A DNA stretch of 43,581 nucleotides from contig JAUNDJ010000006.1 in the NCBI GenBank assembly GCA_030526175.1, forward strand, positions 1 to 43,581. The letters run 5' to 3'. The notes under the pieces are model-generated. The model did no database searches. It was not told where the DNA came from and worked only from the letters and a program-made list of their open reading frames with translations. Each line of letters opens with the position of its first letter. Position 1 is the first letter of the stretch. This document shows, one piece after another, positions 1 through 43,581 of the stretch. The translations under genes were made by a program, and so were the position numbers. Source of the stretch: Bacillota bacterium (GTDB taxonomy: Bacteria > Bacillota_I > Bacilli_A > Erysipelotrichales > Erysipelotrichaceae).

Positions 1-18
1 CGCTAAAGCTATATTGAA

Positions 19-41
19 CCCCAAGACAATCTTGGGGTTTT
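19..41 (+). terminator. Intrinsic terminator of an upstream plus-strand gene
   Basis: An 8-bp perfect stem (19-26 with 30-37, CCCCAAGA/TCTTGGGG) with a 3-base loop is followed by TTTT. The T-run is only on the plus-strand side, so it should end a gene lying before the window. A TAA at 4-6 could be that gene's stop, but this cannot be confirmed here. Confidence 0.75.
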
Positions 42-52
42 CTACAAACAAT

Positions 53-81
53 AAAACTCAAGGACTAACTCCTTGAGTTTT
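53..81. terminator. Bidirectional intrinsic terminator
   Basis: The 12-base arms 53-64 and 70-81 (AAAACTCAAGGA/TCCTTGAGTTTT) pair perfectly around CTAAC. The minus-strand gene ending at 82 stops right at the base of the stem. T-runs flank the hairpin on both strands, so it can end transcription from either side. Confidence 0.85.
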
Positions 82-1887
82 TTAAAATAATCGATTCGAT
101 TGATATAAATAATACGTGTTACAAATTGTTAATGGTCTAGTATTTTCCAAATAGCTTTGAATATGTTTTCTATCCTTTTCCCATTTCTCAAAAGCCGATT
201 TCATACTTTCCGATTTGCCGCGCGAATGAATCAAAAACTCTAAATGTTTTAACACTTCTTCTTTAGAAACGATTCCTTCATCAATCATAATTTCTAAAAT
301 ACGTGTTCGCTGCACATCGCTTAATTGATCTTTAGCCGTATTATATCCATATAAATGCAACATGCTTTCTTCACTATACCCTCGGAAAGTAGATTCTGTA
401 TTCTCTGTCCAATACGAATCACCAACAACTTTACACAATGGACTTCCATATTTTTTTATACGATCAATACATTCATCCAATACATAATACCGGCCACAAT
501 TTGTACAATAATAAGCAGGTGTGTACACTTCATTCGTATTTCCTTTTTCATCCACCACTTTCACTATCGCAGTTAAATGCAAAAGCTTGTGATGAAAACA
601 GTTTTTTAATTCGGTTTGTGTTAAAAAATCCGATATTTGGATATGAACGGGTTCACCTTCTTCCATTTCCATGATCATCGGTTCTTCCAAGTTCATATTC
701 TTAAAATCGTAATAGTAACTAAACTCTTCTTTATAACTCTCTTTTGAAAGATAAAACTGATTTTGTGAATCCTTATATAACTTAACAATCTGATCTGGTA
801 ATAAATAAGCAAGTTGTTGCCGACGTGTTTGTTCTTTAATCGAATCCAATGGTCCTAAAAAGATTGTCTGCCCCATTGTAAAAACATCCACATTTTCTTT
901 TCCATCTTCGCCTTCAAAATATAAGATAATAGAATCATCTTTAGAAATAGAAGAAATCATTGTTTTAAAAATCCGATTGGCATTAAAAGGGACATCTGAA
1001 AAATATGTCGCTTTTTTAATATCGATTCGACCAATGGAATTAAAATCTTCATTAAATGGACGAGATACAATAAACTTAAATCGAACATACCCATCTTTTA
1101 CTAAATAGATTGTATCGTTAGTTTGTATCGATTTAATTACAGTCCATAAAGCTTCCACATTTGCGTTATTCGCAAGCTTATTCCCATAATAATGGCGGAT
1201 ACTCTCTTGTAACATACTAGGCGAATCAAAGTTTAATCCAGCCAACAATTTCCAGCCAAAGTTTAAAGACCCTTTGTATTCAATGTGCCATGGATCTTTT
1301 GAAGCAGGATGATCTAAGTTCAGAATCCAACATCTTTGACTTCTTTCTCTAACCTTTTGTCCAATATACTTCTTAAAATAAGGTCCATCTTCTTCACGTT
1401 CCAGATCAAATTCTCGTTTAATATCGATTTCCAATTCCGATTGATCAACAATATCAACAATTTTGAAAAAAAGAGTTAGAACTGTATTCAGATTCGCATG
1501 ATACACATCTTTTTGAGAATTCCATTGAAGTATTGTTTTATTTTCATCCGGAAAAAATACTTGATTGGAATAAATAGTATGATTTAAAAATGTAAATTTA
1601 AAAGTTTCAACTTCCTCTTCTTCCGGAAAAGGACGGGATTCTAAAAGATCCTTGATTGTAAAAATATCCTGTTCGGATTGTAAAATATCAAGTATTCGAT
1701 TGGTACAATCGGTACTCAATGGAAATACCCACTTAAATTGATTCTCCTTAATAAAAACCAAAGAATCCTTTAAGACAATAAATTTCTTCATTTCAAAAAG
1801 TGACATTGATTTAGATTTTTCAAAACTAAAAATAGAATTCTTTTCTAATGTTTCAATTTCATCATATCCAGTTAAGTGCATTTCCAT
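82..1887 (-). CDS. Uncharacterised 601-aa protein with a four-cysteine zinc knuckle
   Basis: I do not recognise a named function. The protein is cytoplasmic by appearance, with no signal peptide or membrane segment. Residues 461-485 carry CxxC-x8-C-x11-C (CTNCGRYY... then PLC), a probable zinc-binding unit. It is followed by a helical, charged C-terminal region (about 515-580) starting near LHLYGYN. I have the impression that similar C-termini occur in other unannotated Firmicutes proteins. An upstream TTG is possible, but the ATG at 1887 is preferred: AAAGGAG lies 9 bases before it and only about 3 before the TTG. It is the last gene of the LRR/exonuclease cluster but has its own TATAAT, so it may also be transcribed alone. 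It ends at a strong terminator. Confidence 0.8.
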   Translation of the reverse strand: MEMHLTGYDEIETLEKNSIFSFEKSKSMSLFEMKKFIVLKDSLVFIKENQFKWVFPLSTDCTNRILDILQSEQDIFTIKDLLESRPFPEEEEVETFKFTFLNHTIYSNQVFFPDENKTILQWNSQKDVYHANLNTVLTLFFKIVDIVDQSELEIDIKREFDLEREEDGPYFKKYIGQKVRERSQRCWILNLDHPASKDPWHIEYKGSLNFGWKLLAGLNFDSPSMLQESIRHYYGNKLANNANVEALWTVIKSIQTNDTIYLVKDGYVRFKFIVSRPFNEDFNSIGRIDIKKATYFSDVPFNANRIFKTMISSISKDDSIILYFEGEDGKENVDVFTMGQTIFLGPLDSIKEQTRRQQLAYLLPDQIVKLYKDSQNQFYLSKESYKEEFSYYYDFKNMNLEEPMIMEMEEGEPVHIQISDFLTQTELKNCFHHKLLHLTAIVKVVDEKGNTNEVYTPAYYCTNCGRYYVLDECIDRIKKYGSPLCKVVGDSYWTENTESTFRGYSEESMLHLYGYNTAKDQLSDVQRTRILEIMIDEGIVSKEEVLKHLEFLIHSRGKSESMKSAFEKWEKDRKHIQSYLENTRPLTICNTYYLYQSNRLF

Positions 1888-1907
1888 ATACAAATTCTCC
1901 TTTAACT

Positions 1908-1913
1908 ATTATA
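1908..1913 (-). promoter_or_regulatory. Probable -10 element (TATAAT) for the 601-aa gene
   Basis: A perfect TATAAT lies about 20 bases before the AAAGGAG/ATG of the downstream gene and just after a hairpin with a T-run. No good -35 hexamer is visible at 17 bases, so strength is uncertain. Confidence 0.5.
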
Positions 1914-1914
1914 C

Positions 1915-1948
1915 AAGAAAAAAAGGGGAATGCACGAACTTGTGATTC
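1915..1948 (-). terminator. Probable terminator after the pseudo-hydrolase gene
   Basis: On the minus strand, GAATCAC pairs with GTG(C)ATTC (1942-1948 with 1928-1935, one bulged base) around a 6-base loop. CCCC and a run of Ts follow. It separates the 601-aa gene from the four genes before it. Confidence 0.55.
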
Positions 1949-1963
1949 TCTTTTTTAAATCTT

Positions 1964-2899
1964 CTAATTACAAGTAAACATGCTTACACGATCAAGTAAA
2001 TCTTGACTTTCCTCCAATTCAGGATGCTCTATCGCAAAAGAATGACATAATTCTTCGTTTTTATACTTCTTCAAACGTGCATTTTTTCCTGCATTGATGC
2101 AAGATTTATATAATCGTTCACAACCGCCTCGGTTTGAATCTTTGCTCGAAGTAAAAATGTATAGTGGTGGTAATTCACAATGGTGTACTAAAAAATCCGT
2201 TTGCGTAAACTCTCCATACTTAGTTTTCCAATCAAAACCCCAAATCTGATTCGCAAAAACGTTTTTCTTTTCATCTTTTTTTATAGTTTGGAATGCACCA
2301 CTAATCAAAACCAGACTCTGAATCTTATACTTTGAAGGAGATACTTCAAATAAACGAGATATCTGGCTGCTACGAGAAGCCGCCGCAAGATACAAAGCCA
2401 ACAAAGCCCCCGCTCCATTACCAATCAAATGGATTTTCTCAACTATATCTACCTTCTTTGACAATTGCGATATGGCTTCGTCAATATGATTAGAAATCGC
2501 TTGTAACATGTCGGATATTTTATTCTCCGGAGCTAATGGATATTGAACAGATATTACAATACACCCTTGTTCACTCAAAAATGAATTAAAGACATTATTC
2601 GAATCCTTATTCCCAGTAATAAAAGATCCTCCATATAGACTAATAATAATTTTTTCCCTTCCTAAAAACATTTTCGGATAAAAAATATTAAAATTTTCAT
2701 ATTCTTCAAGAACGACTCGTCTTGAAATAGATTGCACTTTTTCTTTTTTCTTTTGTTTCTTATTAAAATCCTTTCTTTCTTGATTAACTAAAAAACGAAA
2801 CAAACGGCTGTTTGGCTTTTTTATCTCATGAAATATCACGAATAAAATAAGCATTATTATTCCAATTAATATCAGAACAGCAACTCCTAGTTTTCCCAT
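1964..2899 (-). CDS. Membrane-anchored alpha/beta-hydrolase-fold protein lacking the nucleophile serine
   Basis: The first about 23 residues are one hydrophobic segment (GVAVLILIGIIMLILFVIF), followed by a basic linker. The rest matches the HSL/carboxylesterase type of alpha/beta hydrolase: oxyanion-loop-like LYGGSF (about 89-94), YPLAPE (120-125), and candidate acid and histidine residues at SSKD (Asp254) and CHSF (His286). The nucleophile elbow reads G-N-G-A-G at 160-164, so the usual GxSxG serine is glycine; the codons are GGT AAT GGA GCG GGG. Ordinary esterase activity is therefore unlikely and a binding or scaffold role is possible. A GTG at 2908 would overlap the preceding TGA, but ATG at 2899 has the better spacing from AGAGGTGA. 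Cluster context: directly after the exonuclease gene. Confidence 0.85.
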   Translation of the reverse strand: MGKLGVAVLILIGIIMLILFVIFHEIKKPNSRLFRFLVNQERKDFNKKQKKKEKVQSISRRVVLEEYENFNIFYPKMFLGREKIIISLYGGSFITGNKDSNNVFNSFLSEQGCIVISVQYPLAPENKISDMLQAISNHIDEAISQLSKKVDIVEKIHLIGNGAGALLALYLAAASRSSQISRLFEVSPSKYKIQSLVLISGAFQTIKKDEKKNVFANQIWGFDWKTKYGEFTQTDFLVHHCELPPLYIFTSSKDSNRGGCERLYKSCINAGKNARLKKYKNEELCHSFAIEHPELEESQDLLDRVSMFTCN

Positions 2900-2904
2900 T
2901 ACAC

Positions 2905-3468
2905 TCACCTCTTTATAGCCGAAACCTTATATACTTCTAAAGGATGCGACAAGTATTGCATAATTTTCAATTCGTCAAGTGCATCACACAAGGCATTATG
3001 TACTTCTCGATAATCCTCATTCTTACTCAATAATTGAAGAATCGGTTCGACACCATAATTTCGTTTTAATCGCCCTGTCTTAAAACATGGCATTTGTTCA
3101 TGAATAAATGAATTGTACTCTTTATATGCGGCTAAACGCAAGATGTCATACCATTCAAATTCTTGAAGTTGAGGCAAATGTGAAAAATCAAAACCAGCAT
3201 TATACGCAAATATTTTTTTTACACCATATAACGCGAACCAGTCTAAAATATCTTCAATAGCTTGTTGATAAGAACAGATACGATTTACACGAACAGAATC
3301 TATAAACAAGACACTAGAAAATAATCCACCTTTTTTATAAGCAGGATCTATCACAATATACTTTCCTCGAAAAGGTTCCATTGTGATTTCATCCGCCAAA
3401 ACAATTCCTATCGACATTACTTCATTTTTCCAGTTTGTTTCTGTATCTAATACTGCAAAATATCCCAT
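2905..3468 (-). CDS. DEDDh 3'-5' exonuclease (DnaQ-like)
   Basis: A 187-residue single-domain nuclease of the DnaQ/RNase T superfamily, which removes nucleotides from 3' ends using two metal ions. The motifs are complete: ExoI DTET (Asp8, Glu10), ExoII with FAYNAGFD (Asp94), and ExoIII with His157 and Asp162 in VHNALCD. The His five residues before the last Asp makes it the DEDDh type. It lacks polymerase, BRCT or helicase domains, so whether it acts on DNA or RNA is open. It sits 5 bases after the Cys-tailed unknown and runs into the pseudo-hydrolase gene, so co-translation is likely. AGGA is 7 bases before the ATG. Confidence 0.88.
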   Translation of the reverse strand: MGYFAVLDTETNWKNEVMSIGIVLADEITMEPFRGKYIVIDPAYKKGGLFSSVLFIDSVRVNRICSYQQAIEDILDWFALYGVKKIFAYNAGFDFSHLPQLQEFEWYDILRLAAYKEYNSFIHEQMPCFKTGRLKRNYGVEPILQLLSKNEDYREVHNALCDALDELKIMQYLSHPLEVYKVSAIKR

Positions 3469-3473
3469 ATATT

Positions 3474-4166
3474 TTATTCCTGAATTTCCAACCGTTTACC
3501 ACAAGTGCATTCCACACAAATCTTATGTTTTCCAAATATATAAAGAAAATCCTCTTCAAGGCAATGTGGATGTCCTTTTATAAAATTTTGAACTTCCAAA
3601 ATAGATTTTCCTTGAATCATAAATGTTTTTTCTTTTGGTTTAAAAGAATGAACTTCTTGAAGACACGTTGTGCTAATATCATCCATTCCAAAAAAAGCTT
3701 CTTCTTCAAACCAAAGGTTCTTTTTTGGAAAAGTAGAAAGTACATCCTTTCCTTTTTTAATATGAATCCATTCAGAAAAAGAAACATCATCTTTTTCAAA
3801 ACCATATTGTGCTATATCTGTTTCAATAATCAATGCTCGCGTTAAAAAATTTCTATATTTTAATTCTTTATTTTCAAAATAATTCTGTTCTTCCTGGATG
3901 ACATATATTGCTTGAATGGTTTCATCAACCATTATATCTTCAAAAGATTCATAAGAATCTTCTTCCAAAGAAAAGATGGCCGTGTTCTCTTCTTGACCAT
4001 AATAATCCAAAAATGAACTCGTATTACTGATTTCATAGTATTCATTTCCAATATGTAATTGTACATAAGCGTTGGATAAATGTGTCGATTCCAGAGACGT
4101 TAGTCCATAGCTATGAAATCTTTTTCCTATCCAAGAAGAAAAATCTTTTTTCCAACGAGTATCCAT
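3474..4166 (-). CDS. Uncharacterised 230-aa protein with a Cys-rich C-terminus
   Basis: No family is recognised. The protein is acidic, with no signal peptide or membrane span, and looks cytoplasmic. The C-terminus carries ICVECTCG (C-x2-C-x-C), with HPHC some 25 residues before; together these could bind a metal. It begins three bases after the end of the leucine-rich-repeat gene and has a strong AAAGGAG site 8 bases before the ATG, so it is made from the same transcript. The only functional clue is its constant company in this cluster: an LRR protein before it and a 3'-5' exonuclease after it. Confidence 0.75.
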   Translation of the reverse strand: MDTRWKKDFSSWIGKRFHSYGLTSLESTHLSNAYVQLHIGNEYYEISNTSSFLDYYGQEENTAIFSLEEDSYESFEDIMVDETIQAIYVIQEEQNYFENKELKYRNFLTRALIIETDIAQYGFEKDDVSFSEWIHIKKGKDVLSTFPKKNLWFEEEAFFGMDDISTTCLQEVHSFKPKEKTFMIQGKSILEVQNFIKGHPHCLEEDFLYIFGKHKICVECTCGKRLEIQE

Positions 4167-4169
4167 AAT

Positions 4170-6383
4170 CTATTCTCCTTTAAAATGAATCAATCTACGA
4201 TTCGCAAACGCTTCCGCATAAGAACCTGTTTTTCCATAAATTGTAAGGTTTGTACAATTTGAAAAAGAATCTGGATGTACCAGAACCAAAGACGCTGGCC
4301 ATAAAACCGTTTCTAAACGAGGACAATCCGAGAAAAAAGCCCCGTATTCGTCTTTCAAAATGGCATAAACCCCTTCTTCAAAAACAACTTTTTTTAAATT
4401 CGCCTGTTTCTGACAAATCGAAACTTGTAAAGTATGCAGGCTCTTAGGTATCCATAAGGACTCGATTCCATTAATTGAATAACGATCTAGACCAATAGTT
4501 CCATCTTTTATAATCAGATTTCTTTTATTCGAATACCAAAGATATTTTCCTATATAAAATTCAATTTCATTTTTAGACAATCGAGTTTCTTCGTAAAATT
4601 TTGTATCTTTAAATGCCCCCTGCACAATTTCTTTACATTCACAAGATGCAGCCCCTTCTAATGTCTCCAGCGATTTACAACCTAGAAAAGCTTGTGAAGA
4701 AATCTTTTTCAAAGACGTTGGTAAAACAACTTTTTCAAGTTTCCAACAATCTTTAAAACAAGCACTCTGAATTACTTCTATAGAAGGCAGGATCACTTGT
4801 TTCAATGCCTTACATCCAAGAAAAGCTTCTTCTTCTATCTCTCGGATTGAAGAAGGTAAGATTATGCTCTCTAATTTATCACATCCTTGAAAACAACCTT
4901 TACCTAAAGACAAACAACCCGGTTGTATCATAACACGCTTTAAAGAAGTACAATTCTTAAAAGAATGTGTACCTATTTTCTGCAAACTAGCTGGAAGCTC
5001 TACTTCTTCTAAAGATATACAATTTGAAAAAGCTTCTTCTGCAATTTCAACCGTATTATCTAATACCACTCGTTTTAAGGAGAAGCAGTTTTTAAAAGCT
5101 TCTTTTTCCAACAAAGGGGCTGAGCTAGTTATTGAATCAATACACATGTGATTCCTATATTTCCCAGATTCATAACATAAAGTATACGTTTCCCTTTTCT
5201 TTTTCTGTTTCCCCTTACGAGAAAAGTCAAACAATAAAGAAGGAAAAGCAGAAAGAGTCATGGCGCGTTTTTTTGAATACGACACACCTATCGAAGTCAT
5301 CCATTCACGAATTTGGATTAAAGGCGTCTCTATCCAATTTTCTTTTGTCCCAATTACCTTTTCCTTTCCATCCCAATATAAATAAAAGATACGAGAAGAA
5401 TCATTGATATCACGAACAATCATAAACACAGCACATTCTTTTTTGCCAATTCTTTTCCATATTTCTTCCAATAGCTCACAAGCATGAATTCTAGTGCTAT
5501 TACGAACAAATTGACTCTTCCAATTATCTATGCAGATATCTTGATTGTTCCCAAAATCAGAAAAGTCAGGCAGAGCAAAAGATTCAGGAAAAGGTTCGAT
5601 TTCCTTCCAATCCACCTCTTCTTTGGTAGAAATGAACAAAGAAGCATTTCCTTGCGTTCCATATGTTAAATATTGACCTTCTAAATTATCCCATAAACGA
5701 TTGTCAATAACAGTGTATCTAGAATTGTCTTTCAGCTCTATTTTTTCTAACGCATAACATCTAGAAAACGCACTAGGATCGATATACTCAATCGATGCTG
5801 GTAAAGTGAGATGAGTAAATGTCGAGAAAGAAAGAAATGTATCTTTTTCAATGTATTTTACACCATCAGGAATGATAAGTGTTTTGCCAAAGTTCAGATT
5901 CTGAACATTACCTGCATAAAGATAGTCTTGGCACTTTTTGGTGTTTGTAGCAAGTATTACAGGTTCTTCTTTTATAATTTGAAGCGTATCATAATCGGAA
6001 AATTGAAACTCCTCAAAACATATTTGTGGATCTTTTTTCCCTTGTTCAAAAAATACATACGTACCTTCTTCCATATCGTAGTTATACAACCTTTCAAAAG
6101 AAGATGAGGTATTATAATATATCGCTTTTATAGATATCGCTTTAACATGAGCAATTGACGGTAGTTTTCTTTCAATTTGCCAAATTGAAGCATCCATTTT
6201 CTGGTAAAACTCTTCAACATTTTTAGAACATCCCAATTGTTTAGGACTTGTTAAGAATACTATGCCACTTTGCCATTTGTCTTTATAAAAAGTTAGAGTA
6301 TCTATTTTATGCGTATAAGATTTTTTTTGCCCATTTTTAAAATGTATCGTAAGTATATATTCAAAATAATTGCTTTTTTTCAT
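4170..6383 (-). CDS. Cytoplasmic BspA-type leucine-rich-repeat protein (LRR_5)
   Basis: A 737-residue protein with three blocks of BspA/LRR_5 repeats: one near 170-220, a long one near 425-595 (units of the type 'AF.NC.SLK.V.LP.SL..I'), and a terminal one near 630-725. It ends in the typical closing unit TIYGKTGSYAEAFA. A unique region of about 200 residues (240-420) separates the first two blocks and ends in a lysine-rich stretch. Most BspA-type proteins are secreted and have a signal peptide, whereas this one starts MKKSNYFEYILTIHF with none and has no sorting motif. It therefore probably acts inside the cell as a binding platform. It is the first gene of the cluster. AGAGGG precedes the ATG by 9 bases; no convincing promoter is visible in the 85-base gap, so read-through from the lipoprotein gene is possible. 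Confidence 0.85.
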   Translation of the reverse strand: MKKSNYFEYILTIHFKNGQKKSYTHKIDTLTFYKDKWQSGIVFLTSPKQLGCSKNVEEFYQKMDASIWQIERKLPSIAHVKAISIKAIYYNTSSSFERLYNYDMEEGTYVFFEQGKKDPQICFEEFQFSDYDTLQIIKEEPVILATNTKKCQDYLYAGNVQNLNFGKTLIIPDGVKYIEKDTFLSFSTFTHLTLPASIEYIDPSAFSRCYALEKIELKDNSRYTVIDNRLWDNLEGQYLTYGTQGNASLFISTKEEVDWKEIEPFPESFALPDFSDFGNNQDICIDNWKSQFVRNSTRIHACELLEEIWKRIGKKECAVFMIVRDINDSSRIFYLYWDGKEKVIGTKENWIETPLIQIREWMTSIGVSYSKKRAMTLSAFPSLLFDFSRKGKQKKKRETYTLCYESGKYRNHMCIDSITSSAPLLEKEAFKNCFSLKRVVLDNTVEIAEEAFSNCISLEEVELPASLQKIGTHSFKNCTSLKRVMIQPGCLSLGKGCFQGCDKLESIILPSSIREIEEEAFLGCKALKQVILPSIEVIQSACFKDCWKLEKVVLPTSLKKISSQAFLGCKSLETLEGAASCECKEIVQGAFKDTKFYEETRLSKNEIEFYIGKYLWYSNKRNLIIKDGTIGLDRYSINGIESLWIPKSLHTLQVSICQKQANLKKVVFEEGVYAILKDEYGAFFSDCPRLETVLWPASLVLVHPDSFSNCTNLTIYGKTGSYAEAFANRRLIHFKGE

Positions 6384-6417
6384 GCATTAATTCCCTCTAG
6401 ATAAGTTTACACACAAA

Positions 6418-6448
6418 ACTAAAAAAAAGAAATCACAAAGATTTCTTT
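6418..6448 (-). terminator. Intrinsic terminator of the TPR/SH3 lipoprotein gene
   Basis: A 9-bp perfect stem (6440-6448 with 6426-6434, AAAGAAATC/GATTTCTTT on the minus strand) with a 5-base loop is followed on the minus strand by a long T-run. Confidence 0.8.
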
Positions 6449-6468
6449 CTATCTTATCTGCATATCTC

Positions 6469-7446
6469 TTAATAAACAATAAATACATCATCACAGCTCA
6501 TCGTACGATTCACATTTCCAGTAAATGTGGATGCATCTCGATAACCACCAAGACCATTCACGGCTGGACACACTTGTTCAATAAAAGTATTGTTGTCATT
6601 ATTAAAATCTGCGGAAACTGGTACACGATTTCGATAGAACGATAAGTATTCCGTCTGTGAATCCTTAATACATACATAGCCCGTGGATAAGACCCCCCAA
6701 TAGCTTCCATCGTCCGCTTTAACGATTTCATCAATCACGATTTGTAGCTGACTAGCAAAACTTCCTTCAACACTTGAAAAAACATTGGCTTCACTACGAA
6801 CGTTCATTCGATAATTCGAAATATACATCCCTGGTACATATTCATAAGGGCTTTGTTCAACAATCACAATCGCTTGTTTTTCTAAAACATTCCCTTTTTT
6901 GTCTTTTAAAGTTACAGTAAGGGGGTATTGCCCGGCTTTTTGAAAATCCACTTTTGAATCATTCACAATCATTGAAAATTCAATTGCACATTTCCCTTCA
7001 AAATAATCGTTATAATCAATAACACTATTCTCATAGACGGTAATTTGATCTACCGCTTTTGAAAATTGTAAATTGGTTACTTCTAACGGTTTATCTTCTT
7101 TACTTTTCCCAATTTGTTCCAAAAATTGTTTATATTCCTTTTCTGATAAGTTCTTTTCTGCCTCATTTTCAATTTCAGTACAACCTTTTTTATCCGATAA
7201 CTCCGTATAAGCTTTATACAATTTGGCATAGACTTCAGATTTTGTTCGATCTTTTTCAAAGGCTTTTAAATAGTTTTGTACAGCTTTTTGATAATTTTTT
7301 TGTTTAAAAAGAACATCTCCATGTTCTAAATATGAAATATAAGTTTCTTGTTCCTGTATTTCTTTTTTATTCGTATCCGTAGTTGTGTTCGCACATCCTA
7401 CACATAGAAGTGAAGACAATAAAAACGCATATAGGATTTTTTTCAT
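6469..7446 (-). CDS. Lipoprotein with TPR, Ig-like and bacterial SH3 domains
   Basis: The N-terminus is a lipoprotein signal peptide with the modified cysteine at about Cys18 (LLCVGC), so the protein should be anchored on the outer face of the membrane. Then follow a short TPR-like helical repeat (about 40-110), an Ig-like region of the DUF5011 kind (about 125-200, ending with a strand pattern typical of 'AGQYPLTVTLKD'), and a bacterial SH3 domain (about 205-275, containing MNVRSEAN). SH3 domains of this type often bind cell-wall material; the exact ligand is unknown. A monocistronic unit: extended -10 promoter upstream and a terminator downstream. GGAG lies 7 bases before the ATG. Confidence 0.82.
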   Translation of the reverse strand: MKKILYAFLLSSLLCVGCANTTTDTNKKEIQEQETYISYLEHGDVLFKQKNYQKAVQNYLKAFEKDRTKSEVYAKLYKAYTELSDKKGCTEIENEAEKNLSEKEYKQFLEQIGKSKEDKPLEVTNLQFSKAVDQITVYENSVIDYNDYFEGKCAIEFSMIVNDSKVDFQKAGQYPLTVTLKDKKGNVLEKQAIVIVEQSPYEYVPGMYISNYRMNVRSEANVFSSVEGSFASQLQIVIDEIVKADDGSYWGVLSTGYVCIKDSQTEYLSFYRNRVPVSADFNNDNNTFIEQVCPAVNGLGGYRDASTFTGNVNRTMSCDDVFIVY

Positions 7447-7469
7447 ACGATTTCTCCATAATTACTACT

Positions 7470-7478
7470 ATTATACCA
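7470..7478 (-). promoter_or_regulatory. Extended -10 promoter (TGGTATAAT) for the lipoprotein gene
   Basis: A perfect extended -10 TGnTATAAT lies 23 bases before the ATG. The -35 region is not recognisable, as expected for extended -10 promoters. Confidence 0.7.
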
Positions 7479-7491
7479 ATTTTTAAATAAG

Positions 7492-7515
7492 AAAAAAGAG
7501 TTCCAAGAACTCTTT
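7492..7515 (-). terminator. Intrinsic terminator of murT-gatD
   Basis: The perfect 9-bp stem AAAGAGTTC/GAACTCTTT (7495-7503 with 7507-7515) has a 3-base loop. On the minus strand it is followed by TTTTTT. The gatD TAA (7514-7516) overlaps the base of the stem. Confidence 0.85.
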
Positions 7516-8257
7516 ATTTCATCAATCGTTGTATTAAAACTTGACGAGCGTTTTTATCAAATTCGTTTTCTAAAGGCATTAAATCTTCCATCTTAAATTC
7601 TGGATGATGTTTTTGGAGCGATTTCATAATCACAAAATCTGCCACATCTGGATTTTTTGGAAGTAAAGGACCATGTAAATATGTACCCAAAATATGTCCG
7701 TCATAGAATCCTTCATAACCGCCTTCAAAACTGTTTCCATAGCCCACTAATACTTTTCCTAATGGGGATTTTACATGTAAAGTTTGGCCGCCATGATTTT
7801 CAAACCCGATAATTTTTGTTTGCAGACCATCTAAATTTGCATCAATGATGATATTCCCGATACAGCGAGACCCTTCTTTTCCCGTATCCGTATAATAATC
7901 GTAGAATTGAAGGCCTTCTATTTTTGAGTTATCCGCCGCTATATAGTATTGACCAAACAATTGATAACCTCCACAGATTAATAGAACAAATGTTTTTTCG
8001 TCCATGGCTTTTTGAATATTCTCTTTTCGACTTAGTAAATCAGGAATAAGGTTGATTTGTTCCTTATCCGCTCCTCCACCTAAAAAGATTAAATCGTAAG
8101 TACTTAAGTCTCTTTCTTCCCCTATGCCACATGTATCTAAAATAAATTCGATTCCACGATCTTCGCATCGTTTTTTTAGTACCATCATATTTCCTTTATC
8201 ACCATAAAGGTCCATAAAATCGTGATACATCCAACATACTCTCATTGTATACTTCAT
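7514..8257 (-). CDS. gatD: Lipid II isoglutaminyl synthase, glutaminase subunit GatD
   Basis: GatD is a class I (CobB/CobQ-type) glutamine amidotransferase that releases ammonia from glutamine for MurT. MurT then amidates the D-glutamate of the lipid II stem peptide to D-isoglutamine on the inner face of the membrane. Seen here: the nucleophile Cys95 in LLICGGYQLFG, the catalytic histidine at about 195 in GTYLHGPLLP, and the glycine-rich LGGGADKEQ and FENHGGQ loops typical of GatD. At 247 residues it is the usual size. It starts one base after the murT stop, so the two subunits are translated together. A possible AAGGGG site lies 10 bases before the ATG. Confidence 0.95.
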   Translation of the reverse strand: MKYTMRVCWMYHDFMDLYGDKGNMMVLKKRCEDRGIEFILDTCGIGEERDLSTYDLIFLGGGADKEQINLIPDLLSRKENIQKAMDEKTFVLLICGGYQLFGQYYIAADNSKIEGLQFYDYYTDTGKEGSRCIGNIIIDANLDGLQTKIIGFENHGGQTLHVKSPLGKVLVGYGNSFEGGYEGFYDGHILGTYLHGPLLPKNPDVADFVIMKSLQKHHPEFKMEDLMPLENEFDKNARQVLIQRLMK

Positions 8258-8258
8258 C

Positions 8259-9572
8259 TTATTTCATCCCCTTTAGAATCGCATTTCTTGTTGGTAATAA
8301 AGCCGTATAGGTTGCAATGGCATACACATTGTCACTTTTTGATAAGCTCAATGAAATGGCAGTATCCAAGTCTTCAACAACCGTCAGAGTCCCTTTATAG
8401 TTTCCATAATAAATTCTTAATGCCATATCGTTAGCACGAAGACCTGTGCAAATGATTTCTTTTGTGCTGTCTTCAATAATTTTTTCAAAATGTGTATCAT
8501 AGATCCAACTAACATCTGTACCATCTTGTTCGCGGTCATTTAAGACGATACAAATAACTTTATCCGTTTTGTCTTTTTCAATAACCTTCATAACCTCATT
8601 GGCACCTGTAGGATTTTTCACTAAGTTCAAAATGCAAGTTTTACCATTCTTTTCAAACTTTTCATTTCTTCCTTTTGGTTGGGGTGCATTCGCAAAAACT
8701 TTTTTTACATCCACTGTGGGAATATTTAAAAACTTCGCACAAGCTAATACAGCCGAGCAATTGTACATCGAATACATTCCTTCATAAGGAGATTTAAATA
8801 ATTCTTTATTGTAGTAAAAAGTTTCTTTTTCCAAATCGATATCGTATAAAGAAATATCCAAGACTGGTGTTTTGAATTCACATTCGCTACAAGCAAAATT
8901 ACCAATGTGAGAATATTGGTAATATGAATAGTTAAGTCTTGCGCCACAATGTGGACAGAATTTACCTTCGCTGGCTTCGTTCGTTTTGTCTACGGAATAT
9001 ACATTTTTATCAATTCCGTAATAAGTTGTATGTGCTCTAGGCGCTTTTTTAGCCAAACGAACTACATTAGGGTCATTACCATTTAATATTAATTCTCCTT
9101 CATAATTTGGTAACACTTTTTCAATTGTATCAATCAATTGCTCCATTTCTCGAGCACGATCCAATTGATCTCTAAAGAAGTTATTGACCACAAATGCCGT
9201 TACTGGAATGTTAGGAAGAATGTGACGAACGTTCAATTCGTCTACTTCCAAAACGCAAGCGTTGGCTTTCACCTTACCGGATAGCGTACTGTTTGTCAGC
9301 AATGTTGTGGTGATTCCCGCTTTTAAGTTGTCACCTTTACGATTTGAAATGACATTGTATCCATTAGTCATTAACAGATCCGTAATCATGTTGGCGGTAC
9401 TTGTTTTTCCATTTGTTCCCGTTACTAAAATAACAGGTCCTGAAAATTTTAATTTTTTTAATATATTGGCATCAAATTTTAATCCAATGCTTCCAGGCAA
9501 TGATCCCCCTCTTCCCATCAAAGAAAGGACAAAAGCCGAGAATTTTGTCGATAATATGGATATAAATTTCAT
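8259..9572 (-). CDS. murT: Lipid II isoglutaminyl synthase, Mur-ligase-like subunit MurT
   Basis: The ATP-dependent partner of GatD, which activates the D-Glu carboxylate in lipid II so that it can be amidated. This affects cross-linking and resistance to lysozyme and beta-lactams in other Firmicutes. Seen: the P-loop GTNGKTST at about 52-59, the Mur-ligase central domain, and the MurT-specific zinc ribbon (CPHC at 206/209 and CSEC at 228/231). The C-terminal DUF1727 portion is complete. The ATG at 9572 is chosen over an in-frame start 30 bases upstream because AGGAGG stands 6 bases before it, and because the upstream extension overlaps the promoter. This gives 437 residues, normal for MurT. 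Confidence 0.95.
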   Translation of the reverse strand: MKFISILSTKFSAFVLSLMGRGGSLPGSIGLKFDANILKKLKFSGPVILVTGTNGKTSTANMITDLLMTNGYNVISNRKGDNLKAGITTTLLTNSTLSGKVKANACVLEVDELNVRHILPNIPVTAFVVNNFFRDQLDRAREMEQLIDTIEKVLPNYEGELILNGNDPNVVRLAKKAPRAHTTYYGIDKNVYSVDKTNEASEGKFCPHCGARLNYSYYQYSHIGNFACSECEFKTPVLDISLYDIDLEKETFYYNKELFKSPYEGMYSMYNCSAVLACAKFLNIPTVDVKKVFANAPQPKGRNEKFEKNGKTCILNLVKNPTGANEVMKVIEKDKTDKVICIVLNDREQDGTDVSWIYDTHFEKIIEDSTKEIICTGLRANDMALRIYYGNYKGTLTVVEDLDTAISLSLSKSDNVYAIATYTALLPTRNAILKGMK

Positions 9573-9593
9573 AATACTCCTCCTAATGTATGT

Positions 9594-9599
9594 ATTATA
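9594..9599 (-). promoter_or_regulatory. -10 element (TATAAT) for murT-gatD
   Basis: The perfect TATAAT lies 21 bases before the murT ATG, giving a 5' leader of about 15 bases that contains AGGAGG. No good -35 hexamer is seen; it would fall in the AT-rich palindrome at 9602-9618. Confidence 0.6.
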
Positions 9600-9623
9600 C
9601 ACGAATTTTAAGAATTCGCATTA

Positions 9624-9645
9624 GAAAATAAAGGCCCTTATTTTC
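9624..9645. other. Hairpin overlapping the peptidase stop codon
   Basis: GAAAATAA (9624-9631) pairs with TTATTTTC (9638-9645) around AGGCCC. On the minus strand it contains the TAA of the YgjP-type gene, but no T-run follows, so it is at best a weak terminator or a 3'-end stabilising structure. A second short palindrome (CGAATT/AATTCG, 9602-9618) follows. Confidence 0.35.
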
Positions 9646-10282
9646 CGTTTTTACCTTTTAATTTAGGTATATTCATTCCTTTTAAACGATCATGTTCTCG
9701 ATAATACGAAGGATACCATTTTAAAACTCGAGAATAAAAAGAGGGTGAGTGATCAAAATGAATCGTATGCGCAAATTCGTGATATAGTATCGCATCAATT
9801 ATCTCAATACTTGTGAATAGTAAATATGCATTTAGTGTAATTAGTTTTTTTCCAGGTGTACAGCTACCCCATTTTGATTTATAAAAACTAACTTTCAAAG
9901 TATAATCTTTTATCCCTAATTGATTCGAAATCATTTGAAAACGTTTTTCAGCAATCGAATAAAACCATGATTTTAATATTTTCTTTAAAGAAGCATCAAT
10001 GTTTTTTACATACAAAATATCTTGATAAATACCTTCTTTTTTTAAAGAAGGTACTACTTTTAGAGTATACTCATTTCCCATAACATTAAATTTGGTTCCA
10101 TCTTCCAAATATATGATTTCTTGGAATTTTTTTATATTTCTTTCTATAAACGCACGATTTACTTCAACAAAAGCATCAATTTCAATTTTTGACATACGCA
10201 AAGGAGCTGTCACAATAACAGCTCCATTTTTCACTCTTAAGTATGCTCTTTTATTGTTTTTTCGAATTAGCGTATATTCCAT
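9638..10282 (-). CDS. YgjP/WrpP-type zinc metallopeptidase-like protein (DUF45, M48 group)
   Basis: A 214-residue protein with HEFAHTIHFDH near 166-176 (HExxH plus a downstream histidine), preceded by KSKWGSCT. Both are hallmarks of the YgjP/DUF45 family, called a metal-dependent hydrolase or SprT-like peptidase. No signal peptide, so cytoplasmic. The natural substrate of the family is not established. The start ATG overlaps the mrp stop codon (TAATG), so translation is coupled; it is the last gene of the long operon starting with the 5'-nucleotidase or the internal xer promoter. Confidence 0.88.
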   Translation of the reverse strand: MEYTLIRKNNKRAYLRVKNGAVIVTAPLRMSKIEIDAFVEVNRAFIERNIKKFQEIIYLEDGTKFNVMGNEYTLKVVPSLKKEGIYQDILYVKNIDASLKKILKSWFYSIAEKRFQMISNQLGIKDYTLKVSFYKSKWGSCTPGKKLITLNAYLLFTSIEIIDAILYHEFAHTIHFDHSPSFYSRVLKWYPSYYREHDRLKGMNIPKLKGKNGK

Positions 10283-11112
10283 TACGCTACATCCTTAGCC
10301 AATTGTTTTGCGACTTCCAAAAGATATTGGTCAACTATGCTCTTTTGAATTTCGTTATAATCCATATACGTATTAATATCGCGAATTAAATCTAGCATTG
10401 GTAATGTTGCATAAAGCTTTGTACCAGATCTTTGAATAAACGCGTCCAATTCTTCCATATTATAGAAATTTATTTTTTCAGAACAGTTTGGACATTCCAA
10501 ATAAGCCATGTTTTCTACAATTCCTAAAACTGGGATTTGCATTTGTTCGCACATGTGAATGGCTTTTTCAACAATCATTGATACCATTGGTTGTGGTGTA
10601 GAAACCATCACAACACCAGTTACTGGTAAACTTTGCATAATTGTTAAGGCAACATCTCCAGTTCCTGGAGGCATATCAATTAATAAGAAATCTAACTCAC
10701 CCCAGACAACATCGGAATAGAATTGTTTTACAACATTAGAAATAATAGCTCCTCTCCAGATAACAGGATCTGTTTCATTTTTTAAAATATAGTTTAATGA
10801 CATTGTTTTAATTCCTTCGCTTTCGACAGGAAGGATTCGATCTTCTGCAGTCGCAAAACATTGAGCATTTTCAACATGCATTAAACGAGGAATACTTGGT
10901 CCAGTAATATCGGCATCCATAATACCAACCTTATATCCTAATAACGCTAAAGATTTAGCTAACATAACTGTGACTGTACTTTTTCCTACGCCACCTTTTC
11001 CACTCATTACAGTAATCACATTTTTAATATTTGCGTGTTTATTTTCTAAAACACCACAACTTGATGCGTCTTTACCGCAATTTCCTTGACTTGGACATCC
11101 TTCACAACTCAT
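10282..11112 (-). CDS. mrp: Mrp/NBP35-family iron-sulfur cluster carrier ATPase
   Basis: A P-loop ATPase of the Mrp/ApbC/NBP35 group, which holds an Fe-S cluster at a dimer interface and passes it to target proteins. Seen: deviant Walker A GKGGVGKST at about 38-46, DADITGPS, LLIDMPPGTGD, and the cluster-binding CPNC near residue 200. Unlike the shortest Mrp forms it has an N-terminal cysteine-rich leader (C-x2-C-x5-C-x5-C) like the clostridial and NBP35 variants. The start overlaps the recombinase stop (ATGA). No suf or isc genes are in the window, so its targets cannot be inferred. Confidence 0.93.
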   Translation of the reverse strand: MSCEGCPSQGNCGKDASSCGVLENKHANIKNVITVMSGKGGVGKSTVTVMLAKSLALLGYKVGIMDADITGPSIPRLMHVENAQCFATAEDRILPVESEGIKTMSLNYILKNETDPVIWRGAIISNVVKQFYSDVVWGELDFLLIDMPPGTGDVALTIMQSLPVTGVVMVSTPQPMVSMIVEKAIHMCEQMQIPVLGIVENMAYLECPNCSEKINFYNMEELDAFIQRSGTKLYATLPMLDLIRDINTYMDYNEIQKSIVDQYLLEVAKQLAKDVA

Positions 11113-12011
11113 TTTTCTTCCTCCTCTTCAAATACTGTAAAATAAGAATCATACGCATGTGATAATTTTTCCGTTTGGATATGCGTATATATTTGTGTCG
11201 TTTGTATATCACTGTGCCCTAATAGTTCTTGTACAATTCGTAAGTCCGCTTTCCCATCCAATAAATGGGTCGCAAACGAATGACGAAAACTGTGCGCAGA
11301 AATATCTAAATTTAATCCATTTTCACGAATTTTTCTTTTGATTAGTATATGAACATATTGTCTTGTCAAAGGGTTACCTAATCGATTGACAAATACGTTT
11401 CCCACATTCTTCTTTGCCCAATCCGGACGAACAAGTTCCATATAGTATCGAATCTGATCCACACAAACCGAGGCAATAGGTATCATTCTTTCTTTTTTTC
11501 CCTTCCCTCTTACACGCATAAGCTTTTGTTCCAAATGAATCTGACTGCATTGTAGGTCACATAGCTCACTGACTCTCAGACCGCAAGAATACAAGGTCAT
11601 AATCACGGTTTTTTCAAAAACTCCCTGGTTCGATTGATCAAAAGAATTGAGTAATGTTGATATATCTTTTTGAGAACAATATATCGGCAAGTGCTGGCTT
11701 CTTTTAAAACCATGAACATATAAACTCGGATTACGAATTTCCGGATGGTTTAACGAAGTAATTCGATGAAACGAACGAATACTAGAAATCATTCGATTTC
11801 CGCTTTTAGAACTATGTTCTTTTCCATATTCGGATAAAAACATTTCAATTTCTTGTACGCTTACTTCCTCCACTGTACAAATATGCTTTTTTTTCAAATA
11901 AGAAATATACTGTTCAATATCGCTTAGATAACTTAATATTGTTCTTTGACTTTTATGCTCAATAACACTGATATGAATTTTAAAATCATTCTTGGCTTCT
12001 ACTAAATCCAT
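11109..12011 (-). CDS. Tyrosine recombinase of the XerC/XerD type
   Basis: A 300-residue site-specific recombinase, most likely the housekeeping enzyme that resolves chromosome dimers at dif. It has an N-terminal SAM-like core-binding domain (about 1-90) and a C-terminal catalytic domain. The catalytic residues are seen: Arg in CGLRVSELCDL, a Lys in RGKGKKERMIP, HSFRH, the LLGHSD histidine, and the nucleophile Tyr in TTQIYTH. It does not look like a phage integrase: normal length, in a housekeeping operon, no att repeats. XerC versus XerD cannot be decided. The only in-frame start that fits the family (12011) has no proper ribosome-binding site and lies exactly where the promoter predicts +1; see the findings. 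Confidence 0.9.
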   Translation of the reverse strand: MDLVEAKNDFKIHISVIEHKSQRTILSYLSDIEQYISYLKKKHICTVEEVSVQEIEMFLSEYGKEHSSKSGNRMISSIRSFHRITSLNHPEIRNPSLYVHGFKRSQHLPIYCSQKDISTLLNSFDQSNQGVFEKTVIMTLYSCGLRVSELCDLQCSQIHLEQKLMRVRGKGKKERMIPIASVCVDQIRYYMELVRPDWAKKNVGNVFVNRLGNPLTRQYVHILIKRKIRENGLNLDISAHSFRHSFATHLLDGKADLRIVQELLGHSDIQTTQIYTHIQTEKLSHAYDSYFTVFEEEEEK

Positions 12012-12017
12012 GTTCCC

Positions 12018-12026
12018 ATTGTATCA
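12018..12026 (-). promoter_or_regulatory. Extended -10 promoter (TGATACAAT) giving a leaderless xer transcript
   Basis: TGA-TACAAT ends at 12018 and is followed by exactly six bases (GGGAAC) and then the ATG at 12011, so the predicted first transcribed base is the A of the start codon. The TG pair lies at the end of the upstream methyltransferase gene. Confidence 0.6.
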
Positions 12027-12683
12027 CTAAATATATAGCGGGGAAAGTATCTTGCATTGACAGTTTCTTTCCTTAATAGCCTCGATCAATAGTGATTTTG
12101 CTTCATTATCCCGATGGTCGTAAACAACTTGGATCCTTTTTATTCCCATATTATTTTTTGTACAAATATGAATAATTTCTTGAATGCGATTTGGACGATG
12201 TACCATATAAAATCTACCATTGCTTTTCAGTAAGCGTGCTGTATGAAAAATCAACTCTTCTAATGTTAAGTTTATTTCAAGACGCCCCAATTGACGAAAA
12301 TCCATCTGAATATTTGGATTGGTTTCTTTTTGAGAAAAATATGGTGGATTGGAAATAATCACATCAACAAGTTCCACCTGTACGTCTTGAATAGGAGCAT
12401 TTATAATTTGGCAAGGATGGGTAATAAAATGATCGACATTCATTTGAGCAACTTCACAAGCTTCTTTTAATACCTCAACACCAATTAATTGTTTTACAGG
12501 ATATTGGTCGCAAGCCAACAATAGAGCCCCATTATTTGTGCCAATATCTAAAACTGTTTCATTTTTTTTGATTTTTAAAAACCCAGCTAATAGTTTTGTA
12601 TCTGTATTGAAATGAAACATATCCTCTCTTTGAAAAATTGGATGTTCTGGACTCATAAAATAATCTTTTCGTATCTTACTCAT
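12027..12683 (-). CDS. tRNA1(Val) (adenine-37-N6)-methyltransferase (TrmN6/YabB type)
   Basis: A 218-residue class I SAM-dependent methyltransferase. Seen: the SAM loop LDIGTNNGALLLA near 45-57 and the N6-adenine motif NPPY (in VIISNPPYFS). The N-terminal PEHPIFQREDMFHFNTDT pattern is typical of the YabB/TrmN6 family, which methylates A37 next to the anticodon of tRNA-Val in E. coli; the substrate in Firmicutes is inferred. The gene overlaps dinB by eight bases. AAAGGA lies about 8 bases before the ATG. Confidence 0.88.
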   Translation of the reverse strand: MSKIRKDYFMSPEHPIFQREDMFHFNTDTKLLAGFLKIKKNETVLDIGTNNGALLLACDQYPVKQLIGVEVLKEACEVAQMNVDHFITHPCQIINAPIQDVQVELVDVIISNPPYFSQKETNPNIQMDFRQLGRLEINLTLEELIFHTARLLKSNGRFYMVHRPNRIQEIIHICTKNNMGIKRIQVVYDHRDNEAKSLLIEAIKERNCQCKILSPLYI

Positions 12684-13845
12684 GTTTTTTTTCCTTTAAT
12701 AAATCACTTGCTTTTTTTAAATGTATACCTTCTATTTTGTTGTTAAGCTGTTCTAATATCGTGTCAGTATTCGCAACCGGTTCTTCAAAAATGTTAGTTA
12801 GTTCAATGATTCGATCGGCATCTTTTAAAGATCCCACTGTAATTCCTATATGTCGATAGCCAATGGGCTCAAAATTTTGATCAACCAAACCTTGAATTCT
12901 TTCATAAATAGGGAAAAACTCGTTTGTATAGTTTTCTAACGGAACAGAACGCATAATCGTATGAAATTCTGTGTCTCGCAATGCTAAGCTGACAAGCTTT
13001 CCTTTTTGATTGTCTCTTTTCATTTTGTACGAAAGCTCTTGCGCTAATTCTTTGGTACGCAATAAAACTTCTTCCGTAGTGTATAAATCCGTTAAAAAGG
13101 TTCTTGAAATGGAAACACTTTTCGGAGAGGTTGAATAATGAAGAGCAGCACTGCTTTGACCTCGACAATTTAAAATCAGAGAATAAGAACTAGGTCCCAA
13201 TCTTCCCATAATTCTTTGTTCATTATCCGGACTAGCAAAATCTTCTATCGTTGTAATTCCCATTTTTCTTAAAATCGGTGCACTTTTCTTTCCTAACCCA
13301 TGAATCTCTTCAATAGGAAGTGGCCATAACTTTCTTTGAATTTCTGATTTTCTTAAAACTGTAATTCCTGCTGGCTTTCGCATATCGCTAGCCATCTTTG
13401 CTAAAAATCGAGTTGGTGCAACACCAATTGATACATTCAACCTCAACAAGTCTTTGATTCCACTTTGAATCTGGTAAGCCAAATCTAAGGGACGCTTATA
13501 CTTTTTTATAGTCTCTGTTACATCCATATAACACTCATCAATGCTCGCAGGTTCTAACATATCCGTGTACTTTCTCAAGTATTGGAAAAACTGAGCACTT
13601 AGCGCACGATAATAACCATAATCCCCCTCAACGATAATTAAGTCAGGACATTTTTCCAAAGCTTCTCGCACCGGCATAGCCGATTGGACTCCATATTTTC
13701 TTGCTTCATAATTTGCAGTAGATAGGACCGATCTACGCGATAAAGAGCCTACTGCAACAGGTAGGCCTTTTAAATCTGGATTCTTTATCTCTTCTGCACT
13801 GACAAAAAATGCGTTTATATCTACATGAAATATCACTCGTGCCAT
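12676..13845 (-). CDS. dinB: DNA polymerase IV (Y-family translesion polymerase)
   Basis: An error-prone lesion-bypass polymerase. Catalytic metal ligands are visible: Asp in FHVDINAFF (about residue 9) and the pair in SIDECYMDVT (about 102-103). Thumb helix-hairpin-helix (IHGLGKKSAPILRKMG) and little-finger regions follow. Length 389. The C-terminus ends ASDLLKEKKHE rather than the usual QLxLF-like sliding-clamp-binding peptide, so the clamp contact is either altered or internal. The ATG overlaps the recN stop codon; there is only a poor ribosome-binding site, so coupling to recN is likely. Co-transcription with recN suggests shared DNA-damage duty, but I see no LexA/SOS box. Confidence 0.95.
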   Translation of the reverse strand: MARVIFHVDINAFFVSAEEIKNPDLKGLPVAVGSLSRRSVLSTANYEARKYGVQSAMPVREALEKCPDLIIVEGDYGYYRALSAQFFQYLRKYTDMLEPASIDECYMDVTETIKKYKRPLDLAYQIQSGIKDLLRLNVSIGVAPTRFLAKMASDMRKPAGITVLRKSEIQRKLWPLPIEEIHGLGKKSAPILRKMGITTIEDFASPDNEQRIMGRLGPSSYSLILNCRGQSSAALHYSTSPKSVSISRTFLTDLYTTEEVLLRTKELAQELSYKMKRDNQKGKLVSLALRDTEFHTIMRSVPLENYTNEFFPIYERIQGLVDQNFEPIGYRHIGITVGSLKDADRIIELTNIFEEPVANTDTILEQLNNKIEGIHLKKASDLLKEKKHE

Positions 13846-15485
13846 TATTGCGCTTTCACTCTTTTCTTTAACTCTTGTGCTGCTAATACGCCCGATTCAC
13901 TCACGTCACCATGCGACATAACAGCTAATTCTTCAATGGTTTGTTGCTCATCCAATTCATGTATAGCTGTCTTTGTACTTGTTTTAGATGCTTCTTTTTT
14001 CACACAATAATGCGTATTTGCCCAACAAGCAACACTAGCTAAATGTGTAATGCATAAAACTTGATATTTTTGTGCTAAGTTATGCATTTTGTTACCCATC
14101 GCAAAAGCGACTTTACCAGAAACACCTGTATCAATTTCATCAAAAATAATTGTTTCAATTCCATTTTGCGATTGAAATACCACTTTTAAAGCCAGCATTA
14201 AGCGTGACAATTCTCCGCCACTCGCCGATAGTTTTAATGGACTAAATGGTTGTCCAGGGTTCATCGAAACTTCAAAGTTAATCAAATCAATTCCATCTTT
14301 GCTTGCCTCTTTCTCCAGGCGAGCCACTTTAAATCTTGCTTTTTCTAACATTAAATCATGGCAATGTTCTTCTATTTTTTTCGATAATTCTTTAAAAACA
14401 GATTGTCTTTTTTTAGACAGCTTAATAGCTAGACTATGATAAGTCGTTTCTTTATTTTTTAATTCTTTTTCTAATTTATCAATCACATCTTGGCGATGTA
14501 AAATCTTATCAATCTTTTCAAGATAAGCATCTTTAGCACGCATCAAGCTTTCATAACTGCCACCATGTTTTCTAAACATGGTACGAATGGCATGTTCTCT
14601 TTCTTGTAAAGCATCTAAATTGATATTTTGATCAAAACTCGAACGTTTTTCTTTTAATTCTTCACAAATATCCATCAGTTCATGATATTGATTTTCTAAA
14701 GAAGAAGAAAAAGGGGCTAAAACAACATCTTTTGATAAATTACGATATAAATCGTATATTGTATCTAAAATCCCACTTTCTTTATCTAAAGCGTAAATTG
14801 AAGCATTTAAGGAATCTAATGTGTTCTGCGCATTTTCATAAATCTTAATTTGCTCTTGCAACGATTCAAATTCCCCTTCTTTAACATCCAATTCTTCAAT
14901 TTTATTATATTGAAGAGTGGCATAGTCCAGTTCATCATCCGAATAGGTTTCTTCCTTTGCTTCTTTTAAATTCATAAAACAACGACGATATTCTGAATAG
15001 GCTTTTTCAACGTCTTTTCGTAAGCTCATAGTATTCGCATATTGATCCAAAAGATTCAATTGTACTTTTTCATCCATTAACTGATAAGTATCCATTTGCG
15101 AATGAACATCCACCATCATCCCTACGAGCTGTTTAACAAAACCAAGAGTTGTGATTTGTTGATTAATGCGAATCGTACTTTTTTGATTTTGGGTAATGGT
15201 ACGAGAAATGATAATCTGACCATCTTCAATCTCAAAGTCATTTTCCTGAAGAAAGTTCAATACATTTTCATTTTCTGTCGATATTACCATGGTCAATACA
15301 CATTTTTCTTTTCCTTGCCGTACAATATTTGAATGCAGTCTATCTCCACTTAGATAACCTATAGCGTCAATTAATAACGATTTACCAGCACCTGTTTCCC
15401 CTGTAATCACCGACATACCATTATTAAAATCAATTTGCGCTTTTTCAAATAAAATGTAATCTTTAACAACAAGTTGTTCAATCAT
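13845..15485 (-). CDS. recN: DNA repair protein RecN
   Basis: An SMC-like ATPase recruited to double-strand breaks. Walker A GETGAGKS (about 29-36) and Walker B IIFDEIDTGVSG, with the signature LSASGGELSRLMLAL, sit at either end of a long coiled-coil region (about 150-370). At 546 residues it is of normal length. It follows tlyA closely, as in Bacillus, but the argR/ahrC gene usually between them is missing. GAGGTGA is 7 bases before the ATG. Confidence 0.96.
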   Translation of the reverse strand: MIEQLVVKDYILFEKAQIDFNNGMSVITGETGAGKSLLIDAIGYLSGDRLHSNIVRQGKEKCVLTMVISTENENVLNFLQENDFEIEDGQIIISRTITQNQKSTIRINQQITTLGFVKQLVGMMVDVHSQMDTYQLMDEKVQLNLLDQYANTMSLRKDVEKAYSEYRRCFMNLKEAKEETYSDDELDYATLQYNKIEELDVKEGEFESLQEQIKIYENAQNTLDSLNASIYALDKESGILDTIYDLYRNLSKDVVLAPFSSSLENQYHELMDICEELKEKRSSFDQNINLDALQEREHAIRTMFRKHGGSYESLMRAKDAYLEKIDKILHRQDVIDKLEKELKNKETTYHSLAIKLSKKRQSVFKELSKKIEEHCHDLMLEKARFKVARLEKEASKDGIDLINFEVSMNPGQPFSPLKLSASGGELSRLMLALKVVFQSQNGIETIIFDEIDTGVSGKVAFAMGNKMHNLAQKYQVLCITHLASVACWANTHYCVKKEASKTSTKTAIHELDEQQTIEELAVMSHGDVSESGVLAAQELKKRVKAQ

Positions 15486-15492
15486 GTATGAC

Positions 15493-16215
15493 TCACCTCA
15501 AATCTTTTGCGTATAAAATAAATTCTTGATTCCCACTTCGCCCTACGATAGGAGAAGGAATCACTTTTACTGTTTTGTATTTTGAAAACACAAAGTTCTT
15601 AACATCCTCAACTATTTTTTGTTGCAGCTTTTTGTCTTTCAAAACACCTTGTTTATTTAGAGCTTTTGGGCCACATTCAAACTGTGGTTTTACTAATATC
15701 GCTAAATGAGAAACAGGCATAACTTGAAACACACGATCCAAAATCGTTTTACAAGAAATAAAACTCACATCCATACAAATGAAATCTACCGATTCAAAGT
15801 CATCCGGATTCAATTCTTTAGCGTTATACCCTTCCATTTTCACAATTCGGCTATCTTCGTCTAGTTCTTTTGCCAATTGAAGATGGCCTACATCTAATGC
15901 ATATACTTTTTTTGCCCCTTGTCTCAAACAAACATCGCTAAATCCACCTGTGCTTGCACCAATATCTAAAACAGTTTGTCCTGCCAATTTGATTTGAAAC
16001 GTATCAATAGCGGCTTTTAGCTTATGACCAGCTCGAGAAACAAAATCGTCTTCTTTTTCAGCAATTTGAATTTCATTGCTTTCATCGATTTGAAAGCTAG
16101 GTTTAGTAATGACCTTCCCATTAACGGTAACACGCCCTTCTTTAATGGCATCTTGAGCTTTAGCTCTTGTTTTTAAATGATCACTACAATATACATCTAA
16201 ACGTATCTTACTCAT
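15493..16215 (-). CDS. tlyA: TlyA-family rRNA 2'-O-methyltransferase
   Basis: An S4 RNA-binding domain (about 1-60) followed by an FtsJ-like SAM methyltransferase domain with DIGASTGGFSDVCLRQGA near 85-102. In mycobacteria TlyA methylates cytidines of 16S and 23S rRNA; the Firmicutes YqxC homologues are less studied. A TTG at 16224 would overlap the ribosome-binding site too closely, so the ATG at 16215, with AAGGA upstream, is chosen (240 residues). It overlaps the 3' end of dxs by eight bases. Confidence 0.93.
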   Translation of the reverse strand: MSKIRLDVYCSDHLKTRAKAQDAIKEGRVTVNGKVITKPSFQIDESNEIQIAEKEDDFVSRAGHKLKAAIDTFQIKLAGQTVLDIGASTGGFSDVCLRQGAKKVYALDVGHLQLAKELDEDSRIVKMEGYNAKELNPDDFESVDFICMDVSFISCKTILDRVFQVMPVSHLAILVKPQFECGPKALNKQGVLKDKKLQQKIVEDVKNFVFSKYKTVKVIPSPIVGRSGNQEFILYAKDLR

Positions 16216-18061
16216 CTTGTTCAATTTCCTTAAACAATGAGGCTAGATCGATATGTTCTTGAATACGTAAGGAGCGAATCGAACCATGTGTGACAAAGTG
16301 ATCTTCGATTCCCAAGATTTGTACATCCTGATCACGCTTGTTCTTATATTCTAATATTGCTGACGAAAGAGAACCAATTTTACAATCGGTTTCAAAAATA
16401 TGCATTGGTAGTTGTGTATTGAATAAATAATCTAACATTTCTTCATCCAACGGTTTGAAAAAACGAGCATTCACAACTATGCATTCGTTTCCATTTTCTT
16501 TTGCAGAATGAACAATACGATCCACATCCGGGCCATACGAAATAATAATTGATTTCGGCTTTTCTCCAATTTGAAGTTTGGTCCAGCTACCAATTGGAAT
16601 TCGAGTATACGACTCTTTTTTCTTATACTTCACATTTCCTCTTGGATACCGAAGGCAGAATGGCTGTTTGGATTCAAATGCCGTATATAAAAGATCTTGC
16701 GCTTCTTTTGCATCCTTTGGTTGAGAAAGAATCAAATTTGGAATATTTCTTAGCATCGCAATGTCATAGATTCCTTGATGCGTTTCCCCATCATCTCCTA
16801 CCAAACCAGCTCTATCAATACCAATCACCACTGGAAGATCCATTCTTCCTAAATCGTGATTCATTTGATCATAAGCTCTTTGAAGAAAAGAAGAGTAGAT
16901 TGAAACGAATGGTTGTAGACCAGATAATGCCATTCCACATGCCATCGTTACAGTGTGCTGTTCTGCTATTCCTGTATCAAAAAAACGGTCTGGAAATTGT
17001 TTTTGGAATTCTAACAGCTTAGAGCCATTGGCCATAGCAGGTGTAATTGCGACAATATTTTCATTTTGTTTTGAAAGATCCATTAAAGTGGTGCTGATTA
17101 CTTCTGACCATGACTTTTCATTCGTTGGACTCTTTTGATAAAATTCTCCAGAATACATATTAAACGGAGGAACGCCATGCCATTTTCCCACTTGGTCTTT
17201 TTCTGCAAAACTAAATCCTTTTCCCTTTTTTGTAATCGCATGGATTACAATAGGTCCATTATGTTGTTTTGCCGTTTCAAATGTTTGAATCAATTCTTTT
17301 AAATTGTGTCCATCTACTGGTCCTAAGTAATCAATATTAAATTCTTGAAAAAAGCCACCATGAACCATTTCACTTTTTAAACGGTCTCTAATAGCTACCA
17401 TACCAGTTAGAATGGATTCTCCAACACTTTTTTTGCTTAAACCACCTTTGACATCTTTTTTTAGTGTACGATAAAACTTACTTGAACGAACATTGGTAAT
17501 TCGTTCTTCGATTCCACCAATATTTTTTGAAATTGACATATTGTTGTCGTTAAAGACAATAATCACTTTCTTTTGTTTCGAGCCAATATCATTAAGTGCT
17601 TCCATACTCATTCCACTCATTAAAGCACCATCCCCAATTAAAGCGAGTACTTCATATTTTTCTTTTCTATAATCTCGAGCAATCGCCATACCTAATGCGC
17701 CAGACAAAGTAGTGGAAGAATGACCCGATTCCCAAGGGTCATGTTCACTTTCATTTCTTTTTTGGAAACCTGAAAGCCCATCTTTTTGACGAAGTGTCGC
17801 AAATCGATTGGCTCTTCCAGTTAAAATCTTATGTGTATAGGATTGATGTCCTACGTCGAAAAGAAACTTATCCTTTGGCGAATCAAATACATAGTGCATT
17901 GCTAATGTCAACTCAACCACTCCTAAATTGCTGGATAAATGACCACCTGTTTTGGAAATGGATTCTATCAAAAAAGATCGAATCTCTTGGGCTAAATCCA
18001 TCAATTGAGGTATGGTAAGCTTCTTAATATCTTCAGGACCTTTTATGTCATATAACTGCAT
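16208..18061 (-). CDS. dxs: 1-deoxy-D-xylulose-5-phosphate synthase
   Basis: A thiamine-diphosphate enzyme that joins pyruvate and glyceraldehyde-3-phosphate in the first step of the MEP pathway to isoprenoids. Seen: the ThDP motif GDGALMSGMSMEALND...N near 148-175, the N-terminal GHQSYTHKIL loop, and the transketolase pyrimidine-binding segment DTGIAEQHTV with the catalytic glutamate. 617 residues, complete. It follows ispA by 17 bases, so C5 precursor synthesis and prenyl chain building are made together; the product feeds undecaprenyl phosphate used by MraY and recycled by UppP elsewhere in the window. Strong AGGAGGAG site before the ATG. Confidence 0.97.
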   Translation of the reverse strand: MQLYDIKGPEDIKKLTIPQLMDLAQEIRSFLIESISKTGGHLSSNLGVVELTLAMHYVFDSPKDKFLFDVGHQSYTHKILTGRANRFATLRQKDGLSGFQKRNESEHDPWESGHSSTTLSGALGMAIARDYRKEKYEVLALIGDGALMSGMSMEALNDIGSKQKKVIIVFNDNNMSISKNIGGIEERITNVRSSKFYRTLKKDVKGGLSKKSVGESILTGMVAIRDRLKSEMVHGGFFQEFNIDYLGPVDGHNLKELIQTFETAKQHNGPIVIHAITKKGKGFSFAEKDQVGKWHGVPPFNMYSGEFYQKSPTNEKSWSEVISTTLMDLSKQNENIVAITPAMANGSKLLEFQKQFPDRFFDTGIAEQHTVTMACGMALSGLQPFVSIYSSFLQRAYDQMNHDLGRMDLPVVIGIDRAGLVGDDGETHQGIYDIAMLRNIPNLILSQPKDAKEAQDLLYTAFESKQPFCLRYPRGNVKYKKKESYTRIPIGSWTKLQIGEKPKSIIISYGPDVDRIVHSAKENGNECIVVNARFFKPLDEEMLDYLFNTQLPMHIFETDCKIGSLSSAILEYKNKRDQDVQILGIEDHFVTHGSIRSLRIQEHIDLASLFKEIEQDE

Positions 18062-18078
18062 AAGCTCCTCCTATTCTA

Positions 18079-18927
18079 TTAATATGTTCTTGTTAATAAT
18101 GTATTAAAAATCTCTTCTAAATAGGAAGTATCCATTTCTAATTTAGTAAGTTCTTTTTTTAATAAACAGTCGTAATCGATTACCATTTGTTTAGCTTTTT
18201 CTAATCCTAATAAGCTAACAAAAGTAGACTTATGATTATCTTGATCACTAGTGGATTTTCCAAATTGTTCACTACTGATCGTAACATCTAGAATGTCATC
18301 TTGAATTTGAAATTGAACACCAACATAGTAACCAATTTTTTCAAGAACTGGAATGTCCTCTTTACGATTGGCAATGATGGCGGCGCACACCATAGGCAGT
18401 GTTAGTAATTTTGCGGTTTTATATTCATCAATGTCTAGAAGATCTTGATAGGAGATATTCTTATTATTCTCCCCAATTATGTCCAATTCTTGTCCATAGA
18501 TCATGCCATCAACACCCGATTTATGTGAAATCTGTTTTACTAGATCCACAATCTGTAAAGCTTGTACTTCTGTTTCACAAACCACTTCAAAAGCACGAGT
18601 TAGAAGTGAATCTCCTGCCAAAATAGCCGTTGCCTCATCGTAATATTTATGATTGGTTGGTTTCCCTCGACGAAGATCGTCATCGTCCATAGCCGGAAGG
18701 TCGTCATGAATCAAAGAATATGTATGAATCATTTCTATTGCACAAGCACAAGGAAATCCTAAAGCAGGATCCATTCCATAACCTTTAAGAGTTGCCATTA
18801 ATAGCTGTGGTCGAACTCTTTTTCCTCCATCTAACAAAGAATAAGCCATCGCTTCTTTCGTAAGATGTTGTTTTCCTTCTAATACTTTTTCTTGTAAATA
18901 ACTTTCAAATTCCTTTTGTAAAATCAT
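18079..18927 (-). CDS. ispA: Polyprenyl (farnesyl/geranyl-type) diphosphate synthase
   Basis: A trans-isoprenyl diphosphate synthase that condenses isopentenyl diphosphate with allylic diphosphates. First aspartate-rich motif HDDLPAMDDDDLRRGKPT near 82-99 and second motif QIQDDILD near 207-214, both intact. 282 residues is typical of IspA. The small residues before the first motif suggest a short-chain product such as farnesyl diphosphate, but chain length cannot be proven. Between xseB and dxs in the conserved order. Confidence 0.95.
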   Translation of the reverse strand: MILQKEFESYLQEKVLEGKQHLTKEAMAYSLLDGGKRVRPQLLMATLKGYGMDPALGFPCACAIEMIHTYSLIHDDLPAMDDDDLRRGKPTNHKYYDEATAILAGDSLLTRAFEVVCETEVQALQIVDLVKQISHKSGVDGMIYGQELDIIGENNKNISYQDLLDIDEYKTAKLLTLPMVCAAIIANRKEDIPVLEKIGYYVGVQFQIQDDILDVTISSEQFGKSTSDQDNHKSTFVSLLGLEKAKQMVIDYDCLLKKELTKLEMDTSYLEEIFNTLLTRTY

Positions 18928-18929
18928 AT

Positions 18930-19127
18930 CTATTCTCCGTCTTGTGTTAATTCTAAGACTTTATTTTCGAATTCTTTTAATTGGTTTTCACATTGTAGAC
19001 TAAGCTTAGAACCTTCTACAAACAATTCCATAGCTTCTTCTAATTCCAATTCAGGTGAATTCAATTTAGAAACAATTTCATCTAAGCGTTTCATAGCTTC
19101 ATGAAATTTGTATTGTTTTTCTTCCAT
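18930..19127 (-). CDS. xseB: Exodeoxyribonuclease VII small subunit
   Basis: A 65-residue helical protein (KFHEAMKRLDEIVSKL then LELEEAMELFVEG) with the classical XseB hairpin. Several copies coat the large subunit XseA and are needed for its single-strand DNA exonuclease activity. It lies three bases after xseA, and AAAGGAG is 7 bases before its ATG. Confidence 0.95.
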   Translation of the reverse strand: MEEKQYKFHEAMKRLDEIVSKLNSPELELEEAMELFVEGSKLSLQCENQLKEFENKVLELTQDGE

Positions 19128-19130
19128 ATA

Positions 19131-20459
19131 CTACTCCTTTTCAATAACGATACTTCGTATTGTCCCGTCTTGAATTTTCGTTTGAATTATATCGTTTATT
19201 TCTACTTCTTCTACATGGCGAAGAATAGAATTTTCTTTTTTCGTAATTGAATATCCTCGCGATAATACTTTTAGTGGAGAATATGCATCCAGTAATGATA
19301 CATTTTTAGCCAAAACATTTTTTTGCCCCTCTACATAAGTAGCAATCGCTTTTTTTAACTCTGTCTTTTGATATTCTTGTTTTGATTTTTGTGAATCCAA
19401 ATAATATCGAATTAACTGCTCCATTTTTTCTTGTACATAATTAATCCGGTCACTTTGATTTAAGATAGAAAGCTTACCTTGTTCCAAAGCGTTCATATAA
19501 TGATCCAATGTTAATCGCTTATCCATTACCCAGTTTTCTGGATTTTTTAAATAAGGATGACTTTGAATCATACCTAAATGGGAGTGTGCCATATCCAGCT
19601 TATTTTGCATACTTCGTTTTATTTGTATTCTATAGCTTTCCATACTAGACATAACTTCTTTTTGATCTAAAGAAACCCATTGTGCAGCGGCTGTGGGCGT
19701 AACACATCTTTGGTCACTGACAAGGTCGCATAAGGTCGTATCAACCTCATGACCAACACCGGATACGATATATGTATTTAGTTGATATATGGTTTGCACA
19801 AGAGCTACATCATTAAAACAAAACAAGTCTTCAAAGCTTCCCCCACCACGAATAATTAAGAGAGCATCATGCCCTTTTTCATCGGCTTTCTTTAAAGCTT
19901 GAATAATACTTTTCGGTGCATTTATTCCTTGTACCAAAGCCGGATACAAAGTCACTTTCATCATCGGCCATCGACTCTGCAACGTACGAAGTGCATCTTG
20001 TAAAGCTGCTGCACTAGGCGCAGTAACGATTCCAATATCATTGATCCATTCTGGCTTTGGTTTCTTATGTTCTAGATTAAAATAACCTAATTTGGTTAAT
20101 TCTTGTTTTCGTTTTTCAAATTCCAAATATAAGTCTCCAATTCCAGCTAGGCTCATTTGTGTGACATTTAACTGTAAAGTTCCTCTTTGTTCATAGACAT
20201 TTACCTGTCCTGTAACCAAAACCTTATCGCCTTCGTTTAAAACAAAGTTTAGTCTTCGCACATAGGTTGCGAACATGACACAGCGAATTTCTCCTTCTTT
20301 GTCTTTTAAAGAAAAGTAGTAATGACCACTTCTATGTTTTACTAAATTGCTTACTTCTCCAGAAATAAATACATTTGTTAGGTCGATCGCTTGTCCAAGA
20401 ACAACTTTAACCTTTTTTAAAAGCAGAGAAACGCTTACCGTTAAAGGTTGTTCTCTCAT
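19131..20459 (-). CDS. xseA: Exodeoxyribonuclease VII large subunit
   Basis: The catalytic subunit of ExoVII, which degrades single-stranded DNA from both ends. An N-terminal OB fold (about 1-100, with GEVSNLVKHRSGHYYFSLKD) is followed by the catalytic core with GIVTAPSAAALQD, IIRGGGSFEDLFCFND and SGVGHEVDTTLCD. A long helical region for XseB binding follows, then the C-terminal SPLKVLSRGYSI. 442 residues, normal. Overlaps nusB by four bases (ATGA) and has little Shine-Dalgarno sequence, so translation is coupled. Confidence 0.96.
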   Translation of the reverse strand: MREQPLTVSVSLLLKKVKVVLGQAIDLTNVFISGEVSNLVKHRSGHYYFSLKDKEGEIRCVMFATYVRRLNFVLNEGDKVLVTGQVNVYEQRGTLQLNVTQMSLAGIGDLYLEFEKRKQELTKLGYFNLEHKKPKPEWINDIGIVTAPSAAALQDALRTLQSRWPMMKVTLYPALVQGINAPKSIIQALKKADEKGHDALLIIRGGGSFEDLFCFNDVALVQTIYQLNTYIVSGVGHEVDTTLCDLVSDQRCVTPTAAAQWVSLDQKEVMSSMESYRIQIKRSMQNKLDMAHSHLGMIQSHPYLKNPENWVMDKRLTLDHYMNALEQGKLSILNQSDRINYVQEKMEQLIRYYLDSQKSKQEYQKTELKKAIATYVEGQKNVLAKNVSLLDAYSPLKVLSRGYSITKKENSILRHVEEVEINDIIQTKIQDGTIRSIVIEKE

Positions 20460-20890
20460 ATGCGGTCTAATACCCCGTTAATCAATTTATAAGAGTTATC
20501 ATCGCAATATTTTTTTGCCAAAGTAACAGCTTCGTTAATTACAACTTGTTTCGGTGTTTTTACAACTAAGATTTCTTGAAAAGCAATCATGAAAATTGCT
20601 TGTTCAATATAGCTTAAACGGTCAATATCCCAGTCTTCACGAAGTAATGTTTGGATTTTTGCCATAAATAAATCGATATTTTCACAAGTAGCAATTGTTA
20701 AATCGTAAAGCAATTCAGGAACTTCATTTTTCCCTTTCATTGCTTCAAACAAACATTTACGCATTCTTTTTTCTTTTTCTTCCACGTTATTTAGACATGC
20801 TTGGTCATCGTTGTGTAGTAATAGAAATTGATACATACTTTCCATTGCCATAACACGCACTTCGTGTCGATTCATTGTTTTTTCACTCAT
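20456..20890 (-). CDS. nusB: Transcription antitermination factor NusB
   Basis: A 144-residue all-helical NusB. The N-terminal RHEVRVMAMESMYQFL and the C-terminal IDRLSYIEQAIFMIAFQEIL with VVINEAVTLAKKY are family signatures. With NusE/S10 it binds boxA RNA to prevent premature termination in rRNA operons. Overlaps the 5'-nucleotidase stop by four bases. The window has an intrinsic terminator upstream of this operon; see the findings. Confidence 0.95.
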   Translation of the reverse strand: MSEKTMNRHEVRVMAMESMYQFLLLHNDDQACLNNVEEKEKRMRKCLFEAMKGKNEVPELLYDLTIATCENIDLFMAKIQTLLREDWDIDRLSYIEQAIFMIAFQEILVVKTPKQVVINEAVTLAKKYCDDNSYKLINGVLDRI

Positions 20891-21786
20891 CTTGGTTCCT
20901 CTCCTTTTTTATATGGTACTCTTGCACTAGGGACAACTTCACTTGCTGGTAAGGCATGTATTTCTTGGTCATCAAAAAATATATTTGCCCCAAAACATTC
21001 GAGTACATCTCTTTTATTTGCGCCTTGTAAGAAAAATACTTCGTCTACGACAATATCCCAGCTTCTCAAGGTTTTAAGAATTCGTTTGCCTGAATTCTTA
21101 TCTCTTGCGGTTACTATTGCCGTACGTATTCTCTTATTCTCCTTACAAATCTTTTGTAGATTGGATAAGGCAAACAAAAATTTCGCAAAGGGACCTTCTT
21201 CCAAGGCTTCATCCTGTTTACGAATTTCGTTTTCCACAAACGCATCCAACCCTTTTGTCTTATATATTTTTTCGCTTGCTGCCGAAAACAAGACGGCGTC
21301 CGCATCAAAAGCGATACGGATTTGTTCATCTTGCGATCGATAATTGGCTCCACTATAGATCAATCCAGCCGCAATTCCTTCATTTATAGCTTGAGCTACA
21401 TCTTCCTCATGACAGCTTAGGAACAAATCGGTTCCAAACGCTTTTAAATATTTAGCGATATTTTCTCCACCGCTTAAGGCCATCCTGCCAATCTCAAGAC
21501 CATAATACTCTAATGAATTTAGTATTCTTAAGCTTGTTTCTGCCGAATTTCTCGACATCACAATGACTTCTACTAGTTTTTTTTCAACGACTTGATTTAT
21601 CGCAAGAAAATTCTTGATAAGTTCAAATCCTGTACCAGGTTTTAAAATATCCTCTTCGTGTTCTATTTGGTACTTACGATATGCATCCAATCCTTCTCTT
21701 TCAAAAATATTGTTTGCTTCTTCTAAGTCAAATAAAGCACGCGATGATATACCAATCACCAAGTAGTCTTCAAAAGATACACTCAT
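20887..21786 (-). CDS. 5'-nucleotidase of the cytosolic 5'-nucleotidase family (PF06189 type)
   Basis: A 299-residue HAD-like protein resembling the cN-I/PF06189 5'-nucleotidases, which remove phosphate from nucleoside monophosphates. Visible motifs: IGISSRALFDLEEAN at the N-terminus, VIVMSRNSAETSLRI, AFDADAVLFS near 160, and AIVTARDKNSGKRIL with FFDDQEIH at the C-terminus. No signal peptide. In Bacillus the space between asp23 and nusB does not hold this gene, so its place at the head of the nusB operon is distinctive. AAAGG lies 9 bases before the ATG, directly after the T-run of the asp23 terminator. Confidence 0.82.
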   Translation of the reverse strand: MSVSFEDYLVIGISSRALFDLEEANNIFEREGLDAYRKYQIEHEEDILKPGTGFELIKNFLAINQVVEKKLVEVIVMSRNSAETSLRILNSLEYYGLEIGRMALSGGENIAKYLKAFGTDLFLSCHEEDVAQAINEGIAAGLIYSGANYRSQDEQIRIAFDADAVLFSAASEKIYKTKGLDAFVENEIRKQDEALEEGPFAKFLFALSNLQKICKENKRIRTAIVTARDKNSGKRILKTLRSWDIVVDEVFFLQGANKRDVLECFGANIFFDDQEIHALPASEVVPSARVPYKKGEEPR

Positions 21787-21800
21787 ATAGTATTACCTTT

Positions 21801-21828
21801 AAAAAAAAGGAAATCTGAATGATTTCCT
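21801..21828 (-). terminator. Intrinsic terminator after asp23
   Basis: The perfect 8-bp stem AGGAAATC/GATTTCCT (21808-21815 with 21821-21828) has a 5-base loop and on the minus strand is followed by eight Ts. The asp23 TAG sits inside the stem. It lies between asp23 and the long nusB operon. Confidence 0.85.
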
Positions 21829-22144
21829 AAAAAATAAATCCTACAACCGCGATTTCAATACTATCGGGTCTAAAATCTGTCATATAAGAAATACTTTCAA
21901 AGATCTTTGTTTGTAGCTCTGAACATAAATCAGCTACATTTACATCACAAGCAAATTTTACTCGTAATGCGATATTTAATTTATTACCATCCACTTCAGT
22001 TACAATGGATTTCTTTTTACTTTCTACCAAAACAACGCCTTCCGTATCTTCCACAACATTTTTTGCGATAGATGAGAAAACGACTTTATTTAAATGAACC
22101 TGTCCATATTTGTTAGGTTCTAGAACGATATATTCTTGTGCCAT
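21827..22144 (-). CDS. Asp23/Gls24-family envelope stress protein (YqhY type)
   Basis: A 105-residue Asp23/Gls24 (DUF322) protein. It starts with the pattern GQVHLNKVVFSSIAKNVVEDTEGV and continues with two short alternating beta-strand stretches typical of the family. The short length and place before nusB match B. subtilis YqhY, which has been linked to lipid metabolism (acetyl-CoA carboxylase activity); that role here is inference. Own promoter and a terminator make it a single-gene unit, with possible read-through. GAGGTGA is 6 bases before the ATG. Confidence 0.9.
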   Translation of the reverse strand: MAQEYIVLEPNKYGQVHLNKVVFSSIAKNVVEDTEGVVLVESKKKSIVTEVDGNKLNIALRVKFACDVNVADLCSELQTKIFESISYMTDFRPDSIEIAVVGFIF

Positions 22145-22165
22145 ATTTATTCACCTCACGCTATC

Positions 22166-22174
22166 ATTATATCA
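22166..22174 (-). promoter_or_regulatory. Extended -10 promoter (TGATATAAT) for asp23
   Basis: A perfect extended -10 lies in the 38-base gap between ribF and asp23, about 20 bases before the asp23 ATG. No good -35 is evident. Confidence 0.7.
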
Positions 22175-22182
22175 AAATTCCA

Positions 22183-23154
22183 TCATTCATTAAAGAGCTT
22201 TTTATCCCATAACACAGAAGTTGATTCGACAAAATCTTTATAAGTAATCATTTCATTTTTTGTGGTTTCTATATCCTTTAACAATTGATTTCTAAGCTCA
22301 TCGATAGAATCAAATTTCTTTTCATCACGAATCTTGTTTAAAAAGAAAAAACGAGCATTTTTATCGTACAAGTCTCCGTTAAACCCAATAATATGTGCCT
22401 CTATCGTTAATAATTCGTTATCAAAAGTCGGATTTCTACCTACGTTGATCATGGCTGGGTATATGCAGTCTTCAAAAGATACCATACCCGAATATACAGC
22501 AACTTGTGGTAAGACATATTCATCCTTTAAATTTAAATTAGCTGTTGGTATACGCAATATATTCGTTCCTCTTTTAAATCCATGTCCAATATATCCACTT
22601 AATGAATATACATAGCCTAATAACTGATTGGCTTTTAAAACATCTCCAGACTTAACTAAAGGTTCAATACGACTGCTGCTAATTTTTTGATCTTCTTCAT
22701 TAATACTGCTTACAACCTCTACTTCAAAATACGATTGATTTTGTAGCGTATGAACATTTCCACTATTCTTGCTTGCGTATTGGAAATCAAATCCACATAC
22801 TAAAGCTTGAATGTTCATTTTATGAAGAATCTCGTGGAAGTCTTCAACACTGTTGGCTGCAAAACCTTTTGAAAAAGTAAGTACATACACATAATCAATT
22901 CCAATTTTTTTGGCGATGTGAACGCGATCCCGAATCGTTGTTAGATGTTCACATACTTTTTGCGGAAAAAAAACTTTCCAAGGATCTGGATCAAATGTAA
23001 TCATTGAACTATACATATTCTTTTCTTTCGCCCAAGATATGCTCTTTTTTAATAATGCCTGATGTCCTCTGTGAATCCCATCAAAAAAGCCAATACAAGC
23101 CACGGATTTTGGAAGTTCAGGAATATTACGATAATTAATACGAATAATTTCCAT
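22183..23154 (-). CDS. ribF: Bifunctional riboflavin kinase / FAD synthetase
   Basis: Makes FMN and FAD from riboflavin. N-terminal nucleotidyltransferase domain with IGFFDGIHRGHQALL (about 20-34) and SSSRIEPLVKSGDV; C-terminal flavokinase domain with GFKRGTNILRIPTANL and the catalytic segment TIEAHIIGF. A GTG two codons upstream is possible, but the ATG at 23154 is preferred because GAGGG is 8 bases before it and only 2 before the GTG; that leaves 323 residues. The start overlaps the truB stop (TAATG). The ribF-truB pairing is common in Firmicutes. Confidence 0.95.
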   Translation of the reverse strand: MEIIRINYRNIPELPKSVACIGFFDGIHRGHQALLKKSISWAKEKNMYSSMITFDPDPWKVFFPQKVCEHLTTIRDRVHIAKKIGIDYVYVLTFSKGFAANSVEDFHEILHKMNIQALVCGFDFQYASKNSGNVHTLQNQSYFEVEVVSSINEEDQKISSSRIEPLVKSGDVLKANQLLGYVYSLSGYIGHGFKRGTNILRIPTANLNLKDEYVLPQVAVYSGMVSFEDCIYPAMINVGRNPTFDNELLTIEAHIIGFNGDLYDKNARFFFLNKIRDEKKFDSIDELRNQLLKDIETTKNEMITYKDFVESTSVLWDKKLFNE

Positions 23155-23966
23155 TACCACAACCCTCTTTTCGAATGATAATATCCATTAGGTAGTTTTT
23201 CATAAATCGCAATCGGCTCTCCTTTATCCACGATACATACAACATCTTCCTTGGCAGGCAAACGAATTGTTTTGCCTTGATAGATAGGCGTTGGATCCTT
23301 TAGTTCAACTTTTTCAAAATGATCTAGCACTTGAATCGTCGGATATAAAACAGGTTCCTCTTCGATTTCTTGAGCCATATCGATTGTAAAACGTCCTACT
23401 TGTGTTCTTTTTAACGATTTCATACAAGCTTTGTTGCCTGTGTTCTCCCCAAAATCTCGACATACGCTTCGTACATAAGTTCCACTTGAACAAAAAATTT
23501 CAAAAGTCAGATTTCCTAACGATTTCATATCATAGATTTCAATATCCGCATAAACTGGTTCAACTTCAATATTTTCTCTTTGATATTCCATCAATTTTTT
23601 TCCATTGATTTTTTTTGCGCTAGTCATAGGCACCATTTGGTGTTGGTGACCGATAAACTTTTTTAATTCTTCTTCAAAATTAAAATCAAGATTTACTTCT
23701 TTTTCTTCAATTCTTTCACCAAAAACATCATCCGTTGTCGTGGCATAGCCCAATTGAATCTCACTAATATATCTTTTATCAGTATCCGACAAAAACTGTA
23801 ATACTTTACAAGCTTTCCCGCATAACACTACCAAAACCCCACTTGCTTCTGGATCCAATGTTCCTGTATGACCAAATTTCTTTTGGTGATATTTCTTTCT
23901 TAACTTATTAATCACATCATGGCTTGTCATACCAGATGGTTTATTTATTACTAATATTCCGTCCAT
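23154..23966 (-). CDS. truB: tRNA pseudouridine(55) synthase
   Basis: Converts U55 in the T-loop of tRNAs to pseudouridine. The family N-terminus MDGILVINKPSGMTSHDV and catalytic Asp in GHTGTLDPEASGVL (about 42) are clear, followed by GTYVRSVCRDFG. An open frame extends 26 codons upstream to 24044, but that part would run through the upstream gene's terminator and does not resemble TruB; the ATG at 23966 gives 270 residues. No ribosome-binding site precedes it, and the promoter places +1 at or one base before the ATG; see the findings. rbfA/infB, often neighbours, are absent. Confidence 0.94.
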   Translation of the reverse strand: MDGILVINKPSGMTSHDVINKLRKKYHQKKFGHTGTLDPEASGVLVVLCGKACKVLQFLSDTDKRYISEIQLGYATTTDDVFGERIEEKEVNLDFNFEEELKKFIGHQHQMVPMTSAKKINGKKLMEYQRENIEVEPVYADIEIYDMKSLGNLTFEIFCSSGTYVRSVCRDFGENTGNKACMKSLKRTQVGRFTIDMAQEIEEEPVLYPTIQVLDHFEKVELKDPTPIYQGKTIRLPAKEDVVCIVDKGEPIAIYEKLPNGYYHSKRGLW

Positions 23967-23973
23967 GTTTGAT

Positions 23974-24002
23974 ATTGTATCTATTTTTCTAATAAGTTTC
24001 AA
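23974..24002 (-). promoter_or_regulatory. Promoter TTGAAA-17-TACAAT giving a leaderless truB transcript
   Basis: The -35 TTGAAA (23997-24002) and -10 TACAAT (23974-23979) are separated by exactly 17 bases. Seven bases lie between the -10 and the truB ATG, so +1 falls at the A of the ATG or one base earlier. The only sequence before the ATG is ATCAAAC, without Shine-Dalgarno character. Confidence 0.75.
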
Positions 24003-24006
24003 GAAA

Positions 24007-24033
24007 CTAAAAAAGAATTCCCTTAAGAATTCT
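24007..24033 (-). terminator. Intrinsic terminator of the EAL gene
   Basis: AGAATTC/GAATTCT (24014-24020 with 24027-24033) form a 7-bp stem with a 6-base loop, followed on the minus strand by TTTTTT. The TAA of the EAL gene (24023-24025) lies in the loop. Confidence 0.75.
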
Positions 24034-25957
24034 CTTTTCTGCAAAAAGCCAAAAACGCTTTGTCATCCAAAGGCCTTGAACAATAATAGCCTTGTAAATA
24101 ATCAACATGAAACGACCTTAATAATTCCCACTCATTTTCTGTTTCAATTCCTTCGGACACAATCGTATATCCTAAGCGATGGAAGGTATCGACCAAACGT
24201 TTATAAAAAATATAGATTTTCTCTTCGGATTCAATATCTTTTAGTAGAGAACGACCGATTTTAATCGTTTCGAAAGGAAGAGACAAAACACTATACATAC
24301 TAGAATACCCTGTTCCAAAATCGTCCAAAATCAAACGTATTCCATAATTCTTTAATTTATCAACAACTCTGTCTACTTCTTTCGAATATTTCAATGAGAT
24401 TTGTTCTGTAATTTCAAATTTAAACTTAGAAAAATCAAGTTTTGACTTCTCAATACATTGAATAAGAAAATTTATATGCTCCTCATCCATTAATTCAACT
24501 GGCGATACATTGTATTTTATATGATCCAAATAAAGATATATATCTGGATTTTCTTGTAAAAATTCAATTAGATTCTCAAACTGCATTTTTGAAATCTTTT
24601 TTTGCAACCCTTTTTCATTTGCGATTTTGAAAACCAGTTCAGTATTCAATTGTCCTAGTTTAGGATGAAAAAGACGCGTTAACGCTTCTGCCGAATCGTA
24701 TTTTCCCGTATTCAGCGAATAGATTGGCTGATAATAAATTGAAAACAAATTTTTATCCACTGCTTCTGTTATATAGGATTCAATAGATAAATACCATTCA
24801 TAACCTTTTCTTGTTTTTATCGTATCCTCTAAATAATAAAATCCTTTTTCTTTGTGGATGGATTGTGATAAATATTCAATATAGTCAATTAAAGCATCCG
24901 GGTTTGTAAAAGATGATAAGTCTTCCATCTGAATAAGCAAACTATCCAAAGGAATATCGCCCTCCGACTCTTTTTTCAAAAACTGAGTAATCTCCTCTTT
25001 TCGCAATTTATATGTATTTCGATCTGTGCAACAGACTAAAAAACGATTTCCTTTAATACGGAAGGAATACGAGGCACTCCGCTTTTTATAATCAATATGT
25101 TTTGCGACTTTTTTAAGTAGGACATCGCCATAATATATACCATAGATTTTATTAAAATCTTTCAGATTGTATAGATCAATCACTAGAAGATACATACGCT
25201 TCTTTTCTTTTTCTATTAAATAATACAAAGCAGGAAACTGACTATTATCCAACATATTCGTTAATTGATCGATAGAATACTCTGGATTGTTTGTATTTAA
25301 ATAGAACAAAAAGATCCCTAAGGATAATCCCAATCCGGTTGTCAATAAATCCGGTCTTTTAAATTGAACAAACACAAAAAAAAGAATTATAAAGACGAAT
25401 TCCCAAATGGTAATAAAATTTTTCTTACCAATTTGTTTAAAAAAAAGTATACTGCCAAAACCAGCCATAAGCAAATACACGAAACAATATATATACACAA
25501 GATGGTAATATGGACCTATGATATAATTTCCAAATGCATCTACACTATAAATGTAACCAAAAAATGGATTCACAACCATAAATAGAACACCTATAAAAGT
25601 AACAGTGCTTATACAAATAACCATTTTCTTAATTTGTTTATCACTGTTTTCTTGCAATGAATACGTATAAACAAGAAAGAAATAAGGGAATAAAATCTGT
25701 AACACATAAAAGAATACCAGGCTTATGTTTAATATCCCAGTTGTGGTAGGACTTGGATTTTCAATCATAAAAGAAACAAAAATGTCTAGAATGATATCCA
25801 ATAATCCTAAACTATAAATGATTCGAAATAATAAGTTGTTATTTGTCCGTATTTGTTTATTTTGACTATAATGAACACCTAACACGAGTAAAAATATTAA
25901 AGCTGTAAAAAGATATGCAAAATTATATTTCACAATAATTCTCCCGTCCAATTCCAT
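24023..25957 (-). CDS. Membrane-bound degenerate-GGDEF / EAL-domain protein
   Basis: About seven hydrophobic segments fill residues 12-220. A GGDEF-like domain follows (about 250-375) whose active-site loop reads R-I-K-G-N-R-F instead of RxGGDEF, so it should not make c-di-GMP. The EAL domain (about 390-640) keeps its active residues: SAEALTRL (424-426), NVSP, EITE, DDFGTGYSS (545-553), the Lys of TIKIGRS, SEGIETE and LQGYYCSRPL. This predicts a c-di-GMP phosphodiesterase sensing something at the membrane. The start is uncertain: ATG at 25957 has AAAGGAG 10 bases upstream, but a TATAAT overlaps it, and GTG at 25933 with GGGAG 7 bases before it is an alternative. Divergent from a lipoprotein gene. 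Confidence 0.88.
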   Translation of the reverse strand: MELDGRIIVKYNFAYLFTALIFLLVLGVHYSQNKQIRTNNNLLFRIIYSLGLLDIILDIFVSFMIENPSPTTTGILNISLVFFYVLQILFPYFFLVYTYSLQENSDKQIKKMVICISTVTFIGVLFMVVNPFFGYIYSVDAFGNYIIGPYYHLVYIYCFVYLLMAGFGSILFFKQIGKKNFITIWEFVFIILFFVFVQFKRPDLLTTGLGLSLGIFLFYLNTNNPEYSIDQLTNMLDNSQFPALYYLIEKEKKRMYLLVIDLYNLKDFNKIYGIYYGDVLLKKVAKHIDYKKRSASYSFRIKGNRFLVCCTDRNTYKLRKEEITQFLKKESEGDIPLDSLLIQMEDLSSFTNPDALIDYIEYLSQSIHKEKGFYYLEDTIKTRKGYEWYLSIESYITEAVDKNLFSIYYQPIYSLNTGKYDSAEALTRLFHPKLGQLNTELVFKIANEKGLQKKISKMQFENLIEFLQENPDIYLYLDHIKYNVSPVELMDEEHINFLIQCIEKSKLDFSKFKFEITEQISLKYSKEVDRVVDKLKNYGIRLILDDFGTGYSSMYSVLSLPFETIKIGRSLLKDIESEEKIYIFYKRLVDTFHRLGYTIVSEGIETENEWELLRSFHVDYLQGYYCSRPLDDKAFLAFCRKENS

Positions 25958-25962
25958 TATAC
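25957..25962 (-). promoter_or_regulatory. Possible -10 (TATAAT) for the EAL gene
   Basis: TATAAT overlaps the first possible ATG. If used, transcription would start near 25950 and translation would need the GTG at 25933, which has GGGAG seven bases upstream. The -35 is poor, hence low confidence. Confidence 0.35.
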
Positions 25963-25985
25963 TACTTCTCCTTTAAAAAACCACT

Positions 25986-26015
25986 TTGACTTTTTTTGAG
26001 AAAAGAATATATTAT
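25986..26015 (+). promoter_or_regulatory. Promoter for the plus-strand lipoprotein gene
   Basis: -35 TTGACT (25986-25991) is followed at 16-18 bases by TATATT (26008-26013) or TATTAT (26010-26015). AAAGGAG and the ATG at 26040 follow at normal distances. Confidence 0.75.
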
Positions 26016-26039
26016 AAACATTCGAAAAGGAGACCAATT

Positions 26040-27419
26040 ATGCAGTTAAAAAAAATTATTCTCTTTTCTTTATCCATCTTCCTTTTATGTGGATGTGCTA
26101 ACAAGATTACTTACGAAAATACCATTGCTCAACTTAGTGAAGATGCTTCGACAAACAAACAAGCATACACACTAATTCATGATTCTATCGAAAAACTAAA
26201 CGAACTAGATTCCTATTCTTATACAATAAACAATTTGTCTTACAACCCTATTTTTGAATATCCTATGCGAATTGAACAAGCAAAGTATAAAATTCAAAAC
26301 GAGCAAGAAAAGTATTCGGGCGTGGGATTGATCAAGACATTTCAGACCGATTTTTCTATGGAAGATGAGTCAGATAAAGCCGTTAACACATATTCTTTTG
26401 AAAACTCAAAAACAAATCAAAAAATGACAGACGAATATAGCAACGGTTTTGCTTGTCAGATAGATTGTACAACGACCATTGACAAAGACAATCCTAGCCA
26501 TCGATATCTTCTCTCTCCAAAAGAAGAACTGTTTAATTCCTTTATTGGGGAAAAATATGGTTTTTATGAAGCCGTTTCTTTAGCAGAATACGAACAAAGT
26601 GCAGATTTAAAAGAAATATATAAAACTAAAAAGAATTACTTACAGTCGTTTATTAACGAAAAGATTGATACTTGGCAAGATACAGTCATCTACTTAGAAG
26701 AAGAGCAAACCAAAATTTATTATAAAGTCGAAATAGAACTTGGAGAATCTTATTTACAAAACGTATTATCAAAGTTGACTGATGAAGATGACTGCCAAAC
26801 TATTCAAAAACAGCTAAGTGGTGATATGCCATTTATTCAAAAAATACAAAGAGAAGATACCATTACAATTGATGAAAATGGATTTTTGTCCAGTCGAGAA
26901 CAGAACTATACAATTTTTACTTCCGAAAACAAAACGTATTCTTATCAAAGCGAAGACGTCATAGACATTACTCCAGTATATAGCTATGTTTTTTCATATA
27001 ATGAAATTTCTGTAAATGAATATACGGAACTACTTTCTGGAACATATATCTTACAAAACGAATATGGAAGTGAAAGACGACTTGTTTTCTCGAATACAAC
27101 TGTCATTATTGAAGAGGCAGAACGATCTCAATTTGGAACCTATACACTAAAAGATGGACAATTGAAAATTATAATCTTAGATTTTTCAGGAAATGTATTA
27201 TGTACCGAAAAATACAAGGTATCTTCTGATTATCAATTCTTAATTGACGAAAATAACAATTACTACAATTACTATTCACCACCAATCGAAGAAGAAGAAG
27301 AGTATTTTGAAGAGCCTGGAGAGGAAGAAATAATTGAAGAAGATTCCGACAATATCATTGAAGATATTCCGGATGAGATTCCCGATGTAGAAGAAACAGA
27401 AAAAGGAGAATTACAATAA
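26040..27419 (+). CDS. Uncharacterised lipoprotein with an acidic tail
   Basis: A lipoprotein signal peptide (KKIILFSLSIFLLCGC, modified Cys19) predicts attachment to the outer membrane face. The mature part (about 440 residues) alternates helical and beta-rich segments; no domain is recognised. Residues near 340-400 resemble a small lipocalin-like or META-like barrel (GTYILQNEYGSERRLVFSN ... FGTYTLKDGQLKI), but this is only a pattern impression. The last 45 residues are almost all Glu/Asp/Ile/Pro. ATG at 26040 is chosen over an upstream ATG because the latter overlaps the -35 and AAAGGAG sits 7 bases before 26040. Single-gene unit, divergent from the EAL gene. Confidence 0.82.
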   Translation: MQLKKIILFSLSIFLLCGCANKITYENTIAQLSEDASTNKQAYTLIHDSIEKLNELDSYSYTINNLSYNPIFEYPMRIEQAKYKIQNEQEKYSGVGLIKTFQTDFSMEDESDKAVNTYSFENSKTNQKMTDEYSNGFACQIDCTTTIDKDNPSHRYLLSPKEELFNSFIGEKYGFYEAVSLAEYEQSADLKEIYKTKKNYLQSFINEKIDTWQDTVIYLEEEQTKIYYKVEIELGESYLQNVLSKLTDEDDCQTIQKQLSGDMPFIQKIQREDTITIDENGFLSSREQNYTIFTSENKTYSYQSEDVIDITPVYSYVFSYNEISVNEYTELLSGTYILQNEYGSERRLVFSNTTVIIEEAERSQFGTYTLKDGQLKIIILDFSGNVLCTEKYKVSSDYQFLIDENNNYYNYYSPPIEEEEEYFEEPGEEEIIEEDSDNIIEDIPDEIPDVEETEKGELQ

Positions 27420-27432
27420 CTCTCCTTTTTTT
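27401..27432. terminator. Bidirectional terminator between the lipoprotein gene and spx
   Basis: AAAAGGAGA (27401-27409) pairs with TCTCCTTTT (27421-27429) around an 11-base loop that includes the lipoprotein TAA. T-runs follow on the plus strand (27426-27432) and more weakly on the minus strand, so both convergent genes can end here. Confidence 0.8.
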
Positions 27433-27868
27433 ACGTATTAATACGAACTTCTCTAATGCTTCCACATAACTCATAGTTTGGACAAGTATTATCGCAACAA
27501 CGAGCTAAATTTCTAACATTGCTAGAAACCATTTTTGTGATTTCGTCATCATCGTATCCTACCACAAAATTTTTTTCATTAATCATAATCGGTCTTTTCA
27601 TAATGGAAGGATTCTTTTGAATCAGTTCAATCAATTCTTCAATTGTATAATCTTCAATATCTTTATTTAAAGACTGAAAAGCTTTAGAACGTACCGAAAT
27701 AATATCATCGGTTCCATTTTCGCTACGAGACAAAATATATTTGATTTCGTTACCATCTAATAGAGTTGTGAAAATATTTTTTTCAACGAATTGTATTTCA
27801 TTTTCTTTAAGCCATTGTTTCGCTTTTCTACAACTAGCACATCCGGGAGAAGTATATAAAATTACCAT
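27431..27868 (-). CDS. spx: Spx-family transcriptional regulator with a Cys-rich C-terminal tail
   Basis: Spx binds the RNA polymerase alpha C-terminal domain and redirects transcription under thiol stress. Seen: the redox switch C10-A-S-C13 in LYTSPGCASCRKAKQWL, Gly52 in NGTDDIIS, and Arg92 in KRPIMINEKNFVVGYD, the residues used for alpha-CTD contact in B. subtilis. The final 25 residues differ from the usual Spx end: four cysteines at 124, 125, 129 and 135 (LARCC-x3-C-x5-C) may bind a metal or add a second redox sensor. 145 residues against about 131 in Bacillus. Own extended -10 promoter; AAAGGTGG before the ATG. Confidence 0.88.
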   Translation of the reverse strand: MVILYTSPGCASCRKAKQWLKENEIQFVEKNIFTTLLDGNEIKYILSRSENGTDDIISVRSKAFQSLNKDIEDYTIEELIELIQKNPSIMKRPIMINEKNFVVGYDDDEITKMVSSNVRNLARCCDNTCPNYELCGSIREVRINT

Positions 27869-27890
27869 AATATCCCACCTTTCGTGAATA

Positions 27891-27899
27891 TTATATCAA
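27891..27899 (-). promoter_or_regulatory. Extended -10 promoter (TGATATAAT) for spx
   Basis: A perfect TGA-TATAAT lies 22 bases before the spx ATG, in the 112-base gap shared with trpS. Confidence 0.7.
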
Positions 27900-27928
27900 A
27901 TTTTATAAAAAATCCATACTGAATTTAC

Positions 27929-27957
27929 TTGAGCTTTTGCCTAAATGAAAGTAAAAT
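27929..27957 (+). promoter_or_regulatory. Promoter for trpS
   Basis: TTGAGC (27929-27934), a 17-base spacer and TAAAAT (27952-27957) precede the trpS site GGAGG and its ATG at 27981. The implied leader is about 17 bases, so there is no room for a T-box. Confidence 0.7.
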
Positions 27958-27980
27958 AATTTCTATGGAGGAATTATCAT

Positions 27981-28970
27981 ATGGAAAGAATGTTAAGTGG
28001 AATTAAACCAACAGGACGTCTTCACCTTGGAAACTATATTGGAGCTATTCGTAACTTCGTTGCTTATCAAGATGAATATGAAATGTTTATCTTTATTGCC
28101 AACCAACATGCGATCACAATTCCTATTGAAGCAAAAGAATTAAGACAAAATACCAAAGATTTAATTGCGTTGTATATTGCGTGTGGATTAGATCCAGAAA
28201 AAGTAACTTTATTCTTACAAAGTGATGTGGTTGCGCATGCGCAATTAGGTTGGGTTATGACTTGTTTATCTTACATGGGTGAGATGCAACGTATGACACA
28301 ATATAAAGATAAAACCGCAAAAGGAGAAACGGGAGTAACTGCTGGATTATTTACATATCCATGCTTAATGGCAGCCGATATTTTATTATACGATCCAAAA
28401 TATGTACCAGTTGGAGTTGACCAAAAACAACACGTTGAATTAACTCGTAATTTAGCCGAACGTTTCAACAATCGTTATTCAGATACATTTGTTGTTCCTG
28501 AACCATTGGTAACTAAAGTTGGAGCAAAAGTATATTCTTTACAAAATCCTACAAAGAAAATGTCCAAGTCAGAAGAAAATCCAAAAGGAACTATTGACTT
28601 ATTGGATGATCCAGCAGCAGCTCGTAAAAAAATTATGTCTGCGGTTACGGATTCATTAGGAGAAATTCGTTTCGATCAAGAAAATCAACCAGGGATTGCG
28701 AACTTATTAACAATCCAATCAGCTCTAACAGGAGAAGAAATTGATTCTATCGTGAATCGTTATCAAGGAAAAGGTTACGGAGAATTCAAAAAGGAAGTTG
28801 GACAAACAGTATTTGACTTCTTAACAGATTTACAAGCGAAATACAAACATGTTCTTGAAAGTGGTATGGTAGATAAAGTTCTTAAAGAAGGTGCTGAAAA
28901 AGCTAGTTATATCGCAAATAAGAAAATTGCGAAAGTTTATCGTAAAATCGGTTTCAACATTACTAAGTAA
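27981..28970 (+). CDS. trpS: Tryptophanyl-tRNA synthetase
   Basis: A class I aminoacyl-tRNA synthetase charging tRNA-Trp. The HIGH-type motif is GRLHLGNYIG (about 12-21) and the KMSKS motif is KKMSKSEENP (about 193-202). The central segment GVDQKQHVELTRNLAERFN is typical. 329 residues, complete, one domain as in the short bacterial TrpRS. GGAGG is 9 bases before the ATG. Single-gene unit with its own promoter and terminator. Codon use is richer in GTT/CGT-type codons than the neighbours, fitting high expression. Confidence 0.97.
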   Translation: MERMLSGIKPTGRLHLGNYIGAIRNFVAYQDEYEMFIFIANQHAITIPIEAKELRQNTKDLIALYIACGLDPEKVTLFLQSDVVAHAQLGWVMTCLSYMGEMQRMTQYKDKTAKGETGVTAGLFTYPCLMAADILLYDPKYVPVGVDQKQHVELTRNLAERFNNRYSDTFVVPEPLVTKVGAKVYSLQNPTKKMSKSEENPKGTIDLLDDPAAARKKIMSAVTDSLGEIRFDQENQPGIANLLTIQSALTGEEIDSIVNRYQGKGYGEFKKEVGQTVFDFLTDLQAKYKHVLESGMVDKVLKEGAEKASYIANKKIAKVYRKIGFNITK

Positions 28971-28992
28971 GACTACGGTCTTACTTTTTTTT
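28965..28992 (+). terminator. Intrinsic terminator of trpS with a UNCG tetraloop
   Basis: AAGTAAGAC (28965-28973) pairs with GTCTTACTT (28978-28986) around TACG, a C(UACG)G loop of the very stable UNCG class, followed by eight Ts. The trpS TAA lies in the left arm. Confidence 0.9.
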
Positions 28993-28999
28993 GAGAATT

Positions 29000-29024
29000 A
29001 AAAAAGTGAAGCATACGCTTCACT
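29000..29024 (-). terminator. Intrinsic terminator of mraY-murD-uppP
   Basis: AGTGAAGC/GCTTCACT (29005-29012 with 29017-29024) form a perfect 8-bp stem with a 4-base loop, followed on the minus strand by five Ts. The uppP TAG overlaps the stem. Confidence 0.85.
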
Positions 29025-29859
29025 AAAGTACATAAAAGAAAATCAATACAATAATTCCTAAAACAATTCGATATTTCCCAAAAATGGTAAAGTCATGAGA
29101 ACGAACATATTGAAGTAACCGACGAATCGCAACCAAACTGACTACAAAAGCGACAGCCGTACCCAATAATAATAAGAAAATTTGTCCAAAACTGAAAAAA
29201 CCGTAATTCTTAAAATATTTTAAAATTTTCAAAGCACTAGCACCAGCCATTACAGGAATAGCTAAAAAGAAAGAATACTCACTCGATACCTTTCTTGTAC
29301 ATCCGCAAAACAAACCACCAAGAATAGTTGCTCCACTACGTGAGGTACCTGGAATCAATGCTAAACATTGGAAAAATCCAATTTTTAAGCTCGTTAGATA
29401 ATCCAATTCTTCGACACTAGTGATTGTAGGCTTTTTGGGATGTTTTTCTACTACAATGAAAATAATTCCATATCCAATCAACGTAATTGAGATCACAAAT
29501 GCGGTTGATAATACACTATCAATCAAATCGTCTAATAATAAGCCAAACACCAAGGCTGGTAAAACACCCACAATAACTTTAGACCATAAAAGAAAAGTGT
29601 TCTTTGTTTTTTCAGGTGTATTGTTTTTATGCCAAGGCCATAATTTTTGAAAATACAGAACCAATACCGCAATTATTGAACCAAATTGAATCACAACTTT
29701 AAAAACATCAAAAAACTCTTGTGGATTTAATGGAAAAAAAGTCGAAAACAAAATCAAGTGCCCAGTACTACTTACCGGTAACCATTCAGTGATTCCTTGT
29801 ACAATCCCTAAAATAATCGTTTTAAAAATATCATATAAAAAAGATACGAATGCAGCCAT
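29023..29859 (-). CDS. uppP: Undecaprenyl-diphosphatase (BacA/UppP)
   Basis: A polytopic membrane enzyme that dephosphorylates undecaprenyl diphosphate so the carrier can be reused for wall synthesis; excess gives bacitracin resistance in other bacteria. Both family motifs are present: GIVQGITEWLPVSSTGHL (about 18-35, with the essential Glu) and LALIPGTSRSGATI (about 163-176, with the Arg). 278 residues with about eight membrane segments. It lies two bases after murD with a strong AAAGGAG site, so the operon makes lipid I (MraY), its precursor (MurD) and the carrier (UppP) together. Confidence 0.96.
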   Translation of the reverse strand: MAAFVSFLYDIFKTIILGIVQGITEWLPVSSTGHLILFSTFFPLNPQEFFDVFKVVIQFGSIIAVLVLYFQKLWPWHKNNTPEKTKNTFLLWSKVIVGVLPALVFGLLLDDLIDSVLSTAFVISITLIGYGIIFIVVEKHPKKPTITSVEELDYLTSLKIGFFQCLALIPGTSRSGATILGGLFCGCTRKVSSEYSFFLAIPVMAGASALKILKYFKNYGFFSFGQIFLLLLGTAVAFVVSLVAIRRLLQYVRSHDFTIFGKYRIVLGIIVLIFFYVL

Positions 29860-29861
29860 GT

Positions 29862-31178
29862 TTATCTCCTTTGATCAATATAGTTGTGTACTAATTCTTT
29901 GAAAATTTGTCCACGAACTTCATAGTTTTTAAATTGGTCAAAGCTAGAACAAGCTGGACTTAATAAAATAACATCTCCTTCTTGTGCCACTTCGATAGCT
30001 TTCATTAATGCTTCTTCCATAGTCTCGCAAGAAGTTTGATTTGTGAAAATTGGTTTAAAATAATCTTTTGTTTGTCCAAACGAAAAACAGTGTTTTACTT
30101 TATTGTCGTATTGTGACATATCATCAAAAGAAATGTGTTTATCCTTACCACCACATAGTAAAATAACATTCTTTTCAAAAGCCGATAATGCAGCGCATGC
30201 ACTATGTGTATTTGTCGCTTTTGTATCGTTATAGAAACGAACACCATTATATGTATCTACATATTCAATACGGTGTTCTACTCCTTTAAAGTTCTTAATA
30301 ACTGTTTGAATATCTTCTAAAGAAACTCCCATTTTGTAAGCCATACAAGCTGCCATCATCGCATTCCCACAGTTGAAGCTTCCGACAATTTTTAAATCTG
30401 AAACTTTAAATAATGGAACTTCTTTAAAGTAAGCATATTCGCCATCTACAAAAAGGTCCACATCTTTTCTTACTAGTGAAAAATCAATCACTTCACAAGG
30501 AATGTTTTGCGCATATTTTAAGATAAGTGGATCGTCTACATTACGAATAAACGCATCTTCTTTAGAACAATTTTTATAAATGAACATTTTTGATTCATAA
30601 TATTCTTCAATTGTATCCATATAATCCAAGTGATCTGGTGCTAGATTTGAAACTGTTGAAATAGTTGGTTTAAATGTATCGCAACCTAACAATTGGAAGT
30701 TACTTAATTCCAATGCAACAGAAATATCTTTTCCATCATTGTGTAAAGCACATTCACACAAAGGCGTACCAATATTTCCTGCAACTAAAGCTTTTTGTGA
30801 CGCACTTAACATTTCATATAACAAGGTTGTGATTGTAGTTTTACCATCCGTACCTGTAATGGCTCCATAAGAAAAATTAGGAGCAAAGCGATATCCGATT
30901 TCAATTTCTGTATAAATTGGTGTCCCTTTTTCAACAAAATATTTTACTAAAGGAGCACGATAAGGAATGCCTGGATTCTTAACAATGAATTCCCAAGCTT
31001 CTTCTTTTAACCAATCTGGATGTCCTCCATCTACCACTTGGATTCCTAAACTAGTTAATTCTTCTTTTTGTGCTACTTCTTTCATATCCGTTAACACAAC
31101 TTCATAATTTTCTTTTTTTAATAATTTTGCAGCAGCGACTCCACTACGAGCTGCTCCAATGACTAATACTTTTGCCAT
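29862..31178 (-). CDS. murD: UDP-N-acetylmuramoyl-L-alanine--D-glutamate ligase
   Basis: Cytoplasmic Mur ligase adding D-glutamate to UDP-MurNAc-L-Ala. Seen: N-terminal Rossmann-like VIGAARSGVAAAKLL, the P-loop ITGTDGKTTITTLL (about 108-121), SNLAPDHLDYMDT, and YNDTKATNTHS in the C-terminal half. 438 residues, complete. It follows mraY by one base; the site before its ATG is only GGGGG, so coupling to mraY probably matters. murG, ftsW and murB, usually nearby in the dcw cluster, are not here. Confidence 0.96.
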   Translation of the reverse strand: MAKVLVIGAARSGVAAAKLLKKENYEVVLTDMKEVAQKEELTSLGIQVVDGGHPDWLKEEAWEFIVKNPGIPYRAPLVKYFVEKGTPIYTEIEIGYRFAPNFSYGAITGTDGKTTITTLLYEMLSASQKALVAGNIGTPLCECALHNDGKDISVALELSNFQLLGCDTFKPTISTVSNLAPDHLDYMDTIEEYYESKMFIYKNCSKEDAFIRNVDDPLILKYAQNIPCEVIDFSLVRKDVDLFVDGEYAYFKEVPLFKVSDLKIVGSFNCGNAMMAACMAYKMGVSLEDIQTVIKNFKGVEHRIEYVDTYNGVRFYNDTKATNTHSACAALSAFEKNVILLCGGKDKHISFDDMSQYDNKVKHCFSFGQTKDYFKPIFTNQTSCETMEEALMKAIEVAQEGDVILLSPACSSFDQFKNYEVRGQIFKELVHNYIDQRR

Positions 31179-31179
31179 A

Positions 31180-32166
31180 TTACATTACCCCCAACATCAA
31201 TCCTAATGCAGCTAATATAGCACCAACTAAATAAAATGTTTTTACTACTTTGATTTCTGACCATCCAGACTTTTCAAAGTGGTGGTGTAAAGGTGCCATT
31301 TTAAAGAAGCGTTTTCCCGTTTTACGATAATATGTCACTTGGATCATTGTACTTAATACTTCCGCTACAAAGACCCCACCGATTAACACTAATAAGATTT
31401 CTTGTTTTAAAATCATCGCAATAGCAGCAATCAAACCACCTAACGCCAACGAACCAGTATCTCCCATAAAGATTTTTGCAGGATACTTATTAAATTTTAA
31501 ATATCCTAATAAAGCAGCTTCTACGCAACAAATAAACACTACAATGCTCATAGTTTGTTGAACCAAGGCAAATACTAAAAATGGTATTAAGGCAATGCAC
31601 ATTAATCCAGCACATAAACCATCTACTCCATCTGTGATATTCACGGCATTGCTTTCGGCAGTAAACATGATAAAAATTAAAACAAAATATAAAATACCAA
31701 TAGGAATATATGCATTAATTACGGGAATGAATAAAGTCGTATCCATATTTTGCGAGTATAATGCATAGAAAACAACCGCCAGTACACTTTGCATCGCAAA
31801 TTTATAAGCGGGTTTTAATCCCGTGTTATCTTTTTTTACAACGATAATATAATCGTCAATGAACCCAATAAGACCATATCCAGCAAAAGCCAGCATGACT
31901 ACTACGACATGGAAATCCATAACCGCTAATCTAGCTAAGCATAAAATGATATATACCAAGATTGGAGCAATGATAAATGCCATCCCTCCCATAGTTGGTG
32001 TTCCATTCTTTTTAATATGTGTTTCTAAAAAATTTTCTTCGTGTCGTTCTGTTTGACCAAATTTAATAGCATGCAAGTAATCGATTAATCTTGGCATACT
32101 TAGTACGACTAGGCCATATGTAATCACAAATCCAACAAAAATTCCAATAATTGTTATTAAATTCAT
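31180..32166 (-). CDS. mraY: Phospho-N-acetylmuramoyl-pentapeptide-transferase
   Basis: An integral membrane enzyme that moves phospho-MurNAc-pentapeptide onto undecaprenyl phosphate, forming lipid I. Conserved elements: GTPTMGGMAFI, IDDYIIVVKKDNTGLK with the metal-binding aspartates, NAVNITDGVDGL, MGDTGSLALGG and PLHHHFE. About ten hydrophobic segments across 328 residues. GAGAGGAAG before the ATG. First gene of mraY-murD-uppP. Confidence 0.97.
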   Translation of the reverse strand: MNLITIIGIFVGFVITYGLVVLSMPRLIDYLHAIKFGQTERHEENFLETHIKKNGTPTMGGMAFIIAPILVYIILCLARLAVMDFHVVVVMLAFAGYGLIGFIDDYIIVVKKDNTGLKPAYKFAMQSVLAVVFYALYSQNMDTTLFIPVINAYIPIGILYFVLIFIMFTAESNAVNITDGVDGLCAGLMCIALIPFLVFALVQQTMSIVVFICCVEAALLGYLKFNKYPAKIFMGDTGSLALGGLIAAIAMILKQEILLVLIGGVFVAEVLSTMIQVTYYRKTGKRFFKMAPLHHHFEKSGWSEIKVVKTFYLVGAILAALGLMLGVM

Positions 32167-32192
32167 ATAATCTTCCTCTCTAGCACTTCCTA

Positions 32193-32201
32193 ATTATAGC
32201 A
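32193..32201 (-). promoter_or_regulatory. Extended -10 promoter (TGCTATAAT) for mraY-murD-uppP
   Basis: A perfect TGC-TATAAT lies 27 bases before the mraY ATG. A second TATAAT immediately upstream (32201-32206) overlaps it by one base and could be an alternative start site. Confidence 0.7.
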
Positions 32202-32235
32202 TTATACAACTTCTTAAACAAACTTAAATTTGTAC

Positions 32236-32264
32236 TTGAAAAAATTTTTTTCGAATGCTATTAT
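32236..32264 (+). promoter_or_regulatory. Strong promoter for rpmB
   Basis: TTGAAA (32236-32241), a 17-base spacer ending in TGC, then TATTAT (32259-32264): a good -35 plus an extended -10. It predicts a leader of about 50 bases before the rpmB ATG, with AAAGGAGG at 32306-32313. Confidence 0.8.
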
Positions 32265-32320
32265 ATATGAGCGATTGTAAAAACAGTTGTGATAAGTTTT
32301 TTAAAAAGGAGGACAGAAAC

Positions 32321-32512
32321 ATGTCAAAAGTATGTGCGGTATCTGGTAGAGGTCCTTTATCTGGAAACAGACGTTCTCACTCATTACGTGCTACACGTCA
32401 TAAATGGAATGTTAACCTACAAAAAGTTAAAGTTGTAGTTGATGGAAAACCTCAAACTATTCGTGTAAGTGCACGCGCCTTGAGAACTATGAAGAAAAAT
32501 AACGAATTTTAA
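32321..32512 (+). CDS. rpmB: Ribosomal protein L28 (bL28)
   Basis: A 63-residue large-subunit protein: MSKVCAVSGRGPLSGNRRSH start, then basic TRHKWNVNLQKVKV and the C-terminal IRVSARALRTMKK. The zinc-type CxxC pairs are reduced to a single cysteine, so it is the zinc-free form. The ATG at 32321 is chosen because AAAGGAGG is 7 bases upstream; the open frame extends further back only through the leader. It faces the tpk end of the prkC operon, the same arrangement as rpmB and thiN in B. subtilis. Confidence 0.96.
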   Translation: MSKVCAVSGRGPLSGNRRSHSLRATRHKWNVNLQKVKVVVDGKPQTIRVSARALRTMKKNNEF

Positions 32513-32528
32513 TCAAGGGGAAAATTCT

Positions 32529-32557
32529 GGAGCAGAGTAATCTGCTTCTTTTCTTTT
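32529..32557 (+). terminator. Intrinsic terminator of rpmB
   Basis: An 8-bp stem with one G-T pair (32529-32536 with 32541-32548) closes a GTAA loop. The following tail, TTTTCTTTTT, is T-rich. Confidence 0.75.
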
Positions 32558-32566
32558 TATTGCGAC

Positions 32567-32600
32567 AAAAAAAGAAAAGTAAGAACTACTCCTACTTTTC
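32567..32600 (-). terminator. Intrinsic terminator of the trmH-to-tpk gene run
   Basis: GAAAAGTA (32574-32581) pairs with TACTTTTC (32593-32600) and the pairing can continue three more pairs inward. On the minus strand a run of seven Ts follows. The tpk stop codon overlaps the outer stem. Confidence 0.8.
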
Positions 32601-33194
32601 ATTACTTTGTATACATAATACACTTCCACTTTTTATTTCTACTGTTCCTTCTTCTTGGGCAATAGAATTTGATACTGTAAAAATATCTTGAACGTTAATC
32701 GATTTTTCGGATAAGTTATATAAAAAACCAGATAAGCTCAATGTCGTTTTTTCACAAGCAAAAAATGAAATGTGACGATAATCATTTTTTATTTTATGTT
32801 TTCCTTTTTTCAATAAGAATATTTTTTGAGACTCATCTTCCAAAACAACCTCTGGAAATGAATACATTAACAATCGGATATTGGATAAAGTATGATCGAT
32901 TCGTCCAGAAATAGCTCCAAATAATGTTATTTTTTCATAGCCTCTTTCTTTACATAATCGAATCGCCAATTCACTATCGGTCTCATCTTTCATTACTGGA
33001 TGTTGAACAATTTCATAACCATCCAGTTTTTCAAAATCCTGACTGGACATAGAATCAAAATCTCCCACACAAAATTTCAATGGTAAATGATTTTCTAAAA
33101 TTCGTAAGCTACCAGCATCTACACCTACATAATCCACATCTTTATACATCGGAATCTTCTTTGCTAAAGGTGTAATTAAATAAACGGATTTCAT
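32592..33194 (-). CDS. Thiamine pyrophosphokinase
   Basis: Transfers pyrophosphate from ATP to thiamine to give thiamine diphosphate, the cofactor of Dxs in this window. The two signature stretches are FCVGDFDSMS (about 41-50) and HPVMKDETDSELAI (about 62-75), followed by LFGAISGRIDHTLSNI. 200 residues, close to the usual size. Overlaps rpe by four bases (ATGA). Homologous to B. subtilis thiN (yloS), which has the same place after rpe. No TPP riboswitch precedes it. Confidence 0.93.
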   Translation of the reverse strand: MKSVYLITPLAKKIPMYKDVDYVGVDAGSLRILENHLPLKFCVGDFDSMSSQDFEKLDGYEIVQHPVMKDETDSELAIRLCKERGYEKITLFGAISGRIDHTLSNIRLLMYSFPEVVLEDESQKIFLLKKGKHKIKNDYRHISFFACEKTTLSLSGFLYNLSEKSINVQDIFTVSNSIAQEEGTVEIKSGSVLCIQSNEK

Positions 33195-33850
33195 CTTAAC
33201 AATCCTTCAATTGTTTCTTTAATATCATTTTTGAATACATAGCTTCCAGCTACTAATGTGTCACAACCAGCCTCTAGTGCTTTTTTATACGTATCTCCAT
33301 TGATTCCTCCATCAATTTCAATACGATAATTCAAATTCAATTCCGTGCGTTTATTATATAACCATTTTACTTTTTCCAATTGATCTTCCATAAATGATTG
33401 ACCACCAAATCCTGGTTCTACACTCATGATTAAAACCATATCCACTTTTGATAATAAAGATTCGAAAGATTCAATAGGAGTTCCTGGTTTCACTGTAAAT
33501 CCACATTGTACACCTTGCGCTTTAATTTCATCTAATAACGAAGAAATCTTTTCTAAATCGTTGTCTTGACTTTCTGTATGAAAAACAATCATATCTGCTC
33601 CAGCTTTAATAAATATTGGTGCATAGAATTTTGGATCACTGACCATTAAGTGTACATCTAAAAATAAATCTGTCCCTTTTTTAAATGCTTTTAAAATATC
33701 TGGACCAAAAGAAATATTTGGCACAAAATGTCCATCCATTACATCAAAGTGTAACCATTTTGCTTTGGATTCGTTCAATTCCTTCATTTGTTCTTTTGTA
33801 TTCGTATAATCCAGTGACAAAACCGATGGTGAAATAATTAATTCGTTCAT
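33191..33850 (-). CDS. rpe: Ribulose-phosphate 3-epimerase
   Basis: A TIM-barrel metal enzyme of the pentose phosphate pathway interconverting ribulose-5-phosphate and xylulose-5-phosphate. Start ISPSVLSLDY with the conserved Ser and Asp; LHFDVMDGHFVPNISFGP (about 33-50) with metal-ligand His and Asp; LVMSVEPGFGGQSF and IEIDGGIN near the C-terminus. 219 residues, complete. TAATG overlap with rsgA and a strong AAAGGAGGG site. Confidence 0.97.
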   Translation of the reverse strand: MNELIISPSVLSLDYTNTKEQMKELNESKAKWLHFDVMDGHFVPNISFGPDILKAFKKGTDLFLDVHLMVSDPKFYAPIFIKAGADMIVFHTESQDNDLEKISSLLDEIKAQGVQCGFTVKPGTPIESFESLLSKVDMVLIMSVEPGFGGQSFMEDQLEKVKWLYNKRTELNLNYRIEIDGGINGDTYKKALEAGCDTLVAGSYVFKNDIKETIEGLLR

Positions 33851-34695
33851 TAGACTAAGCCCTCCTTTATCGCTTTATAGTCTTCATACATATATGGATT
33901 GATCATACCATTTTCCAACGCCGCTTTTATCGAACACATTGGTTCATGAATATGAACACAATCGTTGAATTTACATTGATTTAAATATGGTTGAAAATCT
34001 TTTATCACCTCATCAAGATGCGAGGTATCTAACCGTGTAAAATCTAAACTTGAGAAACCAGGTGTATCCGCTACCCATCCATCACAAATATCGTGTAACT
34101 CACAATGGCGAGTCGTGTGCTTACCACGACCTAATGCTTTTGAAATCTCTTGTATCTGTAAAGTAAAACTAGGTTCGATACGATTCAACAAGGAACTCTT
34201 TCCAGCTCCTGATTGACCACATAATACGCTAATTTTATCTCGTAAAACATCTTCTAACTCTTTTGTATCACGATTTGGGTCGGTATATACCACTTTGTAT
34301 CCTGCTTTTCGATACCAGTCTAAAATCTTTTCTATCTCATCCATGTTTGGAGCTATATCCGATTTCGTAATACAAATTACAGGTTCCACGTGAGCCAGAC
34401 TAACCAATATAATCAATCTATTTAACAAGTGAACAGAAAAGTCTGGATCCTTGCAGCTTGTAACAATTAAAGCTTGATCTACATTTGAAATAGCCGGTCT
34501 TAAAAGCTTATTCTTTCTTTCACAGACAGAGTGAATACGATATGAATCGTCAAACTCCTCAAAAACAACGATATCTCCAACACAAGGTTTTTCTTTTAAA
34601 CGCATTTTTCCTCTTGGTGAAGCAACATAATACTTTCCATCTAAAAAAATGGTATATTGATTTGAAATAATTTTTGTTAATAATCCTTTTTTCAT
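33850..34695 (-). CDS. rsgA: Ribosome small subunit-dependent GTPase RsgA
   Basis: A circularly permuted GTPase that checks late 30S assembly. N-terminal OB fold (about 1-65); G4 ITKSD, then G1 GQSGAGKSSLLN and G3 DTPGFSSLD in the permuted order; C-terminal zinc finger C-x5-C-H-x6-C (CKFNDCVHIHEPMC). 281 residues, complete. It starts two bases after prkC and, unlike its neighbours, has no ribosome-binding site; a -10-like element in the prkC tail points to a nearly leaderless second transcript. See the findings. Confidence 0.95.
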   Translation of the reverse strand: MKKGLLTKIISNQYTIFLDGKYYVASPRGKMRLKEKPCVGDIVVFEEFDDSYRIHSVCERKNKLLRPAISNVDQALIVTSCKDPDFSVHLLNRLIILVSLAHVEPVICITKSDIAPNMDEIEKILDWYRKAGYKVVYTDPNRDTKELEDVLRDKISVLCGQSGAGKSSLLNRIEPSFTLQIQEISKALGRGKHTTRHCELHDICDGWVADTPGFSSLDFTRLDTSHLDEVIKDFQPYLNQCKFNDCVHIHEPMCSIKAALENGMINPYMYEDYKAIKEGLV

Positions 34696-34696
34696 A

Positions 34697-36364
34697 TTAA
34701 TTATAGTATAGCACTATGACACTATCTGTTCCTTCCTGTACATATAAAGTTCCAATTCCAGGCATTACGTTTACCACAGTATTATAGCCTACAATTCGAT
34801 TTGCGTATGGTTTTTTTATAACCGCAATGCCTTGATCGTGCAGATAGTCAATCAATGCATCAACATCTTGTCCAATCCAATCTTGTGAAACGATAATTTG
34901 CGGATACTGGCTCACGACAAAGTGTATTGTTTCATTCCCTACTGGATCAATTCTCTTTCCAGGATTTAAAATAGACTGTTCCAAAATAACACCCGGTTCC
35001 ATATCCGCTGTATTGCGATACTCAATTTCATAATTTAGTACAACACCTAGATTTGCCAAATTATTTTGTACATCTACCAAATATTGATTCGTATAATCTT
35101 CTACTAAAAATGTCGGTCCTTTACATACCTTTAATACGATTTCAGTATCCTTCTTAACCACATCTCCTGGTACGATATTAGTTGTGATTACCTTTCCAGT
35201 CTCTACAGAATCATTTACTATTTCTTCTCGAACTATATGGTCCGTTTCAAATTTAGCTTCTTCCAATAAACGAACAGCTTCTTCAGGAGAATGGTTCGTT
35301 AAGTTAGGCATTTTTCTATATCCCATGACACCATTGATCCGAATAAAACCAAACATTGTCAAAAACAAGAACATAAGAGCTATGACAATAATGGATATAC
35401 AGCTTGTAATGGCAACATTAAGAAGCTTATAATATGGAATTTTTCTTTCCTTTTCATTTTCACCATATTCAATGATTACTTTTCCATTTTCAACTTTCAC
35501 CTTTTTGATTGGTTTTGTTTCAATTAAGATCCGTTCATCAAAACGACGTTCCATATCAAAACAGTGATTTAGTTCATACAACATTTCACTGGCGCTTTGA
35601 TAACGATCTTTGCAGTCTTTCGCTGTGGCCTTAATGATGATGTTTTCTACGGATTGCGGAATACCCGAATTTAAATTTCTCACAAAAGGAAGTGGTTCTG
35701 TTAAGTGTTTAACAGCTATTTCAGTAGGTGTATTTCCTCGAAATGGAACTATACCTGTCAACAATTCAAAAAATACGATTCCTAAAGAATAAATATCCAC
35801 TTGTGCATTTGGTTCTTTTCCTTGTGCCGTTTCTGGCGCTAAATAATGAGCAGAACCCATTACCGCATTATTCATAGTTAATTGAACCGCATCCCCAGCA
35901 ATCGCAATTCCAAAGTCTGTAATTTTAATAGTTCCATCATCTTTCACTAGAACATTTTGAGGCTTAATGTCTCTATGAATTATTTGATTGCGATGCGCTT
36001 CACAAATAGCCCCTGTTAATTGGGTCATAATATTTACGGATTCTTTTACATCCAATGCACCTCGATAACTAATCAATTCTTTTAATGTACGACCTTTTAC
36101 GTATTCCATTACAATATAGTGTAAATTTTCATATTCCCCTACATCATAAATGTCCACCACATTTGGATGAGACATTCGACTGGCAGCACTGGCTTCGCGT
36201 TGAAATCTTACTAATGCCATTGGATCTCGGCTTAATTTTTCACGTAAGACTTTTACTGCGACAATACGATTTAATATTGTATCCTGTGCTTTATATACAT
36301 CGGCCATTCCCCCTTGACCAATTATGGAGATCACTTTATATCGATTAGCGATCTTTTCAATCAT
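34697..36364 (-). CDS. prkC: PASTA-domain serine/threonine protein kinase PrkC
   Basis: A Hanks-type kinase with an extracellular sensor of muropeptide or lipid II. Kinase domain about 1-265: GQGGMADVYKA, VAVKVLREK, catalytic HRDIKPQNVLV, DFGIA and SAHYLAPETAQG. One membrane segment near 310-335. The outside part carries two clear PASTA units (about 345-485) and a third, weaker one to the end (about 490-555). 555 residues against about 650 in B. subtilis. Overlaps the phosphatase gene by eight bases; GAGGGTGA precedes the ATG. Likely targets include wall-synthesis proteins, but none can be named from sequence. Confidence 0.95.
   Translation of the reverse strand: MIEKIANRYKVISIIGQGGMADVYKAQDTILNRIVAVKVLREKLSRDPMALVRFQREASAASRMSHPNVVDIYDVGEYENLHYIVMEYVKGRTLKELISYRGALDVKESVNIMTQLTGAICEAHRNQIIHRDIKPQNVLVKDDGTIKITDFGIAIAGDAVQLTMNNAVMGSAHYLAPETAQGKEPNAQVDIYSLGIVFFELLTGIVPFRGNTPTEIAVKHLTEPLPFVRNLNSGIPQSVENIIIKATAKDCKDRYQSASEMLYELNHCFDMERRFDERILIETKPIKKVKVENGKVIIEYGENEKERKIPYYKLLNVAITSCISIIVIALMFLFLTMFGFIRINGVMGYRKMPNLTNHSPEEAVRLLEEAKFETDHIVREEIVNDSVETGKVITTNIVPGDVVKKDTEIVLKVCKGPTFLVEDYTNQYLVDVQNNLANLGVVLNYEIEYRNTADMEPGVILEQSILNPGKRIDPVGNETIHFVVSQYPQIIVSQDWIGQDVDALIDYLHDQGIAVIKKPYANRIVGYNTVVNVMPGIGTLYVQEGTDSVIVLYYN
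34705..34713 (-). promoter_or_regulatory. Possible extended -10 (TGCTATACT) for rsgA inside the prkC end
   Basis: TGC-TATACT lies in the last codons of prkC. With six bases after the hexamer, +1 would be A34698, three bases before the rsgA ATG. An overlapping TATAAT (34700-34705) would place +1 inside the start codon. Confidence 0.45.
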
Positions 36365-37130
36365 TCAATTCACCCTCTTCTAAAAATGAATCTTCTGATT
36401 TCGTATTATCAATTAGAATCACAGTACAGTTGTCATATCCACCTGCATCATTAGCGGCAGATATCAATGAAGTAACCTTTTCCTTAATATTCAACGTAGA
36501 GCTAGTGACAATTTCTTCAATACTATCCTTTTCAACATAACCATGTAAACCATCGGAACAGATTAAAATATAATCGAAAGTAAATTCAATCTTATCAATA
36601 TCAATTCTGAAGATTCGCCATACCCCAAGTGCATTTGTCAATGTATTTTTCTGAACATGCGTTTTTGCTTCTTCCTCAGTGATTTTTCCTTCTTTCAGAA
36701 GTTTATTAATGACACTATGATCTTCTGTCATTTGAATAAAACCATCTTCATATTTAGCATATACGCGTGAATCTCCTACATTAAACATATAAGCTTTGCC
36801 TTTTGTGATTAAAACTCCTACGCAAGTGGTACCCATTCCTTTTTCATAAATATTATTCATGCTCTTGCTAAAAATTGTATCGTTAGCGGTATTTAGTGCT
36901 GTTTGTAACCACATATTCACTTGCGAATCGTTTTCAAATTCTGGTGCTTCCAAAAACAAGCTATAAATGGACTGTATAGCCGTAGAACTAGCTACTTCAC
37001 CAGCCAAGCTTCCACCAATCCCATCACAAACAACCGCCATCAAGTCTTTGTGACGGTTGTAGGCAACAAAATAATCATCTTCGTTTATTTCACGTCTTTT
37101 CCCAACGTCAGTACTTCCCCAGACTTTCAT
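36357..37130 (-). CDS. stp: PP2C-type serine/threonine phosphatase Stp/PrpC
   Basis: The partner phosphatase of PrkC; it removes phosphate from PrkC and its targets using two metal ions. Family motifs in order: GKRREINEDDYFV, VCDGIGGSLAGEVAS, NVGDSRVY, TEDHS, CSDGLHGYV and GGYDNCTVILI. 257 residues, complete, cytoplasmic. It precedes and overlaps prkC, as in most Firmicutes. AAAGG about 9 bases before the ATG, next to the rlmN stop. Confidence 0.96.
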   Translation of the reverse strand: MKVWGSTDVGKRREINEDDYFVAYNRHKDLMAVVCDGIGGSLAGEVASSTAIQSIYSLFLEAPEFENDSQVNMWLQTALNTANDTIFSKSMNNIYEKGMGTTCVGVLITKGKAYMFNVGDSRVYAKYEDGFIQMTEDHSVINKLLKEGKITEEEAKTHVQKNTLTNALGVWRIFRIDIDKIEFTFDYILICSDGLHGYVEKDSIEEIVTSSTLNIKEKVTSLISAANDAGGYDNCTVILIDNTKSEDSFLEEGELND

Positions 37131-37131
37131 A

Positions 37132-38181
37132 TTATCCAGCCTTTCTCATTTCTTTTATACGAAGCTGTCCACACGCTGCATCAATGTCATTCCCATGTTC
37201 TTTTCGAATTGTACAACGTACATTGTTCTTCATTAATTTATCATAAAATACCATGGCTTCATCGTGCGTAACGCTTTTGAATCCTTTTTCATCCACACTA
37301 TTATAAGGAATCAAATTCACATACGCATTATATCCTTTTAATAATTTTGCCAACTGTCTTGCATGAATGTCTTGATCGTTTACTCCTTTTAATAAAATAT
37401 ATTCAAAAGTTAAACGACGATTATTTTCTTCTCCGTAATATTTAATAGCTTCCATCAATTCTTCTAGTTTGTAAGCATGATTTACTGGCATTAATTCATC
37501 ACGTAGCTCGTTGTTAGGTGCATGCAAACTAATCGCCAAATTATATTGTGTATGTTCTTTGGCGAACTCATAAATCTTAGGAACAATACCACAAGTCGAA
37601 ATGGTAATATGACGAGCGCCGATTCCCAATCCACGATCGTGATTTACAGTGGATAAGAAATTCATCACATTTTCATAGTTATCAAATGGTTCTCCCGTCC
37701 CCATTACGACGATATGAGATAAACGATCCCCATTTCCTTCTTTATCCAATTCCTTTTGTACATATAATACTTGAGCAACCATTTCTCCCGCAGTTAAATT
37801 ACGCTTCTTTTTTGTTAATCCACTCGCACAAAAGGCGCATCCCATGTTACAACCTACTTGGCTAGAAACACAGATACTTTTTCCATAATCAAATACCATC
37901 ATAACGCTTTCTAATAAAGAACCGTCTTCTGTGGCAAATAAGAATTTTGTCGTACCATCACGAGATACTTGTTTACGTACTAGTGACAATGGATTCACAA
38001 TAAAATGTTCTTTTAATAATTCACGAGTATCTTTACTCAAGTTTGTCATTTCATCTATTTCAAAAACTCTAGAACGGTATAACCATTGGAAAATTTGGTG
38101 TCCACGAAAGGACTTCCAACCAAAATCTAGAGCTAATTCTCCCATTTGTTCGTAATTAAAATCGTATAAACTTTTTTTCAT
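37132..38181 (-). CDS. rlmN: Dual-specificity 23S rRNA/tRNA adenine C2-methyltransferase RlmN
   Basis: A radical-SAM enzyme that methylates A2503 of 23S rRNA and A37 of some tRNAs. The 4Fe-4S motif CNMGCAFC (C-x3-C-x2-C) is near residues 109-116, and MGTGEPFDNYENV follows. A C-terminal segment includes the partner cysteine (DIDAACGQLRIK). 349 residues, standard. It has its own extended -10 promoter in the gap after rsmB, and GGGAGGAAAG before the ATG. Confidence 0.97.
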   Translation of the reverse strand: MKKSLYDFNYEQMGELALDFGWKSFRGHQIFQWLYRSRVFEIDEMTNLSKDTRELLKEHFIVNPLSLVRKQVSRDGTTKFLFATEDGSLLESVMMVFDYGKSICVSSQVGCNMGCAFCASGLTKKKRNLTAGEMVAQVLYVQKELDKEGNGDRLSHIVVMGTGEPFDNYENVMNFLSTVNHDRGLGIGARHITISTCGIVPKIYEFAKEHTQYNLAISLHAPNNELRDELMPVNHAYKLEELMEAIKYYGEENNRRLTFEYILLKGVNDQDIHARQLAKLLKGYNAYVNLIPYNSVDEKGFKSVTHDEAMVFYDKLMKNNVRCTIRKEHGNDIDAACGQLRIKEMRKAG

Positions 38182-38202
38182 ACTTTCCTCCCATTAGCAC
38201 AT

Positions 38203-38211
38203 ATTGTATCA
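38203..38211 (-). promoter_or_regulatory. Extended -10 promoter (TGATACAAT) for rlmN and following genes
   Basis: TGA-TACAAT lies in the 38-base gap between rsmB and rlmN, 22 bases before the rlmN ATG. No terminator separates the genes, so it would add to read-through from trmH-priA-rsmB. Confidence 0.65.
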
Positions 38212-38219
38212 AAATTCGA

Positions 38220-39440
38220 TTAGGAATTCACTTTTTTTATACGCGCCATATAGAATCCTTCTTTTTTCAAAGAAGGATAAACACACTTTTCTTCTTCTAG
38301 TACAAAATTTGGATTTTCTTTCAAAAATAAAGCGACTTGTTTTTCATTTTCCTTTTTATTCATTGTGCAAGTTGAATAAACAAGTTTACCACCCACTTTT
38401 AGATGTTCACATGCGCTTTTTAGGATAGCTTGTTGTAAAGGAATAAGCGTATCCATATCTGCAGAATTCATATGCATTTTTATATCCGGTTTACGAGATA
38501 AGACACCATAACCAGAACAAGGAACATCACACAAAATACGATCGTATTCATCAAATGCGTCAAGTTGTGTTGCATCTTGATTCTTAACATGGACGATATG
38601 TATACCTAAGCGCATTGCATCTTGTTCAATTAGCTCACAACGATGCGCATGAATATCTAAAGCGGTAATAGAACCGATATTATTCATGTGTTCGGCTAGT
38701 GCAAACGTTTTCGTTCCTGGAGCAGCACAAGTATCCAATACGGACATACCTTCTTCTACTTGTAAGAATTCACTGATCAAATAAGAGCCTTCATCTTGAA
38801 CCGACATCTTTCCTTCGACATATAAGATATTATTGGAAATATCATTTCCATTGTATATATATAACGGATCTTGATATCGCATAATCTCTTTTTGTTGTAA
38901 AAAAGCTTCTTCCGATATTTTTAAACCGTTTCTTCGTACATAGATTGGAAGTGTTGCGCAAGTACTTTGTGCAAATTCTTTATATCGCTCTGGATATTGT
39001 GCCTTCCACATTTGAATCAACCATTTTGGACAAGAATACTGAATCGAAGTAGCTTCAACCTCTTCTTCTGGAAGAACGATTTCTTTTTCAACAACTTTTC
39101 TTAATATCGCATTCACGAAACCTGAAGCTTTTGGATTTATTTTTTTCAACAATGAAACGGCTTCGTCTATGATGGCATAGCTAGGCACTTTATCCAAAAA
39201 TTTTATTTGATAGACACTCATGCTCAACAATATCTGAATACGTTTATTTGGTTTCTTTTTCACAAACTGTGACCAAATATATTCACAATACTGATAATTC
39301 TGTAAAGTTCCATAAAATATATGAGTAGCCAGTGCCTGATCTTTTTTCTCAACCAAATATAGATTCTTTTTTATATATAAATTTGAATATTGTTTATTCA
39401 TAATGACTTCACATAAGCCATTCCATACCCATTTTCTCAT
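38220..39440 (-). CDS. rsmB: 16S rRNA (cytosine-967-C5)-methyltransferase
   Basis: N-terminal NusB-like RNA-binding domain (about 1-130), then a SAM-dependent m5C methyltransferase: LDTCAAPGTKTFAL, ALDIHAHR, DRILCDVPCSGYGVL and VYSTCTMNKKENE with the catalytic cysteine. An open frame begins five codons upstream inside priA, but ATG at 39440 is chosen: GGAGG is six bases before it, and it matches the usual RsmB start. The resulting length is 406. It starts one base after the priA stop. In B. subtilis def and fmt lie between priA and rsmB; both are missing here. Confidence 0.95.
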   Translation of the reverse strand: MRKWVWNGLCEVIMNKQYSNLYIKKNLYLVEKKDQALATHIFYGTLQNYQYCEYIWSQFVKKKPNKRIQILLSMSVYQIKFLDKVPSYAIIDEAVSLLKKINPKASGFVNAILRKVVEKEIVLPEEEVEATSIQYSCPKWLIQMWKAQYPERYKEFAQSTCATLPIYVRRNGLKISEEAFLQQKEIMRYQDPLYIYNGNDISNNILYVEGKMSVQDEGSYLISEFLQVEEGMSVLDTCAAPGTKTFALAEHMNNIGSITALDIHAHRCELIEQDAMRLGIHIVHVKNQDATQLDAFDEYDRILCDVPCSGYGVLSRKPDIKMHMNSADMDTLIPLQQAILKSACEHLKVGGKLVYSTCTMNKKENEKQVALFLKENPNFVLEEEKCVYPSLKKEGFYMARIKKVNS

Positions 39441-39441
39441 C

Positions 39442-41559
39442 TTATTCCTCCACATACATCGGATGCATATTTATATCCATTTTTACATTTCTGTGCTTTT
39501 TACTATATATATCCACCCACGCTTGTACACTATGTTCCAAAATTTCTATCGAATTCGCTTTCAGCAACAAGCGAACTCTTCTTTGTTTGTTTCGCATACT
39601 AATTTCAATAGGCCCTAATACCTTACAATCTTTAAAAAATTGTTTAGCGTCTTGTGCAATACGTAACGAATCTTCTATTTTTTGGGAAGAAAAAATGATG
39701 GAACACAAAAAAGAATAGGGAGGATACCAACCTAAATGACGGTATTTCATTTCTTGGTTAAAAAACGAAATATAGTTATGTTCCATTACACTTTGGATCA
39801 CAAAATGTTCTGGTTGGAAAGTTTGAATAAAAACTTCTCCCTTTTGATTTCCTCGTCCGCTACGACCACTAGCTTGTTCTAAAATTTGATAAGCACTTTC
39901 GCTAGAACGATAATCTTGGCGAATTAATGCCGCATCGGCATTAATGATACCAACACAAGTCACTTTTTCAAAATCCAAACCTTTTGTGATCATCTGTGTC
40001 CCTAATAAAATATCTCCATCTTTTTCAAATTCTTCTAATAAAGTTTTATGTGCATTTTTTCTTCTCGTACTATCCTGATCCATTCGAACAATTTTTTGTT
40101 CTGGAAAAATCATTTTCATAAGCTCTTCTAATTTTTCTGTTCCCATTCCAGTTTGAAAAAATGAATGTCCCTTGCACTTCGGACAGGTGTTTGTAAAAGG
40201 ATAACTATTTCCACAAATATGACAGATACAAGCGTTCTCTTTTTTGTGATAAGACAAAGCTATACCACAATCTGGACACAATAACACTTCCTGACAATCT
40301 TGACATCGAACAATCGGAATATAGCCTCGACGATTCAATAAGAGTATTACTTGTTCGTTTTTCGCAAAACGATTTCGCATAGCTTGTTCTAAAGTTTGAC
40401 TAATGCCAAAGCGAGCTTTTTCTTTTCGCATATCAATCACATGGATATCTGGCATTGAATCATTAATACGTTTTGTCAATGTTACAAGTTTATATACATT
40501 TTTATAAGCACGAGCATAACTTTCTAAGCTCGGTGTCGCAGAAGCTAGAACGCATTTACAACGATGGTATTCTGCTCTTTTCAAAGCAATATCACGAGTA
40601 TGATATCTTGGCATCTGATCTTGCTTGTAACTATTATCATGTTCCTCGTCCATCAAAATCAATCCTAGATTTTGAAAAGGCATGAACACAGCGGAACGAG
40701 TCCCTACGACTATGTTGACCTGATTCGACTTAACCAATTGGTATTGATCGTATTTTTCTTGAGCCGATAGACGTGAATGAAAAATGGCAATATCTTGCCC
40801 AAAACGAGCCGATACACGTTGAATCATCATAGGAGTTAGACCAATTTCAGGAACTAGGAATAATACTTGCTTTCCTTCTCTTAAAACATTTAGTGCCAAT
40901 TGTAGAAACACTTCTGTTTTTCCCGAACCTGTTACTCCATGTAACAAATAAACGTTTTCCGCTCCATTTTGAATCTTTTCAATAGCCATCTTTTGTTCAG
41001 GCTTTAATTCTACTTCTTTATCTTTTGCCCATTCCACTAGATTTCGGTGCTTCTCTTTTAAAACAATTTGAACAACACCTTTTTCAATCAAAGTTTTTGC
41101 CACACTTTTTGCGACTTTTCGAAATTGTGTGGCAGGCATCGGAAAACTTAATGTATCCATAATTTCTTGTTGACGTTTGGTTAAAGGGATTACGAAATCC
41201 TTCTTTTCAACAAATTCTTCATAAATTATTTTTTCATGATTACTTTGTGGTCTGAGAGCAGGAGGAAGTAATATTTTGAAACAACTGATTTTACTTGCCA
41301 CATAATGATTACTCATGTAATCGGCTAGTTGTAACAATTCTTCATTCAATAAAGGCTCTGAATCTATCACTTCTGCTACAAATTTAATATTCTCTAAAGT
41401 AGTAGTGTCTGTTACTTTTTCTACAAAACCGACTAATTCCTGGTTTCCAAAAGGCACTCGAACCCGACATCCAACTTCTACTTCTTGTTGACACGCATAT
41501 GTAAAGGTTTTATTTAATGATAATGTGTTATGTTCAATATAAACCTCTACATATTTCAT
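39442..41559 (-). CDS. priA: Primosomal protein N' (replication restart helicase PriA)
   Basis: A DEAH-box 3'-5' helicase that reloads the replisome at broken forks. N-terminal 3'-DNA-binding domain (about 1-100); Walker A LLHGVTGSGKTEVFL, LMDEEHDNSYKQ and the SATPSLES motif; zinc-binding insertion with four CxxC pairs (CQDCQE, CPDC, CHIC, CPKC); then GTQMITKGLDF and EQASGRSGRG. 705 residues, a little shorter than Bacillus PriA (about 805), mainly in the N-terminal part. Overlaps trmH by four bases (ATGA). Confidence 0.97.
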   Translation of the reverse strand: MKYVEVYIEHNTLSLNKTFTYACQQEVEVGCRVRVPFGNQELVGFVEKVTDTTTLENIKFVAEVIDSEPLLNEELLQLADYMSNHYVASKISCFKILLPPALRPQSNHEKIIYEEFVEKKDFVIPLTKRQQEIMDTLSFPMPATQFRKVAKSVAKTLIEKGVVQIVLKEKHRNLVEWAKDKEVELKPEQKMAIEKIQNGAENVYLLHGVTGSGKTEVFLQLALNVLREGKQVLFLVPEIGLTPMMIQRVSARFGQDIAIFHSRLSAQEKYDQYQLVKSNQVNIVVGTRSAVFMPFQNLGLILMDEEHDNSYKQDQMPRYHTRDIALKRAEYHRCKCVLASATPSLESYARAYKNVYKLVTLTKRINDSMPDIHVIDMRKEKARFGISQTLEQAMRNRFAKNEQVILLLNRRGYIPIVRCQDCQEVLLCPDCGIALSYHKKENACICHICGNSYPFTNTCPKCKGHSFFQTGMGTEKLEELMKMIFPEQKIVRMDQDSTRRKNAHKTLLEEFEKDGDILLGTQMITKGLDFEKVTCVGIINADAALIRQDYRSSESAYQILEQASGRSGRGNQKGEVFIQTFQPEHFVIQSVMEHNYISFFNQEMKYRHLGWYPPYSFLCSIIFSSQKIEDSLRIAQDAKQFFKDCKVLGPIEISMRNKQRRVRLLLKANSIEILEHSVQAWVDIYSKKHRNVKMDINMHPMYVEE

Positions 41560-42281
41560 CCTTGACTCTCCTTCTTTTGTCTTAATATTTCAAAAGAGAA
41601 CACAGCGACTGCACTAGCACTATCCAATGCATTACGATATTCTCTACCATATTCAATAACAACATTTTGCGTGCTATTTTTCGTAATCACACTCGAAAGA
41701 CCTCGTAAAGCCCCTCCTATAGCCAAGCAAAATGTATCTGGATATTTCATATCATAAATCCCTTTTGCATCTTTTCGATGCGCACAATATAAAGGGATGT
41801 TATGAGATGTTAAATAGTATATTAAATCTTCTTCTTTTTCAATAAAATAAATATCTAATTTCTCATACGCACCTGCACTAGCTCTTAAAATGACCGGTTC
41901 CGCTTCTTTCCAACTTCGTTTTGGAAGAATTAGAGCACTGGCACCACTTGCGTATAAAGTACGACAAATACTTCCTAAATTGTATGGATCTTCTAGTCCA
42001 TCTAAGTAAGCTATATACCCTTGAATAGGTTGATTTAATGTATTAAACGTTCTATCCGAACATTCCAACAACATACCTCCATGACTTTTTCCTGTTGCCA
42101 TTTCATCTATTTCACTTCGTTCTAAAAACTTAACTTCACAATTCTCCTTTTTCGCAAGATGAATAATGTAGGAAAAATCTTTTGTTCTTTTATTACGATC
42201 CACGTATAATACGTGGCACTTTCTATTTTTAGCTTCTAAAATAGCCTTACAGCTAATTGCTCCTTCAAATAAATTTTTCAT
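41556..42281 (-). CDS. SPOUT-family (TrmH/RlmB-like) RNA 2'-O-methyltransferase
   Basis: N-terminal substrate-binding domain (about 1-75) and C-terminal trefoil-knot SPOUT domain. Motif 1 is good (NLGSICRTLYASG with Asn101 and Arg107). Motif 2 reads IGGALRGLS where GSEGxGLS is usual, and motif 3 reads RNALDSASAVAVFSFE where SLNVSVA-type sequence is usual, so the SAM pocket and catalysis may differ from RlmB. 241 residues. The RNA target is unknown. No ribosome-binding site precedes the ATG, and a TATAAT places +1 on it; see the findings. First gene of the trmH-priA-rsmB run. Confidence 0.85.
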   Translation of the reverse strand: MKNLFEGAISCKAILEAKNRKCHVLYVDRNKRTKDFSYIIHLAKKENCEVKFLERSEIDEMATGKSHGGMLLECSDRTFNTLNQPIQGYIAYLDGLEDPYNLGSICRTLYASGASALILPKRSWKEAEPVILRASAGAYEKLDIYFIEKEEDLIYYLTSHNIPLYCAHRKDAKGIYDMKYPDTFCLAIGGALRGLSSVITKNSTQNVVIEYGREYRNALDSASAVAVFSFEILRQKKESQG

Positions 42282-42287
42282 AGAATA

Positions 42288-42293
42288 ATTATA
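42288..42293 (-). promoter_or_regulatory. -10 element (TATAAT) giving a leaderless trmH transcript
   Basis: The perfect TATAAT ends at 42288, followed by exactly six bases (TATTCT) and the ATG at 42281. The -35 is weak (CTAGCA at 18 bases). The 56-base gap also serves the divergent plus-strand gene, for which only weak TATGCT (42310-42315) is seen. Confidence 0.6.
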
Positions 42294-42337
42294 GTATCTT
42301 ATAGTGATTTATGCTAGAGTGGTATTTGAGGTAGGTT

Positions 42338-43549
42338 ATGAAATTTATTGATGAAGAAATGAAAAAGAAGATAATAGTCTATTCTTCCAGTCTGGTGATT
42401 GCTATTATCGTCGCAATGCTTCTTTTTAATTTGGATATTGCCATAAGTGTCCTGAAAAAATTTATTGGTGCTTCCTATCCTTTCATTATTGGATTGTTCA
42501 TTGCGTTCGTACTGAATGGCCCTGTCGAGCTATTCGAAAAAACAATTTTTAAGAAATTCCCAAGAAAGAAAATATTATCTGTTCTTTTAGCTTTCACACT
42601 ATTAATAGGGTTGATCTTTATAACTTTTGGAACTGTGATCCCTTCCCTTGTGGATTCTATTCGAACATTTATTGATAATATTGCGATTTATCAAAATTCA
42701 CTAATTCGTTTTTTAAATTCGACACTAAATAGAATGGATATCTATTGGCCAGAACTTGAGAAAGTGCTTTCTACAAGCAATGTTTTGAATACTATTTCTA
42801 GCTTTATACGAAACTCACTTCCTAAATTATTAGATTATTCTTATTCTTTTATGAAGTCAGCAATCAACATCCTTCTTGCCTTAGTTGCAGCTATATATAT
42901 GTTGATTGATAAAAAGAATTTATTAAACACTTTTAAAAGTTTAAACTATGCTCTTTTCTCAGAAGACTTAGCAAGTCGTTTTGAGAACGTATTACACGAT
43001 GCTAAGATTATTTTTGAACAATTTATCGTAGGTAGTGTTATTGATTCCTCCATAATTGGACTATTAACTTATGTAGCTTGTTTGATATTTAGAATTCCAT
43101 ATGCACCAATGATTGGATTTATTGTTGGAATCACAAATGTCATTCCGATGTTCGGACCATTTTTGGGAGCAATTCCAGTTGTTATAATCTTATTGCTGAT
43201 TCAACCTGTAAGCGCGCTATTATTTGCGATATTAATTTTAATTATCCAACAAATAGATGGAAACTTAGTTAAACCAATAATTTTAGGAGACCGATTAGGT
43301 ATTTCTGGATTTTGGATTCTATTTTCAGTCAGCATTGGTGGAACATTATATGGTGTATTAGGAATGTTTTTTGGAGTTCCAGTTTTCGCATTTATTTATT
43401 CTCTATTGGTAAACTTTACAACAATACAACTTCAAAACAAAAATGTAAATATTAATCAAGTAAGAAAACGCCAGGATTTAAAATGGGCTAAGAAAATTAA
43501 AGATCGATTGGGAAATCATGAAGAGGAAGGGGCTGTAACGAGTAAGTAG
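42338..43549 (+). CDS. AI-2E/PerM-family membrane protein
   Basis: A 403-residue polytopic protein of the AI-2E transporter/PerM family (PF01594). Hydrophobic segments occur at the N-terminus (about 12-30, 38-57, 70-90), then a long helical external loop (about 95-160). Next is the conserved block with VIDSSIIGLLTYVACLI, GFIVGITNVIPMFGPFLGAIP (the family hallmark) and QQIDGNLVKP. The C-terminus is basic and cytoplasmic. Members have been linked to autoinducer export or Na+/H+ exchange; the substrate cannot be assigned here. GAGGTAGG is just upstream of the ATG. After the TAG (43547-43549) only 32 bases remain; the A-run with GACGC near the edge may be the left arm of a terminator that is cut off. 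Confidence 0.9.
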   Translation: MKFIDEEMKKKIIVYSSSLVIAIIVAMLLFNLDIAISVLKKFIGASYPFIIGLFIAFVLNGPVELFEKTIFKKFPRKKILSVLLAFTLLIGLIFITFGTVIPSLVDSIRTFIDNIAIYQNSLIRFLNSTLNRMDIYWPELEKVLSTSNVLNTISSFIRNSLPKLLDYSYSFMKSAINILLALVAAIYMLIDKKNLLNTFKSLNYALFSEDLASRFENVLHDAKIIFEQFIVGSVIDSSIIGLLTYVACLIFRIPYAPMIGFIVGITNVIPMFGPFLGAIPVVIILLLIQPVSALLFAILILIIQQIDGNLVKPIILGDRLGISGFWILFSVSIGGTLYGVLGMFFGVPVFAFIYSLLVNFTTIQLQNKNVNINQVRKRQDLKWAKKIKDRLGNHEEEGAVTSK

Positions 43550-43581
43550 CTCTATAAATAAAAAAGACGCTGATCTACGAA

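Follow-up and report, generated by a model that had tools for sequence, protein, structure and literature searches.

A recurrent gene unit encoding a leucine-rich-repeat protein, a DEDDh exonuclease and one exchangeable slot, tentatively read as a conflict cassette

The window (the whole stretch of 43,581 nucleotides analysed here) carries five consecutive genes, referred to as LRR, CYS, EXO, ABH and ZN, whose status as a unit is well supported. The unit consists of a core of four genes (LRR, CYS, EXO and ZN) and one swappable slot, because an unrelated gene takes the place of the pseudo-hydrolase gene ABH in G059, a second genome of the same genus. Tentatively, we read it as a genus-specific, relocatable conflict cassette, most likely acting against phages or other mobile elements and having a nuclease effector.

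Organization of the locus

Five genes in one direction had been claimed in the initial annotation, and five minus-strand ORFs were found. LRR (4170..6383; 737 aa) is followed by CYS (3474..4166; 230 aa) and EXO (2905..3468; 187 aa). ABH (1964..2908) codes for 314 aa from a GTG; its likely start is the ATG at 2899, preceded by the ribosome site AGAGGTG. ZN (82..1893) codes for 603 aa from a TTG, and its likely start is the ATG at 1887. The gaps of +3, +5 and +5 bases given earlier were borne out, that between EXO and ABH with the ATG start; the gap before ZN had been put at 64 bases and is about 70-76. The flank in the window consists of housekeeping genes, and the unit has the same base composition as the remaining contig (32 vs 33% G+C).

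The 5' leader of LRR (6384..6468, minus strand) contains a hairpin, GAAATC(N5)GATTTC, a T run and then GTGTAAA, and is similar in G059 despite a different upstream gene. The spacer between ABH and ZN (1894..1963, minus strand) holds a hairpin with a T run, then TTGTATAAT and then AAAGGAG; the layout before ZN in G059 matches (hairpin, GTGTATAAT, AGGAG). In both genomes, ZN is thus probably transcribed from a separate promoter, judging from the hairpin, TATAAT and ribosome site; a consensus promoter scan did not list this candidate. A terminator-like hairpin of 12 pairs lies 3' of ZN (53..81, minus strand), and the contig ends 81 bases past the gene, just beyond it.

Recurrence and distribution of the unit

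One other genus member, G059, shows the same arrangement (LRR, CYS, EXO, fourth gene, ZN), and there LRR, CYS, EXO and ZN are 42, 43, 65 and 68% identical to the window proteins. Since these four are all encoded in G059 with dN below dS, the comparison indicates that the five ORFs are not chance, and it points to purifying selection on the five genes, with dS saturated. Between the window and G059, dN was 0.57 for LRR and 0.51 for CYS, 0.26 for EXO and 0.23 for ZN, and 0.06-0.07 for MurT and GatD. The rates of LRR and CYS are about double those of EXO and ZN, as would be expected for recognition parts; an SH3 lipoprotein, with dN 0.39, comes close to them, so fast divergence is not specific to such parts.

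In the window the upstream order is MurT, GatD, SH3 lipoprotein and then the unit. In G059 the MurT-GatD-SH3 lipoprotein block lies on a different contig from the unit, with an MscS-type channel gene next, and the unit is located after a split ROK kinase. The two copies therefore have different upstream genes and an unoccupied site is present, as for a relocatable unit; the comparison covers the upstream sides, as each contig breaks off inside ZN or shortly behind it.

The unit was not found in three other genus members, in about 110 genomes of the family or in a scan of 84,980 species, and EXO and ZN were not found in G001, G092 and G115. Searches of viral contigs, plasmids and phages with ZN, EXO or CYS gave no further copy of the unit, so the examples are two, both in one genus. 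Outside the genus the families occur separately and scattered. The initial annotation had named such scattering as evidence against a joint system; its expectation of co-occurrence holds as a unit within the genus, and the distribution outside speaks in part against it.

The encoded proteins

LRR is of the BspA type (Pfam LRR_5 repeats, E 8e-56), with a non-repeat N-terminal region (about 1-150), repeats from about residue 165 and a conserved C-terminal cap (577-737). Its description as an intracellular leucine-rich-repeat protein is sustained: neither a signal peptide nor a membrane segment was found, and hydrophobicity (mean over 19 residues) never rises above 1.3. A surface BspA-type adhesin was rejected, as there is no signal peptide and no cell-wall or membrane anchor. 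The LRR_5 repeats are common to LRR and BspA / LRR_5 proteins; unlike these, it has no such signal or anchor and shares its N-terminal region and cap with G059 only. That genome has the only full-length relative (42% identity), the cap being 53% and the repeats 36% identical.

Residues about 1-165 of CYS belong to an immunity-like family, and residues about 196-224 form an HxHC..CxECxC tail found only in this genus. CYS-like proteins are the third gene of a mobile-element triad (unnamed, found here in prophages and integrative elements) formed by DUF4417, a small '..KIHF' protein and the CYS-like protein, the last being homologous to CYS about 1-165. The triad is present in three genomes (G018, G086, G178), in phage scaffold MT835627 and in an IMG/VR contig, and G092 retains a remnant pair; in contrast to the triad, the window has neither DUF4417 nor a KIHF protein, and CYS adds the Cys tail. 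In six cases a CYS core relative is encoded immediately behind a small toxin-like gene, but CYS in the window is not. The '..KIHF' proteins (123-143 aa) are only presumed toxins, because they have no Pfam or NCBIfam match. In one case (G022) a CYS relative directly adjoins another DEDDh exonuclease.

The identification of EXO as a DEDDh exonuclease holds at the level of its motif: D8, E10, D94, H157 and D162 are unchanged across 11 relatives, so that the four acidic residues and the His of the ExoI-III motifs make up a complete active site. A Pfam match to Sep15_SelM was discarded, being below the cut-off and inside the DEDDh region. EXO corresponds to the exonuclease domain found at the C terminus of an SF1 helicase, here encoded as a protein on its own; its relatives are mostly fused to such helicases, without defence genes nearby. 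In these SF1 helicase-PDDEXK_3-DEDDh(-HTH_17) proteins (Lachnospiraceae, Ruminococcus, Mycoplasmopsis; unnamed, found here) the exonuclease domain is of EXO's family and 39-54% identical; in the window, by contrast, it stands alone, and no copy of the EXO-linked helicase was found in the window's own genome (assembly about 90% complete). An Orn/oligoribonuclease-like housekeeping enzyme was rejected because EXO is missing from nearly all genomes of the family.

ABH has an Abhydrolase_3 fold (Pfam E 6.5e-16) in which the nucleophile Ser and the oxyanion His are lost (GNGAG for GDSAG, YGGS for HGGG); nearly all aligned relatives keep GDSAG and HGGG/HGGA. Together with a single membrane helix at the N terminus (TM hydropathy 3.38 at residue 7), this agrees with the membrane-anchored dead hydrolase proposed earlier, and a catalytic esterase of the hormone-sensitive-lipase type (Abhydrolase_3) was discarded for want of the GDSAG elbow and the HGGG oxyanion motif. 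Contrary to the earlier assumption, the pseudo-hydrolase is not a fixed part of the cluster: an unrelated 139-aa gene takes the slot in G059, and no trace of ABH was detected there, nor any of the 139-aa gene in the window. Pfam AAA_assoc_C for the 139-aa protein, and Pim and YbeY for ZN, were discarded as weak or contradictory.

ZN has a C-terminal metal site, first termed a zinc knuckle; a Cx3H..CxxC zinc-ribbon-like site combined with a helical domain is the more fitting description. A relative of this C-terminal domain lies directly upstream of a BREX locus (brxA-brxB-brxC).

The initial annotation had placed none of the genes in a named defence system, and no PADLOC-DB 2.0.0 system matched: LRR, CYS, ABH and ZN gave no match and EXO only the generic DEDDh model (E 1.6e-9). 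The suggested proximity to defence islands was seen for relatives of CYS, which often lie next to AbiL (AbiLi-AbiLii), AbiD or type I restriction genes and also have recombinases as neighbours, and for those of the ZN C-terminal domain (BREX, mobile elements), but not for those of EXO (0 of 10 random neighbours match PADLOC); the defence-like neighbours of CYS relatives were picked by eye, and the contrast with EXO is not a fair enrichment test. No reliable PDB match was obtained with alignment profiles of CYS, the ZN domain, EXO or KIHF, and AlphaFold2 on two-row alignments reached pLDDT 38.6 for CYS and 39.2 for ZN.

Proposed mechanism and alternative explanations

In the conflict cassette that we tentatively favour, EXO would be the effector and would trim nucleic acid 3'-5'. 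CYS would bind EXO and restrain or position it, a proposal made by analogy with CYS relatives, which presumably act likewise on the adjoining small gene. LRR would be the sensor, binding an invader-derived or damage-derived ligand and releasing EXO, and ZN may be a nucleic-acid-binding or scaffold accessory, perhaps with a promoter to itself. The gene in slot 4, either ABH or the 139-aa gene, would be an exchangeable accessory, ABH here tethering the complex to the inner membrane face. A more specific version is doubtful: an undescribed system against phages or plasmids, in which the intracellular BspA-type LRR protein would sense the invader and release EXO from a Cys-tailed inhibitor of immunity-protein origin, assisted by an exchangeable membrane or accessory subunit and a BREX-linked zinc-ribbon adaptor. 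If true, an intracellular bacterial leucine-rich-repeat protein would be tied to nucleic-acid defence, and an immunity-protein fold would have been re-used as an exonuclease regulator. Whether this role is right or wrong, three unnamed conserved modules emerge: the DUF4417-KIHF-CYS triad, the SF1 helicase-PDDEXK-DEDDh protein and the BREX-adjoining Cx3H..CxxC helical domain.

An operon of the MrfAB type for repairing or processing nucleic acid, with EXO trimming damaged ends, ZN binding, and LRR and the slot-4 proteins as scaffold, is rather unlikely. The homology of EXO to the exonuclease domain of the helicase fusion, and the precedent of MrfB, a DEDDh exonuclease with a helicase partner in repair (PMC11194089), argue for it; but that helicase is missing from the roughly 90% complete assembly, the patchy distribution and changed site are unlike housekeeping, and CYS family members sit in mobile-element triads. 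It is unlikely that accessory genes of separate function merely gathered in a variable region and became co-transcribed by chance: the four genes hold order and direction although their proteins have diverged by 32-58% and the site has changed. In favour of it, their families are found apart outside the genus, another gene stands in for ABH in G059, and ZN is apparently transcribed from a promoter of its own.

The position of CYS core relatives after small toxin-like genes, and a variable slot that resembles immunity-gene arrays, would suit an island in which CYS and others are orphan immunity proteins against competitors' toxins, with EXO and ABH as unrelated passengers. We consider this improbable, as the toxin nature of the '..KIHF' neighbours is only presumed and the conserved order of LRR, EXO and ZN is unexpected for passengers. 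Most improbable is a remnant of a prophage or integrated element (a mobile-element cargo module), to which the relatives of CYS and of the ZN domain in phage scaffolds and beside recombinases, and the differing upstream site, would point; neither an integrase or recombinase nor a structural phage gene was found near either copy in the available sequence, and the G+C content equals that of the rest of the contig.

Comparison with described systems

Likeness to Gabija (OLD nuclease + UvrD-like helicase) and other nuclease-based defence is one of working principle only, a nuclease effector with regulatory partners. The cluster has no OLD/TOPRIM nuclease, helicase or PADLOC system match, and a Gabija-type system was rejected, with no GajA or GajB in the cluster and no EXO-linked helicase in the genome. 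In MrfAB of Bacillus subtilis, a helicase and a DEDDh exonuclease act in repair (PMC11194089); as in the window, a small DEDDh exonuclease with the D-E-D-H-D layout is encoded with partner genes, but the window unit has no helicase and its partners are unrelated. MrfB differs further from EXO in having a TPR domain and a long N-terminal insertion (PMC11194089).

Organization, distribution and transcription of the cassette

All five genes expected at 82-6383 were found, every one on the minus strand and in the order LRR (leucine-rich-repeat protein), CYS (Cys-tailed protein), EXO (DEDDh exonuclease), ABH (pseudo-hydrolase) and ZN (zinc-site protein). The gaps of +3, +5 and +5 given in the initial annotation were recovered (taking the ATG at 2899 as the start of the fourth gene); the last was revised from 64 to about 70-76 bases. 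The window (contig C147, 43,581 bases; assembly of 2.85 Mb in 186 contigs) ends 81 bases past ZN. A 12-pair hairpin whose tail is T-rich follows ZN at 81-53, so ZN is probably the last gene of the set. Housekeeping genes, including MurT and GatD, lie upstream. The adjoining lipoprotein (6469-7446; TPR, Ig-like and SH3-like parts) is fast-evolving, with 56% identity to its G059 counterpart, and its neighbours are highly conserved.

Among 116 genomes of the family, EXO and full-length LRR were each found in just one other, the congeneric G059; ZN has relatives in G059 and, distantly, in G071. The G059 order (LRR, CYS, EXO, a 139-aa gene, ZN) is that of the window. The two fourth-position genes are unrelated, and neither copy showed a trace of the other's gene. 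The upstream neighbour of the unit also differs, and the hairpin in the 5' leader of LRR is alike in both copies despite the different preceding genes. A ROK-family sugar kinase split into two ORFs, and perhaps broken, precedes the G059 copy (L031:5632-6542). The MurT-GatD-SH3 lipoprotein block of G059 is on a different contig, followed by an MscS-type channel gene; other genes follow MurT-GatD in G001 and G092, and the block was not matched in G115. EXO and ZN are absent from these three congeneric genomes.

In both known copies ZN is preceded by a hairpin, TATAAT and a ribosome site, so LRR-CYS-EXO-fourth gene and ZN are probably two transcription units; this TATAAT site was absent from the output of a consensus promoter scan. 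dN values between the window and G059 were 0.57 (LRR), 0.51 (CYS), 0.26 (EXO) and 0.23 (ZN), as against 0.39 for the SH3 lipoprotein and 0.06-0.07 for MurT/GatD.

Families of the encoded proteins

All five catalytic residues of EXO are invariant among 11 relatives; by its sequence it belongs with the DEDDh exonucleases and would work like them. Beyond the genus, most of its nearest relatives form the C-terminal domain of SF1 helicases that carry a PDDEXK_3 segment and often a trailing HTH_17; others stand alone. No such helicase was found in the window's own genome. Unnamed proteins of this architecture, some with a C-terminal HTH_17, were noted in Lachnospiraceae and Ruminococcus (L041:8114-10558, L044:7871-10972, L048:8177-10945 and L051:8141-10942), and a related Mycoplasmopsis locus (L053) gave split ORFs when read with table 11.

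CYS matched no family in family searches and has a C-terminal HxHC..CxECxC tail. Its residues about 1-165 define a family. In G018, G086 and G178, as well as on the phage scaffold MT835627 and one IMG/VR contig, the CYS-family gene lies directly 3' of DUF4417 and a 123-143-aa '..KIHF' protein; G092, of the window's genus, keeps the last two genes, the small one shortened. This conserved, unnamed triad (L035:6475-8070, L036:5761-7355, L063:5528-7158, L067:3252-4871 and L110:1-1325) occurs in prophage-like or integrative elements, often adjoining Abi or recombinase genes. It looks like a toxin-immunity module; that '..KIHF' is the toxin is guessed from how the genes are arranged. The CYS relative of G022 lies directly 3' of a different DEDDh exonuclease, an independent CYS-exonuclease pairing (L034:7306-8809). 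This exonuclease (304 aa, RNase_T) has membrane segments, and a type I restriction R gene lies about 3.3 kb from the pair.

LRR carries BspA-type LRR_5 repeats (E 8e-56). It shares these with the surface BspA adhesins but lacks their export and anchoring features, with neither signal peptide nor membrane segment in its sequence. In this fast-evolving protein the cap is better conserved than the repeats (window vs G059). ABH has an Abhydrolase_3 fold (E 6.5e-16) after a single N-terminal membrane helix and a Lys/Arg-rich stretch; by the positive-inside rule the domain probably faces the cytoplasm. It has GNGAG at the nucleophile elbow and YGGS at the oxyanion motif, in place of the GDSAG and HGGG or HGGA of nearly all aligned relatives from the same family; unlike Abhydrolase_3-type enzymes, ABH is predicted to be catalytically dead.

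ZN matched no named family. Its C-terminus combines Cx3H..CxxC with a helical 'LSxxxRxxIL..HL..LI..A..KW..D' domain, relatives of which occur in phage scaffolds, adjoining an AAA+ gene (G071), and with a WYL/PIN gene group on one side and brxA-brxB-brxC on the other (G420). The last locus (L060:4541-14640, also with PIN7-like and SIMPL-like genes) encodes a 670-aa protein immediately 5' of the BREX genes, possibly a BREX accessory; the G071 relative, whose companions are an AAA+ ATPase (IetA-like match) and two uncharacterised genes (L032:4752-9793), may form a separate unnamed cluster. Neither CYS nor ZN gave a usable structure model.

Proposed function

The cluster is a real, undescribed cassette at the genus level and a rare unit, known from two copies whose contigs both end within or just after ZN. 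Its proteins matched no named system in PADLOC. In the likeliest, still tentative reading, EXO would be the effector and CYS, from a family whose genes are paired with small toxin-like or nuclease genes, would restrain or position it; LRR, with its fast evolution and better conserved cap, would be the sensor, ZN a nucleic-acid or protein adaptor, and ABH would anchor the complex to the membrane in the window's species. What was observed of this scheme is the unit with its exchanged fourth gene, the complete exonuclease motif of EXO, the dead hydrolase motif of ABH, and the families to which the pieces belong.

A repair function seems rather unlikely. MrfB of Bacillus subtilis is a characterised DEDDh exonuclease in DNA repair (PMC11194089), but it has a helicase partner and the window cluster encodes none. 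That the genes are chance neighbours is unlikely. The initial annotation had held that scattered homologues would speak against a system, and beyond the genus they are scattered: when 84,980 species genomes were scanned, 17 relatives of EXO came up, and only the G059 record (MAG E4_26, JAGHTX010000083) has LRR, CYS and ZN as well. Within the genus they are not scattered. An element remnant is very improbable.

A putative tie between the cassette and conflict systems is credible. Its being part of an immunity island is distinctly improbable. Neighbours of CYS relatives include AbiLi-AbiLii (G018), AbiD (G092), type I restriction (G022) and recombinases; having been chosen by eye, these carry no statistical claim of enrichment. 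Ten random neighbours of EXO relatives gave no defence match, and EXO by itself is therefore no defence marker.
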